DNA of 64,000 nt from Pseudobdellovibrio exovorus JSS (GTDB taxonomy: Bacteria > Bdellovibrionota > Bdellovibrionia > Bdellovibrionales > Bdellovibrionaceae), in assembly GCF_000348725.1 (NCBI RefSeq), contig NC_020813.1:2022248-2086247 (forward strand), written 5' to 3'. The position numbers and the translations under genes were made by a program. This document shows positions 1 to 64,000 of this stretch, one piece after another. The notes beneath the pieces were generated by a model, which had not been told where the DNA came from, made no database searches, and was given only the letters and a program-made list of their open reading frames with translations. The stretch's first letter is position 1. Every line of letters starts with the position of its first letter.

Positions 1-786
1 AGTTGAAAGACGCACGAACTGCTCAGACGACAGTTGATGAGAGGGATAAGCCTTCACATCAACCGCACTGAGTTCCTGAACTTTTCCGAAGCCAAAGTTT
101 TCTTTATAGGTATTCAGTAAATAGGGAAATTTTTCCTTCCAAATCGGCTCAGGTGTCACTAATGTCACCTGTTGCTGCTGGGACAGATGCTTAAAGAGCC
201 CCATTTCGACTGTGGTGAGTTCGCTTCCCAGATCTACGATCATCTTACGTGGCCAAGAAAAAATAGCCAGATCTACTGTCTGTAAATAGGCAGCACTCCA
301 CTTGGAATCTAATGCTTTTTTTTCTTCGACAATATATTTCAAACAGATCTTAGACAGTTTATACCAGCGGTGCCACTTTTTGGGTTGCGACTGTGAAGAT
401 AGCCACTCTGTTAAAATTTCATCACTGGCAGGATGCAACAGAATAGGTGCGAACTCTTGTACCGCTTTATCTAAAGTTGAGGTTTCACTTTCTAAAACAC
501 CTAACTTTTCGCCATACAGATCGACAAAGTTTTGAATTAAAGAGCGAATAAAGTCACTGCCTACCACTTGCAGCGTCGGTTCAATGCGACGAATCCAAAG
601 ACGCCAGAAGTCACTGACGCGCATGATAGCATCATCAGTGAAATAACCCTGTTGTTTCACACACTCATTTTGAATTTCTTGTTTAGATTTTAGATCCGAA
701 ACAATCCACGTATCCGTTAAAGGATTATATGTTTTTAAAAGCGATTTGATTTGTTCTGGATTTTGAACTTTTAAAAACTCGAGCAT
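1..786 (-). CDS. Partial CDS of unknown function, possibly AddB/RecB-like
   Basis: The minus-strand frame is open from an ATG at 786 to the left edge of the window (262 codons, no stop), so the 3' end is missing. It starts 15 bases after the stop of the upstream outer-membrane protein gene, suggesting the last position of that operon. No signal peptide is visible and the protein looks soluble, with many charged and aromatic residues. The opening (residues 22-60, including TWIVSDLKSKQEIQ) loosely recalls the N-termini of AddB/RecB-like PD-(D/E)XK proteins, but no nuclease motif lies in the visible part, so that family is a guess. The coding call is solid; the function is not. Confidence 0.6.
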   Translation of the reverse strand, partial: MLEFLKVQNPEQIKSLLKTYNPLTDTWIVSDLKSKQEIQNECVKQQGYFTDDAIMRVSDFWRLWIRRIEPTLQVVGSDFIRSLIQNFVDLYGEKLGVLESETSTLDKAVQEFAPILLHPASDEILTEWLSSQSQPKKWHRWYKLSKICLKYIVEEKKALDSKWSAAYLQTVDLAIFSWPRKMIVDLGSELTTVEMGLFKHLSQQQQVTLVTPEPIWKEKFPYLLNTYKENFGFGKVQELSAVDVKAYPSHQLSSEQFVRLST

Positions 787-801
787 ACGCCCAATAATAG
801 A

Positions 802-1920
802 CTATCTTCGCTGCTTAAGTCTTCTTTTTTTCCCTGCAGAATCCTGTAATTTGAAGCTTTGATCAAAATCCAAGCTCAGAGTGACACTGACATGGTAGTT
901 ATCGCTGCGTGCCTGCCCTGCATAAGTGCCTAACTCATTAGCGTAAGCTGCGGCATCTACCTGAAGGAACCACAGATCAATACCCGCGCCATAGGTAACA
1001 TAGCCTTGATTAAGACCTGCTCGTAAATTGATAAGGCCAAAGGAAGCCTCTGTTCCCAAATGCAACTTACGGCTCAGATCATCCCCACTGTCTGTACGAA
1101 TAAATTTATATTCAAAGGCATGGGTAAAATCCACCAACATCAACTCATGTTCTAAAGAAACACCAAAACTCAAATTATCATACTGACTTGGCGGAGCCTT
1201 ATTTCCAGAAGCATGGCTGAACGTTGTCACCCCTAGATCTTGCCACGTAAAAGAGAATGTCGGCTTAAGAGGATGTTCCAAAGTCGCCATAAAGCCCAAA
1301 TCTAACGAATGCCCCACTCCACGATCTTTAAAGTTTTGGTCAGCAATTGAGTTCGCATTAGAACCGATCAAGCTAGATACGTTGATCTCTTCATTTCCAC
1401 CCCAGCGCTTAATGTGCTTAGCGGCTAAGCCTAAAGAGACATTTTTTCCTAAAGGCAAAGCCCCCGCCACCACATATCCATAGTCGCTGACGAAATCCAT
1501 ATTAAAAGTCGGAAATGTCGGATCACTGAATTTCATATGAGTGTAGTTATTACTGAAAACTCCAAAGCCGATATAAGGCATAGCAAAGCTCGCTCGCCCT
1601 GTCACATCTGCCATGAAGCTTTTGCCATACAGCTTATCTAAATCACTTGCCGTAAAATCACTGCGCCCCTCGAACTGCTTCGCCACATCGGCGACAGTTT
1701 TTGATGCTCCCACTTGAGCTTGCGCCAATGTCAGTGCGAATCCGTCCATCCTTGCCAAGGCGGCTGGATTAAAAAACACCGCATCAGAGCCACGCACATG
1801 GGACATACAAGTTCCACCCATCGCCCAACAACGGGATTTCAAACCAGCTTGATAGAGCTCTGCAAAAGCAGAAGGAATTGTCAGGATAAAAATAAATATA
1901 AAACTCAAAAAAGACTTCAT
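802..1920 (-). CDS. Outer-membrane beta-barrel protein, TraF/UPF0164-like
   Basis: A protein of 372 residues with a signal peptide ending near SAFA, then a mature start with a MGG...FFNPAALARM segment. That is the NPA-type signature seen near the N-terminus of FadL/PorV/TraF_2-like barrels. The remainder alternates short amphipathic strands and turns, as expected for a barrel in the outer membrane. The ATG at 1920 is chosen because it overlaps the upstream stop as ATGA; a TTG nine bases earlier would weaken the signal peptide. The last 12 residues are strongly basic (KKRRLKQRR), odd for a barrel end. Substrate unknown. It is paired with a similar barrel gene at 2772-3896. Confidence 0.75.
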   Translation of the reverse strand: MKSFLSFIFIFILTIPSAFAELYQAGLKSRCWAMGGTCMSHVRGSDAVFFNPAALARMDGFALTLAQAQVGASKTVADVAKQFEGRSDFTASDLDKLYGKSFMADVTGRASFAMPYIGFGVFSNNYTHMKFSDPTFPTFNMDFVSDYGYVVAGALPLGKNVSLGLAAKHIKRWGGNEEINVSSLIGSNANSIADQNFKDRGVGHSLDLGFMATLEHPLKPTFSFTWQDLGVTTFSHASGNKAPPSQYDNLSFGVSLEHELMLVDFTHAFEYKFIRTDSGDDLSRKLHLGTEASFGLINLRAGLNQGYVTYGAGIDLWFLQVDAAAYANELGTYAGQARSDNYHVSVTLSLDFDQSFKLQDSAGKKRRLKQRR

Positions 1921-2768
1921 GGCGGGCAAACCTCCGGTGGATTGGCTTGAGCATTCGCTGTCCCGACACCGTAGTCAGCCGTATTCATTAAAGAACGCAT
2001 TGCAAATCTCATAGTTCCAGTAATCTGCGCCGGATCTGTAGTCGCACACGAGCCACCGCAGACATTGATAGCATCTTGAATCGTCGACGATGAGCCTTGC
2101 CCAATCTGATCTACAGAAAGATATTGAAAGTTTTCAACCATGTGACCATATCCTAAGATGACATGATCCACTTGCGTGTTATCCAATTCGCAGGCTGTGC
2201 TTGTGGGTATACTGCCACTTGGGCTTAAAAAATCCGTTATTCCATCCCCACCAACAGGTACATTATCAGTATATAAGCGAGTCGCTGTTCCTACGAGTAC
2301 CATTCCTAATACCGCCGCAAACGTATTATGTTTCGCCGTTCTTGTGTCTATGGCAGACAATGTCTGTAAAGCCAACACACAGGATTCTGGAGAGATATGT
2401 TTGACGCTTTCGTCCGGTGGAACTGGTTGTGGATCGTACACGAAAGGACTGGCCAGCATTTTGAAAACACTTGGCGTTGGCGAAGTCACCGCTATCAGTT
2501 TTTGTGTGTAATTTACAAAATGCAAACCGCATCGTCCGGCGTAACCACTGGCTAAAATCTCTTTGGCTTGTACGGATTGCTGGGCTTCCCAACTGACTCG
2601 TTGGGTGATGATATCAATAGCCTCTTGGTATTTTTTATTATCTACAGCCGCTTTGGCTTCGTACAACAACGCTTCGTCTGAGTTGGCATCGCCCAATTCC
2701 CCTAGCACATTTGTGCAGGAGCTGAGTCCCACGGTTGTCATTAAAAAACAAACCACCAACCATCGCAT
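1917..2768 (-). CDS. Predicted lipoprotein of unknown function
   Basis: A protein of 283 residues with a short lipoprotein signal: a basic start, a hydrophobic run and the lipobox LSSC, with the lipidated Cys at residue 18. The N-terminal part (about 35-110) is helical and TPR-like in feel (EAKAAVDNKKYQEAIDIITQ). The C-terminal half contains several Cys, including GGSC, which could form disulfides. It sits between two barrel-protein genes, 3 bases after one and overlapping the next by 4 bases, so the three products probably act together at the outer membrane. No family recognised. Confidence 0.75.
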   Translation of the reverse strand: MRWLVVCFLMTTVGLSSCTNVLGELGDANSDEALLYEAKAAVDNKKYQEAIDIITQRVSWEAQQSVQAKEILASGYAGRCGLHFVNYTQKLIAVTSPTPSVFKMLASPFVYDPQPVPPDESVKHISPESCVLALQTLSAIDTRTAKHNTFAAVLGMVLVGTATRLYTDNVPVGGDGITDFLSPSGSIPTSTACELDNTQVDHVILGYGHMVENFQYLSVDQIGQGSSSTIQDAINVCGGSCATTDPAQITGTMRFAMRSLMNTADYGVGTANAQANPPEVCPP

Positions 2769-2771
2769 CGT

Positions 2772-3896
2772 CTAGAACCTCAAAGAAAGTTTCGTGTTCA
2801 CACGTCTGTCTTCACGGGGATTATCGCGCGTTCCGATCTCTTCACCATAAGTGGCAATCTGCCATGATAAATACTCTCCGGCGATTTCGATTCCGGCTGT
2901 GGCATAACGCTGATTATAGCCCACGCGGAAAAAGAAAATATCGCGGGCATTTAATTCAATCCCCACGTGAACTCGCTTCGCATTGTCATCATCTTCACGG
3001 GAGTTCGTAACATCTGAATACTCTACAGTCCAAACACTGCGCACTTCATTCGAGTGAATCGGGAATAATGCCGCGGCCACATCAACACTTTGTTTCACTG
3101 TGTTGGGGCGCGTATTTGTGCGCATACGCCAGCCATCGCGTTTATCAAAAACGGTGTCGCCGATATCACGCACGACGACTCCTAAAGTTGGCAAATACGT
3201 CCACGGAGCTTGTAAAAGTAAACCACCATCAAAGGCCACAGCAGTTCCTTCAGAGCCAATGGTCTGCATGTCCGTCGGTCCACCGACAGCTAATGCAGGA
3301 TTATCCACTTCAATACGATTAATCAGTTTCGCGCTGCCACCGATTTTGATACGTCCATCAAAAAGACGCAGATTCACACCAAAGACTGCTCCGAAATCAT
3401 TTACATATTTCGTATCCATCACAGTCGGATCACTGGATTTGATTTCTGCACTGATTTCATTTTTATAAATTAAGCCTAACCCGATATTACGCATCACCAC
3501 CGCTGGAGTGATCTGTGTTTTCGAGCGATAAAATGTATCTTGTTTCGTATTTAGTTTTTCCATCACCTGACGGATATCAATCTGCTCGGGTGTTAGATTT
3601 GTAGAACCTTCGACCTCTGGATCTAAAAGTGTTCCATAGACATCGCGCAAACTTCCCAGATTCGCCGGATTACGATACAGAGAGGTATCATCACTGGTAA
3701 TCGCAACAGAAGCACCACCCATACCGAGCGAACGCGTATTATTATACAACTCGTACCATTCGTTAATAGCGAAAGCCTGTGAACTCCATAACGAAATCAA
3801 AAGTGATGTCGTCACTGAAATCGAGGCTAGAAAAGGTACACGTCCTGTGTTTTTTAAAATCCGTCTCATAATAAGATTATCGGTCCATTCTAACAT
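2772..3896 (-). CDS. Outer-membrane beta-barrel protein, TraF/PorV-like
   Basis: A protein of 374 residues (365 if translation starts at the second Met, at 3869, which gives a more ordinary signal peptide ending in SQAFA). After the cleavage site comes RSLGMGGASVAI...SLYRNPANL, the Gly-rich and Asn-Pro-Ala motif at the start of FadL/PorV/UPF0164-type barrels. The protein ends in a Phe (LSLRF), typical of a last barrel strand recognised by BamA. It is the first gene of the operon continuing through the lipoprotein and second barrel. Neither start has a strong ribosome-binding site. Confidence 0.75.
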   Translation of the reverse strand: MLEWTDNLIMRRILKNTGRVPFLASISVTTSLLISLWSSQAFAINEWYELYNNTRSLGMGGASVAITSDDTSLYRNPANLGSLRDVYGTLLDPEVEGSTNLTPEQIDIRQVMEKLNTKQDTFYRSKTQITPAVVMRNIGLGLIYKNEISAEIKSSDPTVMDTKYVNDFGAVFGVNLRLFDGRIKIGGSAKLINRIEVDNPALAVGGPTDMQTIGSEGTAVAFDGGLLLQAPWTYLPTLGVVVRDIGDTVFDKRDGWRMRTNTRPNTVKQSVDVAAALFPIHSNEVRSVWTVEYSDVTNSREDDDNAKRVHVGIELNARDIFFFRVGYNQRYATAGIEIAGEYLSWQIATYGEEIGTRDNPREDRRVNTKLSLRF

Positions 3897-4092
3897 AAAC
3901 TTGAGTCAGAATGAGACAGTAATCGCTTTGTCTATACGGCCTTTGTCTGTGTAGGAAGATCAAAACTTATCAGTCGTATTTAGACTGCGCTTAGTAAAAA
4001 CCAGAACGACTTTGGTCTGATAGACGAAGGACGTGATGAGACGCGAAACTTTTGTGTTTGTGTAGAGAGGCAAGAAAAACTAATATGAGTTT
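3897..4092. promoter_or_regulatory. Divergent intergenic region with a leader mini-ORF
   Basis: This stretch must hold the promoters of the divergent barrel operon and the 4093 gene, but I see no convincing -35/-10 pair. On the plus strand, AGAGAGG (4064-4070) lies 22 bases before the 4093 start, too far to serve it directly. A three-codon reading frame at 4085 (ATG AGT TTA TGA) lies closer and its stop overlaps the 4093 ATG as ATGA, so translational coupling through a mini-ORF is possible. Confidence 0.3.
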
Positions 4093-4914
4093 ATGAAGAA
4101 AAAAATTATTATTGGCCTCATAGTAGGAGCAATTATTACTCTGACGACTATCGGGACTTATATCCAACTCAACCCAAACAAAATACCAACAGAATACAAA
4201 TCTGAAAAAGTTATTACGTCCAACAAACCAAACGTATCAACTGAAACATTACCCGAAAGCGAAACAATCTTTAAAAAAGATGATTGGTCTGGCGAAATTG
4301 TTCCTAAAGAAAGTCACGTCGGTCAAGCCTACCCCTTGTGTGGAAGATACGATGTTCAACCAGCTTTTAGAAATTCTGATATGAAAGAAAAACTTTATTC
4401 TATCCCCTCCTGTTATCAAATTCGTGTCAACTTAGAAAGTAACAACCTCATTTTGTTCGAAGTTTTAGAAGAGAAAGAAGGAAAGCTAAAAATAAAAATG
4501 AAAGGTTTAGCAGATCCAGAACATAACGAGTCTGAGTTAAAAAAATTTACTATCGAAGTTAACGAAATTCCAGAGGGTCAAACTGGAGTGGTCAGCATTA
4601 TGTGGGTTGGTGCTGACGAAGATGAAATAAAAAAACAACATCAAGAAGTGGATACTATCGCTAACACCGCTGCATGGATTGATAAAAGAGCCATCACGAC
4701 AGCTTGGTCTCTGTGGGATGGCCAACAAGAACATTTGTTGACATCGTTAGGGGCTACTTTAGAAAAAAGTCCACCTGGAATATGGTATATATCAGATGGT
4801 GGATTATGTCATGGCAGCGGCAGTGGAGAGGAATCACAACTTACAAACAACTCTCAAGAAAGCGGTATTCGGATGAATATAAACTTTGATCCATCAGCAG
4901 ACTGTGGAACGTAG
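4093..4914 (+). CDS. Hypothetical membrane-anchored or exported protein
   Basis: A protein of 273 residues: a basic start (MKKKIII), one hydrophobic segment at about 5-24, then a mostly acidic domain outside the membrane. Cys residues occur in an early pair (GQAYPLCGRYDV and IPSCYQI) and near the end, which could be disulfide-bonded in the periplasm. No family recognised. It is AT-rich compared with the housekeeping genes further right, and ends 2 bases before the next gene, so the two form an operon. First gene of an accessory-looking block at 4.1-8.5 kb. Confidence 0.65.
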   Translation: MKKKIIIGLIVGAIITLTTIGTYIQLNPNKIPTEYKSEKVITSNKPNVSTETLPESETIFKKDDWSGEIVPKESHVGQAYPLCGRYDVQPAFRNSDMKEKLYSIPSCYQIRVNLESNNLILFEVLEEKEGKLKIKMKGLADPEHNESELKKFTIEVNEIPEGQTGVVSIMWVGADEDEIKKQHQEVDTIANTAAWIDKRAITTAWSLWDGQQEHLLTSLGATLEKSPPGIWYISDGGLCHGSGSGEESQLTNNSQESGIRMNINFDPSADCGT

Positions 4915-4916
4915 AA

Positions 4917-5816
4917 ATGAAGCTGATTTTACTTTTCACACTATCAGTATCATTGACTACTCTTGCCGGACCTGACATTGATCCTCGAGTAATTCTTTTT
5001 AATAACGCAGAAAAGCACATCACAACTGATGCAGACAGGTTAATATTGGGCCCAGGTCGTCTGCAAAAGCATTTTACGCTTCACTGTACAGAAAAATTCA
5101 ATCGTATCTTTTCACAACAAAGCGAAATACGACATTACCATGAAAACAAGTCGTGCATAGCTAAAACTCATAAACTAGTACCTGACTTCGATGCAGATAA
5201 AGTTTTGTATTCCCGCTATGATTGCCTTTGGCGAATTGATAACTGCTTAGATATAAAAAACACTACATCTCCGCATGAGGTTCTATACGAAAAAGGCCAA
5301 ATGTTTTTTCTTTCGGACAAAGATTCTGTTGATATTGAAGAAAGTTATACTCTAAGCGCGCAAGAACAAAAAAAATTAGTTGCTAAAATCAAAACTATCC
5401 CTTCACTTGAAAAAGTAAACTTTATATACGCCCGCCCAGCTGAAAACTGGGCTACACGTAAAATAGAATTAGAAAAAACTTGGCCCATTGATAAACATAG
5501 AGATATTTTTTTACATGTTTTAAAAGTTCAACCCGATAAAAACACCCAATCTACACACTCCAGCGGTGATTTGGATGTTTTAATTATCGTCTTAGAATCC
5601 GGTTCTAATTTGTACTTTTTAAAACATTCCTATATAGAATACATTCCTGATTATCCTGTCGTTTACAATGACCATGATGCTTCGCACGTGCAGACTGATT
5701 TTTATGTCTTAGATAAAAAATCGTCTGTAGGTTTAATCAAAATAAACGGATCTTTTTACCGACTTTTGGATGACGGGACTGTTGAAAGTATTCCATACGC
5801 TTATCAATGGGACTGA
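4917..5816 (+). CDS. Hypothetical secreted protein
   Basis: A protein of 299 residues with a signal peptide (MKLILLF start, cleavage probably after LAG near residue 18). The mature part is mixed alpha/beta with Cys at CTEKF, SCIAK, DCLWR and NCLDI, consistent with two disulfides. No catalytic motif stands out. It follows the 4093 gene by 2 bases and is convergent with the 5821 gene, whose end lies 4 bases away. AT-rich codon use matches its partner. Function unknown. Confidence 0.65.
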   Translation: MKLILLFTLSVSLTTLAGPDIDPRVILFNNAEKHITTDADRLILGPGRLQKHFTLHCTEKFNRIFSQQSEIRHYHENKSCIAKTHKLVPDFDADKVLYSRYDCLWRIDNCLDIKNTTSPHEVLYEKGQMFFLSDKDSVDIEESYTLSAQEQKKLVAKIKTIPSLEKVNFIYARPAENWATRKIELEKTWPIDKHRDIFLHVLKVQPDKNTQSTHSSGDLDVLIIVLESGSNLYFLKHSYIEYIPDYPVVYNDHDASHVQTDFYVLDKKSSVGLIKINGSFYRLLDDGTVESIPYAYQWD

Positions 5817-5820
5817 TTTT

Positions 5821-6453
5821 TCAAAACCCTTTAATTGAATACGGAGACTTCTGTACCCAATACTCAACACGTGGGCACAGATCTCTTCTTAATAGTGGAC
5901 CGACTGAAATAATTAAAATTATACCTATTAAACTTACGATTAAAGTGCTTTTTTTCAATCCCACACAAGAACGTCGAATAACATATAGACAACAAATAGC
6001 GGCGACAGAAAACTCTGCTAATTCTTCTATTACCCTTGTCGGATTCGGATAGAGATTCGACCTCAAGAATAGCGCCACTACGATCAAGAACCCTACACTA
6101 CCAATATATAAAAAGTCTTGTCGTTTAAATGGATATTCCCGAAACCAAAAGTAGGATAACACTAATGCAACTGAGGCCTGTATATAAATATAATACAAAG
6201 GACTTAATCCTGTATTTTCAGCAAAGCACTCATGTGCCTGCCCTAACTCGTCAGCAAACAAAAAAAGTCCGTATAAAACAACAGACCATGAAAAAAAATT
6301 GTTTTTTACAGAGCTGGCAATAATAACCGCTGTCGCCACAAACAACAGTGCGGTTGCCCAAGCCCAGAAGGCATGTTCTATCTGCGGAGCAAAGAATCTA
6401 AAAAAAAGTAAGAGCTCTTCGTTTAAATTTATTTTTTCAACTGACTCCATCAC
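5821..6453 (-). CDS. Hypothetical multi-pass membrane protein
   Basis: A protein of 210 residues with about six hydrophobic segments (approximately 28-50, 54-72, 85-105, 115-130, 140-158 and 168-188), so very likely an inner-membrane protein. A conserved-looking polar patch within or beside a membrane segment (FADELGQAHECFAEN) could be functional. No transporter signature recognised. The start is MMES; the second Met is equally possible. It lies 33 bases after the 6487 gene on the same strand. Confidence 0.6.
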   Translation of the reverse strand: MMESVEKINLNEELLLFFRFFAPQIEHAFWAWATALLFVATAVIIASSVKNNFFSWSVVLYGLFLFADELGQAHECFAENTGLSPLYYIYIQASVALVLSYFWFREYPFKRQDFLYIGSVGFLIVVALFLRSNLYPNPTRVIEELAEFSVAAICCLYVIRRSCVGLKKSTLIVSLIGIILIISVGPLLRRDLCPRVEYWVQKSPYSIKGF

Positions 6454-6486
6454 TGAGGACCTCTCTACTAATAAACTCTATATTTT

Positions 6487-7131
6487 TTATCTTTGGCAGT
6501 AATCAACGCCATCCATCTCTTCAGCCGAAATAGGTTTACCTTTAGCATCAATTTTATAATATCCCGACGATAATTTCGGAGCCATATAGTTACTAGCAAA
6601 ATGACTTAATCGGCCACTTTTTAAATAAATGCTTGCTGGGGTGGGAATAGCATAGCCTCTAACTTTTACAGATTGATTGATTCTACAAAAGCAGAGGTTA
6701 CCTTGCGGGTCAAATTCTATAAATTCTACACAACTCCACTTTCCTATTTTGAAAGTTTCATCATTTTTCAAATCAAATCCTCTTATTTTTCCATCTACAA
6801 CACTGAAGATTGTATTTTCTGACACCTTATTCCCCATAAAAACTATAGGTTCCGTGTTTCTTACACCAATTTCAACATCAGTATAGTTTCTTGGATCATT
6901 GTTATAATCTCCGCCGCTAACTTCTACTATTTTCATTTTTTTAGAGGAAATACTTAACTTTTTAAACAACTCTTCTAAAGCGTTCCGTTCTTTCTCTTTA
7001 AGAATTATCGTATTGTATTCCTTTTTTGCGGCGGTAGCTTGAGCATAGCTGATTAAACTAAAAGAAATGAAAAATAGCTTGATTAGAATTAATCGTCCAA
7101 TATCCAAGAAGTTAAAGTATACATTTGTCAT
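6487..7131 (-). CDS. Hypothetical exported protein
   Basis: A protein of 214 residues. The N-terminus has a hydrophobic stretch at about 12-30 followed by AQATAA, a plausible signal peptide with a longer than usual N-region. A strong AGGAGG ribosome-binding site lies 4 bases before the ATG at 7131. Cys occur in a CVEF...CFCR cluster and the C-terminus (DYCQR). No family recognised. It starts 8 bases after the PKD-domain gene, so the two are co-transcribed. Confidence 0.6.
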   Translation of the reverse strand: MTNVYFNFLDIGRLILIKLFFISFSLISYAQATAAKKEYNTIILKEKERNALEELFKKLSISSKKMKIVEVSGGDYNNDPRNYTDVEIGVRNTEPIVFMGNKVSENTIFSVVDGKIRGFDLKNDETFKIGKWSCVEFIEFDPQGNLCFCRINQSVKVRGYAIPTPASIYLKSGRLSHFASNYMAPKLSSGYYKIDAKGKPISAEEMDGVDYCQR

Positions 7132-7139
7132 TTGCCTCC

Positions 7140-8501
7140 TTACAACTCAACCATCAGTCTTTGCGGAGTCGAATCTTTAATTTCAAAAGTAAAAGTTTTT
7201 ATTTTTGAACCTTTAGTTGCGATGAGGCTATAAACTCCCACAGGTAAGTCCCGCAACTGCGCAGTTGTGGCATTCGTCATATAAAGATACTTCTTGTAAG
7301 ATCTGGAGCCCACAACTTCTAACTTGATATCGGACTCATTCGTAGTCAGGTCGACAGTTCCTATCCCAAATCTTAAATTGGGGAACATGCCATTATATTC
7401 AGAGTCATCATCTAAAGAAGCTGCAATATTTAAAGAGTATTCTTGCTTAAAGTTCACACCTAATGCTTCTAAATCTGATTTTCTAATTTCCAGTTGGTTA
7501 CCATTGGCGGCTATCGCCGAACTAATGTCATAATCCAAGTTCGAGGTGTCATCCGTAACCTTCAAAAAAGCGAAATTTTTCTCGTCACGTTTAAGTTTCC
7601 ATTGCTGATGACCAAAATCATGTCCTACAAACCACGACCCCGCACTCATAGGTAATGTGTTACCTATAGCATTCTCTAGTTTTAAACAGCCTTCTACTCC
7701 ATCCGTATCTGAGCAATTATCCTTGCCTATATTCACTTCCATACTGCTATGACCCTGCAAACCAAGCTCATCCCTCGCTGTAACTTTCACCATGTACTGC
7801 CCAGGTTTATGGTAAATATATGTCGGACTTAATCCAAAACCTTCACCGCCATCTCCAAAGTCCCAATGAGCATCTTTCAATCCCATACCCTGTACTTTAG
7901 ATCTATGCAGATCAAATTGGATTTCGATAGGGAACGTATTCCAATTGAACTTCTGCTTACCAGAAACTTCATAAATCGGCTGCATGTCTTTGGCTGTAAT
8001 GACCACTGTCGGAGCTTCCTTATTCTCAATCCGCACCTCTTGCACACTGCTGTAGGATTTACCCTCAAGATCTGTCACTATAAGCGTGACTGTGAACTGT
8101 CCGGCATTTTTGTAGATGTACTGCGCTCTGGCCCCTACAGCTGTAGTGCCATCCCCGAAGTTCCACTTATAATCTTGAATACTCGACAGAGGGATTTTGA
8201 TGGTTTGGTTATCCGTAAAAAAATAGGCAACTTGATCTACACTGAGCGTATCCGGAGACACAATGTAAGACACGACTCCGTTTGAGGGCACAGGTACTGT
8301 TTCAGATATTGAAATTTTATCTTCCTTACTCACAAGTCCCTGAGCTTCTTTTACTGCTTCCTGAGTTTCCACAACGGGCATTTTTGTCAGCTCAGTGACA
8401 GAATGTTTTTTAGGAACTAGATTGGAATAAAATAGAAGAGTGCCTATTGCGATGAAAGCTATAAAACCTACAGCCAAATTAAAAATCGTATTACTTTGCA
8501 T
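7140..8501 (-). CDS. Membrane-anchored protein with two PKD domains
   Basis: A protein of 453 residues with an N-terminal hydrophobic anchor (about 8-26), then two PKD (Ig-like beta-sandwich) domains at about 75-158 and 165-260, each with the diagnostic motif WNFGDGT or WDFGDGG followed by Y.Y...G.Y/F.V. The C-terminal 190 residues are not recognised and look like further beta-rich domains. PKD domains usually mediate protein or carbohydrate contacts on extracellular proteins, so a surface or periplasmic adhesion role is inferred. The ribosome-binding site (AAGG) is only a few bases from the ATG. It heads an operon with the 7131 and perhaps 6453 genes. Confidence 0.75.
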   Translation of the reverse strand: MQSNTIFNLAVGFIAFIAIGTLLFYSNLVPKKHSVTELTKMPVVETQEAVKEAQGLVSKEDKISISETVPVPSNGVVSYIVSPDTLSVDQVAYFFTDNQTIKIPLSSIQDYKWNFGDGTTAVGARAQYIYKNAGQFTVTLIVTDLEGKSYSSVQEVRIENKEAPTVVITAKDMQPIYEVSGKQKFNWNTFPIEIQFDLHRSKVQGMGLKDAHWDFGDGGEGFGLSPTYIYHKPGQYMVKVTARDELGLQGHSSMEVNIGKDNCSDTDGVEGCLKLENAIGNTLPMSAGSWFVGHDFGHQQWKLKRDEKNFAFLKVTDDTSNLDYDISSAIAANGNQLEIRKSDLEALGVNFKQEYSLNIAASLDDDSEYNGMFPNLRFGIGTVDLTTNESDIKLEVVGSRSYKKYLYMTNATTAQLRDLPVGVYSLIATKGSKIKTFTFEIKDSTPQRLMVEL

Positions 8502-8607
8502 CCTTATATATTCGGATACAAAAATATAAATGTAAATTTGTTTTATCGCAGCTTAAAATCAAGAATTATAGCTGCCATCTCAAACCTATTACCGGATAAG
8601 GTACGGC

Positions 8608-9207
8608 CTACCTTTTCCTTTTCAAGCTCTCCAACAACTTCACCAACTGCTTTTGCAAATCCTCAGTATCCCCTGAGTTGTCCACACAGTATGTGGACAT
8701 TTTTACTTTATCTATTAAGTCGATCTGATTGCTGATGCGTAATAGCGCTTCTTCTTCAGTATAACCATTGCGCGCCATTAAACGTTGAAGCTGGGTGTAG
8801 GCATCACACCAAATCAACACTGTCGCATCAAAATCACTCCACAATTTTTTTTCAAATAATAGAGGTACATCATAAAAACACAATTCAGCTCCGCTCGTGC
8901 GATGGTGTTCTTTTTGTCGCAGAACTTCGGCGCGAATCAGTGGATGCAAAATGCCTTCCAGTTGCAACTTCAAAGATTCATCCGCAAAAATCATCTGACC
9001 AAGTTTTTTACGATCCAGTGTCAAATCCGTATTCAGGACCTCTTGACCAAAATGAGACACTATCGCTTTGTAGCCCGCCTGATCCACTGCAGACAGCTGG
9101 TGCGAGATCTCGTCAGCATCAATCACAGGTGACCCTAGACTTTCGATCAGTTTTTTCGCTGTGGATTTACCGGTTGCTATACCTCCGGTCAGGCCAATCC
9201 ATTTCAT
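8608..9207 (-). CDS. coaE: Dephospho-CoA kinase
   Basis: Phosphorylates dephospho-CoA with ATP in the last step of coenzyme A synthesis, in the cytosol. The 199-residue length is normal. The Walker A loop GGIATGKST lies at residues 8-16, and DADEISHQ (about 31-38) matches the substrate-binding DAD motif of the family. The lid region and the Asp/Arg-rich VLIWCDAYTQLQRLMAR segment are also typical. A good GAAGGAG ribosome-binding site precedes the ATG. It is divergent from the kinase gene at 9273. Confidence 0.93.
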   Translation of the reverse strand: MKWIGLTGGIATGKSTAKKLIESLGSPVIDADEISHQLSAVDQAGYKAIVSHFGQEVLNTDLTLDRKKLGQMIFADESLKLQLEGILHPLIRAEVLRQKEHHRTSGAELCFYDVPLLFEKKLWSDFDATVLIWCDAYTQLQRLMARNGYTEEEALLRISNQIDLIDKVKMSTYCVDNSGDTEDLQKQLVKLLESLKRKR

Positions 9208-9272
9208 TGCATTTCTCCTTCAAGAATCTTCAGCGAAAAGCCGATAGTTTTCAAGTAGGAGTCTTATTTGTA

Positions 9273-11219
9273 ATGTCACAGAGCTACGAACAGTTCGGAA
9301 AATATCTATTGTTGGAAAAGGTAGCCGCGGGAGGGATGGCCGAAATCTATTTGGCTCGATCTGGTGCCGCGAATGGTTTAAATAAGTTCTTTGCTATTAA
9401 ACGCATCTTACCGCAATTTTCAAATAATGAAGAATTCGTTTCTATGTTTAAAGAGGAAGCGAAAGTTGCGATCAACCTCAATCACAGCAACGTCGTTTCT
9501 ATTTTTGATTTCGGTATTGAATCTGGACAGTTCTTCCTTGTAATGGATTATGTTGAAGGCCGCAATCTTCGCCAAATCATCAATGAACTGAAAAAAACAA
9601 ACAAAAGTTTCTCGATTGACCAAGCTCTTTATTTAATAAAAGAGGCGGCAGCAGGTTTAGATCATGCTCACCGCTGTACAGATGCGACTTCTGGTAGACC
9701 ACTTAATATCACTCACCGTGATATGAGTCCGCAAAACATCATGGTGTCTTTCGAGGCTGAAGTAAAAGTTATCGATTTTGGTATCGCGAAAGCAGAAACA
9801 GAAGCTGAGGATACAAAGGCTGGAACTTTAAAAGGTAAATTCAGCTACATGAGTCCCGAGCAAGCAGAAGGTCAACCGATTGATCCCCGCACAGACGTCT
9901 TTGCACTGGGTATCGTCCTTTGGGAATTACTGGCCAATGATCGTCTTTTCACAGGAAGCAACGAAGCGGCTATCTTACGTAAAGTGCGCGATTGCCAAGT
10001 TCCACCTATTCGTAAGATTAACCCAACAGTTCCGCAAGAACTTGAACGTATCGTGATGAAAGCCTTAGCGAAAGATCGTAATGTTCGCTATCAAACAGCT
10101 GCTAATCTTCATCGTGATTTGAATCGTTTCTTAAATACTCAATATCCAGATTTCTCTCCGCAAGATTTCAGTCACTTCTTAAAAGAAAGCTTTAAGAATG
10201 CTTTCCAAGATGGGCGCGACAAACTTGTCAGTTACTCGAAAATCGTTGTGCAGCAACCTGAGTCTATTTTGATACCGAAAGCAACTCCGGCTCCACGTGT
10301 TGTTGCCGTGTCCCCGACTCCGGCCAACCCCGAGAAAAAAGCTCCCGTTCTTAATAACGAAGATGAAGCTCCGCAAATGCCAAATGGATTCGCGGTTGAG
10401 CCCAATCTTAAAATCAGTTTAGATGGTCTGCGCTCGTCGACGTCTCCGGCAAAAAACAAATTCAGCACTGCTGCTAAAGCGGCCGCTACGAATTTAACGC
10501 CGAACACATCCATGACGCAATCTTCGCCTCATCAAACACGTGTGACTCAGGTCACACAGGCGACCAATTTACGTAAAACTCAAGCCGTAGCTAAAACCGA
10601 CTACACAGAAGTTATCATGAAAGTGGCTCTGGTAGCCGTTCTTGCCTTCGGTGGCTGGTGGGGTTACCAAAAATACATGAAGCCCGCGCCAATCACACGC
10701 GATATCAGTCGCGTAGCTGAAAAGCCAACTCAAAAAATTCCCGCGGCAGCTATTACAGAATCAAAAGTATCTCTGAATAGCAGTCCAGATGGTGCCGAAG
10801 TTTTCTTAAACGGCCAACCGACAGGTTTGACGACTCCAGCTTTGATCACAGTCACTGCGAAAGAAAAAGCTGATATCGTCTTACGAAAAGAAGGCTATAT
10901 CGATTATACAATCAGCCGTAGTTTTTCTGATGCAACAGCTCAGGTGTCAGCAACGATGCAAGTGGCAGTGGCCACAGCTTATCTTAATATTAAAGTCTCT
11001 GATGGAAATTCGTTTACAAAAATTTCTATTAACGGCAAAGAGCTTTTAGAAAAGCCACCGATATTGAAATACCCGATTGTCGCACAAAAAGAGACTGTCA
11101 TTTCAGCTTTTAACCCGATCACCAAGTTATCTGACGAAGTCCGCATCAATGCAAAACCGGGTGAGTCTGTTGATATTCAACTGATTCTGGGACGCCGTCA
11201 GCCAGCTAGCAAAAAATAA
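9273..11219 (+). CDS. Hanks-type Ser/Thr protein kinase with PEGA domain
   Basis: A 648-residue membrane protein kinase. The cytosolic kinase domain (about 9-275) has the Gly-rich loop near 18-23, the ATP lysine in AIKR (K43), HRDMSPQN (catalytic Asp150), DFG at 168-170 and MSPEQA of the APE motif; all key residues are present, so it should be active. A Pro/Ala/Thr-rich linker follows, then a single membrane span (about 448-466), then a periplasmic PEGA-type repeat (about 490-560: SLNSSPDGAEVFLNG...). The ATG at 9273 with AGGAG 12 bases upstream is chosen; an in-frame extension back to 8940 overlaps coaE and lacks kinase homology. Four bases separate it from the acyl-CoA ligase gene. Confidence 0.93.
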   Translation: MSQSYEQFGKYLLLEKVAAGGMAEIYLARSGAANGLNKFFAIKRILPQFSNNEEFVSMFKEEAKVAINLNHSNVVSIFDFGIESGQFFLVMDYVEGRNLRQIINELKKTNKSFSIDQALYLIKEAAAGLDHAHRCTDATSGRPLNITHRDMSPQNIMVSFEAEVKVIDFGIAKAETEAEDTKAGTLKGKFSYMSPEQAEGQPIDPRTDVFALGIVLWELLANDRLFTGSNEAAILRKVRDCQVPPIRKINPTVPQELERIVMKALAKDRNVRYQTAANLHRDLNRFLNTQYPDFSPQDFSHFLKESFKNAFQDGRDKLVSYSKIVVQQPESILIPKATPAPRVVAVSPTPANPEKKAPVLNNEDEAPQMPNGFAVEPNLKISLDGLRSSTSPAKNKFSTAAKAAATNLTPNTSMTQSSPHQTRVTQVTQATNLRKTQAVAKTDYTEVIMKVALVAVLAFGGWWGYQKYMKPAPITRDISRVAEKPTQKIPAAAITESKVSLNSSPDGAEVFLNGQPTGLTTPALITVTAKEKADIVLRKEGYIDYTISRSFSDATAQVSATMQVAVATAYLNIKVSDGNSFTKISINGKELLEKPPILKYPIVAQKETVISAFNPITKLSDEVRINAKPGESVDIQLILGRRQPASKK

Positions 11220-11222
11220 TTT

Positions 11223-12947
11223 ATGACTATTGGAAACTGGATCATCAATGCCGGTCAGCGCGACTCTGTCGCGGTCGAATATAAAGTCGGTTCACATTGG
11301 CAACAACTTTCATGGACAGACTATCTAGAAAAAGTAACCTCTGCCTATCAAGCCCTACTTCAACTGGGAGTCCAACCGCGCCAACACGTAGGCTTACTGT
11401 CTTCAACTCGCTGGGAATGGTCCGCCATTGACTTAGCACTATTGGGATCGAACTCTGTTGTTATACCTCTATATCCCAACCTCAGCGATGAGGAACTCAC
11501 ATTCATTGTGAACCACTCTGACATTTCCATCTTGATCGCCGAAACAGAAGCTCATCAAAAACAGTTTGAGCGCATCCAACAAAATCTTGAGCGCCCAGTG
11601 GAATGTGTGCCGTTACAAAACATTGATTTCCAGACTCCTGCCAGTGAAGAGACAAAGCAAAAGTTCTGGGACTTGTGCCGCAATCTTAAATCCTCTGATG
11701 TCGCCACGATCGTTTACACATCCGGAACAACTGGCAGACCCAAAGGTGCTGTTCTTTTACATGAAGCGATTGTGTCTGAAGTATCAGAAAGTTTTGATCT
11801 ATTCGGAGTGAAACCGACAGACAAAGCCCTGACCTTCTTACCTTACGCCCATGTCTTGGGACGAATTGAGCACTGGGGAAGTTGCTACAAAGGTCATGCT
11901 CTGGCCTATGCGGAATCTATTGAAAGAATTAAGTCGAATCTAAAAGAAGTAAAACCTGATTTTCTGATTGCTGTACCTCGCATTTTTGAAAAAGTTTATT
12001 CAGGAATCATGGCGCAAGTCGAAACCCAAAAAGCCAAACAAAAAATCTTTCAGATGGCTATTGAAACTGCCAAAGAAGTTCAAAAGTACCGCCGCACCAA
12101 ACAGACGATCCCTTGGCTGCTGCTTTTGAAATATCAGGGCTTACACCAGTTGGCTTTTACTCCAGTGTTAGATGCTTTTGGTGGACGTCTGAAGTTCGTC
12201 GTCAGTGGTGGTGCGCCTTTAGATTCTGAACTCAGCGAATTTTTTTGGAACTGTGGTATTCCCCTTCTTGAAGGCTATGGCCTGACCGAAACCAGCGCTG
12301 CGATCACAGTCAATACTCTGAATAATCATCAAGTCGGAACTGTAGGTAAGCCTATCGGTGACGTCAAAATTAAATTTGCCGAAGACGGAGAGATCTTAGT
12401 CAAAAGCAAAAAGTGCTTAAAAGAATATTATAAAAATCCGGAAGAGACCGCCAAGGCGATACAAGACGGCTACTTCGCCACAGGCGATGTCGGAGAATTA
12501 ACTTCGCAGGGTTACTTGAAAATTACCGATCGAAAAAAAGACCTCATCAAAACTTCAGGTGGAAAATACGTAGCACCACAAAAGCTCGAAGGGCTGTTAA
12601 AACAAGATCCGCTGGTTTCACAAGTTCTGATTCACGGCGATCAAAGAAAATTTATTTCAGCATTGATCACTTTAGAGGAAGCTCAAGTCAAACAATGGGC
12701 CACTGGCCAAGGCATTCAGTACGAAACCCTTGCCGACTTGTACCATCACCCCATACTGCGCGCCCGTCTACAAAAGCATATTCAGAATATCAACTCGAAG
12801 CTTGCCAGCTACGAGAGCATCAAAAAATTCGAGGTTATCTTAGATACTTGGACCGTTGAGGGCGGAGAACTCACCCCCTCACTGAAAGCCAAGCGTAAGT
12901 TCCTTGAAACAAAATACGCTGATTTAATCAGCGAAATCTATGACTAA
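11223..12947 (+). CDS. Long-chain fatty-acid--CoA ligase (AMP-forming)
   Basis: Activates fatty acids via an acyl-adenylate to acyl-CoA. The 574-residue protein has the P-loop-like YTSGTTGRPKG, the adenylate motif GYGLTETS, TGDVGEL and the hinge DRKKDLIKTSGGKYVAP, which place it in the FAA1/COG1022 long-chain branch of the ANL superfamily. It begins 3 bases after the kinase gene, so the pair is translationally linked, and it ends at a strong terminator. The exact chain-length preference cannot be read from the sequence. Confidence 0.9.
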   Translation: MTIGNWIINAGQRDSVAVEYKVGSHWQQLSWTDYLEKVTSAYQALLQLGVQPRQHVGLLSSTRWEWSAIDLALLGSNSVVIPLYPNLSDEELTFIVNHSDISILIAETEAHQKQFERIQQNLERPVECVPLQNIDFQTPASEETKQKFWDLCRNLKSSDVATIVYTSGTTGRPKGAVLLHEAIVSEVSESFDLFGVKPTDKALTFLPYAHVLGRIEHWGSCYKGHALAYAESIERIKSNLKEVKPDFLIAVPRIFEKVYSGIMAQVETQKAKQKIFQMAIETAKEVQKYRRTKQTIPWLLLLKYQGLHQLAFTPVLDAFGGRLKFVVSGGAPLDSELSEFFWNCGIPLLEGYGLTETSAAITVNTLNNHQVGTVGKPIGDVKIKFAEDGEILVKSKKCLKEYYKNPEETAKAIQDGYFATGDVGELTSQGYLKITDRKKDLIKTSGGKYVAPQKLEGLLKQDPLVSQVLIHGDQRKFISALITLEEAQVKQWATGQGIQYETLADLYHHPILRARLQKHIQNINSKLASYESIKKFEVILDTWTVEGGELTPSLKAKRKFLETKYADLISEIYD

Positions 12948-12955
12948 ATACCCTT

Positions 12956-12984
12956 AATGGGGCCGAATTGGGCCCCATTTTAGA
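12956..12984 (+). terminator. Intrinsic terminator of the kinase-ligase operon
   Basis: A 9-bp perfect stem (AATGGGGCC at 12956-12964 pairing with GGCCCCATT at 12971-12979) with a 6-base loop, followed by TT and an A/T tail. It starts 8 bases after the ligase stop codon. Confidence 0.85.
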
Positions 12985-13143
12985 AAAATTTCATACACTC
13001 AGTGCGCTATAGATGCCCCCATAGGTTTTTGGTTGCCTGTGCCCTGCGACCTCAGTAAGAAGTGATCATAAAATCAGCGAAGTTAAAACGTAGCCAATTG
13101 TCGGCTTTAGCGCGGGCAACGAAGTTTTAGTGTGGGGTTAGGT

Positions 13144-13689
13144 ATGAAAACAGTATTGTTTGTTTATTTTGCATTAATGATTATCTCTTTTTCTGGTTGT
13201 CAAAAAGGCAGCGGACAGGCCTCTGTAGCGGGAATGAATGCTTGCATCAACAATCCTTCCTCTTGTAACACGTCGGCCTACAATCAAAATCAGGGCTATG
13301 TTCCCTACAACTACAACAACAGCTATAATTACGGCTATAACTACAATTATAATCAGCCATTTAACTATATCAACAATACAGCTTATCTGTGCAACTGCCC
13401 GAACGGAACAATGCCGACGTACAATTCTTACTCTGGCTTAGGTTGTGTGCGTTCTGCTAGCACTCAAGCGGCTTATGGTTACTTCTATTACTATATGGGC
13501 TGGAATACGAACCAATGGTACACGACTCCTTATTTGAGCACTTATTCTTACAACCAAAGCACCTGTTATAATGGTGTGGTTCAATCTTGCCTTGTCAACA
13601 GCACGAACAATATGTGTCCTGCTGGCTACACTTGCCGTGCTACCTCTGCTGGCAACACTTTAGGGCTCTGCACCGCCGCTTATAGATAA
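13144..13689 (+). CDS. Tyr/Asn-rich predicted lipoprotein
   Basis: A protein of 181 residues starting at the ATG at 13144 (a GTG at 13132 adds MGLG-type residues and is less likely). Lipoprotein signal with lipobox SFSGC, Cys at about residue 19. The mature protein is dominated by Tyr and Asn (for example NYNNSYNYGYNYNYN), with about ten Cys, the last six in a more ordered C-terminal part (CYNG...CLVN...MCPAGYTCR...GLC). Such composition suggests a surface or matrix protein rather than an enzyme. No family recognised. Monocistronic, between the terminator and the M3 peptidase gene. Confidence 0.75.
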   Translation: MKTVLFVYFALMIISFSGCQKGSGQASVAGMNACINNPSSCNTSAYNQNQGYVPYNYNNSYNYGYNYNYNQPFNYINNTAYLCNCPNGTMPTYNSYSGLGCVRSASTQAAYGYFYYYMGWNTNQWYTTPYLSTYSYNQSTCYNGVVQSCLVNSTNNMCPAGYTCRATSAGNTLGLCTAAYR

Positions 13690-13790
13690 GCACCTACAGA
13701 TAGACGCCCGACCTCCTTGCGTGATATGAGTTTCATAGGCTTTATGATCCTCATATTACTGCCAAAGAACTGAAGACCAAGGAGGTCCCC

Positions 13791-15830
13791 GTGAGTACTC
13801 AAAACAATCCCCTACTGAATCCACTGACACTAAAAGATCAGGCAATTCCTTTCAACGAAATCAAAGTTGAACACTATCTTCCAGCATTACAAGAAGCTGT
13901 AGTTGAAGCGAAAAAAAATATCGAAGCCATTAAGGCTCAAAAAGAAGCCTCTTTCGAAAATACAATTTTAGCTTTAGAACAAGCTTCTGAAAAAGTAGAT
14001 CGTATCTCGGGTATCTACTTCAATTTATTTTCAGCAGAAGCTAACGAAGCTCACCAAGCTTTAGCTCAACAGATCTCACCGATCCTTTCAGCTTTCTCGT
14101 CTGATATTTCTTTAGACGATGCTCTTTTTCAAAAAATCAAATTCGTCTACGATCATCGTTCCGATTTAAAATTGGCCGGAGAAGAACTACGCCTAACTGA
14201 AAAAGCCTACAAAGATTTTTCTCGTAATGGAGCTTTGTTGGATGCAGCTAAAAAAGAAGAACTACGTCAGTTAGACCAACAGCTTTCTGTCCTGAGTCCA
14301 CAATTTTCGGAAAATGTTTTAAAAGCCACTAATGCTTTTGAACTTTGGATTGAAAAAGAAGAAGAGCTTGAAGGCCTTCCAGAAGGCGTGCGTGAAGCGG
14401 CGGCGATGGCCGCAGAACAAAAAGGCCGTAAAGGACAATGGCTTTTCAATCTACAAGCCCCTTCACTTATTCCATTTATGACTTACTCTGCCCGCCGCGA
14501 CTTACGTGAAAAACTATGGAGAGCCTCTTCTTCAAAAGCTTTCGGCGGAGAATTCGACAATCAAGAGATCATCAAAAAAATCGTTACGCTAAAAGCTAAA
14601 CGCGCGAGCCTACTTGGTTTCAACACTTACGCTGAATACGTTCTTGAAGAGCGTATGGCGAAAAACTCTGAAACTGTTTTCGCCTTTTTGAAAAATCTTT
14701 TAGAGCCATCTAAAAAAGCAGCTGAAAAAGATCTACAAGAAGTGCAAGAGTTCCGTCAAAAGCTAGAAGGCTCTTCCGAAATTAAACCTTGGGATTTCGC
14801 TTACTATTCAGAAAAATTGAAAGAGCAAAAATACGCCTTCAACGAAGAAGAGCTACGCCCTTACTTCAAACTAGAAAATGTTATCGAAGGTGTCTTTGAG
14901 CATGCTCGCAAGTTATTTGGTCTAACTTTCAAACAAGTAACTGACATTCCTGTTTATCACCAAGATGTAAAAACATTCGAAGTGTATAACGAGAAAACCA
15001 ATGACTACATCGGTTTGTTCTATATGGACTTCTTCCCACGTGAAACTAAAAAAGGCGGCGCGTGGATGACGAACTACCGTGAACAAGGTCTTTGGAGTGA
15101 TAAAGTTCAACGCCCTCACGTGAGCATTGTTTGTAACTTCACAAAACCAACACCAACTAAACCATCATTGTTATCTTACGATGAGGTTCGTACTTTGTTC
15201 CATGAATTCGGTCATGCTTTACATGGTCTATTGTCTCAATGTAAATACCGCAGTCTTTCGGGTACGAATGTCTACTGGGACTTCGTAGAGCTTCCATCAC
15301 AAATCATGGAAAACTGGACAGAGGAAAAAGAAGGGCTTGATCTATTTGCTCGTCATTATCAAACAAATGAAACCATTCCTGCTGAGCTCGTCGCTAAAAT
15401 TAAAAAAGCGTCTTTATTCCAATCTGGTTGGATGAGCTTACGCCAAGTATCGTTCGCATGGTTAGATATGCAGTGGTACACAAATGATCCAGCAAAAATC
15501 ACGAACGTAGATGAGTTTGAAACAACAGCGACCGAGGTGGCACGTCTTCTTCCTAAAGAAGCTGGCACAAATATGTCTTGTAGCTTCAGCCACATCTTCG
15601 GCGGCGGCTACGCAGCTGGATACTACTCGTACAAATGGGCTGAGGTCTTAGATGCGGATGCATTTGAGTACTTCAAGGAAAAAGGTCTTTACAACTCTGA
15701 AGTGGCGGCAAAATTTAAAGACAGCATCTTAAGCAGAGGTGGTACAGCTCATCCGATGGATCTTTATAAAGAGTTCCGCGGACGCGAACCAGATCCTAAG
15801 TCATTACTAAGACGTAGCGGATTACTGTAA
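13791..15830 (+). CDS. dcp: M3-family metallopeptidase, peptidyl-dipeptidase Dcp type
   Basis: A 679-residue zinc peptidase with the M3 active site FHEFGHALHG (two zinc His and catalytic Glu) at about residue 468. The GLLSQCKYRSLSGTNV...DFVELPSQ region after it, and the C-terminal GGYAAGYYSYKWAEVLDAD segment (Tyr residues of the substrate cleft), fit Dcp better than oligopeptidase A. No signal peptide, so probably cytosolic; it would cut dipeptides from peptides, useful to a cell that digests prey protein. The GTG start is supported by AAGGAGGT just upstream. The nadK gene follows 7 bases later. Confidence 0.9.
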   Translation: MSTQNNPLLNPLTLKDQAIPFNEIKVEHYLPALQEAVVEAKKNIEAIKAQKEASFENTILALEQASEKVDRISGIYFNLFSAEANEAHQALAQQISPILSAFSSDISLDDALFQKIKFVYDHRSDLKLAGEELRLTEKAYKDFSRNGALLDAAKKEELRQLDQQLSVLSPQFSENVLKATNAFELWIEKEEELEGLPEGVREAAAMAAEQKGRKGQWLFNLQAPSLIPFMTYSARRDLREKLWRASSSKAFGGEFDNQEIIKKIVTLKAKRASLLGFNTYAEYVLEERMAKNSETVFAFLKNLLEPSKKAAEKDLQEVQEFRQKLEGSSEIKPWDFAYYSEKLKEQKYAFNEEELRPYFKLENVIEGVFEHARKLFGLTFKQVTDIPVYHQDVKTFEVYNEKTNDYIGLFYMDFFPRETKKGGAWMTNYREQGLWSDKVQRPHVSIVCNFTKPTPTKPSLLSYDEVRTLFHEFGHALHGLLSQCKYRSLSGTNVYWDFVELPSQIMENWTEEKEGLDLFARHYQTNETIPAELVAKIKKASLFQSGWMSLRQVSFAWLDMQWYTNDPAKITNVDEFETTATEVARLLPKEAGTNMSCSFSHIFGGGYAAGYYSYKWAEVLDADAFEYFKEKGLYNSEVAAKFKDSILSRGGTAHPMDLYKEFRGREPDPKSLLRRSGLL

Positions 15831-15837
15831 GACGACT

Positions 15838-16734
15838 ATGAAAGAAAAAAAGCTAACTCTGAAATCCAACAAAAAAGTGGCGATCGTCTATCGACTTCAC
15901 TCACCTGCTGCGGTGAAAATGTCAAAGAAGCTCGCTGCCCGTTTAAAATCAAAACGTTTCAAGGTCTTCACAGCCCCTGAGCAAAAACAAATAGCGGGAA
16001 CGGAATTACTAGTTAGCTCGAATGATCTAAAAGAGATGTCTTTGGTTATTGTCCTCGGCGGTGATGGAACTTATCTGCGCGCCGTGCGCCTCTTGAAAGG
16101 TCACTCGGTCCCTATCTTAGGGTTTAACATGGGCTTCTTAGGTTTCTTAACAGCTCATTCTATCGATAGCGTTTTTGAAATTGTCGACGACACGATCAAA
16201 GGCAAGATGATCCTGCGCACCCGCAGCCGTCTGCATCTGACTGTAAAATTCAAATCGGGCAAACGCGTTTCCTACAACGCTCTGAACGATGTGGTGATTG
16301 AGCGTGGATCATTTTCGCAGCTTATTAGCACCGCGCTGTACTTCGACAAGTCTTTAGTGAATCATATCAAAGCTGATGGAATTATTATTTCGTCTCCGAC
16401 AGGTTCAACGGCTTATAACTTAGCAGCGGGCGGGCCGATCTTGCATCCTGAGGTTCACGCAATTGTCGTGACTCCGGTTGCTCCCCATTCATTAACGACT
16501 CGGCCATTGATCTTCCCAGACAACAAACGCCTTGTTCTAAGCCTTGATAAAAATGCATCACAAGCTTACTTGATCGTCGATGGACAAAAAGTTCTAGAGT
16601 TATCAAGTGAAGATGAAGTGACTATCACCCGCGACAAAGTGGATCACTACATGATCCGCCGCGAAGGTCATAACTTTTTTGATTTATTGAAAGAAAAATT
16701 AAAATTCGGAGACCGCTATGTTACAGGAACTTAA
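15838..16734 (+). CDS. nadK: NAD kinase
   Basis: Phosphorylates NAD to NADP in the cytosol. The 298-residue protein carries the family motifs GGDGTYLRAVR (about 75-85), NMGFLGFLT, NDVVIERG and SPTGSTAYNLAAGGPI (NAD and polyphosphate/ATP site). The N-terminus is unusually rich in Lys. The end overlaps the start of recN by 17 bases, a pairing found in many bacteria. Part of the dcp-nadK-recN run on the plus strand. Confidence 0.95.
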   Translation: MKEKKLTLKSNKKVAIVYRLHSPAAVKMSKKLAARLKSKRFKVFTAPEQKQIAGTELLVSSNDLKEMSLVIVLGGDGTYLRAVRLLKGHSVPILGFNMGFLGFLTAHSIDSVFEIVDDTIKGKMILRTRSRLHLTVKFKSGKRVSYNALNDVVIERGSFSQLISTALYFDKSLVNHIKADGIIISSPTGSTAYNLAAGGPILHPEVHAIVVTPVAPHSLTTRPLIFPDNKRLVLSLDKNASQAYLIVDGQKVLELSSEDEVTITRDKVDHYMIRREGHNFFDLLKEKLKFGDRYVTGT

Positions 16735-18412
16735 AGTTTCTCAGTTTGCGATTATCGACAATCTACATATTGAATTCCAAGCTGGTCTTAATATTCTTTC
16801 TGGGGAAACAGGCTCAGGGAAATCAGTCTTACTGAAAAGCTTAGCTCTTCTTATGGGTGAAAAAGCTTCCTCTGATATTATCCGTTCCGGAGCCCAACAG
16901 GCCGTTGTCGAAGGTGCCTTTGATCTGCGCCATCGCCATGACATCCAATCTGCCTTAAATCAGTTTGGCATTGAAACACCCGATAATACTCTGATCGTGA
17001 AACGCATTATCGCCACGTCTGATCGTTCAAAAATTTATCTGAATGGCAGTATCTGTACCCTCAGTCAGTTGCGTGAAATCGTTTCCCCAATGATCGAATT
17101 AACTGGTCACAATGCTCCTTTAATTGAAATGACCGGACAACATGATAACCGTAACTTGTTATCAAAAGCCTACCATCTGGATCTATTAGATCAATATGCT
17201 GGTCACTACGACAAACGAACTGCTTTCGAGCAAAAATTCGCTCAGCTCAATACGCTCAAAACTCAAATTTCTGATTTTGAAAAACAAGCACAAGAGAAAT
17301 CACAACGCTTAGACTTTTTAAAGTTTCAACTGACAGAACTAGAAAAACTCAACATTGATCCGATTAAAGATGCCTCTTTAGAAGATGAAATCCGTTCAAT
17401 GAAGAGTTCCCACAAAGTTTTACGCTTTGTCGATGAGTGTGAAGATATTCTTTTCGGTGATCATGACTCTGTTGTGTCCCGCCTTAAAACAATCGAAAAG
17501 AAATCCAACGAAATTTCTTCTGTATCCCCTGAGATTGACGAGCGCGTTTCGGCTTTAGAACAAGCCCGCGTACAAATTGAAGATACATTTTATCTTTTAA
17601 GAAAAGATTTGAACAAAATTCAATTGGACCCTGAAGTCCTAGAAGAAAAAGAGTCTCGTCTAAGCCAGATCCGTAAACTACAGAAAAAATATGGTCCTGA
17701 CTTAAATGAAATCGCAGAGGCTTTCACTAAAATGAAAACCGAAGTCTATGAGCTTGAAAACTCTGATGCCCATCTAGATAAAATCCGTAAGCAAGCTAGC
17801 CTGCTCGAGCTTGAGCTGAAACAACTGGCTGAAGACTTACACAAGACTCGTAATAAAGTGGCGGGACAGTTAGAAAAAGCTGTTAACACCGAACTTCTAG
17901 ATTTGAATATGAAAGGTGTTTCTTTCTTTATTCAGGTGCAAAAATCGGAGCAACTGACATCTACAGGCATCAGCGATATCGAATATCTTTGCCAAACCTC
18001 AAGCAAAGACCCGAAACGCCCGATCTCGAAAGTCGCCTCTGGCGGAGAGCTTTCCCGTATTCTGTTGGCTTTGAAAAAATCATTGGGCCAGTCCGAAACT
18101 CCACGCACGTATTTATTCGATGAAGTCGATACGGGTGTTTCCGGCAATACCGCAGAAAAAGTGGGTAAGAAATTAAAGTCTATCGCTAAAGGACAACAGG
18201 TTATCTGTGTGACTCACTTACCACAGGTAGCGGCATGCGGAGACGTGCATTTTTCTATTAGCAAATCAGCCACACCAGAATCAGTAAACATGATGGTGGA
18301 AGAATTGAAATCCAAGGCGCGTATAGAAGAAATTGCCCGTCTGATTTCAGGTGAAAAGATCACCAAGACATCTTTGGCCCACGCCGAACAGCTTTTAAGC
18401 GAAAGCCATTAA
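16718..18412 (+). CDS. recN: DNA repair protein RecN
   Basis: SMC-like ATPase of double-strand-break repair. 564 residues, near the normal 550. Walker A GETGSGKSVLL lies at about 29-39, then a long coiled-coil middle (about 150-390), the ABC signature VASGGELSRIL and Walker B TYLFDEVDTGVSG followed by the switch region CVTHLPQVAA. The ATG lies inside the nadK coding end, with GGAG 8 bases upstream. It is the last gene before a hairpin-rich convergent junction with terC. Confidence 0.95.
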   Translation: MLQELKVSQFAIIDNLHIEFQAGLNILSGETGSGKSVLLKSLALLMGEKASSDIIRSGAQQAVVEGAFDLRHRHDIQSALNQFGIETPDNTLIVKRIIATSDRSKIYLNGSICTLSQLREIVSPMIELTGHNAPLIEMTGQHDNRNLLSKAYHLDLLDQYAGHYDKRTAFEQKFAQLNTLKTQISDFEKQAQEKSQRLDFLKFQLTELEKLNIDPIKDASLEDEIRSMKSSHKVLRFVDECEDILFGDHDSVVSRLKTIEKKSNEISSVSPEIDERVSALEQARVQIEDTFYLLRKDLNKIQLDPEVLEEKESRLSQIRKLQKKYGPDLNEIAEAFTKMKTEVYELENSDAHLDKIRKQASLLELELKQLAEDLHKTRNKVAGQLEKAVNTELLDLNMKGVSFFIQVQKSEQLTSTGISDIEYLCQTSSKDPKRPISKVASGGELSRILLALKKSLGQSETPRTYLFDEVDTGVSGNTAEKVGKKLKSIAKGQQVICVTHLPQVAACGDVHFSISKSATPESVNMMVEELKSKARIEEIARLISGEKITKTSLAHAEQLLSESH

Positions 18413-18434
18413 TTCAAGCGACAGTTCAATCTGT

Positions 18435-18483
18435 AGCCCAATTAGAGGGCTCTTCAGCTTCCGATTACTGAATAATCGGAGGC
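18435..18483. terminator. Two hairpins between convergent recN and terC
   Basis: The first hairpin pairs AGCCC (18435-18439) with GGGCT (18447-18451). The second pairs 18457-18467 with 18473-18483 (11 positions, one G-T mismatch) across a 5-base loop and overlaps the terC stop. Neither has a clean U-run, so they may act as a bidirectional transcript end or 3' protector rather than a classical terminator. Confidence 0.45.
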
Positions 18484-19439
18484 TCGTTACGTGACTTATA
18501 AAGTGATACTAAAATCGAGATCAATAAAACACCGCCGATAATCCCTAACGAGATCCCAATCGGAAAGTGTCCGCCATATAGCTTATTTAGCCATACCATC
18601 TTCAAACCAACGAAGATCAAAATGAAGGACAAGCCATACTTTAGGTACTCAAAGCGATGAACCGCATCGGCCAATACCAAATATAAAGAACGTAATCCTA
18701 AAATCGCCATCATGTTTGATGTGAACACGATAAGCGGTTCTTTCGTGATGGCAAAGATCGCCGGTACTGAATCAATCGCAAAGATGATATCGGAAAGTTC
18801 AATCAAAATTAGAGCTAAAAATAGCGGCGTGAATAGTAATTTGCCGGCATTATCGCGGATCCAGAATTTTCCATCAGATAAGTTTGTTGTTAATGGTAAA
18901 TAGCGCACCAGAAAACGATACATTTTCGAGTTTTCGATATTTTGCTCGCTGTCCGTGGGAATTAACATCTTCACACCTGTGAAAATTAAAAAAGCACCGA
19001 AGATGTAAAGCATGAACGTGTACTGCATCAGCACCGCACCTAAAGAAATAAAAATAGCGCGGAAGAATAAGGCTCCTAAGATACCATATCCCAAAACACG
19101 TCGCTGCATACTTTTCGGAATACCGACAGAGGCAAAAACCAATACAAAGACGAAAATATTATCGACAGCTAATGCTTTTTCAATCAGGAAACCGCTGAAA
19201 TACTCTAGGCCCAGCTTTTTACCGATTTCAGCTCCAAACTTGTAAGAGGCGTATTGCCAAAAGACAACTCCCACTAGCAAACCGATAGAGATCCAAACAG
19301 CACTCCAACCCAACGCCTGCTTGGCCGTTAAGTTCTGTTTACCTTTTGAAATAAAGCCCATATCGAAAAATACGAGCAAAAGAACAAAGGCCGTAAAAAT
19401 ACCATAGACATGAAGATACTCAAAAAATGGAAAATGCAT
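18465..19439 (-). CDS. TerC-family integral membrane protein
   Basis: A protein of 324 residues with about nine hydrophobic segments and the family's charged intramembrane motifs (EKALAVDNIFVFVLVF and LIELSDIIFAIDSVPAIFAIT). TerC/Alx proteins are linked to tellurite resistance and to manganese or other metal export at the membrane. The ATG at 19439 has AGAGG upstream; the longer frame to 19517 reads through a perfect hairpin and is not credible. Divergent from an NhaR-like regulator, which may control it. Confidence 0.92.
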   Translation of the reverse strand: MHFPFFEYLHVYGIFTAFVLLLVFFDMGFISKGKQNLTAKQALGWSAVWISIGLLVGVVFWQYASYKFGAEIGKKLGLEYFSGFLIEKALAVDNIFVFVLVFASVGIPKSMQRRVLGYGILGALFFRAIFISLGAVLMQYTFMLYIFGAFLIFTGVKMLIPTDSEQNIENSKMYRFLVRYLPLTTNLSDGKFWIRDNAGKLLFTPLFLALILIELSDIIFAIDSVPAIFAITKEPLIVFTSNMMAILGLRSLYLVLADAVHRFEYLKYGLSFILIFVGLKMVWLNKLYGGHFPIGISLGIIGGVLLISILVSLYKSRNEPPIIQ

Positions 19440-19453
19440 AGAAACCTCTTTTC

Positions 19454-19506
19454 GGTGCCAGGCCCTATTTACGGACGCGCTGTGTCCGTAAATAGGGCCT
19501 GGCACC
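19454..19506. repeat. Perfect 23-bp inverted repeat upstream of terC
   Basis: The arms 19454-19476 and 19484-19506 are perfectly complementary over 23 bases with a 7-base spacer (GCGCTGT). The tips read GGTGCCAGGC / GCCTGGCACC. In terC mRNA the hairpin would end 14 bases before the ATG, immediately ahead of the ribosome-binding site. The shape resembles REP/REPIN-type or transposon-derived palindromes, but no second copy was found by eye. Confidence 0.9.
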
Positions 19507-19526
19507 CATAATGACACTTTTTCTTA

Positions 19527-19574
19527 ATTTGTTTAAATAGATAAAATAATAAGATAGTATCTATTTAAGCAAAT
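19527..19574. promoter_or_regulatory. Operator-like inverted repeat upstream of the LysR gene
   Basis: The arms 19527-19543 and 19558-19574 are complementary at 16 of 17 positions, separated by 14 bases, in a very AT-rich segment ending 18 bases before the regulator ATG. A shorter palindrome (AGATA-G-TATCT) is nested at 19552-19562. The position fits autoregulation by a LysR-type protein and control of the divergent terC gene; binding is inferred. Confidence 0.55.
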
Positions 19575-19592
19575 CTAGCCCAAAGGACGCGA

Positions 19593-20468
19593 ATGGACAC
19601 TTGGATCAACTACCACCACTTATACTACTTCAAAACCATTGCCGAAGAAGGCAGTGTTTCCAAAGCCGCTGAAAAGCTGCGCTTAGGACAGCCAACACTC
19701 AGTGCACAGTTGAAGCAATTTGAAGACACCATCGGAATCAAACTTTTCGACCGCCAACATAAAAAGCTCACACTCACCGAACAGGGCAAGGTGGCCTTAG
19801 AATACGCCCAGAACATCTTTAAAATGGGTAACGAGATGTATGAGGCCTTGCACGACCGCATGAGCCCTAATCGTATTCACTTGCAAATTGGAGCCTTAGA
19901 CAGCCTGACCAAAGAAATTCTTCTAGAGCTTTCAAAAGCCGCCTACAAGATAGGCCCTTGCTCGATCTCGTTGATCGAGGGTAAGCCAGAAGAAATGCTA
20001 CGCGAACTTGCAGCCCATCGCATTGATCTGTTCGTCACAAACTTCATCCCCAGCACTCTAGATACAAAACATTTCTTTTATAAGTCGATAATGAAAAACC
20101 CTGTCTCTATTTACGGAGCAAAAGAATTCAAAGGTCTTTCTACCCGCTTTCCTCAGTCTGTTTCCAACAAGCCATTTATCTTGCCTACCCATGACAGCAA
20201 GCTCAGAAGAGACTTTGAACACTGGGTTCGTCTGAATGGTTTAACTGTCGACTCGTTAGCAGAAACTCAGGATGTGAGCTTACAAAAGCTAATGGCCTCA
20301 GAAGGACTTGGCCTTATCCCCACAACATTAAAAAGTGTGGAAAGTCTTGTGAAGAACAAAACCCTTTATAAAATCGGCGCATTGACAGAAGTGTATGAAG
20401 AAGTATTTTTGATATCCGCCCAAAGAAAAATTACGAATCCGATTGCAGCCAAACTTTTAAAAAACTAA
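19593..20468 (+). CDS. LysR-family transcriptional regulator, NhaR-like
   Basis: A protein of 291 residues with an N-terminal winged helix-turn-helix (about 5-62: INYHHLYYFKTIAEEGSVSK, then AAEKLRLGQPTLSAQLKQFE) and a C-terminal effector domain. The NYHHLYYF opening and overall length match NhaR, the sodium-responsive activator of nhaA in E. coli, better than generic LysR proteins. Divergent from the terC gene across 153 bases holding two inverted repeats, so membrane ion homeostasis is the likely theme. Its end overlaps the convergent lpxH gene by 4 bases. Confidence 0.88.
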   Translation: MDTWINYHHLYYFKTIAEEGSVSKAAEKLRLGQPTLSAQLKQFEDTIGIKLFDRQHKKLTLTEQGKVALEYAQNIFKMGNEMYEALHDRMSPNRIHLQIGALDSLTKEILLELSKAAYKIGPCSISLIEGKPEEMLRELAAHRIDLFVTNFIPSTLDTKHFFYKSIMKNPVSIYGAKEFKGLSTRFPQSVSNKPFILPTHDSKLRRDFEHWVRLNGLTVDSLAETQDVSLQKLMASEGLGLIPTTLKSVESLVKNKTLYKIGALTEVYEEVFLISAQRKITNPIAAKLLKN

Positions 20469-21214
20469 AGAAAATCAGTCAGGTCTATAGTTTCCACATG
20501 ACGACCTTCAATCATCAGTACACGTGGTTTTTCTAGCCACGTACCTAAATTGATCGAGCGGATTTTCTTACCTTCTGACTCGAACTCATAATCATCATAG
20601 ACATGCATGTGACCTGTAACGATGATATCAAAAGGCTCTTCAGTATAGACCTTCTGTGCATAGCTGCGAATCATCTGACGAAGTCCATCTGTATTTTCTA
20701 GAGTGTAGCGCGCCGTTTGCTTTCGACTTTGCTGGCTTTTCTTTTCACCAAACCACTTCCAGAAAAACCCTGGTACAATATGCCCGATTGGCTCTATCCA
20801 CGGATGACGAATACGTGCACGATACTGCAAGTAAGCCGTATCATCAGGATTAATAAAATCACCATGTTCTAGGCGCACGCGATAGCCACCGATATCGAAG
20901 TACTGCATTTCTTCGATCACCGGAATACCTAAGCGCTTTGTCCAAAAAACATCGATGTGAAAATCGTGATTACCTTCAAAGTAATAGACATCCCCACCAT
21001 TTTTTTTGAACTTTGCAATTTCATCTACGAGTTGCTGGTAATGACGAACAAAGGCTCGCCCGTCAGATAGCCAAAAATCAAAGATATCCCCTAAAAGGAA
21101 TAGGCGATGCTGTTTAGGGTTCTGATTCAAATAAAACAAAAAACGCAACAGGGTATTCCCGTTGCGTTCATTGACATCTTTAAGATGAAGATCAGACAGA
21201 AACCAAGACTTCAC
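20465..21214 (-). CDS. lpxH: UDP-2,3-diacylglucosamine diphosphatase
   Basis: Metallophosphatase that hydrolyses UDP-2,3-diacylglucosamine to lipid X in lipid A synthesis, at the cytosolic face of the inner membrane. The 249-residue protein shows the calcineurin-fold motifs in order: SDLHLKD (about 7-13), GDIFDFW, GNHDFHID, LEHGD and GHMHVY. GNHD replaces the GNRD common in LpxH, so a close paralogue is possible. GTG start. It follows ftsZ by 3 bases and is the distal gene of the cell-division run. Confidence 0.82.
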   Translation of the reverse strand: MKSWFLSDLHLKDVNERNGNTLLRFLFYLNQNPKQHRLFLLGDIFDFWLSDGRAFVRHYQQLVDEIAKFKKNGGDVYYFEGNHDFHIDVFWTKRLGIPVIEEMQYFDIGGYRVRLEHGDFINPDDTAYLQYRARIRHPWIEPIGHIVPGFFWKWFGEKKSQQSRKQTARYTLENTDGLRQMIRSYAQKVYTEEPFDIIVTGHMHVYDDYEFESEGKKIRSINLGTWLEKPRVLMIEGRHVETIDLTDFL

Positions 21215-21217
21215 AAT

Positions 21218-22720
21218 CTAGTTCTGTAAGTCGATTCCTTGCTTCTTTCTGATGAAAGCTGGAACTTCAAGAATATCGCGCGCCATTTTACGTGCGTCTT
21301 CAAATTGCTTGTCCCCATCCATCATTGAAAGTTGCTCAGGGTTCATTGTTTTTTCATTTGTCATCTGTTGAGTCACTTGTGTTTCACGGAAAGCTTTCGC
21401 TTTCGCTAACAACATATCACGTGCAGTTGTCGCCATGCTGCCCGCAGTATTTGAAGTCAACGGAGACACTTCTGTAGACAACCCAGCTTCAGCAGCCATT
21501 TCAGCTACTTCTGCATCTGTCGCCATCATCATTTCAGTCATTTGCTCTTGTGGAGCTTCATTCGTGAAAGACTTGATCGACTCTTGCACATTGTTGATTG
21601 AAGGCAACGTTTGCGCTGGAGTCGGAGGCATCATTTGCGGCATAGCTGGAGCCATTGTTTGGGCTGGCGCTTGTGGAGCAGCCATCATCGGCTGTTGAGC
21701 CGGAGCTGATGGTTGCAAGAAGTTTTGCATTGTATTGAAGTTGTTGATACCTGCAATTTTATCTTCGCGGTGGAAACCAGTCGCGATAACAGTAACACGA
21801 ACTTCGTCGCCAAGATTCGGATCGATAACCGCACCAAAGATAACTTCAGCATCTTCACTAGCTGCTTCAGTGATTAATTGAGACGCTTCATTCACTTCAT
21901 ATAATGACAAGTCAGATCCACCCGTAACATTGATGATGATACCAGTAGCGCCATCGATTTTTACATTTTCTAGTAACGGAGAAGAAATCGCTTGAGTTGC
22001 TGCTTCGATTGCACGGTTTTCACCAGTTGCAGATCCTGTACCCATCAAAGCTAAACCTTTGTTAGCCATAACAGTGCGGATATCGGCGAAGTCCAAATTG
22101 ATCAAACCACGAATGTTGATCAAATCAGAAATACCTTTTACAGCTTGATGTAATACTTCGTCAGCTTTTTTAAAAGTTTCTAATAGAGGAGTTTTTTCAC
22201 CTGCAACAGCTAACAATTTTTGATTTGGGATAACAACTAAAGCATCTACGTTTTCTTTAAGTTCAGCTAAACCGCATTCAGCATGTTTGCCACGTTTTTT
22301 CCCTTCAAACATGAATGGCTTAGTTACTACACCGATAGTTAAAGCACCCAATTCACGTGCGATTTTTGCTACAACCGGAGCTCCGCCAGTTCCTGTACCA
22401 CCGCCCATACCAGCAGTGACAAAAACCATGTCGGCACCTTTTAATTGATCAACGATATCGTTGTAAGACTCGATCGCACTTCTGCGACCTACATCAGGAT
22501 TAGCACCAGCTCCAAGACCTTTTGTTAAGTCAGCACCTAGTTGAATTTTATGACCAGCTTTGCTTGAGTTCAATGCTTGGATGTCAGTATTCGCCACAAC
22601 AAACTCAACACCAGTCATACCAGTCTCGATCATTGTTGTTACTGCGTTACTACCGCCACCACCTACACCAACAACTTTAATGTTGGCACCTATGTTTACG
22701 TTCTCCTCAAGTTCAAACAT
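21218..22720 (-). CDS. ftsZ: Cell division protein FtsZ
   Basis: Tubulin-like GTPase forming the Z ring. The 500-residue protein is longer than the roughly 380-residue E. coli form. The GTPase core (1-320) has [10 protein letters not shown] near residue 18, the tubulin signature [10 protein letters not shown] and the DFADIRTVM segment. Residues about 330-460 form a linker very rich in Met, Pro, Gln and Ala ([14 protein letters not shown]). The conserved C-terminal peptide for FtsA binding is present as [13 protein letters not shown] near the end. The ribosome-binding site GGAGGG lies just before the ATG. Expected order ftsQ-ftsA-ftsZ is kept. Confidence 0.97.
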
Positions 22721-22762
22721 GTTCCCTCCGTAGAAAATAATTTTTGCCGTACTCGGTCTTAA

Positions 22763-24070
22763 TTAAAATAAGTCGTTAAAAAACTTTTTAAGCTTAGATG
22801 AAAATCCATCTAGGCTGCCATTGGTGTTGCCACCTGAAAACATAGCTCCCGATTCTTTGCGGGCACGAGCATAGTACTCTCTTTTTTGCTCTAGACCATG
22901 CATCAAAAGACCGATTGAAGTAGCGAACTCACCACCCTTAACCACATCTTTTAAACCACCAACTTGGCGTGGAAACCCACGACGAACAGGAATATCGAAA
23001 ATGAATTCACCCATTTCGATAATACCATCCAAACTACTTGTTCCACCTGTAACTACGATTCCAGAACCTAAAACCGGCTGCAATCCACTTTGGCGGATAT
23101 TGTTAGCGATCATACCTAAGCACTCTTCTGCGCGCGCTTCGATAATATGAGCTAACTCTTTACGAGGAATAGTACGTGACTTGCGGCCACCTACACCTTC
23201 CACTTCAACGCTGTCTTCATCAGAAACTAAAGAAGCCAACGCTGAACCATATTTTTTCTTTAATTCTTCAGCTGCATACTGAGGAGTTCTTAAACCAACA
23301 GAAATATCATTTGTAAAATGCGAACCACCTACAGGAATTACCGCTGTGTGAGCTACGCTACCATTTACAAAGTAAACGATTTTGCTGGAGCCACCGCCGA
23401 TATCCACAGTGCACACGCCAAGATTTTTTTCATCTTCGCTAAGAACGGCTTTACTTGCTGCCAAGTGATCTAAAACAATACCCATCACTTTGAAACCAGC
23501 TTTTTCAATACATTTAGTTAAATTTGAAATAGCAGATTGGCTTGCTGTTACGATATGAACACTTGCCTCTAAGCGGATGCCGCTCATGCCGATCGGATCA
23601 GAAATTCCATCTTGTGAGTCTATTTTGTATTCACGAGGAATCACATGTAGAACCATGCGATCTGCTGGAACCATGATAGCTTTGGCAGCCTCGATCACAC
23701 GCTCAACATCATGCTGAGTGACTTCTTTGTTCTTGATCGCAACCATGCCCTTTGAATCAAAAGACTGAATGTGTGTTCCGCTGACTGATACCCACACTTC
23801 ATTCGTGCTGTATCCAGACATCAACTCGGCTTCTTCTTTTGCTTTACGAATAGATTCTGTCGTGGCTTCGATATTCACCACAACACCATGACGAGTTCCC
23901 GTGTTAGGCGCTAACCCCACACCGACAACATCAATTGGAGTTTCTTGATGTTTCATCATGTTGTGAGAGTCGTGACGAGGAGGTGCTCCAACTACACTGT
24001 AAACGAGTTTAACTAAAGAAGATCCTATATCCAAGGAGGCCAAGACAGGCCCATTATTTGAAGTACTCAT
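22763..24070 (-). CDS. ftsA: Cell division protein FtsA
   Basis: Actin-like ATPase that tethers FtsZ to the membrane. 435 residues from the ATG at 24070, which has AAGGAC upstream; the longer frame to 24118 adds 16 unlikely residues. The start has the phosphate-1 loop LDIGSSLVKLV, and the middle has VDIGGGSSKIVYF and VVTGGTSSLDG. The last residues KLKKFFNDLF form the amphipathic membrane-targeting helix. It precedes ftsZ by 42 bases. Confidence 0.96.
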   Translation of the reverse strand: MSTSNNGPVLASLDIGSSLVKLVYSVVGAPPRHDSHNMMKHQETPIDVVGVGLAPNTGTRHGVVVNIEATTESIRKAKEEAELMSGYSTNEVWVSVSGTHIQSFDSKGMVAIKNKEVTQHDVERVIEAAKAIMVPADRMVLHVIPREYKIDSQDGISDPIGMSGIRLEASVHIVTASQSAISNLTKCIEKAGFKVMGIVLDHLAASKAVLSEDEKNLGVCTVDIGGGSSKIVYFVNGSVAHTAVIPVGGSHFTNDISVGLRTPQYAAEELKKKYGSALASLVSDEDSVEVEGVGGRKSRTIPRKELAHIIEARAEECLGMIANNIRQSGLQPVLGSGIVVTGGTSSLDGIIEMGEFIFDIPVRRGFPRQVGGLKDVVKGGEFATSIGLLMHGLEQKREYYARARKESGAMFSGGNTNGSLDGFSSKLKKFFNDLF

Positions 24071-24177
24071 CCTTAAGTCCTTTAGACTATTAAAGTCTTT
24101 AAAATGGTTCGAACTCAAGCGGTCGATTCCTTTGTATTCTCTAAGTTGCTTATCACGTTGCCAAAAATATCAACTAC

Positions 24178-24200
24178 TTGATGCATTTTAATGCAATCAA
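24178..24200. promoter_or_regulatory. Palindrome between ftsQ and ftsA
   Basis: TTGATGCATT (24178-24187) and AATGCAATCAA (24190-24200) form an inverted repeat with one bulged base around TT. It lies in the 173-base gap ahead of ftsA, where a promoter or operator for ftsA-ftsZ would be expected. I could not define a convincing -10/-35 pair. Confidence 0.3.
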
Positions 24201-24243
24201 TATGGACAAAAGTCATCCGGACTGATGTCTATATAATTTTAGC

Positions 24244-25008
24244 TTAGGGATTCTGCTGCAACCTGACAAGAACTTTTTTCGACAGATTTGCGTCTATGAC
24301 GCGAGCCTTAAGATTACGGCTTTCGAGGTATTCCATGACCTGAGCGATTCGAACGGACTTAATTTCAAACTGCTCTTCACCCAAGTTCACCTTGGTTTCG
24401 GATTGAAGTAACTTGATCCAGTATCCTTCTTTTTTATCATAACCAATTTCTGAAATCTGAGTCGAACTCATGCGACCCTTTTCTGGCAAGGCTTTGATAA
24501 CGTTGATCGCCCCTTCACGCACACGTTCATTTTTTACCAAAGACTCATCATAAGAGACGATGGCGTTTGGAGCATCATCTGAAGAAATTCTTTCTAAAAC
24601 GCGTCCACTTTTTGTGATAGGCAATAAAGCGGATGTTTCGCTACCTGAAGCTGAAGATAACACTAAAAGAGTCACCGTATCTGGTTCGATCACTAATTTA
24701 ATCGTTGAAGGCCACGAGCGAGAAAGCTGAAAATTCTTAATCCATTTTTCTTCGCGCAAAGACTTTGAAATCTGACTGAGTGGAGCCTTCCACAGCGAGA
24801 TCCCCTTCACTGAATCTAATTTCGCTTGAAGTTTCTGTAAGCGTGGAGCCACAAAGTTCTTCTGCGACTCAGTCGTCTGCACTTTGATTTCGACGTTATC
24901 AATTTGAAAGAAACCCTGTTGATCTAGTGAGTAAAGTGAAAAGGCGATAACTGCAGGAAACAGTACAAAAGCAGCCATCAATTTGAAGATTTTCTTAAAC
25001 AATTTCAC
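24244..25008 (-). CDS. ftsQ: Cell division protein FtsQ
   Basis: A bitopic divisome protein linking FtsL/FtsB-type proteins to the ring. 254 residues: a short basic cytosolic tail, one membrane span (about 9-30), a POTRA domain (about 35-105, opening FFQIDNVEIKV) and a periplasmic beta domain. Recognition rests on this layout and the position directly before ftsA, since FtsQ sequences diverge widely. GTG start without a strong ribosome-binding site. Confidence 0.85.
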   Translation of the reverse strand: MKLFKKIFKLMAAFVLFPAVIAFSLYSLDQQGFFQIDNVEIKVQTTESQKNFVAPRLQKLQAKLDSVKGISLWKAPLSQISKSLREEKWIKNFQLSRSWPSTIKLVIEPDTVTLLVLSSASGSETSALLPITKSGRVLERISSDDAPNAIVSYDESLVKNERVREGAINVIKALPEKGRMSSTQISEIGYDKKEGYWIKLLQSETKVNLGEEQFEIKSVRIAQVMEYLESRNLKARVIDANLSKKVLVRLQQNP

Positions 25009-25099
25009 ACTTTTACTGTAGTGCGAAAGGCCTTTAAATTCGAGTCTAGAACAGATTCCCAGACCAAGGTGTGGCTGCTCTCGTTTTCAACTTTTTATG

Positions 25100-25633
25100 T
25101 TAGTTACGGCCGATGACGTGTTTCTTACTGTAGGCTCTTTTAAGGTGATCGGTGTTCACAACCCAATCATAGCGGACGCGTTCGAAGTCCACGCTGAATT
25201 CATAGACTTCTATTTTGATGCTCTCTAAGCTCGCGGGACGACGAGAGTTTTTTGCAACTTCAGTCAAAAGTGTCTGAAGGTTCATGTTTAACATTTCATC
25301 TTTCGGCATAAAGCTCGCCAGTAACATCAACGTACCTAGCTCGTCCATCTTCGGAATCACCGCTCGTACATTTACGCGCGCCTTTTTTCCGTCCACGATA
25401 GTGTCGTAGCTGATTTTGATGTGCTTTGAAACATGATTTAGAATACTGCTTTTTAAACGAGAATCAGTTCGGCCTAGAAACTTATCCAACTCAAGACGCG
25501 TCTTCGCTAAAATCTGCGCTTTGCCGACTTCTTTATCGACAACAGATTCTAACTTATATCGGTTTGTGCAACTGCTGAGCACCAACAATGACATGCAGGT
25601 CGCTAGCAATAAACAAATCTTGAAGAAACGCAC
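25100..25633 (-). CDS. Predicted lipoprotein between murB and ftsQ
   Basis: A protein of 177 residues with a clear lipoprotein signal (lipobox LSSC, Cys at about residue 22). The mature part alternates charged helix and beta (about 60-100: SYDTIVDGKKARVNVRAVI), reminiscent of small periplasmic folds, but no family is recognised. GTG start with AAGGAG just upstream. Placement inside the division cluster in the same orientation suggests an envelope or division role; that is inference. Confidence 0.75.
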   Translation of the reverse strand: MRFFKICLLLATCMSLLVLSSCTNRYKLESVVDKEVGKAQILAKTRLELDKFLGRTDSRLKSSILNHVSKHIKISYDTIVDGKKARVNVRAVIPKMDELGTLMLLASFMPKDEMLNMNLQTLLTEVAKNSRRPASLESIKIEVYEFSVDFERVRYDWVVNTDHLKRAYSKKHVIGRN

Positions 25634-25767
25634 CTTAACTCCTTGAAATAAGTGGCTCTTCTTTATTTTCGGTGCATATTGGCAACAACATGAGACTAGT
25701 TGTCGTATTATTTTGAGATTTTTTATTTTTTATTAAACAAGACTAAGGTCGAACTGCGTTTAAATCG

Positions 25768-26658
25768 TTACCAGTCCCCAAGACGAATCACTTCGGTCAC
25801 GATATCCACGCCTTTTTGCTCTTTAACAGTTTTCTGCACATGTAGAATCAGATTCCAAGCATCCGCAGCTTTGGCCTCTTCGACATTGACGATAAAGTTC
25901 GCGTGCTTAGTCGACACCTGAGCTCCCCCAATGCGATATCCTTTAAGACCACACTGATCTATTAACTGCGCGACCTTATACCCCTCTGGATTTTTGAATA
26001 CCGATCCACAACTGGGCATATCCAATGGCTGCTTAGAAAGACGAATTTTATTGGCTTCACGAACCTGTGTGAGGATCTCGGGTTTGCGTTCATAGGGCCA
26101 ACTCAGCCTTACACGCATCACGATATGAGGCTGCCACCCATCTGTGTGTCGATAACTGATTTTCAAATCGCTTTTTTGTAACTCTTTGATTTCGCCATCA
26201 ATCGTCATCACGTCAATGCTGTCGACCATTTCCATAAACTCGCGAGGTGTAAACATCTCGGCTACGCCCGCGTTCATAACAACGCCGCCCCCCACATCAC
26301 CAGGAAGTCCCGCCAAAAACAAGGCTGGCCCCATTTGGTTTTTCAAAAAGACTTTTAGAAGTTCTGACTTAGCTGTACCCGAAAGACAGTTAATGTGAAG
26401 ACGACCATCGCGAATTTCCGTGCTGATTTCAGAAAAACGACGAAGACCAATCGTCAATCCACGAATCCCTTTATCCGATATCAACACATTAGAGCCCCCA
26501 CCTAAAATAGTGATGGGCAATTGATTCTGTTTTGCAAAAGCTAGAGCTTCTTTTAATTCATCGACAGTTGTTGGCAGACAAAAATGATCGGCATCACCAC
26601 CGATCATCCACGATGTGTACTGTGCCAGATTAACGTTGTTTAAGATGCTCAAGGACAT
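25768..26658 (-). CDS. murB: UDP-N-acetylenolpyruvoylglucosamine reductase
   Basis: NADPH-dependent flavoenzyme making UDP-MurNAc in the cytosol. 296 residues, the short type-II form. FAD-binding motifs GGGSNVLISDKGIRG and LPGDVGGGVVMNAG, then SCGSVFKNPEG with the catalytic Ser and GGAQVSTKHANFI. Its start lies 29 bases inside the end of murC, so the two are translationally coupled. Confidence 0.95.
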   Translation of the reverse strand: MSLSILNNVNLAQYTSWMIGGDADHFCLPTTVDELKEALAFAKQNQLPITILGGGSNVLISDKGIRGLTIGLRRFSEISTEIRDGRLHINCLSGTAKSELLKVFLKNQMGPALFLAGLPGDVGGGVVMNAGVAEMFTPREFMEMVDSIDVMTIDGEIKELQKSDLKISYRHTDGWQPHIVMRVRLSWPYERKPEILTQVREANKIRLSKQPLDMPSCGSVFKNPEGYKVAQLIDQCGLKGYRIGGAQVSTKHANFIVNVEEAKAADAWNLILHVQKTVKEQKGVDIVTEVIRLGDW

Positions 26659-28003
26659 CTAACCCCAACTTCCAACCGTCTCCGGCTCCTAAGGTTAAGA
26701 AAATATCTCCAGCTTTTAACTGTTTTAATATCTCAGCGACTTGTTCGGGACCTTTAGGACTTAAAAAACCATGATCGTGCTTCACTTCAACCAAAAGTTT
26801 TTCCGAGCTAATACCTGGGATAGGGGCTTCACCCGCAGCATAGATATCACCCATCAATAAAACATCTGCCTGAGAAAAACAGGTTTTAAAATCCTGCCAG
26901 CAATGTTCTGTGCGCGAGTAGCGATGCGGTTGAAAGTAAACAACTAAGCGATGATCTTCAAATTTTTCACGGAAGGCCTGTAGTGCAGCACGTACTTCGG
27001 TTGGATGGTGACCATAATCATCATAAACTTTGATTTGATTCGCTTCTCCTTTAAAGTGGAAACGGCGATCCACACCTTCAAAGTTTTGTAGACCTTGAGC
27101 GCACATATCAAAGCTCACGCCTGCCGCCATAGAAGCCACCAAGCTCGCTGTGGCGTTCAAAGCATTGTGACGACCGGGCGCATGCGGAAGGCTGAATTGA
27201 CCCAAGCGCTCTTTCGTTCCTGCTGCATGATTATTTTTATAGACAGTGTACGTGCCTTTTTCTCCTTCGATCACATAGTCATTCTTCGGATCAAATCCAT
27301 AGAACACAATACGTTTAGAAAAGTTGGAAAACAGTTCGCGCACATCAGGATCATCACCGCAGACGACAACTAAACCATAGAAAGGAATTCTATAAGCAAA
27401 ATCTAAAAAAGCTTTCTTCAAATTTTCAAAGCTTTTGAAATGATCCATGTGATCTGAATCTATATTCGTGATCACGGCGATCTCGGGTGAAAGTTTATTA
27501 AAGCTTCCATCACTTTCATCTGCTTCAGCAATCAGCCAGTCACCGTTACCGAGAATGGCTGTCGACTTAATTCTTTCAAATCGGCCACCAATAACGATTG
27601 TGGGATTTTGCCCTGCTTCTAGAAAGATCGAAGAAATCAAACTGGTTGTCGTCGTTTTTCCGTGCGTTCCCGCAACCGCAATTCCACGACGTAGACGCAT
27701 GATCTCGGCCAGCGCTTCTGCGCGAGGAATCATCGGAATATCTTGCGCGCGCGCCTGCACCATCTCGGGGTTAGAAAAAGCAATCGCGCTGGAATAAACA
27801 ACCACATTAGCTGAGCCGACATTTTCTGCCGTATGCCCTTTGAAAACACGGATACCTAAAGCTTTTAATCGCTCTGTATTGGCATTATCACTGGCATCTG
27901 AGCCCGTAACTGTCGCGCCGATATTGTGTAGCAGCTCGGCCAGACCGCACATCCCGATGCCACCGATACCTATAAAATGGAACTTTGCGTTCTTTAACTT
28001 CAT
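26630..28003 (-). CDS. murC: UDP-N-acetylmuramate--L-alanine ligase
   Basis: Adds L-Ala to UDP-MurNAc. 457 residues from the ATG at 28003 (a TTG two codons earlier is less likely). Motifs: GIGGIGMCGLAELL for the nucleotide, GTHGKTTTTSL as the ATP loop, HMDHF.SF and the DDYGHHPTEV segment typical of MurC. First gene of the downstream dcw unit murC-murB-lipoprotein-ftsQ-ftsA-ftsZ, after the interruption that separates it from murG. Confidence 0.96.
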   Translation of the reverse strand: MKLKNAKFHFIGIGGIGMCGLAELLHNIGATVTGSDASDNANTERLKALGIRVFKGHTAENVGSANVVVYSSAIAFSNPEMVQARAQDIPMIPRAEALAEIMRLRRGIAVAGTHGKTTTTSLISSIFLEAGQNPTIVIGGRFERIKSTAILGNGDWLIAEADESDGSFNKLSPEIAVITNIDSDHMDHFKSFENLKKAFLDFAYRIPFYGLVVVCGDDPDVRELFSNFSKRIVFYGFDPKNDYVIEGEKGTYTVYKNNHAAGTKERLGQFSLPHAPGRHNALNATASLVASMAAGVSFDMCAQGLQNFEGVDRRFHFKGEANQIKVYDDYGHHPTEVRAALQAFREKFEDHRLVVYFQPHRYSRTEHCWQDFKTCFSQADVLLMGDIYAAGEAPIPGISSEKLLVEVKHDHGFLSPKGPEQVAEILKQLKAGDIFLTLGAGDGWKLGLDVLEHLKQR

Positions 28004-28037
28004 ACCCAATTAGTTTGAACAAATTTGCCAGCAAATG

Positions 28038-28376
28038 TCATGGCCTATTTTCTTTATCTACAGACCCATCCTCACTCTTGACCGCCTCACATTTGAGTGT
28101 GTCGCTCTTCTGCCCGAAGTTGGGTGTCGGTTCGTAGCGTCGAACAGAGGTGACAATTCTTTGTGCTTGGGTGTCCGAAAAAAGTAAGGCTCCAACACAA
28201 AATCCCCGCAAAGAGTTATATCCAACACGCACATAATAGCGATGCTGATCAACTTCCCATAATAATTCCACCAGCTCTTTTTCAAGACGATGCAGTTCAT
28301 CGGCTTGATCCACAGCCTTCTGAATTGTATCGCGAACCACTTTAGGTGAAAGATGATATAATCGTGATCGAGTCAT
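28038..28376 (-). pseudogene. Truncated HNH-endonuclease-family N-terminal fragment
   Basis: A short frame of 112 residues from the ATG at 28376 (a TTG at 28406 would add 10). The sequence LHRLEKELVELLWEVDQHRY and GYNSLRGFCVGALLFSDTQA looks like the helical N-terminal domain that in full-length family members (common in Bdellovibrio relatives) precedes a C-terminal HNH nuclease. Nothing resembling HNH follows: the frame stops at DKENRP. It may still be expressed as a small protein. It sits between murG and murC in cluster orientation, with no good ribosome-binding site. Confidence 0.5.
28116..28132. repeat. 17-bp inverted repeat, arm 1
   Basis: GAAGTTGGGTGTCGGTT, inside the HNH-like fragment, is the exact reverse complement of 28487-28503. 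The similarity continues imperfectly for about 10 more bases beyond 28503, so it is a longer inverted homology rather than a chance short match. Confidence 0.85.
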
Positions 28377-28465
28377 CAAAAAGCTTTGTGCAAATTTGAC
28401 TCTCAATAAAAATTTATTTTATTTTTTCTTCAGCGCTCTAAAGTCCGAATACAGAACGAACTTTC

Positions 28466-28602
28466 CGCAAAACGAATGCTGCACCCAACCGACACCCAAC
28501 TTCAGGCACAAAACACATGCACATGTCTCCAGCCCACCACTAAGTACTACGGCTTCTGGCTGCGAAGGCAGGGATTATGGAGGCCCCGAGGAGGTCGATT
28601 AA
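28466..28602 (+). pseudogene. Second HNH-family remnant in opposite orientation
   Basis: On the plus strand, the frame at 28486 encodes QPTPNFRHK, nearly the same as EPTPNFGQK in the minus-strand fragment at 28038-28376. The shared frame and the shared 17 bases (28487-28503) suggest a second decayed copy of the same gene family in inverted orientation. No ribosome-binding site or intact domain is present. A GC-rich block (28550-28596) just before the murG end is unexplained. Confidence 0.4.
28487..28503. repeat. 17-bp inverted repeat, arm 2
   Basis: AACCGACACCCAACTTC, the exact reverse complement of 28116-28132, 354 bases away. It lies in the gap between the HNH-like fragment and murG. Confidence 0.85.
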
Positions 28603-29696
28603 GATAATTGTGTCAGTATGTCCGTGGCGATAGCTGAGGCGGCTTTTTGAGGGGCCATGGTTCTAAGATTCTGTGACATCTCTTTGCGCAGTTGTACATC
28701 ATTCAACAGAAGCTGAATAACCCGAGAGAACTCCTGCACATTAAAGCTTTCTTGAATAAATAAAAAGCCTGCTTTTCTTCCCACCACAGCTTCAGCATTG
28801 CGAAGCTGGTGATCGTCAGCGGCAGGTAAAGGCACAATTAACGGAACCACGCCGAAAGCTGAAGCTTCCGCGATAGTACTGGCTCCGCCACGGCAGAATT
28901 GGATATCCGCTCTTCTGTACTGATTGGGCATATCATAAATAAACTCATGCACCTCAACACACGATAGATTTCCATACTTCTTCACCATATCTGCATATCC
29001 TAAAGAGCCCGTTTGATGAATTAAGTGAATCCTGTCGTGTAACTCTGGATGTTGAAGAATAAAATCCGAGATCTTTTCATTCAGGAATAGCGAACCTTGG
29101 CTACCACCAAAACACAAAATGGTCATCGTGTCCGATATTTTGGAACGCTCTTCTGTTTGTGCCAGTTCGATTTCTTCACGCAACGGCATACCGAAAACAC
29201 GATTATCACGCGAGCGAAGATATTTTTCTGAACCCGCAAAAACTAAGTAAGACTTTTGTACGAAGCGTGATAAGAGGCGATTGGCCATTCCCGGATGTGC
29301 ATTGGGCTCCCAGAAGGCCGTTTTCTTTCCCATCAGGGCGGCCGTCAATACAAACGGCGCTGAAGCGTAACCACCGACGCCCAAGACGAAATCTGGCTTA
29401 TATTTTCGAATCAACACGGCTGATTGAAAGATTCCCATTGGAATTTTAAAAAGAGTTTTTAATTTTTGCAGAGGATTCCCAGAAAAATTGAGCTTACCAC
29501 TTTGGATTAAATCTAAGGGTAAGTTTTCACGCTGCATGATTTTACTTTCTAAACCAGCAGCCGTTCCTACAAAACGCAATTGTGCTTTCGGATTTAGTTT
29601 TTGAATCGCACGCCCAATAGCAATGGCTGGATAGATGTGCCCACCTGTGCCGCCTCCTGCTATCATAATCAATTGGGTTTTTTGCGCTTTATTCAT
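28599..29696 (-). CDS. murG: Lipid II synthase (MurG glycosyltransferase)
   Basis: Transfers GlcNAc to lipid I at the cytosolic face of the inner membrane. 365 residues from the ATG at 29696; a TTG at 29723 overlapping the ftsW stop (TTGA) is an alternative. The N-terminal GGGTGGHIYPA loop and the C-terminal CRGGASTIAEASAFGVVPLIV donor-site motif (split here by the text: CRGGAST, then AEASAFG) are both present. Last gene of the mraY-murD-ftsW-murG unit before the HNH remnants. Confidence 0.95.
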   Translation of the reverse strand: MNKAQKTQLIMIAGGGTGGHIYPAIAIGRAIQKLNPKAQLRFVGTAAGLESKIMQRENLPLDLIQSGKLNFSGNPLQKLKTLFKIPMGIFQSAVLIRKYKPDFVLGVGGYASAPFVLTAALMGKKTAFWEPNAHPGMANRLLSRFVQKSYLVFAGSEKYLRSRDNRVFGMPLREEIELAQTEERSKISDTMTILCFGGSQGSLFLNEKISDFILQHPELHDRIHLIHQTGSLGYADMVKKYGNLSCVEVHEFIYDMPNQYRRADIQFCRGGASTIAEASAFGVVPLIVPLPAADDHQLRNAEAVVGRKAGFLFIQESFNVQEFSRVIQLLLNDVQLRKEMSQNLRTMAPQKAASAIATDILTQLS

Positions 29697-29719
29697 AGCG
29701 GAGTTCAAAACAGCGGAGC

Positions 29720-30844
29720 TCAAAATGATCTCGACGTCGCTGGGCGCTGGCGTTCATCGCCTAATGACATTTCGATATTCAGCAGAATACCGAACAGCAC
29801 ACTAAGAACCAACAACGAACTACCACCATAGCTCATAAAGGGCATCGTTAACCCCTTAGTTGGAACTAGTCCTAGCACCACACCAAGGTTGATAAAAACC
29901 GAGAAAGCAAATGTCGTGATAAGCCCTAGCGCTAAGGTCTTCTTAAACATGTCCTGCGCTTTGACTGCAATTTGAAATCCTTTAAAGATGACAAAACCAT
30001 AAAGCGCTAAAATTGCCAGAACGCCAATGAATCCCATCTCTTCAAAGAAAACCGCCATGGTGAAATCTGTATGGGCTTCAGGTAAAAAGAACAATTTGCC
30101 TTGGCCTTGGCCTAAACCAGCGCCTGTTAGACCTCCGGAATGAACAGACAGCATACTTTGAATCACTTGGAATCCCTTAGAAGCCGGATCTGACCATGGA
30201 TCTAAGAAAGCCTGAACACGGGCACGACGATATCCCACATTCCAAACCGCAAAGTATAAAACAGGAATAGCGGCCACACCGGCCATCATCAACCATTTGA
30301 AACTCAATCCAAAAGTGAATAACAAGGTTGCCGCCACCAACATGATGATGACGAAACTACCAAAATCCGGCTGTTTCAAGAGCACCGCCAAAGGAGCTAC
30401 GATAAACAAGAAAGTCCAACCCCACTTCATGCGCCCCAAAATATTTTCGTGACGACAAACTAAAGTGGCAAATAGGAAGCTGAAGGCAATTTTCAATAAT
30501 TCAGAGGGCTCGAAACGAAATCCCAAAGGAAGCTGAATCCAACGTAGAGCTCCACCCACGCGAACCCCCACACCTGGAATAAATGTAGCGCAGAGTAAAA
30601 CGAAAGCTATCGGCCATAGAACCCATGACCACTTACGCATAAAGCCCAAAGGTAACTGAGTGCTGACCAGCAAGGCAAAGCCCGCAATCCCAGTGAAAAT
30701 TAATTGTCGTTTGAAAAAGTAAAGGCCATCGTTGTAAGACTCGGTCGCAAATATATAGCTAGAGCTATACACCTGCATTAAACCGATTCCGAATAAGGCC
30801 ACTAAAGCTAAAAAAAGACTAGAATTAAAAAAACGTGTATTCAT
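29720..30844 (-). CDS. ftsW: Septal peptidoglycan polymerase FtsW
   Basis: SEDS-family glycosyltransferase that polymerises lipid II at the septum with FtsI. 374 residues with about ten membrane spans. Family signatures include KQPDFGSFVIIM, the GGLTGAGLGQGQGK loop, PEAHTDFTMAVFFEEMGFIG and the C-terminal GLTMPFMSYGGSSLL. Close spacing to murD (19 bases) and murG supports one transcript. Confidence 0.95.
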   Translation of the reverse strand: MNTRFFNSSLFLALVALFGIGLMQVYSSSYIFATESYNDGLYFFKRQLIFTGIAGFALLVSTQLPLGFMRKWSWVLWPIAFVLLCATFIPGVGVRVGGALRWIQLPLGFRFEPSELLKIAFSFLFATLVCRHENILGRMKWGWTFLFIVAPLAVLLKQPDFGSFVIIMLVAATLLFTFGLSFKWLMMAGVAAIPVLYFAVWNVGYRRARVQAFLDPWSDPASKGFQVIQSMLSVHSGGLTGAGLGQGQGKLFFLPEAHTDFTMAVFFEEMGFIGVLAILALYGFVIFKGFQIAVKAQDMFKKTLALGLITTFAFSVFINLGVVLGLVPTKGLTMPFMSYGGSSLLVLSVLFGILLNIEMSLGDERQRPATSRSF

Positions 30845-30863
30845 TCAATCCCGAGAACTTGTC

Positions 30864-32255
30864 TCATTTGAATTTTTTAACGATCTCTTTAAAATAGTCT
30901 CCTCTCTCTTCGTAACTGTCAAACATATCAAAGCTAGAACATCCCGGTGACAATAGAACAATGTCGCCAATTCTCGACTTTTGGTAAGCAATCAAGACAG
31001 CTTCTTCGAATGTACCGATCAGATAGGTCTCTGAAAAATCACCTAAATCGCGGTTGATACGCTCTTTCGCTTCACCCACAAGAATCAGTGTCTTCACTTT
31101 ACGTTTGATCATGTTTTGTAACGGGCCGTAGTTCAGATTCGTATCTTTACCACCAGCAATCAGGATTACGTTTTCGTCAAAGCAATCCAATGCACGCGAA
31201 ACCGCATGAACGTTAGTCGCCTTAGAATCATTGTAGAATAAAACTCCGCCCACTTTACGAACATACTCAAGACGATGACGAAGACCACCGAATGCATCGA
31301 TGACTTTCTGAACGGCCTCGTGGGTCGCGCCATGCTCACGTGCCAGCAATAAAGCCGCCATGACATTTTCAATCGCATGTTTACCCTTCATCTTAATGTT
31401 TTTGATCGAGAATGACTCGATCTCAGGGCCCGTACGAACACGCAATTCATCACCTACATTGACAGCTCCACCGATATTCATGATCTGTGGCTCTAATGCC
31501 GGTTTGCGAGAGAAATAGAAAATACGTCCACGCTGAACTGCTGGATCACGTGCTAACTCAACAACAGCATTGTCATCCGCATTCAAAATAGAAGTAGTAG
31601 CTTGGTTTGTGTTTTTAAAGATTTTGCGTTTTGCGTTCACGTAATCTTCCATTGAACGGTAACGCTCTAAATGGTTTTCGGCTAAATTCGTGAAAACAAC
31701 ATTCACTGCCGAGAAATCATTTACGTGTTCCAACATAAAGCTAGAAACCTCAACTAGAACAACTCGCGCACGCTCTTCTTGTAAAAGATAGTTTGTCAGT
31801 GGAGTTTCTGTAGATCCCCCCACCCAGCAGGTTACGCCGCTTTCTTTTAACATCGACTCAGCTAAGCGAGCTACAGTGGTTTTTCCGTTTGTACCTGTAA
31901 TCGCCACAACAGGCTCTTTAATGAAAGCCGAAACAAACTCGAACTCGCCTGTGATTTTGATTCCCTGCTGACGAGCGTATTCGAAAATTTTCAAATGCGG
32001 AGCCACGCCCGGAGATAAAATCACTAAATCCTGAGACAAAAATGTCTTCGGTGAATGTGACCCCAATTCAAACTTGATATTTGTGTAGCCTTCTAGTTGT
32101 TCTAACTGAGCCGAAAGCTCTGGTTTAGATTTGTGATCTGTTACTGTCACTTGCGCTTCGTGTTTTGTCAGAAACTTCGCAAGAGCCACACCCGTACGAC
32201 CTAAGCCCACAATCAAAATCTTTTTATCTTTTAACTCTGCAACGTCTTTCCACAT
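30864..32255 (-). CDS. murD: UDP-N-acetylmuramoyl-L-alanine--D-glutamate ligase
   Basis: Adds D-Glu to UDP-MurNAc-L-Ala. 463 residues. N-terminal GLGRTGVALAKFL for the UDP substrate, ATP loop VAITGTNGKTTVARL at about 118-132, and NDSKATNVHAVSRAL in the C-terminal domain. AGAGAGG lies ahead of the ATG. Between mraY and ftsW, the usual dcw order. Confidence 0.96.
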   Translation of the reverse strand: MWKDVAELKDKKILIVGLGRTGVALAKFLTKHEAQVTVTDHKSKPELSAQLEQLEGYTNIKFELGSHSPKTFLSQDLVILSPGVAPHLKIFEYARQQGIKITGEFEFVSAFIKEPVVAITGTNGKTTVARLAESMLKESGVTCWVGGSTETPLTNYLLQEERARVVLVEVSSFMLEHVNDFSAVNVVFTNLAENHLERYRSMEDYVNAKRKIFKNTNQATTSILNADDNAVVELARDPAVQRGRIFYFSRKPALEPQIMNIGGAVNVGDELRVRTGPEIESFSIKNIKMKGKHAIENVMAALLLAREHGATHEAVQKVIDAFGGLRHRLEYVRKVGGVLFYNDSKATNVHAVSRALDCFDENVILIAGGKDTNLNYGPLQNMIKRKVKTLILVGEAKERINRDLGDFSETYLIGTFEEAVLIAYQKSRIGDIVLLSPGCSSFDMFDSYEERGDYFKEIVKKFK

Positions 32256-32291
32256 AATCGTACGCCTCTCTCTTACTCGTATATCTTTTAT

Positions 32292-33362
32292 TTATCTTAA
32301 TTTTAAAGTTGCTAGGCTCAATACGGCCAACAGGATCGAAATAATCCAGAACCGCACGATGATTTTTGTTTCGGTCATGCCACCCAATTCATAGTGATGA
32401 TGCAAAGGTGCCATTTTCAAAACACGCTTACCTGTCAGCTTAAATGACATCACTTGCGCAATAACAGATAAGGCTTCAACAACAAAAATACCACCTAGAA
32501 CCAACATCAAAATTTCATTCTTAGTAAAGACTGCCATAGAGCCCAAGAAGCCACCTAAGCTCAAACTGCCCACATCGCCCATGAAAACCTGAGCCGGAAA
32601 AGTATTAAACCACAAGAAGCCTAAGCCTCCAGCCACCATCGCTGCCGCTAGTGGAGCCAGCTCTCCGGCTCCGGCCACGTGTGAAATTTGCAAGTAGTTA
32701 GCAATGCTCGCATGACCTACGATATAAGAAAATAAGGCCAATGTACTTGTCGCTACGATCACAGGAACGATAGCTAATCCATCTAAACCATCTGTCAGAT
32801 TCACAGCATTCGCAGTTCCCACGATGACCAAAGAACCAAAGGCCACATAGAAGTAACCCAGATCAAATGTCAGGGTTTTGAAGAATGGAAAGCTCACCAC
32901 CGTGCTCAGTTGGTAGTACTGAATCAGAACAAGAATGACCGCTGCTGAAATAGCGAATTCACCGAATAGGCGAATTTTACCAGAAAGGCCTTTTGTGTTT
33001 TTCTTTGAAACTTTTAAGTAATCATCAATGTAGCCGATGATACCAAAACCCCATGTGATCAGAATAGTCCCAATCACCAAAGGATTACGCACATCGATCC
33101 ACAGAATCATCGGAATGATCGTACTCAAAAGAATGAGCCATCCCCCCATTGTCGGAGTTCCTGCTTTTTTCTTGTGGGTCTGAGGCCCATCGTCACGAAT
33201 AGACTGGCCAAAGTTTTTTAACTTATCAATGAGGTGTGGACCCCAGATAAGACAAAGAAAAAAACCTGTAAAGAAAGAGATAAAAGTACGAACCGTGATG
33301 TAACGAAACACATTCATAACCGAGTACTGCTCGGCTAACGAGTAAAGCCATTGATATACCAT
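32292..33362 (-). CDS. mraY: Phospho-N-acetylmuramoyl-pentapeptide transferase
   Basis: Makes lipid I on undecaprenyl phosphate in the inner membrane. 356 residues with ten predicted spans. Motifs include [11 protein letters not shown], the Asp pair [27 protein letters not shown] and the C-terminal PLHHHYEL. It is the first gene of its dcw segment: upstream is the divergent queF, so a promoter must lie in 33363-33475. Confidence 0.97.
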
Positions 33363-33475
33363 TCGAATGGTCTACCACGAAAAGCCAGCACGATTCAAGA
33401 AAATTTTACTAAATACATGAAATCATTGAAAAATATTGATTGCCTTCACTTCCGCTCTGACTTACTTTCTGAGGC

Positions 33476-34015
33476 ATGAAAAATCCACGCCAAACAAAGT
33501 CTATAGCTCGTAGCCAAGGAAGAAGTAAAAAAGAACTGCAAAACTTTTCGTTGGGTCAGTCTAATACTGAGTACTCTGAAAGCTACAATCCTAAGTTACT
33601 AGAGGCTTTCGATAATAAGAATCCTAAGAACATCGCATGGACAACTTTTATCTGCACCGAGTTCACCTCGCTATGTCCAAAGACGAACCAACCGGATTTT
33701 GCTAAAGTTTTTATCAACTACATCGCCGCCGACAAGATGGTCGAAAGTAAGTCTTTAAAGCTCTACCTGCACAGCTTCCGCAATCATGGTGACTTCCATG
33801 AAGACTGCATCCAAACGATCTGTAATGACCTTGTGAAACTCATGAAACCTAAATATATCGAAGTGATCGGAGAATTCACTCCACGCGGCGGAATCGCTAT
33901 CTTTCCGTTCGCATCCTATGCGGCTCCAGCAAAAGAATTCCAAGAAATTTATAAAGAGCGTTTGAAATCCTACGCTCCGGGGAAATACACAACTGAGTTA
34001 AAAAGAGTGTATTAG
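33476..34015 (+). CDS. queF: NADPH-dependent 7-cyano-7-deazaguanine reductase
   Basis: Reduces preQ0 to preQ1 in queuosine synthesis, in the cytosol. The 179-residue length is the single-domain type. Recognised by FTSLCPKTNQPDFA (catalytic Cys) and VESKSLKLYLHSFRNHG followed by FHED (the QueF motif and NADPH-site residues). No preQ1-riboswitch-like sequence was seen in the 113 bases upstream. It is inserted on the opposite strand inside the dcw cluster. Confidence 0.94.
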   Translation: MKNPRQTKSIARSQGRSKKELQNFSLGQSNTEYSESYNPKLLEAFDNKNPKNIAWTTFICTEFTSLCPKTNQPDFAKVFINYIAADKMVESKSLKLYLHSFRNHGDFHEDCIQTICNDLVKLMKPKYIEVIGEFTPRGGIAIFPFASYAAPAKEFQEIYKERLKSYAPGKYTTELKRVY

Positions 34016-34031
34016 TTAAAAACTAATACAC
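34007..34031. terminator. Bidirectional palindrome over both stop codons
   Basis: Perfect 11-bp stem (34007-34017 with 34021-34031) and an AAA loop. It contains the TAG of queF and the TAG of the convergent protease gene, and encodes Val-Tyr-stop on both strands. A/T content is high and no long U-run follows, so termination strength is uncertain. Confidence 0.65.
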
Positions 34032-34823
34032 GACTGAGTTCATCAGACGACGTAAAACAAAATAATAATGGTGAGGTTGTAAGCTGCCCGTCCACGACGA
34101 GCACATCAACGATGTACGCATACAATCCACTTTTCCAGATAGGGTTTGGTACTCATCACCTAGGCCCAACATGTGCCCGACTTCATGGGCGATTACCACA
34201 TTTGTCCAATTGCGCGCCCAATTGGTATCGTAAGGGCCACGTGTTTCATTCATCACATTTACTGAAAAGTGTGAATCCTGTACGCGCTCTACGATATCGA
34301 ATTTAAACACATAGTTAAAATCGGCTGCGACACGACGTTGATTCCAAATACGAGCGGCCTCAGTCATTTTATTTCTGAAGTCTTGCACATCTGTGCCCTG
34401 TGGGTTTTTCAGATGAACACGTACGTTCAAAACCAAAGTGCCATCTTGAGCTTTCAAAACATCATAGACATATTTTTTTTGAACGATACTCACGTATTTG
34501 ATCTTACCCTCGACACGATTCACAAGGCGTAAGTTGCTAGCTTTCAACTGTTCAGGATGTGGAAAGCGCTTATAGGTATCTTCAAGATGTACATAGAATG
34601 ACTTGAATGACTCTTTAGGTTGCTGACGACGATCGGCTTCAGTAAATAAAATTTCATACAGCCAACGATGAGCTTCAGCCGATAAAGGTGGAATCAATTG
34701 AGTTTCGACGGGAGCATCAGATGATAAACCCAATTCAGGCAACTCATCTGATTCATAAAGCATTTGCGCTTGTACAGATAACGTTCCCATCATGGCTAAT
34801 AAAACAACTAAAAGACGTTTCAT
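34023..34823 (-). CDS. Secreted zinc metalloprotease, metzincin-like
   Basis: A protein of 266 residues from the ATG at 34823, with a signal peptide (about 1-20, ending VQAQ). A pro-like helical region comes first, then a protease domain with HEVGHMLGLGDEY: zinc His213 and His217, catalytic Glu214, and Asp223 in the third-ligand position usually held by His in metzincins (Asp is used in snapalysin-type enzymes). A Met-turn candidate, SLMCSS, lies around residue 240 next to two Cys. Probably periplasmic or secreted; prey-protein digestion is a guess. Convergent with queF. Confidence 0.85.
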   Translation of the reverse strand: MKRLLVVLLAMMGTLSVQAQMLYESDELPELGLSSDAPVETQLIPPLSAEAHRWLYEILFTEADRRQQPKESFKSFYVHLEDTYKRFPHPEQLKASNLRLVNRVEGKIKYVSIVQKKYVYDVLKAQDGTLVLNVRVHLKNPQGTDVQDFRNKMTEAARIWNQRRVAADFNYVFKFDIVERVQDSHFSVNVMNETRGPYDTNWARNWTNVVIAHEVGHMLGLGDEYQTLSGKVDCMRTSLMCSSWTGSLQPHHYYFVLRRLMNSVVY

Positions 34824-34903
34824 CGAGGCCCCCTTTAAATCCCTATATTCAGCAGATCGTAAATTTGAGTTTAAACTAGTCAAATATAACTAGGAAAACA
34901 ACT

Positions 34904-36322
34904 CTATTTTACTGCCCAATTTAGTGGCTTACAGAAGGGAACAAATCTTTCGGTTTTAGCTCCACGGGAGCCCTTAACCACCACAATGTCACCTGAAGCT
35001 AAATCCTGTTGCAATTGCTGCCCTAAGGCCTCTGAAAACTCGGCTTGCACAAAGCTCTGCCCCTGAAATCCTGACTTTTTAAGACCTTCAGCAAAAGCTT
35101 CATGATCTTCACCGATAAAGTAAATCTGTTGAAAGCCAGAAGATCCCGCCACATCCGCTATGTCGATATGAGCCGCGCGCGACTGTGTGCCGAGCTCTTT
35201 CATCTGCCCAAACACGCCGATTTTTTTACCCTGACTTAATAGACGAGGTACGTTATCGAGTAACGCTCGCATACTGTCAGGATTGGCATTGTAACCATCG
35301 AACAGTATTTCGGCGCCCACTTCAGTTTGAATAAATTGATTACGTCCCCATGCTGTTTTGCAATTCGGTAGAGCCTTCCAAATTTGCTCTGGAGACAACT
35401 TACAAGCATAGGCAATGGTCGCCGCAGCCATCAGATTCACTAAATTTTGCTTACCAAAAATCGGAATAATCGCCTCGCCATGTTCCGTGGCAATCAAACC
35501 GCTGATATGCAGCTCTTTTACTTTCAAAGTTTCGATTTTAAAGAATACATCCGCTTCAGGATTGAGTTCTGAAAAACTCAACATACGAGATTCTGGATAC
35601 TTTCTAGCCACTGGATACATCATATCAAAAGTCAGATCTTGATCTTGATTGAAAATACGAATGCACTCGGGTTTCGATTCTAGATAAATTTCGCTTTTGG
35701 CTTTTGCAATATTCTGTTGTGTACCGAAAAATTCTAAATGGGCTGTTCCCACCATCGTGCAGACTACGATATCGGGCTCGGCAATGTGAACTAGCTGTGT
35801 GATTTCACCCGCATGGTTCATTCCCATTTCAACCACAACAAAATCAGAATCTACTGGAGCGCTCAACAAAGTGAGCGGAACCCCCCAGTGATTGTTAAAG
35901 CTTCCTTGGCTGTAATGGGTTTTGCGATACGTCCCTAAAATCTGGGCGGTGAATTCTTTCGTTGTCGTCTTACCATTAGAACCCGTAATCCCAATAATTT
36001 TTGCTTTTAAAGAACGGCGATAACCATTCGCAAAATTCTGTAACGCCTTTAAAGTATCGGGCACTTGAATGATGCTGACTTTTTCTTTTAAGCTTTGAAA
36101 TTTTTCTGGCAACTCATGCACTAATAACGCCGTTGCTCCTTGAGCGCAGGCTTGATCCAGATAAGCATGGGCATCATAGACATCGCCCTTCAAGGCGACA
36201 AAGACTTGACCTGTTAAATTCTGACGGGTGTCTGTCCCCACTTCAGAAAATGTGGTTTGCTGGCGCGATAATACTTGCCCCTGAGTCCATTCTGCAATTT
36301 GGTCTAAACTCCACTTTGCCAT
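34904..36322 (-). CDS. murF: UDP-MurNAc-tripeptide--D-Ala-D-Ala ligase
   Basis: Adds D-Ala-D-Ala to finish the pentapeptide. 472 residues. The ATP loop GITGSNGKTTTKEF lies at about 110-123, followed by the EMGMNHAGEI motif typical of MurF, and DGYNANPDSMRA in the C-terminal region. It follows murE by 20 bases in one unit. No ddl gene for D-Ala-D-Ala lies in this window. Confidence 0.96.
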   Translation of the reverse strand: MAKWSLDQIAEWTQGQVLSRQQTTFSEVGTDTRQNLTGQVFVALKGDVYDAHAYLDQACAQGATALLVHELPEKFQSLKEKVSIIQVPDTLKALQNFANGYRRSLKAKIIGITGSNGKTTTKEFTAQILGTYRKTHYSQGSFNNHWGVPLTLLSAPVDSDFVVVEMGMNHAGEITQLVHIAEPDIVVCTMVGTAHLEFFGTQQNIAKAKSEIYLESKPECIRIFNQDQDLTFDMMYPVARKYPESRMLSFSELNPEADVFFKIETLKVKELHISGLIATEHGEAIIPIFGKQNLVNLMAAATIAYACKLSPEQIWKALPNCKTAWGRNQFIQTEVGAEILFDGYNANPDSMRALLDNVPRLLSQGKKIGVFGQMKELGTQSRAAHIDIADVAGSSGFQQIYFIGEDHEAFAEGLKKSGFQGQSFVQAEFSEALGQQLQQDLASGDIVVVKGSRGAKTERFVPFCKPLNWAVK

Positions 36323-36342
36323 TTTGATTCCTTACTTCGTAT

Positions 36343-37839
36343 TTAATTATTCAAGTGGTTCCGTGCCACTTCAAAATCGCTGAAGTGTCGCTTTTCGGTA
36401 CCGATAATCTGATAGTCTTCATGACCTTTACCCGCAATCAAAATCACATCATCATCTGCCGCTTGCTCGATTGCTTTTTTAATTGCCAGATCACGATCCA
36501 CTTCTACAATCACATGCGAAAAATTCGGTGGTAGTCCTTTCACCACTTCATCCACAATAGCTTGCGGATCTTCTGTTCGCGGATTATCTGAAGTCACCAC
36601 AACAAAATCACTCATCTTCGCTGCAATGGCCGCCATCAAGGGGCGTTTCGAGCGATCGCGATCTCCGCCACAGCCAAATACAGTGATGATTTTATTATTC
36701 AATTTAGAATTTTTACGCACGCTTTGCAGAGCTTTTAAGACATTCTCTAAGGCATCCGGCGTGTGGGCATAGTCGACAAAAACTGTTTTACTGGATAAAG
36801 AGTCCACCCGCTGCAAACGCCCCGGAACTCCATGAAATGATTTAAGAGCTTCAAAACTTTTTTCTAAGCTGATCCCACAAGAAAGCGCCGCCACCGCGCT
36901 GGCGACGATATTATAAATCGTGTGTTCACCTGAAACCGGCAATACAGCCTTAATTGTTTCAACTGCGGTACGCACTTGAAACTCAGTTTCAGTAAAACTC
37001 ATATTTAAAATTCTAAATTGAAAATCTGCTTCGTCTTTTCCGTAAGTCCATGCGATCACTTCTTCGGCAACGCGCAGGCGGCGTCCATACGGGTCATCTG
37101 TATTGATCACCGCGAACTTAGGGATTTTCACACTCATCCACATTAAATCTGTGAATAGTTTTTGTTTGGCTGAAAAATAATTCGCCATATCCTTGTGATA
37201 GTCCAAGTGATCCAAAGTTAAATTCGTAAAAATCACAGTATTGAAATGCACGCTGTGGGCACGTCGTTGCTCAAGAGCATGCGAAGAAACCTCTAGCGCA
37301 GCCGCTTTTCCCCCAGCATCCAAAAAATCCTTCAAGCGCGACTGTAACGTGACCGCATCGGGAGTGGTCATTTGCGATTCCCACACTTGTTCCCCAATTC
37401 GATGATTGACCGTTCCCATCACACCTGTCAGACGATTCTGATGATTGAGTATATGCTCTAGAATATAGGTAATCGAAGTCTTGCCATTAGTGCCCGTAAC
37501 GCCAAAACAAAAGAGGTCTTGAGAGGGAAAACCATAGAATCGCGCGGCCAATAAATCCAATGCCTGCCTTGTATCTGGCACTTCAAAGACAAAATAGGGA
37601 TAGCCCTCGGGAATCTTGCTTTTATTTTCAACAACTAAGGCTACAGCTCCGGCTGTAATAGCTTGTTCAAGGTAGTCGTGCCCATCGTGAGCACCGCCTT
37701 TAAGGGCTACAAAAACCGAATTCGGTTTTACTTGACGCGCATCGAAGCAAATCGACTCTATTTCTTGCTGTAAAATACCCTCTGTGGTCGTATTAGATTC
37801 GAGGCTACCGAAATAAGAAAACAATTGCTGCAATTTCAT
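36343..37839 (-). CDS. murE: UDP-MurNAc-dipeptide--meso-diaminopimelate ligase
   Basis: Adds the third amino acid of the stem peptide. 498 residues with GVTGTNGKTSITYIL (ATP), TTPDA for substrate binding and the DNPRTEDP motif near the C-terminus, which marks meso-diaminopimelate-specific rather than lysine-specific enzymes. Starts its own transcript, divergent from the esterase gene at 37910. Confidence 0.95.
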   Translation of the reverse strand: MKLQQLFSYFGSLESNTTTEGILQQEIESICFDARQVKPNSVFVALKGGAHDGHDYLEQAITAGAVALVVENKSKIPEGYPYFVFEVPDTRQALDLLAARFYGFPSQDLFCFGVTGTNGKTSITYILEHILNHQNRLTGVMGTVNHRIGEQVWESQMTTPDAVTLQSRLKDFLDAGGKAAALEVSSHALEQRRAHSVHFNTVIFTNLTLDHLDYHKDMANYFSAKQKLFTDLMWMSVKIPKFAVINTDDPYGRRLRVAEEVIAWTYGKDEADFQFRILNMSFTETEFQVRTAVETIKAVLPVSGEHTIYNIVASAVAALSCGISLEKSFEALKSFHGVPGRLQRVDSLSSKTVFVDYAHTPDALENVLKALQSVRKNSKLNNKIITVFGCGGDRDRSKRPLMAAIAAKMSDFVVVTSDNPRTEDPQAIVDEVVKGLPPNFSHVIVEVDRDLAIKKAIEQAADDDVILIAGKGHEDYQIIGTEKRHFSDFEVARNHLNN

Positions 37840-37909
37840 AGAGAAATACAGCTTATTATTAGCGGCCCGAGTTTACAACTAACACTTGAGTTAATGAGGT
37901 CTTGAACAC

Positions 37910-38566
37910 ATGCGACAGGCTGGTCCACTAAAAGCGATTGAAATTTATCAGGATCCTGAAGCCAAATGGGTCATTCTGTTACATGGCTACGGAGCCGATG
38001 CTAGCGATCTAGCAAGTCTTCAAAGTGCTATCCCTCTGAATAAAGATTGTAACTGGCTTTTTCCTGATGCTCCCTTAAGTGTACCCATCGGACCGGGTTG
38101 GACTGGTCGTGCATGGTGGAATATTCGCATGACAGAACTTCCTGGTGATTGGACACAACTACGTCCACCAGATATGGACCCAGCGGTGGACAAAGTCATG
38201 AAGATGATGGCCTCTATGAAATTCGACTGGAAAGATGTCATCATCGGTGGATTTTCCCAAGGGGCCATGTTGGCCACTGAAGTTTTTCTTAAAGCTCCGG
38301 TGACACCTGCAGGTCTGATCTGCATGTCTGGGACTCTGCTCAGTCAACCTGTATGGACCGAGCTTGTTGCTGCCCGCAAAGGGGCTTCCGTTCTGATGTC
38401 CCACGGGGAAATGGACCCCGTTTTGCCTCATAAAGGCTCTGTTTTGCTGCAAAAATTTTTCGAAGAAAATGGGATTAAAACCCAATTCGTTTCTTTCCGT
38501 GGTGGACACGAAATTCCTTTTCAAGTCATCGAAAAGATGAAAACCTACATCTCAGAGAGACTATAG
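37910..38566 (+). CDS. Carboxylesterase/phospholipase-family hydrolase
   Basis: A protein of 218 residues with an alpha/beta-hydrolase fold of the phospholipase/carboxylesterase (PF02230) group. ILLHGYGADASD forms the oxyanion loop, GFSQGAML carries the nucleophile Ser, MDPVLPH supplies the Asp and RGGHEIPF the His. No signal peptide, so cytosolic. Substrate likely a short acyl ester or lysophospholipid. Four bases before the ABC ATPase gene, so co-expressed with that exporter. Confidence 0.88.
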   Translation: MRQAGPLKAIEIYQDPEAKWVILLHGYGADASDLASLQSAIPLNKDCNWLFPDAPLSVPIGPGWTGRAWWNIRMTELPGDWTQLRPPDMDPAVDKVMKMMASMKFDWKDVIIGGFSQGAMLATEVFLKAPVTPAGLICMSGTLLSQPVWTELVAARKGASVLMSHGEMDPVLPHKGSVLLQKFFEENGIKTQFVSFRGGHEIPFQVIEKMKTYISERL

Positions 38567-38570
38567 AATC

Positions 38571-39512
38571 ATGAACTATGTTATTGAGGCGAAAAATCTT
38601 GGGCGGGTTTACAAAACCTACTCAAAAAAAGAGGGCATTATCAACTCGCTTAAAGGGTTTTATAATCGCCAATACACTGAAAAAGTCGCTTTAAAAAATG
38701 CCAATCTAAAAATTGAAGCGGGAAAAATCGTCGGACTTGTCGGCTCTAATGGCGCCGGTAAAACGACTTTATTAAAAATGCTTTCTGGGTTGATTTACCC
38801 CTCAACAGGAACCGCCACTGTTTTAGGTTACGAACCATGGAAGCGTGAAAGTGAATTTCTAAAAAAAGTCAGCATCCTGCTAGGACAAAAAAATCAACTT
38901 TGGTGGGATATCACTCCACGTGATAGTTACTCTTTATTAACAAAAATTTACGATCTTAACGAAACTCAAGCGAAAGCGCGAGTGAACGAACTGGCACACC
39001 TTTTACAATGCCAAGATGTTTTAGATACTCAACTGCGTCGTCTGAGCTTAGGCGAACGAATGAAAATGGAAATTATCGGAGCCTTATTGCACTCTCCGAA
39101 AGTTTTATTTTTAGATGAGCCGACTATTGGACTTGATATTGTGGCACAAACGACTATCCGTGATTTCTTAGAGTTGTACGTCAAAGAACAACAACCCGCG
39201 ATTATTCTGACATCACACTATATGGACGATATCGCTCAGTTAGCCGATCAGCTATTACTGATTTCACAAGGCGAAATCGTCTATGACGGAAACGTGGATC
39301 ACTTCATGCAAACGACAGATATGAAAAAGAAACTGATCTATCGTTTAAAACACTCAAATGAAGAAAATGAAATTGTTTTCCATGCACAGCAATTACCTGA
39401 AGTTTTAAAAGAATTGGCCAGCCAAGGCGAAGTTGTCGATTTAAAAGTAGAGGAAGTAGATTTTGAAGATGCCATTCACCGCTTTTTGGAAGCGGAATCT
39501 GGCGCTCGCTAA
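38571..39512 (+). CDS. ABC transporter ATP-binding protein (ABC-2 type)
   Basis: A protein of 313 residues. Walker A GSNGAGKTTLLKML, Q-loop GQKNQLWWD, signature LSLGERMKM (a variant of LSGGQ) and Walker B VLFLDEPTIGLD, then H-loop TSHYMDD. The WWD segment and the ATPase-plus-two-permease arrangement match the exporter group with DUF990-type permeases. It powers the two membrane subunits encoded next; substrate unknown. Confidence 0.92.
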   Translation: MNYVIEAKNLGRVYKTYSKKEGIINSLKGFYNRQYTEKVALKNANLKIEAGKIVGLVGSNGAGKTTLLKMLSGLIYPSTGTATVLGYEPWKRESEFLKKVSILLGQKNQLWWDITPRDSYSLLTKIYDLNETQAKARVNELAHLLQCQDVLDTQLRRLSLGERMKMEIIGALLHSPKVLFLDEPTIGLDIVAQTTIRDFLELYVKEQQPAIILTSHYMDDIAQLADQLLLISQGEIVYDGNVDHFMQTTDMKKKLIYRLKHSNEENEIVFHAQQLPEVLKELASQGEVVDLKVEEVDFEDAIHRFLEAESGAR

Positions 39513-40284
39513 GTTAGGTATCGTCACTAACCTCGAGTACAGATTTAACTTTATTATCGATGCCTTTATTCAGCCCATACTCAGTGTTGGGATTGAGGTG
39601 CTGCTATGGCTCGCGATCTTCAAAACAGCTGATGCTTCAGGTCTTATTGGTGGCTTTGGCAAAGAGGCTTATCTGGCCTATGCGGTATGGGCTCCTTTCT
39701 TAGGTCGTATCGCGATCAGTTGGATGTACGAAGCCATGATGGTGGAAGAGGTCGTTTCGGGCTCGATCAACACAATCCTGACTCGTCCCCTCAGCTTTTA
39801 TGAGTACTACCTCAGCCAAACACTGGGCTACAAATTTATCACTTTGGTTTTCTCTATCAGTTTTCCACTGGCGACCAGTTTGATTTTTGATCTTCCCGTC
39901 CACTATGAGCGTCTGCCTTTAGCGCTTCTGATCGTCCTGTACTATCTTTTACTTGTGCACACGATGAGTTTTTTAGTTTCAACTTTAGGTTTTTATTTAA
40001 CTCGCGTGCGTTCCTTTACTCTTTTGAAAAATTTGGCGTTGATGCTACTGGGTGGAGAGCTGATTCCTTTGGATTTAATGCCCAAGCCTCTAGCTGAAAT
40101 TCTTTTGAGCTTGCCCTTTTCGGCCGGAGTTTATGTTCCACTGGCGTTCATCACAGGACGCGGAGGCTATGAGTTATTAGCCCAAGGCTTTTTTAATATC
40201 ACATGGGGCATAGCTCTGATGGGCTTAATGGCCTACGTTCTTTGGAAGCGCGGCGTGCGCGAGTACACAGGAACAGGAGCTTAA
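39469..40284 (+). CDS. ABC-2 type permease subunit 1
   Basis: A protein of 271 residues with six hydrophobic segments and the N-terminal NLEYRFNFIIDAFIQP motif of DUF990/ABC2_membrane_6-type permeases. It starts inside the end of the ATPase gene; the ATG at 39469 has AGGAAG upstream (a TTG at 39463 is alternative). The second permease gene follows 3 bases after its stop. Forms an inner-membrane channel with its partner. Confidence 0.88.
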   Translation: MPFTAFWKRNLALAKLGIVTNLEYRFNFIIDAFIQPILSVGIEVLLWLAIFKTADASGLIGGFGKEAYLAYAVWAPFLGRIAISWMYEAMMVEEVVSGSINTILTRPLSFYEYYLSQTLGYKFITLVFSISFPLATSLIFDLPVHYERLPLALLIVLYYLLLVHTMSFLVSTLGFYLTRVRSFTLLKNLALMLLGGELIPLDLMPKPLAEILLSLPFSAGVYVPLAFITGRGGYELLAQGFFNITWGIALMGLMAYVLWKRGVREYTGTGA

Positions 40285-40287
40285 AGC

Positions 40288-41091
40288 ATGGAACTGATGC
40301 AAAAGCTCAAAAAATACTTAACGATTTACAAAGCTTTCTTCAAAGCCAGCTTTGTTGCCGATTTAGAATATCGCCTCAACTTTGTCATCCTCGTTATCGG
40401 TGAATTCATTTGGTATTCATCGCAATTAATTTCATTTGAAGTTCTGTACCGCCACACCGAGATTATCGGCGACTGGAATGTACATCAAATGCGTGTTTTT
40501 ATTTTCTTAGTGTTATTTGTGGATTCGATTTACATGATTCTTTGGGACCCAAACTTTTCAACCTTTACCGACAATGTTCGCAAAGGCACTTTGGATTTGC
40601 TTTTGATGAAACCCGTCAACGCTATGTTCATGCTCAGTTCCCAGCGGATTTCCGTTTCCCATATTCCATGCCTCTTTGTTACTTTTGGTGGTCTGATCTG
40701 GGCGCTAGCTCAGTTACCTGATTTCAACTGGCTGAAACTTCTGTGGCTAATCCTGCTGATTCCCTCCGGGCTGTCCGTTATTTTTTGCGGACGTTTTGCT
40801 TTAAATAGCACCTCTATTATTTTTACTCGTGCTGATTTCTTGCAGTACATTTGGTACTCTTTGTTCCGATTGGGACTTAGACCGGATGCCATCTACTCTG
40901 GCTTCTTGCGTATCATTTTAATTTTCGTCGTGCCATTTGCCATGGTGGCCTCAATCCCCGCACGCGTGCTTTTAGAGCCTGTCCAACCGTGGATGCTGGT
41001 TTGGGGATTTATTCTGCCATTTATCTTATTTTATCTTTTAAAAAAGTATTGGGTATACTGCCTAAAATACTACTCAAGCGCGAGCTCTTAA
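40288..41091 (+). CDS. ABC-2 type permease subunit 2
   Basis: A protein of 267 residues with six hydrophobic segments, paralogous in layout to the preceding gene: an amphipathic start, then ADLEYRLNFVILVIGEFIW, the same motif as in subunit 1. The two permeases and the ATPase make a heterodimeric exporter of the COG3694/COG4587 kind. Its end overlaps the convergent lipoprotein gene by 4 bases. Confidence 0.88.
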   Translation: MELMQKLKKYLTIYKAFFKASFVADLEYRLNFVILVIGEFIWYSSQLISFEVLYRHTEIIGDWNVHQMRVFIFLVLFVDSIYMILWDPNFSTFTDNVRKGTLDLLLMKPVNAMFMLSSQRISVSHIPCLFVTFGGLIWALAQLPDFNWLKLLWLILLIPSGLSVIFCGRFALNSTSIIFTRADFLQYIWYSLFRLGLRPDAIYSGFLRIILIFVVPFAMVASIPARVLLEPVQPWMLVWGFILPFILFYLLKKYWVYCLKYYSSASS

Positions 41092-41375
41092 TCATCTGCG
41101 GTGGTTAGCTTTGCTAGCTGTAAAATTTCTTGTTCACTGAGCTGACACTCTTGCTGCATACGATAGGCCGTCTGCGCGACCTGAAGAGGTGTCATTTCTG
41201 CAGTAAATTGCCATTTACAATCCTGAGCCTGAGGGCTTATAGGAAGCACACCTTGAGGCCCTTTATTGGAATGAGTCGCTGTTGGCACTTCCTTCCCCCA
41301 CGAACAAGAACTCAAACACGAACTTAAGAAAAGTCCACTCACCAACAAGATAAATTGTATTGCTTTAAGTTTCAT
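41088..41375 (-). CDS. Small predicted lipoprotein
   Basis: A protein of 95 residues with a lipoprotein signal; the lipobox can be read as LSSC at about residue 20 or LSSC again at about 24 (LFLSSCLSSC), so two lipidation sites are possible. The mature part is short, with Cys in QDCKW and QQECQL that could pair. No family recognised. Last gene of the four-gene secreted operon starting at 44981. Confidence 0.65.
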   Translation of the reverse strand: MKLKAIQFILLVSGLFLSSCLSSCSWGKEVPTATHSNKGPQGVLPISPQAQDCKWQFTAEMTPLQVAQTAYRMQQECQLSEQEILQLAKLTTADD

Positions 41376-42202
41376 AAAATATCCTTTTCTGCCACCACTA
41401 GATAAAGTCGCATTGTTTCAATCCATGTGTCCTGTGAAAAGTCAGGGCCAAGCTGAGTGTGATTGATAGTGATAGCCAATTGTAATGTTGTAAGTAACTG
41501 GCAAATTTCTAAAGCAGTCGCTTTCTTTTTATAAGTGATCTTCACATTTTCATCGTAATTAGACGGCAAATAATATTTAAAATACTGCCTGACCGATTCA
41601 TTTTTCATTCCCATAAAGTAGAGCTCGTCCATGCTGAATTTTATAAATTGATATGGAGCTATATGTCTCATGATCTTTGACTCGCTCTGACTAGGTATTG
41701 CTTTAGCCCCCGCTTTGGGAAAAATACGAATACGACCATCCAATCCTTGCTCAGACTCAAAATTATCTGCAAAAAAGTTTTTACGAAGCTCAGAAGCTAT
41801 TGAATAAAAATTTTGTTCATAAGGAAAAATTTGCTCTCGAGGAATGCTCCACTGTAAATTCAAATCCCATACTTCGGCATTCCAATCTGGGCGCGACAGG
41901 CTTTCGATTTCTGCCGACACTTTTTTAATTTGTGCCAGTAAATAGTCGATCTGATCAGCATAAATAGGATTACCCGAATACCGCCAAATTTTTTGTAAAC
42001 TTTGGCGTAGATCTTGTAGATATTGTACTTGTGGTAAAACATCAGACCGCATCTGTTGACAGATAGGGGCTAATCTTTGCCTGTACTGACTCAGACCACT
42101 GTCGTTGGGCGTGAGTTGATACTGATAGTCGGCCGCATTTAATGTCAGCAGAAATAATTTAATGATAAGAAAACTGATGAGGCTAATAGATCGAGGCTTC
42201 AT
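41372..42202 (-). CDS. Hypothetical secreted protein
   Basis: A protein of 276 residues from the ATG at 42202, which overlaps the upstream stop as ATGA and has AGGT upstream; an earlier ATG at 42226 is less likely. The N-terminal hydrophobic stretch (about 5-22, ending LNAAD) is a signal peptide. The mature protein is helical near the start (YLQDLRQSLQKIW) and rich in Tyr, Gln and aromatics. No family recognised. It overlaps the next gene by 4 bases, so the four genes are tightly coupled. Confidence 0.7.
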   Translation of the reverse strand: MKPRSISLISFLIIKLFLLTLNAADYQYQLTPNDSGLSQYRQRLAPICQQMRSDVLPQVQYLQDLRQSLQKIWRYSGNPIYADQIDYLLAQIKKVSAEIESLSRPDWNAEVWDLNLQWSIPREQIFPYEQNFYSIASELRKNFFADNFESEQGLDGRIRIFPKAGAKAIPSQSESKIMRHIAPYQFIKFSMDELYFMGMKNESVRQYFKYYLPSNYDENVKITYKKKATALEICQLLTTLQLAITINHTQLGPDFSQDTWIETMRLYLVVAEKDIL

Positions 42203-43362
42203 AAATACCTGCCGTATTGGGACCATATCTTTTGTTTTATAATTTCTATACGCTGGCGATTTAAAGTATTGAATCTTTTAATTTGCTCGTCCGTCATTTC
42301 CTCATAGTTTAAATTGGACAAAGAATTGATTTCATTTTCTATCGCGTATAAGCGTTCATCATCTGATCTTACCAGTTCTGCTGTCTGACTGGATGACACT
42401 CGCATCACCCCCTCTTTTTTTGCCTTGAACACGACAGAGTGTGGGGACGCAGTCGTCACCGATTTTGGATAATTGATAAACCCGTCGCCAGAAAAAGACT
42501 GAATATGATCTTGCAGTTGAAAACTACCCTCAATAAATAGAACTCTAAAAATAGATTCTAAATAGCCGTCCATCTTTTCTGGCTCGACGATCTGAGGCAC
42601 TCTGGCCGTAAATCTTAGGCCCAATAAAGCCGCTTGCTGACGCTGATCTAATTCCAATGAAATCACTTGCTTCAACTGAGTGAGTACATCCTGGGTCCAA
42701 CTGTTCATTTTTAAAATATCGGCTTGGCGCGGACTGATCTGATAAAAAGCTTCACCTTTTAAAGTAATTCTTCCTGCTAATAAATCGCAGGCCGTGTCGC
42801 GTTCATAGATACGAACGACATAATCAGACTCTATTCCATCAGAGGGAGAGTGAAGTGTTACTTTATCAGCGTTCAGTCCCAGCATCTGTGAACGATAACT
42901 TAAACTTTCAAATTCTGTTTGTAAGACTTTAAGATTTTTAAAATCCGACACTTTAATAGCGATTGCAGGATGCTGCAGACGAAAGGGAATTTCAAATAGA
43001 GTCTGAAAGTCTTTCTGGGACTCCTGCTGGAGGGACCGCTGGCTTGTAGAGGACGCGTGATTGAACTCTGCACTAAAATTCACTTCGTATTCAGATTTCA
43101 TCTGCCCAGACAGTGGCAACCGCCGTGCAAAATCCACATCTTCAGCCGAAGCTTCTGGATGCTGTGATCTGTAACTTTCATATTGCTGGCAATCCAAGCT
43201 CGCTGCTTTCGTCAAAAGTGACACTGAAAGTGGCTGGCTATCGCTGTACTCAGCTGACCATAGAAATGTTTTCAGAACATGATTCTCAGCGCGGGCCCAA
43301 ACACCTGATGTTAGAATCCCTATACCGACTAAACCCAATTTAAAAACTTGTTTCGCTTTCAT
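42199..43362 (-). CDS. Hypothetical secreted protein
   Basis: A protein of 387 residues with a signal peptide (about 1-25, ending WARAE). The mature sequence is mostly beta with regular amphipathic segments, and includes a Cys pair (LDCQQ and TACDL) that could be disulfide-bonded. It ends with a charged helix (about 345-387: IENEINSLSNLNYEEMTDEQ). No family recognised. Eight bases after the 536-residue gene; second in the operon. Confidence 0.7.
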   Translation of the reverse strand: MKAKQVFKLGLVGIGILTSGVWARAENHVLKTFLWSAEYSDSQPLSVSLLTKAASLDCQQYESYRSQHPEASAEDVDFARRLPLSGQMKSEYEVNFSAEFNHASSTSQRSLQQESQKDFQTLFEIPFRLQHPAIAIKVSDFKNLKVLQTEFESLSYRSQMLGLNADKVTLHSPSDGIESDYVVRIYERDTACDLLAGRITLKGEAFYQISPRQADILKMNSWTQDVLTQLKQVISLELDQRQQAALLGLRFTARVPQIVEPEKMDGYLESIFRVLFIEGSFQLQDHIQSFSGDGFINYPKSVTTASPHSVVFKAKKEGVMRVSSSQTAELVRSDDERLYAIENEINSLSNLNYEEMTDEQIKRFNTLNRQRIEIIKQKIWSQYGRYL

Positions 43363-43370
43363 GTTTTCCT

Positions 43371-44981
43371 CTATTTATAAGTTGTCAGCATTGGCTGCAT
43401 CACGATTTCTTCATTGGAATGATGCTCAACTAAATTTACATCTAACTTTTGCTTCACACTCTGTTTCAACTCGCTTCCACCGAAAACCGCCTGCAAGACA
43501 TTCAATACCACCGAAGCGCCCTGACAGTAGATATTCAATGGACACACTTTTATCAGAGATTCCGCTAAGACCACGGCCCCCGTATTCTGTGGTTGATTGC
43601 TCAAAGCCAGACGGATGGAAGGGTCTGACATCACCAGATTCGATGCCAGCCGGCTGAGTATTTGACGACGCAAATCTGATTCGATGGCACGGCGCTGCTC
43701 AAGACTTAATTTATTTTGGTCGTTTTGATTTTTCCACTCGACACGAAATGTATCTTGAAAAAATAGAGCTTCATCCTGATAAGACCACACTTTGCTGGTA
43801 AAAAAACCCGAGCTTTTCCCTTGGGACTTGATCAGCTCATACATGCGATACATATTGTAGCTCACCTTAACTTCATATTTCATAGCGGCAGGATACTCGT
43901 ACCCCACAGTCATGCCGTAAATCATCTGTTCAATCGACGGAGCATTTTTAAGCCCAAACCATTCAGGGTGTAAAAGTGGACACACTCCCAATAAATTCAG
44001 CACGGCATTCCCTGCAAACGCTTCAGGATAAGATCCTAATGCTAACACTCCTTCTGCACTGACTCCCCCCACATCAAAAGAAATAATCGAGCCTTCTAGT
44101 GGCAACTGAGATTTACTTAATAGACCCGAACGAATTTGTGCGTTCTTAGTCGGAATCTTTTCAAAGTTGTATTGCGGATTTTGCCTTTTTAGAGTTTCTA
44201 CATTGCGACTCCAACCGCTATCATAAGTAACGGCGACTCGCCCCCCTTCTCTGCGGGCATGAGCATCAAACATACGATTGAATTGTTGATACAGATCTAA
44301 AAGATCCAGTTGTAGTTTTTTCCAATTAGTTTCCAGTGTTAGAAGATTTTTTTCATGCGCTTGTACGCGGTTTTTATTGCGTTCATATTCATACATGACA
44401 TTGGCATTACTTGAGCCTAAAGAAAGGCGACGGGCCGATAAGTCCGTTCTGATTTTTTGTGAATCTTGAATATCACGTGCGACCACATCACAATCACGCA
44501 GGCAGGATTTGTAGCGTTCATATAAAGTATCCAGTCGCAGCTCTACTTGCTGTAACCTCACATCTAAGGCCATTAATTCTTGTAGCCCCATCGACGATGC
44601 AAATTCAGACATTTTTTTATTGGCTTCTAGCAGGGCTTGTTTTTCAACCTCTACCTGCGCCCGTGTCTGCGTGTCTTTAGTTTTCATACTGTTAATCAAT
44701 TCAAGCGTATCTAAATTGAATTTTTGCAGCTCGGAGATCTCTTTACAAAAACCTACGTTGGCGGTGACAGTATGCAGACCACGCGGTCGCACTTCGGCTG
44801 TTGTTGGAGGTAATACATAGATGCGCCAGGGATCGCGGGTATCGACTATATAGTTAGAGTTCGTGGGGTTGATAATCTTCCGGCTTAACCTATCAGGATA
44901 AAGTGTCGGCACGGCATAGCTTCGAAAAGAATAGATAAAGACTAAGCCCACAGTGATGATTAAAATGGCAGTTTGTCGCAT
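43371..44981 (-). CDS. Hypothetical secreted coiled-coil protein
   Basis: A protein of 536 residues; the first 25 residues (MRQTAILIITVGLVFIYSF...) make a signal peptide or anchor. Residues about 85-260 are predicted coiled coil (for example MKTKDTQTRAQVEVEKQALL), with Cys in SCLRDCDVV. The C-terminal half is beta-rich with an internal Cys region (VCPLNIYCQGAS). No family recognised. First gene of the operon that continues to 41088, so its leader (44982-45154) should contain the promoter. Confidence 0.7.
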   Translation of the reverse strand: MRQTAILIITVGLVFIYSFRSYAVPTLYPDRLSRKIINPTNSNYIVDTRDPWRIYVLPPTTAEVRPRGLHTVTANVGFCKEISELQKFNLDTLELINSMKTKDTQTRAQVEVEKQALLEANKKMSEFASSMGLQELMALDVRLQQVELRLDTLYERYKSCLRDCDVVARDIQDSQKIRTDLSARRLSLGSSNANVMYEYERNKNRVQAHEKNLLTLETNWKKLQLDLLDLYQQFNRMFDAHARREGGRVAVTYDSGWSRNVETLKRQNPQYNFEKIPTKNAQIRSGLLSKSQLPLEGSIISFDVGGVSAEGVLALGSYPEAFAGNAVLNLLGVCPLLHPEWFGLKNAPSIEQMIYGMTVGYEYPAAMKYEVKVSYNMYRMYELIKSQGKSSGFFTSKVWSYQDEALFFQDTFRVEWKNQNDQNKLSLEQRRAIESDLRRQILSRLASNLVMSDPSIRLALSNQPQNTGAVVLAESLIKVCPLNIYCQGASVVLNVLQAVFGGSELKQSVKQKLDVNLVEHHSNEEIVMQPMLTTYK

Positions 44982-44992
44982 AGAAGCTCCTT

Positions 44993-45012
44993 GTGCCGGT
45001 CTAAGTCGGCAC
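44993..45012. other. Leader hairpin of the secreted-protein operon
   Basis: GTGCCG (44993-44998) and CGGCAC (45007-45012) are complementary, with an 8-base loop. It lies 12 bases before the 44981 start on the transcribed minus strand, so it is within the 5' leader and could affect translation. Confidence 0.5.
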
Positions 45013-45088
45013 GCACAGAAGCCCCAATGCAGATTTAAAGCCCAAAATGATGGGCTCTTTTAAGGTTTAATTGTATTTGGTTTTTTTC

Positions 45089-45127
45089 TGTCCAGCTTTT
45101 TGGACAAACTGTCTTTATTTTAAGACA
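45089..45127. other. Tandem hairpins after ftsI
   Basis: Two 6-bp stems in a row: TGTCCA/TGGACA (45089-45106) and TGTCTT/AAGACA (45110-45127), each with a 6-base loop. They lie just after the ftsI stop, in its transcription direction. The tail downstream on the minus strand is A-rich, not U-rich, so this is not a classical intrinsic terminator. Confidence 0.5.
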
Positions 45128-45154
45128 ACGGCTTTCAACGAGCTATTTTAAGCA

Positions 45155-47128
45155 CTATTTCAAGATAATCGTCATTTGACGAGAATCATCTAAAAGCTGA
45201 CCTTGCTCTGGCTGCGTACTGTCGACACGGCCCGAACCGACAAACTTCACTTTGATATTCTCTGAAGAGGCAATACCTAAAACTTCACGCACCGTCAGGG
45301 CTCGCATATAAGGAGCTACTTTTGTTACTGAATTATTTAAAATCTCGTCCACACGTTCTCCACCCAAGCTGAGCTGTTTGTCTTCTTGCTCTTTATTCTT
45401 AGAGTTATGGCTTAATGTAGCTTTTGTAATTGTCGCTTCACTTAAAATTTCAGGATTCACACCACTTTTACGTACTGCATACGATGCGATTTTTGAAAAC
45501 AGCGGAGCTGCATTCATAGAACCATAATAACCATTTTTCTTCGGATGATCGATACCAACAAAGATCACATACTTCGGATCATTCGCAGGGATAAAGCCTG
45601 TGAAGCTACCGATATATCCGCCTTGCATGTAACCACGCCCAGTCGGTTTTACTTTTTGCGCAGTTCCTGTTTTGCCGCCGACAATATAGCCCGGAACACG
45701 TGCCGCGGTTCCTGTTCCATTTGCAGAGGTTACACCCGCTAACATCAATCGCATTTGCGCGGCTGTTTCAGGTGAAAGCACACGACGAATTTCTTGCGGA
45801 GATGTTTTAACCACTTCGCCTGTTTCCGCATCTGTCATGCTTTCTACGATATACGGGCGATTTAAAACTCCACCATTCGCAATAACCGCGTAGGCATTGG
45901 CCATCTGTAATGGTGTCACCGTGATCCCTTGACCAAAAGAGACATTGGCAATCAAGTGATCATTCCATGGCAATTTCACTGTGATTCCTTTTGCTTCGCC
46001 AGGTAAATCAACTCCCATACGCTCAGCAAAACCGAAGGACTTTAAACCAGACATCAATTTATCATCACCCATTTTCAGTGCAATTTTAGCTGTTCCCACA
46101 TTCGATGAGTACGCCAGAATTTCATTCACTGTTATAGTTCCACGGGCGTGACTGCTGTCCGCTTCACGGATCACACGCTTACCGATTTTGAAGTGACCAT
46201 TTTCACAGAAAATTTTCGTATTCGGTTTTACAAATTGCTTTTCGATAGCATCCGCAATCACTAGAGTTTTTAATGTACTACCTGGTTCAAAGGTATCTGT
46301 GATCGCACGATTACGGCGTGTAAACGAAGAGGCACTTCTTGGATTATTTGGATCATAGGACGGCAAGCTAGCTAAAGCGCGAATAGCCGATGTTTTAGCA
46401 TCCAAGACAACAACCCATCCACCAGCGGCTTCATGTTTACGAATCGTTTGAGCCATCTCGGCTTCAACGAAATACTGCAAATCCGAATCAATTGTCAGCT
46501 TAACCTCTTTACCCTGTGGATGCTCTGTAAAAAGTAATCCATCTTGTACAAGTGGACGTCCACGAGCATCACGTCGAGTGTTTACTTTTTTCTTTTCACC
46601 ACGAAGTTCTTTATCATAATGAAGTTCTAAGCCCTCAAGGGCTTGTCCTTCTTTACCTAAGAAGCCCAATGTCGAACCTAATAAGCTGTCATTGGGATAA
46701 ACACGCTTCCAATCTTCAACTAATCCTAAACCTTTGATTTTCAGCTCGCGAATTTCTTCGGCAGCTTCAGCACTGATCACGCGATCTAACCAAACAAAAC
46801 GTTTTTTACTGTCTTTGATCTTTGTCATAATCTCGCGTGGATTCTGACCTAGTAACTTGGACAACTTCTGAGAAACATCTTTTTTGTTTTTGATGATATG
46901 CGGATCAGCATAGAGCGAATAGGCCGGAGACGACATGGCCAACTCTTTACCATTCGTATCGTAAACAGTTCCTCTACGAGCCGGCAAAGTGACCACAGTT
47001 TGAAACTGACGATTCTGTAATGAGTTTAATTTATCGTGCGGTAGGAATTGTAAGTAAGCCGCACGGAATATCAACAAACTCCACAAGAAGCAGATGAAAA
47101 TAAAAACTGTTATAATTTTAGCTTTCAA
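45155..47128 (-). CDS. ftsI: Septal transpeptidase FtsI (PBP3) with PASTA domain
   Basis: D,D-transpeptidase that cross-links septal peptidoglycan, partner of FtsW. 657 residues: one membrane span (about 5-24), dimerisation domain (about 45-190), transpeptidase domain with active-site GSTLK (Ser284, Lys287), SSN (341-343) and KTGTA (486-490). The last 50 residues resemble a PASTA domain (about 605-657), found in Gram-positive-type PBPs but absent from E. coli FtsI. Start overlaps the ftsL stop as ATGA. Confidence 0.94.
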   Translation of the reverse strand: MKAKIITVFIFICFLWSLLIFRAAYLQFLPHDKLNSLQNRQFQTVVTLPARRGTVYDTNGKELAMSSPAYSLYADPHIIKNKKDVSQKLSKLLGQNPREIMTKIKDSKKRFVWLDRVISAEAAEEIRELKIKGLGLVEDWKRVYPNDSLLGSTLGFLGKEGQALEGLELHYDKELRGEKKKVNTRRDARGRPLVQDGLLFTEHPQGKEVKLTIDSDLQYFVEAEMAQTIRKHEAAGGWVVVLDAKTSAIRALASLPSYDPNNPRSASSFTRRNRAITDTFEPGSTLKTLVIADAIEKQFVKPNTKIFCENGHFKIGKRVIREADSSHARGTITVNEILAYSSNVGTAKIALKMGDDKLMSGLKSFGFAERMGVDLPGEAKGITVKLPWNDHLIANVSFGQGITVTPLQMANAYAVIANGGVLNRPYIVESMTDAETGEVVKTSPQEIRRVLSPETAAQMRLMLAGVTSANGTGTAARVPGYIVGGKTGTAQKVKPTGRGYMQGGYIGSFTGFIPANDPKYVIFVGIDHPKKNGYYGSMNAAPLFSKIASYAVRKSGVNPEILSEATITKATLSHNSKNKEQEDKQLSLGGERVDEILNNSVTKVAPYMRALTVREVLGIASSENIKVKFVGSGRVDSTQPEQGQLLDDSRQMTIILK

Positions 47129-47448
47129 TTCGAATTCCTTGCCGTACTAGTTGAAGCTTTCACTGTCTCTGCTGATGTTAAGTGAATGATCTGAGACGCC
47201 GTCACACGTTTAAGCGTCAGCTTGTGAGTCGCTACATTTTCTAACAACTGCGGGCGAGTCATTTTTGCCAACAGAATTTCTTTCTGCTTTTGGCTTTCTG
47301 TCGCTTTTTTATGTTCTTGAGTGAGTTTTAGAACGGCATAAGATAGGCGTCGCTCTTCCATCTTAACAAAGACCAATCCTAGCAAGGTGGTCGTAATAAA
47401 TAACATACTTAAAAAAGGTTTTAGCTGTCGTATCTCGCTGGAGTTCAT
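47125..47448 (-). CDS. ftsL: FtsL-like cell division protein
   Basis: A small bitopic protein of 107 residues from the ATG at 47448, which has AGAGGT upstream; an ATG at 47466 is alternative. One membrane span (about 12-30) is followed by a short periplasmic helix with coiled-coil heptads (MEERRLSYAVLKLTQEHKKA), the FtsL layout. The call rests on topology and position between rsmH and ftsI rather than sequence identity, since FtsL diverges strongly. Confidence 0.8.
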   Translation of the reverse strand: MNSSEIRQLKPFLSMLFITTTLLGLVFVKMEERRLSYAVLKLTQEHKKATESQKQKEILLAKMTRPQLLENVATHKLTLKRVTASQIIHLTSAETVKASTSTARNSN

Positions 47449-47486
47449 CCTGACCTCTTTCGTCATCCAGAGTCATCCTGACTCTG

Positions 47487-48428
47487 TCAGTTGGGCTTAT
47501 TCAGTTGCGCCCGTCGTAATGCAAACTTGTCTGGTTTTTCTGGAGGTTTTCCCTTCTGAAAAATTCGCAATTTCGCACTGCGCGCTCTTACGTTCATTCT
47601 ACATTCTTCTTCCGTAGGAACAATAACTTTTTTATTTACTAGAAAACCCTCTTCTGAATCTTTGAAAATGTTTTTTACGATGCGATCTTCAAGCGAGTGA
47701 AATGTGATCACGGATATACGACCTTTGTCGCGCATTTTTTGCATCAATAAAGGCAAAACATTCTCGATCACCTCAAGTTCACGATTTACAACTAGACGTA
47801 GAGCCATAAAATATTGAGTCGCCGGATGAAAACCTTTCTTTTTCCAGCCATCTACTCGTTCGATTAAACCCGCCAACTGCAAAGTTGTCGTAAATGGTTT
47901 TTCCACACGATCATTCACAATGGCACGTACTACTCGCGCGGGGTTTTGGATTTCTCCGTATTTGTGAAAAATCTGAATCAGATCTTCAGGTTCATAAGTA
48001 TTCACAATTTCAGCAGCATTCAATGTGTCCTGCTGATTCATACGCATATCCAATGGACCATCTTTGTTAAAACTAAATCCGCGATCGGCTTCATCTAATT
48101 GAGGCGAACTCACACCTAAATCCAACAGCACCATATCAAATTGAATGCTCGCATCGCTGTGCTGAGTGAACTCATAGAAATTTTGATGAAATACACGAAC
48201 TTTTCCAGATTCAATTTCGTTTTTCCATTCCGTATTAGCCTGTGCAATCGCGGCTAAATCTTGATCTGTAATGTACGAAAGCTCAGGTGAAAATTTTTGC
48301 TGAATCGCTCGAAAATGGCCACCGCGCCCGAAGGTCCCATCAAAATAAATAAGATCCGTACGCTCTTCGAATATCGAATATGAGTCGACAACTTCATTTA
48401 ATAAAACAGGCTTATGCAATTGACTCAA
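47487..48428 (-). CDS. rsmH: 16S rRNA (cytosine1402-N4)-methyltransferase RsmH
   Basis: Methylates C1402 of 16S rRNA using S-adenosylmethionine. 313 residues with DGTFGRGGHFRAI (SAM loop), LLDLGVSSPQLDEADRGFSF and ISVITFHSLEDRIVK. It opens the dcw cluster, as usual, but mraZ is missing upstream and a divergent zinc-ribbon gene takes that place. Confidence 0.96.
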   Translation of the reverse strand: MSQLHKPVLLNEVVDSYSIFEERTDLIYFDGTFGRGGHFRAIQQKFSPELSYITDQDLAAIAQANTEWKNEIESGKVRVFHQNFYEFTQHSDASIQFDMVLLDLGVSSPQLDEADRGFSFNKDGPLDMRMNQQDTLNAAEIVNTYEPEDLIQIFHKYGEIQNPARVVRAIVNDRVEKPFTTTLQLAGLIERVDGWKKKGFHPATQYFMALRLVVNRELEVIENVLPLLMQKMRDKGRISVITFHSLEDRIVKNIFKDSEEGFLVNKKVIVPTEEECRMNVRARSAKLRIFQKGKPPEKPDKFALRRAQLNKPN

Positions 48429-48469
48429 AATTATACCCCGACCAATGTCCCATAATAATTTTCGTTAAT

Positions 48470-48498
48470 TTGTGCGTCAAGATAGAATAAACTATTCT
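48470..48498 (+). promoter_or_regulatory. Predicted sigma70-type promoter with a palindrome
   Basis: TTGTGC (48470-48475), a 17-base spacer and TATTCT (48493-48498) ahead of the zinc-ribbon gene, whose ATG is at 48519 with AGGA upstream. The -10 box is half of the perfect palindrome AGAATA-AAC-TATTCT (48484-48498), so an operator is possible. Confidence 0.45.
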
Positions 48499-48518
48499 AA
48501 GTACAGGAAAACATTAAG

Positions 48519-49580
48519 ATGCTTATCAACTGTCCTCGCTGTGGATTTTCACAACCGAAAGATCAATATTGCGCTCAATGTGGCGTTGATATGCAATCCT
48601 ATAAACCAAAAACTCCGCCCCTGTATCAAAGACTCATCGGAAATGCAGGCGTTCAAATCGGAGCCCTCATTGTCGCCGCCCTTGTTATTGGCAATTCGAT
48701 TATCAAAAAACAAGAGCCAAAAAACTGGACCTCCTCGTCGTCACCTTCTGCAAGCGACAGCCGCAGTTCTTTGGCTGACGAATCACAGGGAACAGGTGCT
48801 AACGCTTCTGCCGATGCATCAGAGGACACACAAGAGTTCAGTTCGTCATCTCAGGCCCAACAGTTGAACAACTTACAAAACCAAGAAATTCGCTTAAGAC
48901 GTTTTGAAGCTCTGAATCCCAATACTGGAGCTGCAGCCAGTGGAGCTAACGGAGCCAATGGAACTACCAATGGTGCCGCCAATAGCGCAACAGGAACTTC
49001 CGTTACTGGCTCCGTAGACAATTCTGCAGCGACACCTGAAGAGACCACGACACCCACTGGTCTACGCGTCTTCCAAGTGACCTATGCTGAAGTGACCCAC
49101 GAAGTTCTAACCCGTTGGATAGCGAATAGCTCGGCTCTGGGTTTTTATCAAAGCTTACCTCAGTACTCGGCAGGAATTTTGACAAACTTTCAGAGTAAAA
49201 AAGCCGAACTCAAACAGAGCCTGAATAGTTTTGACCTGCGCCTAGCGGCGGGCAGCGCCAGCTCGAATGTCTCGGGAACAATGACAGATGATGGCGCACA
49301 ACTGATTGGCCTCATCACGAGCATTGAGTTCCGCTCGAGCGAAAACAACACTGTGTCAGGCAGCCTGAGTGTCACCAAGAATATGGGACAGACGAACGAA
49401 AACTACCCCGCAGAATTTCATCTGCCAAAGGGAGCCTCTTTTTTTATTATTGGAGCCTTACGCCCTACCGACTTTGCTGATGAAAAAAGTACACTTTATA
49501 TGCCCCCTTTCCAGATTTTCAAATCGCCTGAATTTACATCAGGAAAGACTGAGTTCGTCATTATTGTCGAACCGCAATAA
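48519..49580 (+). CDS. Zinc-ribbon membrane protein of unknown function
   Basis: A protein of 353 residues. An N-terminal zinc ribbon (CPRCG at 5-9 and CAQCG at 18-22), one membrane span (about 45-62), then a long low-complexity region rich in Ser, Ala, Gly and Asn (about 72-185, with SGANGANGTTNGAANSATG) and a C-terminal beta-rich domain (about 190-350). The ribbon would lie in the cytosol and the C-terminal domain outside. No family recognised beyond the ribbon. Divergent from rsmH. Confidence 0.78.
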   Translation: MLINCPRCGFSQPKDQYCAQCGVDMQSYKPKTPPLYQRLIGNAGVQIGALIVAALVIGNSIIKKQEPKNWTSSSSPSASDSRSSLADESQGTGANASADASEDTQEFSSSSQAQQLNNLQNQEIRLRRFEALNPNTGAAASGANGANGTTNGAANSATGTSVTGSVDNSAATPEETTTPTGLRVFQVTYAEVTHEVLTRWIANSSALGFYQSLPQYSAGILTNFQSKKAELKQSLNSFDLRLAAGSASSNVSGTMTDDGAQLIGLITSIEFRSSENNTVSGSLSVTKNMGQTNENYPAEFHLPKGASFFIIGALRPTDFADEKSTLYMPPFQIFKSPEFTSGKTEFVIIVEPQ

Positions 49581-49704
49581 ATACTAGCCTCCTAACAAAA
49601 AACAAACAGACAAAAAGGCTTGAAACGCAAACAATTCTAGCCTCAACCGAGGCGATGATGTAAGTTATTGCCATATATATCCCTTTGCATGAGGAGCAGA
49701 TGCT

Positions 49705-50241
49705 ATGAACGCGAAAAATCTAGAATTAAAAACTTATATCTCGGAAGAAAAATTAGCTGCAAAAGTAGCTGAAATCGGTAAAGCCCTAACTGAAAAGTTC
49801 AAAGGCAAAAAAGTAACGGCGGTTTGTGTTCTTAAAGGTTCTTTCATGTTTTACTCTGATTTAATTCGTCAAATTGACACTGACATCACATGTGAGTTTT
49901 TCGGTGTTTCTAGCTACCACGGCGGAACAACTTCTTCTGGAGAAGTAAAAGTGACTCTAGATCTTTCGACTCCGATTGAAGGACAGCATGTTGTTTTAGT
50001 TGAAGATATCGTAGATACAGGTATCACGATGAACTACTTAAAAAATGCCATCGAATCACGTAAACCAGCATCACTAACAACTGTCGCTTTACTTGAAAAA
50101 CCAGATGCTCTTAAGGTTCCATGCAAATTGGATCACGTTGGATTTCAAATCACGAATGAATTTGTTGTGGGCTACGGCTTAGACTATGATGGATACTTCC
50201 GTAACTTACCTTACATCGCTCAGGTTCAAAACTTTCAATAA
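49705..50241 (+). CDS. hpt: Hypoxanthine phosphoribosyltransferase
   Basis: Purine salvage: converts hypoxanthine and guanine to IMP and GMP with PRPP. The 178-residue length is normal. The PRPP motif VVLVEDIVDTGITM is present at about 95-108, and the N-terminal VCVLKGSFMFYSDLIRQI and SSYHGGTTS segments are typical of the family. GAGGAGC lies ahead of the ATG. A tandem terminator follows. Confidence 0.93.
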   Translation: MNAKNLELKTYISEEKLAAKVAEIGKALTEKFKGKKVTAVCVLKGSFMFYSDLIRQIDTDITCEFFGVSSYHGGTTSSGEVKVTLDLSTPIEGQHVVLVEDIVDTGITMNYLKNAIESRKPASLTTVALLEKPDALKVPCKLDHVGFQITNEFVVGYGLDYDGYFRNLPYIAQVQNFQ

Positions 50242-50294
50242 ATCGCAGTTTATAGATTGAGTTCACCGGTTTCATAGACTGGTTTATTTCACAT

Positions 50295-50375
50295 AAGGGG
50301 GCCATAGCCCCCTTTGTTTTTTCCTCAGTATCGTTTTTTAGCTTATTTATTGTGCATGCAATCAATAATTTTTTT
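50295..50375 (+). terminator. Tandem terminator after hpt
   Basis: The first element pairs AAGGGGGC (50295-50302) with GCCCCCTT (50307-50314), a 4-base loop, followed by TGTTTTTT. A second, weaker structure (TTATTG/CAATAA, 50347-50368) is followed by seven T. Together they end the hpt transcript. The rest of the 239-base gap to thyA contains a further inverted repeat (CTCTTTT at 50403 with AAAAGAG at 50423). Confidence 0.8.
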
Positions 50376-50480
50376 AGAGAGTCCGCACAAGACCTCGACA
50401 AACTCTTTTGTTAAGCGACAATAAAAGAGCCCCTGAGTGTGAAAACAGTACGAGGCGTTTAGACAGAGGGAAGATCACTC

Positions 50481-51275
50481 ATGAAACAGTATCACGAATT
50501 ACTTCAATATGTTTTAGCTAATGGCACACAGAAAGCCGACCGCACAGGAACCGGCACTGTGAGCGTGTTTGGCTATCAAATGCGTTTCAACTTAGAAGAG
50601 GGGTTTCCTCTTCTAACAACTAAAAAGCTTCACACCCGTTCTATTTTTCATGAGCTATTATGGTTCCTTAAAGGTGAAACCAACATTCAGTATTTAAAGG
50701 AAAATAAAGTTTCCATCTGGGATGAGTGGGCGGATGAGCAAGGAAATTTAGGCCCTGTCTACGGAAAGCAATGGAGATCATGGGAAACTGCCGACGGAAA
50801 AACAGTAGACCAAATTTCCAATGTCATTCAACAAATCAAATCGAACCCTGATTCTCGTCGTCACCTTGTGATCGCATTTAATCCGGGTGAAATTGATAAA
50901 ATGGCTTTACCGCCCTGCCATGCTTTCTTTCAGTTTTATGTGGCGAATGGAAAGCTCTCGTGCCAGCTTTATCAAAGAAGTGCTGACATCTTTTTAGGAG
51001 TTCCTTTTAATATCGCCAGCTATGCTTTACTGACTCACATGGTGGCTCAGGCGTGTGATCTAAAAGTCGGTGAATTTGTGCATACGATGGGTGATGCTCA
51101 CATTTACTTAAATCATATGGATCAAGTGAAGCTTTTATTGTCGCGTGATTTGCGTCCATTGCCTCAGTTGAAACTGAACCCCGCGATCAAAGATATCTTC
51201 GCCTTCAATTACGAAGATATTGAGATCGTAGGCTACGATCCACACCCTGCCATCAAAGCTGAGGTTGCCGTTTGA
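50481..51275 (+). CDS. thyA: Thymidylate synthase
   Basis: Makes dTMP from dUMP using methylene-tetrahydrofolate. 264 residues, the standard length. Recognised by [17 protein letters not shown], the active-site Cys in [30 protein letters not shown] and HIYLNHMDQ. The stop overlaps the folA start as TTGA, so the two enzymes of the dTMP cycle are translationally coupled. Confidence 0.97.
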
Positions 51276-51781
51276 TCTTATCCCACATTGTCGCAGTCAG
51301 TGAAAATGAGGTGATTGGCAAAGATAATACTTTGCTATGGCATATCTCAGAAGATCTGGCTTACTTTAAGAAAAGAACTACGGGAAAGATTTTAATCATG
51401 GGCCGTAAGACCTATGAATCGTTTAAGAAACCTTTGCCTCAGCGATTTCATATTGTTATTTCAAGATCGTTCAAAGAATCTGATATTCCCAATGTTAAAT
51501 TCGTCACGTCTTTATCAGAAGCTTATGCCTATGCAGAAAAACTGACTCTGACAGAAGAGTGGCCCGAAGAAGTGATGATCATTGGTGGCGGAGAAATCTA
51601 CAAGCAAAGCCTACCCGACGTCGATTTTATCTATATCACCCGCATCCCTGGAGTCTATGAAGGGGATACGTTTTACTCTTTAAAAATTCCTTCCGAATTT
51701 ATGATTGCCTATAGCCAATTCAGCGAGGCTACACCGGGTTTACGCTACGAAATTTGGTCTAAGGCGCAGCAGGATAGCTAA
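51272..51781 (+). CDS. folA: Dihydrofolate reductase
   Basis: Regenerates tetrahydrofolate with NADPH. 169 residues. Motifs [20 protein letters not shown] (Met20-type loop and the folate Asp/Glu region) and [10 protein letters not shown], then [13 protein letters not shown]. The start is TTG, overlapping the thyA stop. The thyA-folA pair supplies dTMP and recycles the folate product. Confidence 0.95.
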
Positions 51782-51823
51782 TACAGTATTTAGTTTTTAC
51801 CTAAAAAATCCGATAAGAGGCGC

Positions 51824-52126
51824 ATGAACAAACCATCTCTAGTCGCCCAGCGCTTTCAAACCCAGGAACCAGCCCGTGTTGAGGTTTATGGTAAAACCGA
51901 GGCCTTCCTTTGCAAAATGAGCAACCTGTCGACCAGCGGAGCCCTTTTAGAAGTTCTGAGTTCTGAAAATATGCCTGAGGTGGGAGACCTGATCTGCGTC
52001 ACCATTAGCTTGCGTCATATCAATAAAACCCATGTCCTTAACGGAGAAGTGATCTGGCGCAAAAACCAGAACATGGGAGTCGCTTTTATTAACCATAAGG
52101 CCCTACTACAAAAATTGACGGGCTAG
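51824..52126 (+). CDS. PilZ-domain protein
   Basis: A protein of 100 residues that is almost entirely one PilZ domain. The second c-di-GMP motif, N.S..G, is present as NLSTSGALLE, and the strand order VGDLICVTISL, GEVIWRKNQNMGVAF fits the fold. The first motif RxxxR is not clearly present (QRFQTQEPAR), so c-di-GMP binding is doubtful. Monocistronic; the folA gene ends 42 bases upstream. Confidence 0.8.
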   Translation: MNKPSLVAQRFQTQEPARVEVYGKTEAFLCKMSNLSTSGALLEVLSSENMPEVGDLICVTISLRHINKTHVLNGEVIWRKNQNMGVAFINHKALLQKLTG

Positions 52127-52140
52127 CCAATTGACCTAAG

Positions 52141-52220
52141 TCCTGTTTCTTCCTAAGCTGTTACCGATATCCCGCCCCAGTTCGGTACGGGTAACAAATT
52201 AATTCTAAGGACAGGAAATT
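52141..52220 (+). promoter_or_regulatory. Structured leader of the carboxypeptidase gene
   Basis: Two nested pairings: TCCTGT (52141-52146) with ACAGGA (52211-52216), and GTTACC (52160-52165) with GGTAAC (52190-52195). The outer pairing covers the ribosome-binding site AGGACAGGA ahead of the ATG at 52221, so the leader could mask it. Structure is predicted by eye only. Confidence 0.4.
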
Positions 52221-53489
52221 ATGAAAAACTCAAAACTCTCACGAGTGTCTATTTGGGCTGTTGCACTACTTGCAGTGTTCGCCATTTCTTCAGGACAACA
52301 AGCGCAGTCAACAGACACGCAATACTATTGGATGAAGGTTGCCGCTCAAGATAAGTTTCAACGTTCAGTTATTGCCAGCACAGGTGCTGCGATCGAAATC
52401 GTACAAGATGATTATGTTATCGCTTATGGTAACGACACTGAATTAGCTAAAATCCAAAAATTAGGTTGGTTGTTAGCGTCTTCAAATTTAGCACACGAAG
52501 TACGTCCTTTAGACTTTCCAGAAAAAGATTCTGCTTACCATAACTATGATGAGTTAACAGCAGCACTTCGCGAGCTAGCTCAAAACAATTCTGACATCGT
52601 GACAATGTCTTCAATCGCGCGTACGCAAGAAGGCCGTGATATCTGGTCAATTCGTATTACGTCAGATAGCGCAACAGCAGCTAACAAACCTGGTTCTATC
52701 TTTATGGGTGGACACCATGCTCGCGAACATCTTTCAGTTGAAATGCCTTTGATGTTAGCGCAATACCTTGTCACTCAATACAGAAACGGCAACCCAAGAG
52801 TTGTGAGTTTGATTCAATCACGTGATATCCACATCATCCCTGCTGTGAATCCAGATGGATTAGAATTCGATATCAAAGATGGTTCATATAAAATGTGGAG
52901 AAAAAATAGAACTCGTAATGCGAATGGCACTTATGGTGTCGACCTTAATCGTAACTACGGTTACCAATGGGGCGGTCAGGGTGCTTCTAGCAGCCCATCA
53001 AGCGACACGTATCGCGGAACAGCTCCGTTCTCTGAAATCGAAACACAGGCTATTCGTAACTATGTGGAAGCAAATACAAACATCACTGTTTTACTTTCAG
53101 TTCACAGCTTCTCGAAGTTGATCTTGTACCCATGGGGCTTCACTTATTCAGCTATCGAAACAGGTGCAGACAAATTAGTTCACCAAACTATGGCGCGCAA
53201 AATGGCTGAATGGAATGGATATGCTCCTCAACAAAGTTCAGAGCTTTACGTTTCAAGTGGTGACACAACAGACTGGTCATACGGCGTTCATAAAATTATC
53301 TCGTTCACATTTGAACTTGATCCAGCTAACAACGGCTTTGGCGGCGGCGGCTTCTATCCAGGTGCTGGTGTGATCCAACCGGTATTCCAAAAAAATATCG
53401 AGCCATTCCTTTACTTAATTGATTACTCAGATAACCCATACCGTGCTATCAACGTGGGTATCGGTCCTATCGGCCCTTCTGATATCTAA
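52221..53489 (+). CDS. Secreted M14 zinc carboxypeptidase
   Basis: A protein of 422 residues with a signal peptide (about 1-29), then a propeptide-like region (about 30-110) and the M14 catalytic domain. Zinc ligands GGHHAREHLSVE (His and Glu) and the later SVHSFSK (His); substrate-binding NPDGLEFD and RKNRT; catalytic Glu in FTFELDP. Resembles carboxypeptidase T/A. Exported, so it would trim C-terminal residues from external or prey peptides. The C-terminus is short, with no added domain. Confidence 0.92.
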   Translation: MKNSKLSRVSIWAVALLAVFAISSGQQAQSTDTQYYWMKVAAQDKFQRSVIASTGAAIEIVQDDYVIAYGNDTELAKIQKLGWLLASSNLAHEVRPLDFPEKDSAYHNYDELTAALRELAQNNSDIVTMSSIARTQEGRDIWSIRITSDSATAANKPGSIFMGGHHAREHLSVEMPLMLAQYLVTQYRNGNPRVVSLIQSRDIHIIPAVNPDGLEFDIKDGSYKMWRKNRTRNANGTYGVDLNRNYGYQWGGQGASSSPSSDTYRGTAPFSEIETQAIRNYVEANTNITVLLSVHSFSKLILYPWGFTYSAIETGADKLVHQTMARKMAEWNGYAPQQSSELYVSSGDTTDWSYGVHKIISFTFELDPANNGFGGGGFYPGAGVIQPVFQKNIEPFLYLIDYSDNPYRAINVGIGPIGPSDI

Positions 53490-53499
53490 TAACAGCTGA

Positions 53500-53538
53500 G
53501 GGTGTCACCTGTCTCAAAGTTAGACAGGTCGACATCCC
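53500..53538 (+). terminator. Hairpin after the carboxypeptidase gene
   Basis: ACCTGTCT (53507-53514) pairs with AGACAGGT (53522-53529) over a 7-base loop, with the stem extending outward with bulges (53500-53506 with 53531-53538). It starts about 11 bases after the stop. There is no clear U-run, so termination is plausible but not certain. Confidence 0.5.
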
Positions 53539-53594
53539 TATAAACCACCTGATTCTTCTATAAAATTGGCGAAGTTCTTGAATATCAGCACCAC

Positions 53595-54095
53595 GTGAAC
53601 TTCCTTCGACTTTTTACTCTTATTTATTTCAGTACGTTTTTGATGGCCACTTCACCTGTGGTTAACACCTCTGCCGTTTCCCCGCAGAACGATTCTTTAG
53701 GGACTTGCCTCAGTCAGAATATCAGTCGGAACCAGCATCGCCTTGATAAAGAAGATAATGCCCGCCAGTGTTTTGAAGCCAATAAAGAGCAGCTTTCAAA
53801 ACAAGCCTGCTACCATTACCTACGAAAAGTCATCGAGCCTTTGGATTCTATCCGTCTATCGAACGACCTACGCACACTTTGCTTTTACGAGGCCTTACCT
53901 CTGCCAACGACAATTGAAGCTTGCCTAAGCGAAACGAAGCGCTTTGAAAATGCGAGCGCCCATGATGAAGCTGTCTTCTATTGCTACCAACAGTTCCAGA
54001 ATCAAATCGATCAGAAGACCTGTCTGAAAACCGCAAAGCTTTTGATTTTTCCTCAAAAAGAAAACTATCTGACTCAACATTGTCTGAGTAAATAA
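53595..54095 (+). CDS. Secreted protein with duplicated four-Cys repeats
   Basis: A protein of 166 residues with a signal peptide (about 1-20). Eight Cys occur in two sets of four: residues 38, 59, 72, 96 and 110, 130, 143, 163. The spacings (21, 13, 24 and 20, 13, 20) indicate a tandem duplication, probably with two disulfides per repeat. No family recognised. GTG start without an evident ribosome-binding site, which lowers confidence in the exact start. Confidence 0.65.
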   Translation: MNFLRLFTLIYFSTFLMATSPVVNTSAVSPQNDSLGTCLSQNISRNQHRLDKEDNARQCFEANKEQLSKQACYHYLRKVIEPLDSIRLSNDLRTLCFYEALPLPTTIEACLSETKRFENASAHDEAVFYCYQQFQNQIDQKTCLKTAKLLIFPQKENYLTQHCLSK

Positions 54096-54113
54096 AGTGA
54101 CAAATACAGTGAC

Positions 54114-55184
54114 TTAGTTCGCAACTAAATAGAAATTCTGTTCAGGTATCATCAGTGGAACACCCGCTGGAACACTTTGTCTGTTACGGATAACAGCCCA
54201 ATTTAAGTGAGGATTCATTTGGCGGAATCTGGTCATACTGCCACCAAACCATTTTAAGACCACATCTTTATTGGTTGCCTCTGGTAATTTGTATTCACGG
54301 AAACTCAAGGCATGGGCCTTTAATAAATTGTCTCCGAATAGATCTGTCGCACGTCTTTCCACTTCTAAAACAGCCAAGAAGCACGCATAGAAATTCTTGG
54401 AAGCAAATCCCCACGTACGCGTTGGATTCTGACTGCGAATCAATCCTTCAATCGAAACCGCTTCACTTCTTTGCATCATGCGTTTAACACCCGTTAAACC
54501 ATGATTGTAGGCCGTAACTGCTAAGGGCCACGATTTCAAACTACGATGATTTTGCTTGAGGATCTGTGCCGCTAGCTTCGTCGCATAGACAGGATGATTT
54601 CGTTTGTCATAGTGATTCGTGATGTAACCCTTAGGGCGCGCCACAAATGGCATGATCTGCCATAAACCGCTGGCTCCGACCTTAGATTGCGCATACACAT
54701 TAAATGAGCTTTCAACGAAAACTAAGCGAGTCAGCTCGATGGGAAGATTTTCTTTTTCAAAAATTTCTTCCATCTGCGGTAAATACTTACCAGATAGATA
54801 GAAAGCTTTACGCATACGATCTTTTAATCCCATCTGTAAGCGAACTTGACGAGGATTTTTGATTTTGTGACGAGTGATATAGAGCTGTCTTTTCTTTTTA
54901 ATTTCAGCATCTATCAGTTTTCTTTTCTGAGTATCATTCAATACTTTATTCTGATGAATAGAGGTTAAATCAATTTCACCCAAAATTTTTGAAGGATCGT
55001 CGACAAGATGAAATACACCTTGAGAGGTTGTATAGTGCGAGTAGATCTTAACCCAGAAGTCCACTCGCTTTTGCATTTCTTTGCTAACTTTAAATCGAGA
55101 GTTCTGGGGCAAAGTTGATGACCAACTGCTGACCAGAGCGTGAGTTTGAAAACTAAGAAGAAATACAAGTAAGAAATACTTCAC
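54114..55184 (-). CDS. Lytic murein transglycosylase, SLT-type
   Basis: A protein of 356 residues with a signal peptide ending THA. The SLT domain (about 140-260) has VFVESSFN with the catalytic Glu, then SGLWQIMPFVA and AYNHGLTGVKR, as in MltD/Slt family enzymes that cleave peptidoglycan to anhydro-muropeptides. The C-terminal part (about 290-350) looks like a single LysM-like module (FRQMNPHLNWAV). It starts 4 bases after the dacB stop, so the two wall enzymes share an operon. Confidence 0.9.
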   Translation of the reverse strand: MKYFLLVFLLSFQTHALVSSWSSTLPQNSRFKVSKEMQKRVDFWVKIYSHYTTSQGVFHLVDDPSKILGEIDLTSIHQNKVLNDTQKRKLIDAEIKKKRQLYITRHKIKNPRQVRLQMGLKDRMRKAFYLSGKYLPQMEEIFEKENLPIELTRLVFVESSFNVYAQSKVGASGLWQIMPFVARPKGYITNHYDKRNHPVYATKLAAQILKQNHRSLKSWPLAVTAYNHGLTGVKRMMQRSEAVSIEGLIRSQNPTRTWGFASKNFYACFLAVLEVERRATDLFGDNLLKAHALSFREYKLPEATNKDVVLKWFGGSMTRFRQMNPHLNWAVIRNRQSVPAGVPLMIPEQNFYLVAN

Positions 55185-55188
55185 ATAA

Positions 55189-56595
55189 TTACTTTAAACT
55201 ATTCAGTATCAATTGATCAAAAGCTTCTCGAACAATTGATTCATCTCGTGGACCATTGTACAGAAAAGTGAAGCTAAAAACCTTTCCATCTCGACGTCCG
55301 ACATATCCAGCAAGACTTACGACACCGTCCAGATATCCCGTTTTGGCACGTACCCAGCCCTCTGCTGGCGAGTTTTTCATACGTCTTCTTAGCGTTCCAT
55401 CAATACCCGCAATCGGTAATCCATCCAAAAATGTAGGGTAAATCGAGAAATCTTTTTGTACATCGAGTAGAACTTTATTCAGAGCTTGCGCAGAAAAAAA
55501 GTTATCACGTGTTAAGCCAGAGGGATTGATTACAGACATCTCTGTTGGAGCGATATTGATCTTCGATAGCTCTGCACGAATGATTTCCATTCCTTGTTTT
55601 AAGCTCGCTCCACGTTTTTCACTCTGTGCCACTAATCCTTTAGTGAGCATTTCTGCCACAAAGTTATTTGAAAATTTATTCATGTCAGCCAATATGTAAG
55701 ACAGATTTTTACTTTCATAACTGGCGACCAGTTCTGCACTTTCAGGAACTCGCCCCGCGACGACTTTACCTTCGACTTTAATTCCTCTTTGACGAAGAAA
55801 AGACATCAAGTTGAATCCTGACCACAGCATCGGATCATCTACACTCTTAAAGATCGCACGCTCACGACTTCCTTTGGCGACGTCTCCGCTTACGGTGATA
55901 ATACGCTCTTTATTCGATATTGAAACGACCAGCTCACGTTTCGCAGTTCCTGCCACTGTCTGCGTATTATTGACCAAAACGAAGAAATCATTTTCTGGGT
56001 CTACAACCACACGCGCCTTGCCCCCGACTTCATCCGGACTGACAAAAACATTTACGGCATTCCAATTAAAACTCATCGCCCCTACTGGTGAATCGTAAGC
56101 CCGATCTACACGCTTATCCTGACGACTCGAATCGTATCTGATTTGATCAAACAAACTGTCATCTACAACGATGTTACCTTTAATTGTATCAATGCCTGCG
56201 CGATGAAATTCATTTACTAAAAACCACATGTTTTCCGACACAAATGATGGGTCTCCGCCCCCTTGTAAATAGAGGTTATTGCCCTCTGTATACAAGCGTG
56301 TGTAGAAACGATGCCCAAGAGGCATTCGGCGTAAAACAGCAAAAGCTGTTAGAAGTTTTGTTGTCGATGCTGGAATTTTTTTTACGTTGGCATTTAATCC
56401 GTACACTTCCTTACCTGCATCCGAAATCTGCAAGCTGACATGATCAGAATCAATTTTATATTTACGTAAAATTTGATTGTAACTTTCATCTGATTTCTTT
56501 TTTGCTGCAGCGGTCTGTGCATTGGCTGGACCAAGGTGCAAGAGAGTGATTAAAACTAAGACGACATTTAGAAAAAATTTATTAAAGGTTTTCAT
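55189..56595 (-). CDS. dacB: D-alanyl-D-alanine carboxypeptidase/endopeptidase (PBP4 family)
   Basis: S13-family low-molecular-weight PBP that cuts peptide stems and cross-links in the periplasm. 468 residues with a signal peptide (about 1-26). Active site PASTTK (Ser77, Lys80), the second motif SNN in FSNNFVAE, and KTG in AKTGYLDG. A large insert (about 90-260), typical of PBP4, separates the first two motifs. PBP4-family enzymes take part in prey-wall remodelling in Bdellovibrio; that role here is inferred. Confidence 0.93.
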   Translation of the reverse strand: MKTFNKFFLNVVLVLITLLHLGPANAQTAAAKKKSDESYNQILRKYKIDSDHVSLQISDAGKEVYGLNANVKKIPASTTKLLTAFAVLRRMPLGHRFYTRLYTEGNNLYLQGGGDPSFVSENMWFLVNEFHRAGIDTIKGNIVVDDSLFDQIRYDSSRQDKRVDRAYDSPVGAMSFNWNAVNVFVSPDEVGGKARVVVDPENDFFVLVNNTQTVAGTAKRELVVSISNKERIITVSGDVAKGSRERAIFKSVDDPMLWSGFNLMSFLRQRGIKVEGKVVAGRVPESAELVASYESKNLSYILADMNKFSNNFVAEMLTKGLVAQSEKRGASLKQGMEIIRAELSKINIAPTEMSVINPSGLTRDNFFSAQALNKVLLDVQKDFSIYPTFLDGLPIAGIDGTLRRRMKNSPAEGWVRAKTGYLDGVVSLAGYVGRRDGKVFSFTFLYNGPRDESIVREAFDQLILNSLK

Positions 56596-56624
56596 TTGCC
56601 TGAGTATAGCGGCAGAATGTTTCT

Positions 56625-57569
56625 ATGAAAAGAAGAGATTGGTTACTCGTCGTCGTGTTTTTATTTCTATCTATCCTGTTCGACCAGGTTACAAAACGCT
56701 GGGCTTCAGGACTGACGAGCGAGCTATCCTATGGATATTTAAAATTTATTTTAATTCATAACCACGGCGCTATGTTGGGTTTATTTTCAGATTTACCGGC
56801 AGTTCTGCGTATCGTGACTTTATCAACCAGCGGCGTTTTTATTCTGTCGATCTTTGCTTTAGTACAGTATTTAATTCCTCGCCGTCTAATGCCATTAAGA
56901 ATCAGTCTGTCAATTTTAGTCGGTGGAATTTTAGGTAATGTCCTAGACCGCATCCTCTATGGCTACGTTGTGGATTTCGTCGCTTTTGAAGTTGGCGAAT
57001 GGCATTCTCCGGTTTGGAATGTGGCCGACATGGTTCAGTGGGTGGGCTATGTTATGATGATCTTCGCTTTATTCAAATACAGCGAGCAACTGTGGCCCGA
57101 CCAAAATGAAAGAAAAACATTTTGGGTTAATAAAAAATTCCAAATCAAACACTCTTTATTTTTTACAGTGATTGGATTGTTTTTAACTCTGATCAGCGCC
57201 GTATTTTCTTACACGTATTTACGTGTAACCTTAGAGGAAATCGTCGGATACAACCCCGCCCTGATTGCTAAATTTACCAAACCTTTCTTAGCCACTTTTG
57301 TTGTTTTAGCCCTGTTGTTTTCTTTAATTTTGTTTCTTGTAGGACGCCTTATATCACATCGTATTGCCGGTCCGTTATATGCCTTTGAACGATTTTTAAA
57401 AGATATTCTAGAAGGCAAAGGACTCACTAAAGCTGGTGCCGCATTAAAGCTGCGTACTAATGACGATTTTAAACATCTAGAAAAATTAGCCGAGCAGGTA
57501 AAAGAGCAGGTTTCAAAATTGAATGCAGAAAAAACTGTGCACGTTACCGAATACAAAGAAGAAGATTAA
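56625..57569 (+). CDS. lspA: Signal peptidase II fused to a HAMP-like membrane module
   Basis: A protein of 314 residues, against about 165 for ordinary LspA. Residues 1-150 carry every LspA hallmark: Asp20 in the first span, HNHGAMLG (45-52), GGILGNVLDR (100-109) and VVDF...WNVAD, with the predicted catalytic pair Asp108 and Asp135. It would therefore cleave prolipoprotein signal peptides at the inner membrane. Residues about 175-245 add two more spans, and 242-300 resemble a HAMP linker (SHRIAGPLYAFERF) followed by a charged helix. Divergent from dacB; overlaps the convergent exonuclease gene by 4 bases. Confidence 0.88.
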   Translation: MKRRDWLLVVVFLFLSILFDQVTKRWASGLTSELSYGYLKFILIHNHGAMLGLFSDLPAVLRIVTLSTSGVFILSIFALVQYLIPRRLMPLRISLSILVGGILGNVLDRILYGYVVDFVAFEVGEWHSPVWNVADMVQWVGYVMMIFALFKYSEQLWPDQNERKTFWVNKKFQIKHSLFFTVIGLFLTLISAVFSYTYLRVTLEEIVGYNPALIAKFTKPFLATFVVLALLFSLILFLVGRLISHRIAGPLYAFERFLKDILEGKGLTKAGAALKLRTNDDFKHLEKLAEQVKEQVSKLNAEKTVHVTEYKEED

Positions 57570-57594
57570 AGTAATTCCACTTCTTTGATTTTTT
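57554..57594 (+). terminator. Possible terminator at the lspA 3' end
   Basis: CAAAGAAG (57554-57561) pairs with CTTCTTTG (57580-57587) over an 18-base loop, followed by ATTTTTT. The stem begins inside the last lspA codons and reaches into the end of the convergent exonuclease gene. Confidence 0.4.
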
Positions 57595-58393
57595 CTATAT
57601 AAAATCTTTTGCGTTGAAAATCTAAACCACATTCCGCGTGGATGTAGTCTCCGTCTGGGTTTCTGACAATTCCAAAAGGTTTTATCGGACGCGCTTTACC
57701 TTTTGTTTGCCCCCCCTCATAGACGATGTGAATTGTTTTTTCCTGCTCCATCGCTTTGACTAATGACAGAATTTTTTGATCCTGTGACGAATAAACACGA
57801 TAGTTATTCCAAGCCAAATCCTTTTTTTGAATATTTAAAATTCTTTGTAAGGATTGATCTTCTGGAATTTTTTCTAAGCATTTTTGTAACACTTGAAAAC
57901 AGGCATAGGCATCGTCGTACGCTCTATGTGCGGCTCCGCCAGTTAGGCCGAGTTCCTTGATCAGTGTTTGTAATTTATGATTGGTCGTCGTTAACAAAGC
58001 CCTTGAGATCAAGCTGCTGCAGAGATTGAAAGTCTGAGGCAAACGCAACCCCGCCTTTTCAATCGGGACAATTACAAAACCCAAATCAAATGGGGCGTGG
58101 TGAGCGATCAGAACGGATTGATCAATAAAGTCACAAAAACCGATGATCTGATCTTTCATCAATGGAGCCGAAGCTACCATTTCATTAGTAATTCCATGAA
58201 TTCGGATATTGTCAGGAGTCAAAAGCTTCGATGGTTTTAAGAGTGTCTGAAACTTACCAACGATTTCCCCATTCAACCACTTCACTGCACCCAATTCGAT
58301 CACTTCGGATTCAATTGGATAAGCTCCGCTTGTTTCTGTATCAAAAGCGACGATGGGGTAATCATAAATGGATCGTTTGAGGTCAAATGTCAT
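57566..58393 (-). CDS. DEDDh 3'-5' exonuclease fused to a WYL-like domain
   Basis: A protein of 275 residues. Residues 10-175 are a DnaQ/epsilon-type exonuclease: FDTETSG (Asp18, Glu20), HHAPFDLGFV (Asp103) and HRAYDDAYAC (His156, Asp160 or Asp161), so all four acidic or His residues are present. Residues about 205-275 (IHIVYEG...RPIKPFGIVR...Y...ECGL...RFYIEKIKEV) match the shape of a WYL ligand-sensing domain. A DNA-repair or RNA/DNA trimming role regulated by a small ligand is inferred. The separate polymerase III epsilon subunit is probably elsewhere. Confidence 0.82.
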   Translation of the reverse strand: MTFDLKRSIYDYPIVAFDTETSGAYPIESEVIELGAVKWLNGEIVGKFQTLLKPSKLLTPDNIRIHGITNEMVASAPLMKDQIIGFCDFIDQSVLIAHHAPFDLGFVIVPIEKAGLRLPQTFNLCSSLISRALLTTTNHKLQTLIKELGLTGGAAHRAYDDAYACFQVLQKCLEKIPEDQSLQRILNIQKKDLAWNNYRVYSSQDQKILSLVKAMEQEKTIHIVYEGGQTKGKARPIKPFGIVRNPDGDYIHAECGLDFQRKRFYIEKIKEVELL

Positions 58394-58469
58394 TCGACCA
58401 AGATATCTGAAGAAAGGGCCAAGGTCTAGATGCGATTGCAGGATTCAGCTTTTAATTTAAGATAAGTCT

Positions 58470-59165
58470 ATGTCGAAGTTTATTCTTATTACCTTGGTGT
58501 CTTTTTTAAATGCGGTGGCATTTGCCCAAGATAAGTCTAAGAACTCGACTACACCGACCTATGGTATTTCCGGCGAGGCCCAAATTCTATCCCACTTCTT
58601 AGAAAAAGGGATTTCGTACAGTGATGGAAATCCCGCGATGAATGCGTCTTTTCTTTATAATTTTGGAACACAGGCGCGCATTGGTTTTTGGGGTAGTAAT
58701 ATTTCAAACGTAAATGCACAAGATGACAATTTCTGGTTTAAAATTTTGGCGGAAGTTTTAGTCGACTTTAGCAAAACAACAAACGCTAAATTCTTTTTTA
58801 GTGATAATCGTTTTTATAAATCCAATCAACGCAATGGCCAGATTGCCGGAGTTCGCGTCGACACCAAAAGCTATTTTTACGGATTTGAGTGGATGAGTAA
58901 CTTAGAAGGTTCTGATAGCAATGCGGAATACTTTCTACTCGGTCGGCTTTATAACTTCAGAAAAAGTATGAAATACGGCGGACACATCGGATACACCAGC
59001 AGCCATGGAAACATCCAAAGTTTTTTTGATCTGAAGCTTTTAGGACAATATATTATTTCTGATAATTCTAATGCGGAAATCGGCATTACTTATAATTCAA
59101 ACGGAAGCCAATTTGGTAAGCGCGGTGATCCGGCTTATTATATTGGCCTCAAACTTTCATATTGA
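58470..59165 (+). CDS. Putative porin, TorF/Gcw_chp family
   Basis: A protein of 231 residues with a signal peptide (about 1-19, ending AFAQ). The mature start GISGEAQILSHFLEKGISYSD resembles the TorF/Gcw_chp group of putative outer-membrane porins, and the protein ends in Tyr (LKLSY), as expected for an outer-membrane barrel. No ribosome-binding site; a weak -10 box (TAAGAT, 58458-58463) lies 6 bases before the ATG, so the message may be leaderless. Convergent with motB. Confidence 0.75.
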   Translation: MSKFILITLVSFLNAVAFAQDKSKNSTTPTYGISGEAQILSHFLEKGISYSDGNPAMNASFLYNFGTQARIGFWGSNISNVNAQDDNFWFKILAEVLVDFSKTTNAKFFFSDNRFYKSNQRNGQIAGVRVDTKSYFYGFEWMSNLEGSDSNAEYFLLGRLYNFRKSMKYGGHIGYTSSHGNIQSFFDLKLLGQYIISDNSNAEIGITYNSNGSQFGKRGDPAYYIGLKLSY

Positions 59166-59169
59166 TTTA

Positions 59170-60147
59170 TTATTCTTCGTACTGCGGGCGCGACAGAGGG
59201 TCTGCCGCATTCTGAATTTTTTGTACTTCCATATCTACAGGATTTACAAAAATCTCTTCATCACTACGGCCACCACGTGCCGAAGCAGTCCCACGTCTTG
59301 GAACTGACTCGCCATCATAGTTATTTTGTGCCGATTCTTTTTCGCCGAAAATACTTTGGATTTTTCTGCGGTTCTCGAGCTTTTCACTTGGTTTCTGACG
59401 GATCGAGATACGGATGATACCGATGAGCTTTTGCACATCCACTTCACCTTTTTTATCTTTTACCGAGATACTACCTTTCAAGCCATTATTGCCATGCTCG
59501 AAAGACGCGTGAATTTTACTACTCACTGTGTTCAGACGATCACGTGCCACTTTTTCTGCTGTTGCTTGCGTTTTATCCGCAACCGCCTGAGTGAACAGCA
59601 TAGATGTCACCGTCACATCAGCATCTTGTAAGCCTGAAGTGATTTGTGTCAGACGATTCATCACTTCGATAAATTGTGCATTCGGCTGAGCTGTACCACG
59701 TTCAAATAAATATGTATCTGGAATATCAAAATCAAAACCATTCTGAGCAATCGTTACGTTTTTCGCAACATCGTTCATTTTGTCAGCCATAAATGCTGAT
59801 ACCACTTTTGCAGATCCCATATCTAAGATATTCGGAGTTTTATCTGCTGGCTCTAAGAAACTCTGGAAAGCTCTTAATGGTTCATTAACAAGATCCAAGA
59901 AAAGTTTTTCAAGAGTCACCTCAGCGCCGAAGTTCTGATAGTTGTATTCAATTACGGATGGAGTCGAGAAATAATCTGATACTGCTTTTTTGGTCTCTTC
60001 ACTTTGACCAACCAACCACATCACAAGGAAGAACGCCATCAACGCCGTCATAAAGTCAGCCAAAGCCACCTTCCAAGAGCCGCCGTGATGGCCGCCCCCT
60101 TGGACGATTATCTTTTTAATTACTATGGTCTGCTTCTTCTGTGCCAC
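59170..60147 (-). CDS. motB: Flagellar stator protein MotB
   Basis: A protein of 325 residues with one membrane span carrying the proton-binding Asp31 in [20 protein letters not shown]. The C-terminal region (about 150-275) is shaped like an OmpA/MotB peptidoglycan-binding domain, but its usual motif is degenerate. A long polar tail follows. GTG start with AAGAGG upstream. It follows motA by 32 bases and provides the anchored half of the stator that drives the predator's flagellum. Confidence 0.88.
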
Positions 60148-60179
60148 GTGTGCCTCTTATTCCTTGCTCTCGTTCACTC

Positions 60180-61049
60180 TTATGCCGCTGCTTTTTTGAT
60201 GTCTTTTGTCGACTTATCTAATTCTTCAAAAGTCGGACGCTCTTCTGGCATGATCGTACGACGCGCGTACTCAACACACACCAATGGAGGAGCTCCACGC
60301 TGTAGAGCTACCATCGCAGCTTTAATACATTCTAAGAAACGGCCTTCTGCTGCGATATCCGCAGCCATCTTCGTTGCTGTAGGACCAATAAGACCATAAG
60401 CTCCGAAAACCCCTAACATCGTTCCCACTAGAGCGGAAGCAACTAGGGCCCCGATTTTTTCAACACCATCAGTTAAGTGGGCCATCGTTTTTACGATACC
60501 CAAAACCGCAGCCACGATACCCAAACCAGGGAAACCATCAGCCACTGTTTGCACCGCATGCTGAGCCATATGCTCTTCTGCATGGATCGCTTTAATATCC
60601 CCGTCCATCAAATCATCTACGTCATACGGAGACAAATCTGTCGAAAGAGTCATTTTCATTGTATCGCAAATAAAATGAATCGCGTGATGGTTTTTCATCA
60701 CGGATGGGTAAGCTTTGAAGATATCACTTTGCTCTGGATTCTCGATGTGTTTTTCAACACCTTGAGGTCCTTCTTTTCTGAAAGTTTGAAAAAGTTGGAA
60801 GAGCATCTGTAACAAATCGAGATAATCCTTTTTTTGAGGACCTTTCGATGTCATCGCTTTAAAGCTCAATTTAAATCCAGCTTTGATTACTTTCATCGGA
60901 TTCGCAATGATGTAACCACCTAATGCGGCTCCTCCGATGATCATCAGCTCTAGAGGAGCTGCCTTCAGAATAACCGACATATTACCACCGGCGATTAAGA
61001 AACCACCGAAAACCATGATAAAGACGACAATGATACCTACATATCCCAT
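60180..61049 (-). CDS. motA: Flagellar stator protein MotA
   Basis: A protein of 289 residues from the ATG at 61049, which has AGAGGT upstream; the frame extended to 61094 adds a basic, unlikely N-terminus. Four membrane spans with the long cytosolic loop between the second and third that contacts FliG, and the family motifs FPGLGIVAAVLGIVKTM and ALVGTMLGVFGAYGLIGP. Forms the proton channel with MotB. The downstream motB gene follows in the same operon. Confidence 0.93.
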   Translation of the reverse strand: MGYVGIIVVFIMVFGGFLIAGGNMSVILKAAPLELMIIGGAALGGYIIANPMKVIKAGFKLSFKAMTSKGPQKKDYLDLLQMLFQLFQTFRKEGPQGVEKHIENPEQSDIFKAYPSVMKNHHAIHFICDTMKMTLSTDLSPYDVDDLMDGDIKAIHAEEHMAQHAVQTVADGFPGLGIVAAVLGIVKTMAHLTDGVEKIGALVASALVGTMLGVFGAYGLIGPTATKMAADIAAEGRFLECIKAAMVALQRGAPPLVCVEYARRTIMPEERPTFEELDKSTKDIKKAAA

Positions 61050-61134
61050 TTCTGACCTCTTCTTACTTCCTGCTGATCGGACATTTTGAGACACTAGTTA
61101 ACTGGACCACACAGAAACTGGCAAAAAGTCGAGT

Positions 61135-61163
61135 TTGATCTCGGCTCCAACAAGCCGTATATT
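61135..61163 (+). promoter_or_regulatory. Predicted sigma70 promoter of dsbD, possibly leaderless
   Basis: TTGATC (61135-61140), a 17-base spacer and TATATT (61158-61163). The -10 box ends 5 bases before the dsbD ATG at 61169, and no ribosome-binding site is visible, so transcription would start at or beside the start codon. Confidence 0.5.
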
Positions 61164-61168
61164 AAGAC

Positions 61169-62926
61169 ATGGCAACCCTCAAACGAATTTTACTCCTTAT
61201 ATTGCCTATTGCCGCTCTGACTTTGGGCGCCTCTGATGGCTTAGCCGAGGATTTAAAAATCATCTCGATTAGCCGCCTGTCGACATGGGAGCCCTCTAAA
61301 AACCAAGAGCTCAGATTAGAGATCCAGCTCCCCGATGGATTTCATGCTTACGTCGATCAATTCAAAATTCGCAATATCCAGCCTGAAGGATTTAAAGCAG
61401 GACAAATCTCTGTGAAACCAGAGGTAGTTTTCTACGATAAGTTCAGCAAAAAAGATCGCAAAGGTCTTTATGAAAAAGGCGTTCTGTCTTTAGTTGTTGA
61501 AGCGCCGGAAGAAGTCGGCCTTGATCCGAATCAAACTGTTCAATTTAATTTACGTCATCAGATCTGCAGTGAAAGCGTCTGCTTCCTACCAAAAGATCTT
61601 TCAGTCACAGCACACGTTTCGGCTATCAGTACACCCGGTGAAGCCCTATTAGCTCCGGTCAAAGAAAGTTTCTCTTTATTAAAGTCCTTTGAAGAAGCGA
61701 TGCAGACAAGTTTATTACTTTCTTTCTTGTCTGTTTTTATTGCCGGCATCTTAACTAGTTTTACTCCATGTATTTTCCCGATGCTTCCTATCACCATTTC
61801 GATCTTGGGCCACAACGCCACAAAGGGAAATCGCTTTCATAATTTTTCGCGCGCTTTGGCTTATGTTTTAGGTATTGGCTTAACCTACGCCTCATTAGGT
61901 GTTGCTGCCGCTTTGACTGGAAATCTTTTTGGCGCGGCCTTAGCGAATAAATATGTCCTCACTGTCTTAGTTGTTTTATTTTTTGCTATGGCGTTGAGTA
62001 TGTGGGGCGCTTACGAATTGCAATCTCCGGCATTTATCCGCAACCGCTTCGGTACAGGCAAGAGCCAAGGCATTGGTGGCGCTTTGGTGATGGGACTTGT
62101 CGCTGGTGTTGTGGCGAGCCCATGTGTTGGCCCTGTATTGGTCTCAGTTCTAAGTTATGTTTCCACTACTAAAAATGTCTTCTTGGGCTTTAGCTTACTT
62201 TTCACATTTGCAATGGGGCTTGGATTGATTTTCCTTGTGATTGGATTGTCGAGCAATGCCCTACGTCTATTACCAAGATCAGGTAAATGGATGGATCGTG
62301 TGAAGTTTCTACTTGGCGCTGGGATGTGGGGAGCCGCCCTCTACTACGCTCAATTCTTGATGTCAGACCGCTGGTGGACAGCGTTGATTGCCGCTAGCTT
62401 TATTGCTTTTTCTATCTGGAAAGGCGCTTTCAAATTACATAATAAACACTATTTACGCCGTAGCTTCTTATTAGCCGTTTTTGTTTTTTCAACAACAGTG
62501 CTTTTACTGAGCTTTTTTAAACCTCAGTATTTAAGTAATACTTTTTATCTTCAAGTCGACGAGCAACCCGCAAACTCACTGAATTGGATCGACTATTCGG
62601 AAGAGGCTCTGCTAAATGCTCAAAAAGAAGGTAAACCCGTCATGATCGACTTTTTCGCCGAATGGTGTGCGGCCTGCCACGAATTGGATAAAAAGACGTT
62701 CTCGACCCCCGAATTCCAAGAGCTGGCAGAGCAGTTTTACCTTGTTCGCTTTGATGCAACCGAAGATAGCGAGGCCGTACAGCAGGTTCTGCGAAAATAC
62801 GACATCAAAGGCTTGCCAACTGTCATGTTTATCAATAGAAATGGCGTCTTACTTAAAGAACTTACCTTTACACAGTTTCTGGATATAGGCGCGGTTCAAC
62901 CACGAATGCAGGAGGCTCTTAGATGA
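61169..62926 (+). CDS. dsbD: Thiol:disulfide interchange protein DsbD
   Basis: Carries reducing power from cytosolic thioredoxin to the periplasm. 585 residues: signal peptide (about 1-26), N-terminal alpha domain with a Cys pair in ICSESVCF, eight-span central domain with Cys in TPCIFPM and ASPCVGPV, and C-terminal thioredoxin domain with WCAAC at about 498-502. All six redox Cys expected for DsbD are present. Overlaps the rluB-type gene by 4 bases. Confidence 0.94.
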   Translation: MATLKRILLLILPIAALTLGASDGLAEDLKIISISRLSTWEPSKNQELRLEIQLPDGFHAYVDQFKIRNIQPEGFKAGQISVKPEVVFYDKFSKKDRKGLYEKGVLSLVVEAPEEVGLDPNQTVQFNLRHQICSESVCFLPKDLSVTAHVSAISTPGEALLAPVKESFSLLKSFEEAMQTSLLLSFLSVFIAGILTSFTPCIFPMLPITISILGHNATKGNRFHNFSRALAYVLGIGLTYASLGVAAALTGNLFGAALANKYVLTVLVVLFFAMALSMWGAYELQSPAFIRNRFGTGKSQGIGGALVMGLVAGVVASPCVGPVLVSVLSYVSTTKNVFLGFSLLFTFAMGLGLIFLVIGLSSNALRLLPRSGKWMDRVKFLLGAGMWGAALYYAQFLMSDRWWTALIAASFIAFSIWKGAFKLHNKHYLRRSFLLAVFVFSTTVLLLSFFKPQYLSNTFYLQVDEQPANSLNWIDYSEEALLNAQKEGKPVMIDFFAEWCAACHELDKKTFSTPEFQELAEQFYLVRFDATEDSEAVQQVLRKYDIKGLPTVMFINRNGVLLKELTFTQFLDIGAVQPRMQEALR

Positions 62927-63822
62927 GCAGCACAAAAAATCCATTAAAAACTAGCGCTGATAAAAACACAGATCCAACAGTGCGTTTAAATAAACTCTTA
63001 GCTGAACGCGGCTTAGCTTCCCGTCGCGGAGCCGACAAGCTGATTGCCGATGGCCTTGTCATGGTTAACGGAAAAAAAGTGTACGAGCTGGGTGTTAAAG
63101 TAAATCCGAATAAAGACCGCATCACTGTAGATGGCAAACCCATCAAGTCTAAAACAGAAAGCCTGTACATCATGTTCAATAAACCTAAGAACGTGATCAC
63201 CTCAATGAGTGACCCTTTAGAGCGTCCTACTGTTGCCGACTTCATGGCTGAACTTCCTGTACGTGTCTTCCCTATTGGTCGTCTTGACTGGGATAGTGAA
63301 GGTTTATTGCTTCTGACAAATGACGGCGACTTTGCTCAACGTGTGATGCACCCGAAAACAGAAGTCACTAAAACGTATCACGTCAAATTAGATGGTCAGC
63401 CTTTAGATTATCAAATCAAAAAATTATTAACTGGTGTTTCTATCCCCGGTGGTCGTGTTAAAGCCAAACACGTAGAAAAACTGAAACAGGCAAAGTCTAA
63501 AGATCGTAAAACATCTGAAAAACATGACTGGTACAAAATCATCATCACTGAGGGTAAAAACCATCAAGTGCGCGAGATGTTCAAAAAAATCGGCTACGAT
63601 GTTTTAAAACTTCATCGCGTAGCTATCGGAAAACTGCGCATCGGTCAGCTTGGCCGCGGCGAAATGGTTTTCTTGAATGAAGCGGCCGCTAGCCGCGTGT
63701 TCTTGCAGGATCTTCCTGAAGAAGCACATGGTAAACGTGATGTGCGCCATAAATCGAAAAAGGCCACCAGCGAAAAACCACTGACGAAGAAAAAATTCAA
63801 TAAGGTGTTGAATAAGGCTTAG
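62923..63822 (+). CDS. Pseudouridine synthase, RsuA/RluB family
   Basis: A protein of 299 residues. N-terminal S4 RNA-binding domain (VRLNKLLAERGLASRRGADK at about 20-40), then the catalytic domain with GRLDWDSEGLLLLTNDGD (catalytic Asp) and VTKTYHVKL. Modifies 23S or 16S rRNA; RluB is the most likely member given the linker and length. The C-terminal tail (about 265-299) is very rich in Lys. Overlaps dsbD by 4 bases. Confidence 0.9.
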   Translation: MSSTKNPLKTSADKNTDPTVRLNKLLAERGLASRRGADKLIADGLVMVNGKKVYELGVKVNPNKDRITVDGKPIKSKTESLYIMFNKPKNVITSMSDPLERPTVADFMAELPVRVFPIGRLDWDSEGLLLLTNDGDFAQRVMHPKTEVTKTYHVKLDGQPLDYQIKKLLTGVSIPGGRVKAKHVEKLKQAKSKDRKTSEKHDWYKIIITEGKNHQVREMFKKIGYDVLKLHRVAIGKLRIGQLGRGEMVFLNEAAASRVFLQDLPEEAHGKRDVRHKSKKATSEKPLTKKKFNKVLNKA

Positions 63823-63946
63823 TCCCCGACTTCCATTATCAGCTCCGTTACTTTCAACTCTTTTCTAATTCCTATCCCCTATTTGGGGGGTGCCTGATGG
63901 CTTAATCTGCGGCTTAATTAAAAGGTGTTTATAGCAAGGAGCTACT

Positions 63947-64000
63947 ATGAAACCCCTAAGTCGCAATAAAAAATCTCTCTCTACCCGATCAAGTAAACTG
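63947..64000 (+). CDS. Start of a CDS cut by the right edge
   Basis: An ATG at 63947 preceded by AAGGAG (63936-63941) at a 5-base spacing opens a frame that is still open after 18 codons at the window end. The residues seen are basic and polar (MKPLSRNKKSLSTRSSK). No family can be inferred. The 124-base gap before it includes a small CCCC/GGGG hairpin. Confidence 0.5.
   Translation, partial: MKPLSRNKKSLSTRSSKL

Follow-up and report, generated by a model that had tools for sequence, protein, structure and literature searches.

A lipoprotein signal peptidase fused to a HAMP-like module in Bdellovibrionota and its possible link to a variant lipobox

Within the window, the 64,000-nucleotide stretch of Pseudobdellovibrio exovorus JSS DNA that was analyzed as a whole, lies a gene coding for a lipoprotein signal peptidase (SPase II, LspA) continued by two further membrane spans and a HAMP-like module, which we refer to as LspA-H (Table 1). 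Judged from its sequence, LspA-H is probably an active, second lipoprotein signal peptidase, and the reading we favor, to which we give a probability of about 45%, is that it is adapted to or prefers prolipoproteins with a variant lipobox, with the HAMP-like module dimerizing or tuning the enzyme. Our searches of the freely available literature for LspA-HAMP fusions, for Bdellovibrio LspA, and for variant lipoboxes in Bdellovibrio returned no account of either the fusion or its link to such a lipobox.

The reading frame is uninterrupted from ATG to stop, and its product of 314 residues is, as a sequence-only reading of this DNA had pointed out, nearly twice the usual length of LspA; the two other LspA proteins of the genome have the ordinary lengths of 170 and 171 residues. 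The 170-residue protein is the housekeeping copy, encoded by a separate gene between ileS and lgt (ileS-lspA-lgt). The third LspA (171 residues, L002:1462-1977; PF01252, E value 3e-30) is unfused and lies outside the ileS-lgt operon, and copies related to it are present in some relatives. No frameshift or stop separates the two halves of LspA-H, and an assembly chimera is ruled out because full-length, single-ORF relatives are present in more than 100 other genomes.

Residues 14 to 150 match Peptidase_A8 (PF01252; MEROPS A8) with an E value of 2e-25 and a score of 90 bits (cut-off 25), spanning profile positions 3 to 141 of 142, and the predicted structure (pLDDT of 85 for the whole chain and 92 for the tail only) superposes on LspA 5dir with a Z score of 16.4 (147 residues, rmsd 3.2 Å) and on 6ryo with a Z score of 15.9. 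LspA-H thus resembles characterized LspA proteins (5dir, 6ryo, and 6ryp) in its predicted fold (Z of ∼16), its catalytic and other conserved residues, and its Asp dyad, but it differs in having 160 extra C-terminal residues and Gln138-Trp139 in place of Ile-x, in being a paralogue of the operon copy, and in scoring 61.6 bits against the NCBIfam lspA equivalog TIGR00077, below the cut-off of 73.95.

Alignment to Staphylococcus aureus LspA (6ryo) places the dyad at Asp117 and Asp135, equivalent to Asp118 and Asp136 of LspMrs. The prediction from sequence that Asp108 and Asp135 are catalytic therefore stands for Asp135 but not for Asp108, which corresponds to Asp109 of LspMrs, the conserved aspartate in GN-x-x-DR, and lies outside the dyad. 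Residues D20, K24, N46, N105, D108, D117, N132, and D135 are invariant among 80 fused and 27 unfused LspA proteins, and G48, G52, and R109 are nearly so; the active site is intact, and LspA-H is probably a catalytically competent SPase II. Position 138 is Gln in 69 of the 80 fused proteins, mostly followed by Trp, and Ile in all 27 of the unfused ones. The lipobox has been proposed to lie extended beside the Asp dyad (PMC6952399), so that residue 138 may touch the side chains at its -1 and -2 positions.

Table 1. Positions of LspA-H, its parts, its neighbors, and related features; plain ranges are positions in the window
Feature	Coordinates	Strand	Basis
LspA-H (SPase II domain, two membrane spans, HAMP-like module), 314 aa	56625..57569	+	Single ORF; architecture conserved in phylum
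SPase II / Peptidase_A8 domain, residues 14-150	56664..57074	+	PF01252; model superposes on LspA 5dir, 6ryo
Catalytic Asp117 (LspMrs Asp118), by alignment	56973..56975	+	Alignment to 6ryo, roles from PMC6952399; invariant in 80 fused and 27 unfused
Catalytic Asp135 (LspMrs Asp136), by alignment	57027..57029	+	Alignment to 6ryo, roles from PMC6952399; invariant in 80 fused and 27 unfused
Gln138-Trp139, one helical turn past catalytic Asp135	57036..57041	+	
Cytoplasmic linker before fifth span, contains LWPDQNERKTFWVNKK, invariant Trp157 and Arg163	57078..57131	+	Alignment
Fifth membrane helix, residues 170-207	57132..57245	+	Predicted structure
Sixth membrane helix continuing into HAMP helix AS1, residues 211-262	57255..57410	+	Predicted structures
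SHRIAGP motif, residues 244-250, Gly-Pro at start of AS1	57354..57374	+	Conservation counts
HAMP-like module, residues 247-304 (AS1, connector, AS2 with LRxxD-[DE]-F)	57363..57536	+	Superposition on 4i3m; hhalign; tail-only Foldseek
DacB/PBP4-type D-Ala-D-Ala carboxypeptidase, divergent neighbor	55189..56595	-	PF02113, E 1.2e-88
DnaQ-like exonuclease with WYL domain, convergent, 4-base overlap with LspA-H gene	57566..58393	-	PF00929, E 4.4e-24
SFQNC/AYQNC ORFs, own genome	L290:18472-19059; L322:17067-20003; L344:2148-3803; L325:18551-20002	+; +; -; +	
Large ORFs with tandem HAMP repeats, relatives	G006:C187:8271-11186; G043:C17:325773-328427; G038:C19:22749-24560		

A whole-genome search finds the fused protein encoded by a single ORF in 57 of 60 near relatives, and matches with E values below 1e-60 are found in 122 of the 144 genomes of its own class, including 82 of the 85 whose completeness is 95% or more; in six of the remaining, reduced genomes of the class, a profile search finds full-length or nearly full-length fused proteins. 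Outside the class the fused form is patchy, occurring in several Bdellovibrionota families at 28 to 40% identity and sometimes in two copies per genome. Scanning ∼85,000 species genomes with patterns derived from the tail, which would miss distant fusions in other phyla, yielded 74 loci, all labeled as or consistent with Bdellovibrionota. In a tree built on the peptidase domain without the tail, a single branch with support of 100/96 parts the 80 fused from the 27 unfused proteins, although some branches are long and the inner order is uncertain. The simplest reading of that branch is a single fusion origin, with LspA-H descending from one old fusion and paralogous to the housekeeping copy in the ileS-lspA-lgt operon. 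We take LspA-H on these sequence comparisons to be an ancient, phylum-wide paralogue, a point that the sequence-only reading did not raise.

The extra part does contain two membrane spans, as had been suggested, and they form the fifth and sixth helices of the predicted structure. The 160-residue tail is predicted to comprise these two long helices and a cytoplasmic module with a third helix at residues 284 to 303, so that the model of the full chain shows an LspA fold, a membrane helix hairpin, and a helix-connector-helix unit that superposes on HAMP. The suggestion of a HAMP-like segment finds no direct match in Pfam: PF00672 fails to match the 314-residue protein or its tail at an E value of 10, or any of 36 fused members at 0.1, and a search of the tail against Pfam and NCBIfam returned no significant HAMP match. 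Weak matches of the tail to Peptidase_M48_N, GKRP_SIS_2, and CtpM were taken as chance. The suggestion is borne out indirectly, through stand-alone homologues, profile-profile comparison, and the predicted fold. The tail is homologous over its whole length to stand-alone, two-span HAMP-like proteins of 120 to 220 residues encoded by Bdellovibrionota (hhalign E value 4e-34), and these in turn match, with an E value of 4e-9, a HAMP profile derived from kinases and receptors encoded in those genomes; Pfam HAMP itself matches 6 of 20 of them, with a best E value of 1.7e-6. Compared directly with the HAMP profile the tail gives a weak match (E values of 2-9e-4), which scores higher than every one of 60 column-shuffled profiles and is not reproduced by the reversed profile.

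Residues 247 to 304 superpose on the Aer2 poly-HAMP structure 4i3m with a Z score of 6.0 (rmsd 2.0 Å over 54 residues) and residues 170 to 314 on a WalK model with a Z score of 8.4, scores no more than modest, as expected of short helical modules; a Foldseek search with the tail only retrieves WalK, the Aer2 HAMP (4i3m), and the Af1503 HAMP (2y20). Because these structural matches agree with the chain of sequence comparisons, we regard the tail as HAMP-derived, the connection by sequence being mainly an indirect one through the stand-alone relatives. Gly249 is present in all 80 fused proteins and Pro250 in 78 of them, and among stand-alone proteins in 22/22 and 21/22, respectively. With canonical HAMP domains (PF00672; Aer2, Af1503, and WalK) the module shares a cytoplasmic site directly after a membrane helix, the AS1 proline, the connector, and the AS2 D-[DE]-F motif; it departs from them in falling below Pfam detection, in strongly conserved YAFE and LExxA motifs, in having no output domain, and in sitting behind a protease. 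The topology of LspA (N-terminus inside, four spans, and here two more) would put the module on the cytoplasmic side of the membrane, where a HAMP domain has to be.

The stand-alone two-span proteins (L079 to L098) are a widespread family in many Bdellovibrionota genomes. They differ from the LspA-H tail in being unfused, more divergent, and scattered in their neighborhoods, with no common partner gene in the first ten loci inspected; in the P. exovorus genome no stand-alone HAMP-like protein was found apart from the fusion. We also note that relatives carry ORFs of 1,550 to 1,710 codons with many tandem HAMP repeats (Table 1).

The link to a variant lipobox comes from fused loci outside the class, a point likewise absent from the sequence-only reading. 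At these loci LspA-H relatives have neighbors whose signal peptides end in FNHC, YTHC, YNHC, YNQC, or YQQC; such a neighbor is present at 19 of 33 loci (one of them with VLQNC), on the same strand in 17, in most cases abutting or overlapping, and at none of the control loci. The idea arose by eye in five loci, the remaining loci being an independent check in which several come from one clade. ORFs with His, Asn, or Gln before the Cys number 26 at fused loci, 24 of them with the strict [FY]-[QNT]-[HNQ]-C motif, compared with three and none, respectively, at control loci. Among signal-peptide-like ORFs with [FY]-[QNT]-[HNQ], the next residue is Cys in 24/30 at fused loci, 4/8 in the P. exovorus genome, and 0/2 at controls. 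The linked proteins fail the canonical lipobox [LVI]-[ASTVI]-[GAS]-C, nearly all having [FY]-[QNT]-[HNQ]-C instead, and are mostly without a Pfam family, with one having NHL repeats and one DUF7151. Several separate clades of fused proteins show linkage to [FY]-x-[HNQ]-C proteins, which is seen neither at unfused LspA genes nor at the other control loci. Fused proteins with Met138 (in G306, G314, G316, and G338) still adjoin FQNC proteins, and Gln138 is thus not essential to the linkage.

One operon is conserved across four loci (L059:790-5193, L062, L063, and L068) and consists of a gene for a variant-lipobox protein, one for a protein with a twin-arginine-type signal (RRDFL), a second variant-lipobox gene, and the LspA-H gene; in L059, L063, and L068 these are followed by a gene for a protein with a CxxCH-like motif, which is not visible in L062, and the non-cargo genes of the L059 operon have no Pfam match. 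Another LspA-H neighbor (L067:6043-7470) has TAFQNFTD, the variant motif without the cysteine. In family f12 the genome-wide count of YN[HQ]C is not clearly above that of the reversed control.

Within the class, the window included, LspA-H genes lie beside dacB and dnaQ and not beside variant-lipobox genes, with one exception (L158). The D-Ala-D-Ala carboxypeptidase gene adjoins LspA-H in 59 of 74 loci, divergently in 59/59, and the DnaQ-like exonuclease gene is present in 48 of the 74, convergently in 47; motAB is often next. The C-terminal WYL domain of the exonuclease in the window has an E value of 1.6e-4, just past its cut-off.

Genomes of the class are also strongly enriched in F/Y-Q-N-C signals, which occur in P. 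exovorus too. In 2.07 of the 2.66 Mb of the P. exovorus genome there are four signal-peptide-like ORFs with SFQNC or AYQNC, of 195, 551, 978, and at least 483 residues; the 551-residue product belongs to the SBBP beta-propeller proteins and resembles LipL53-type lipoproteins, and the other three have no Pfam family. A degenerate DNA pattern encoding a hydrophobic residue and then [FY]-Q-N-C has 1451 occurrences in the 144 class genomes, and its reversed form has 133; this control does not preserve codon usage, so that part of the excess could be compositional. The observed count exceeds the control in 133 of 134 non-reduced genomes, and ten reduced genomes give 11 against 11, which argues that compositional bias is small. 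Six of these ten (G238, G241, and G257 to G260) retain LspA-H without an excess of the signal, and G010 and G057 (98 to 99% complete) have many F/Y-Q-N-C matches and no LspA-H found, although two absences in 85 genomes are about what assembly gaps predict. We therefore do not count strict presence/absence coupling of LspA-H with the signal in this class as clean evidence. Chryseobacterium, in which no LspA-H is known, is reported to have FLNC as a lipobox, with Asn at -1 (PMC10920655), and ordinary LspA may thus tolerate Asn at that position.

The main rival, which we consider rather unlikely, is that LspA-H is a second general SPase II acting on ordinary substrates, with the HAMP tail only dimerizing or placing the enzyme and the linkage reflecting shared operons and not specificity. 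It fits an active site that is the same as in canonical LspA, a gene that in its own class lies beside cell-wall genes and not cargo, and the six reduced genomes that have LspA-H and no excess of variant signals; LspA paralogues are moreover common, with four in Myxococcus xanthus (PMC8689077). It does not account well for the [FY]-x-[HNQ]-C linkage, found in several separate fused clades and absent at control loci, or for the distinct residue at 138 common to the fused enzymes.

The sequence-only reading had proposed that processing might be coupled to a sensory or oligomeric state. A related alternative is that the HAMP module truly relays a signal: an input from the cytosol or the membrane would change its state and so switch the peptidase on or off. 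The HAMP fold with its conserved AS1 Pro and AS2 Asp, and the many tail positions that match those of the enzyme in conservation, are consistent with this, as is the precedent of LapD, in which HAMP mediates inside-out control of periplasmic proteolysis (PMC3032553). Both are membrane proteins with a HAMP domain and a role in proteolysis in the periplasm, but LapD is a receptor for c-di-GMP and acts by sequestering a protease distinct from itself, whereas LspA-H has its HAMP module within the protease and no ligand domain. The tail has no periplasmic sensor, the turn between its last two spans being short, variable, and periplasmic, and no output domain after the HAMP module, only a short charged tail lying beyond AS2; no conserved partner gene was found among the neighbors. 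A true relay is thus improbable, and the sensory half of the earlier proposal finds no support in these features. The oligomeric half is likelier, and dimerization or cytosolic control is more likely than sensory coupling.

Bdellovibrionota live among producers of LspA inhibitors. That LspA-H is a spare or tolerant LspA against natural inhibitors (globomycin and myxovirescin), by analogy with M. xanthus, where lspA3 and lspA4 of the four copies lspA1-4 are proposed to protect against LspA inhibitors and where, as in other inhibitor producers, there are extra LspA copies (PMC8689077), is very improbable given its intact inhibitor-binding residues, the lack of a biosynthetic cluster nearby, and its near-universal conservation across its own class. 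Like P. exovorus, M. xanthus is a predatory bacterium with several LspA copies, but the review of its LspA proteins describes no C-terminal fusion, and two of the copies lie in an antibiotic cluster (PMC8689077).

Preference for a variant lipobox thus remains the reading we favor. LspA was probably fused once to a stand-alone two-span HAMP-like protein, in or near the Bdellovibrionota ancestor. The four N-terminal membrane helices would carry the aspartyl active site at the periplasmic face, and the two further helices would return the chain to the cytoplasm, where the HAMP module probably forms parallel dimers that would hold together or tune the enzyme. The prolipoproteins that LspA-H most likely cleaves, or prefers, would have [FY]-[QNT]-[NHQ]-C in place of L-[AS]-[GA]-C, and Gln138 may read the polar residues at -1 and -2; we infer that LspA-H is the cleaving enzyme of the variant-lipobox proteins. 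More tentatively, Bdellovibrionota could use two lipoprotein codes, an ordinary one processed by the ileS-linked LspA and an aromatic-polar one, [FY]-[QNT]-[NHQ]-C, processed by a HAMP-dimerized LspA in a separate and possibly regulated line.

LspA is usually treated as a single, unregulated, and essential enzyme with one substrate signal. If the reading favored here is true, a whole phylum, including predatory Bdellovibrio, would mature some of its envelope lipoproteins by a second route, and proteins with the variant lipobox may escape predictors that follow the standard lipobox rule. LspA-H would then be a natural test both of substrate choice by LspA and of the control of a protease from the cytoplasm.
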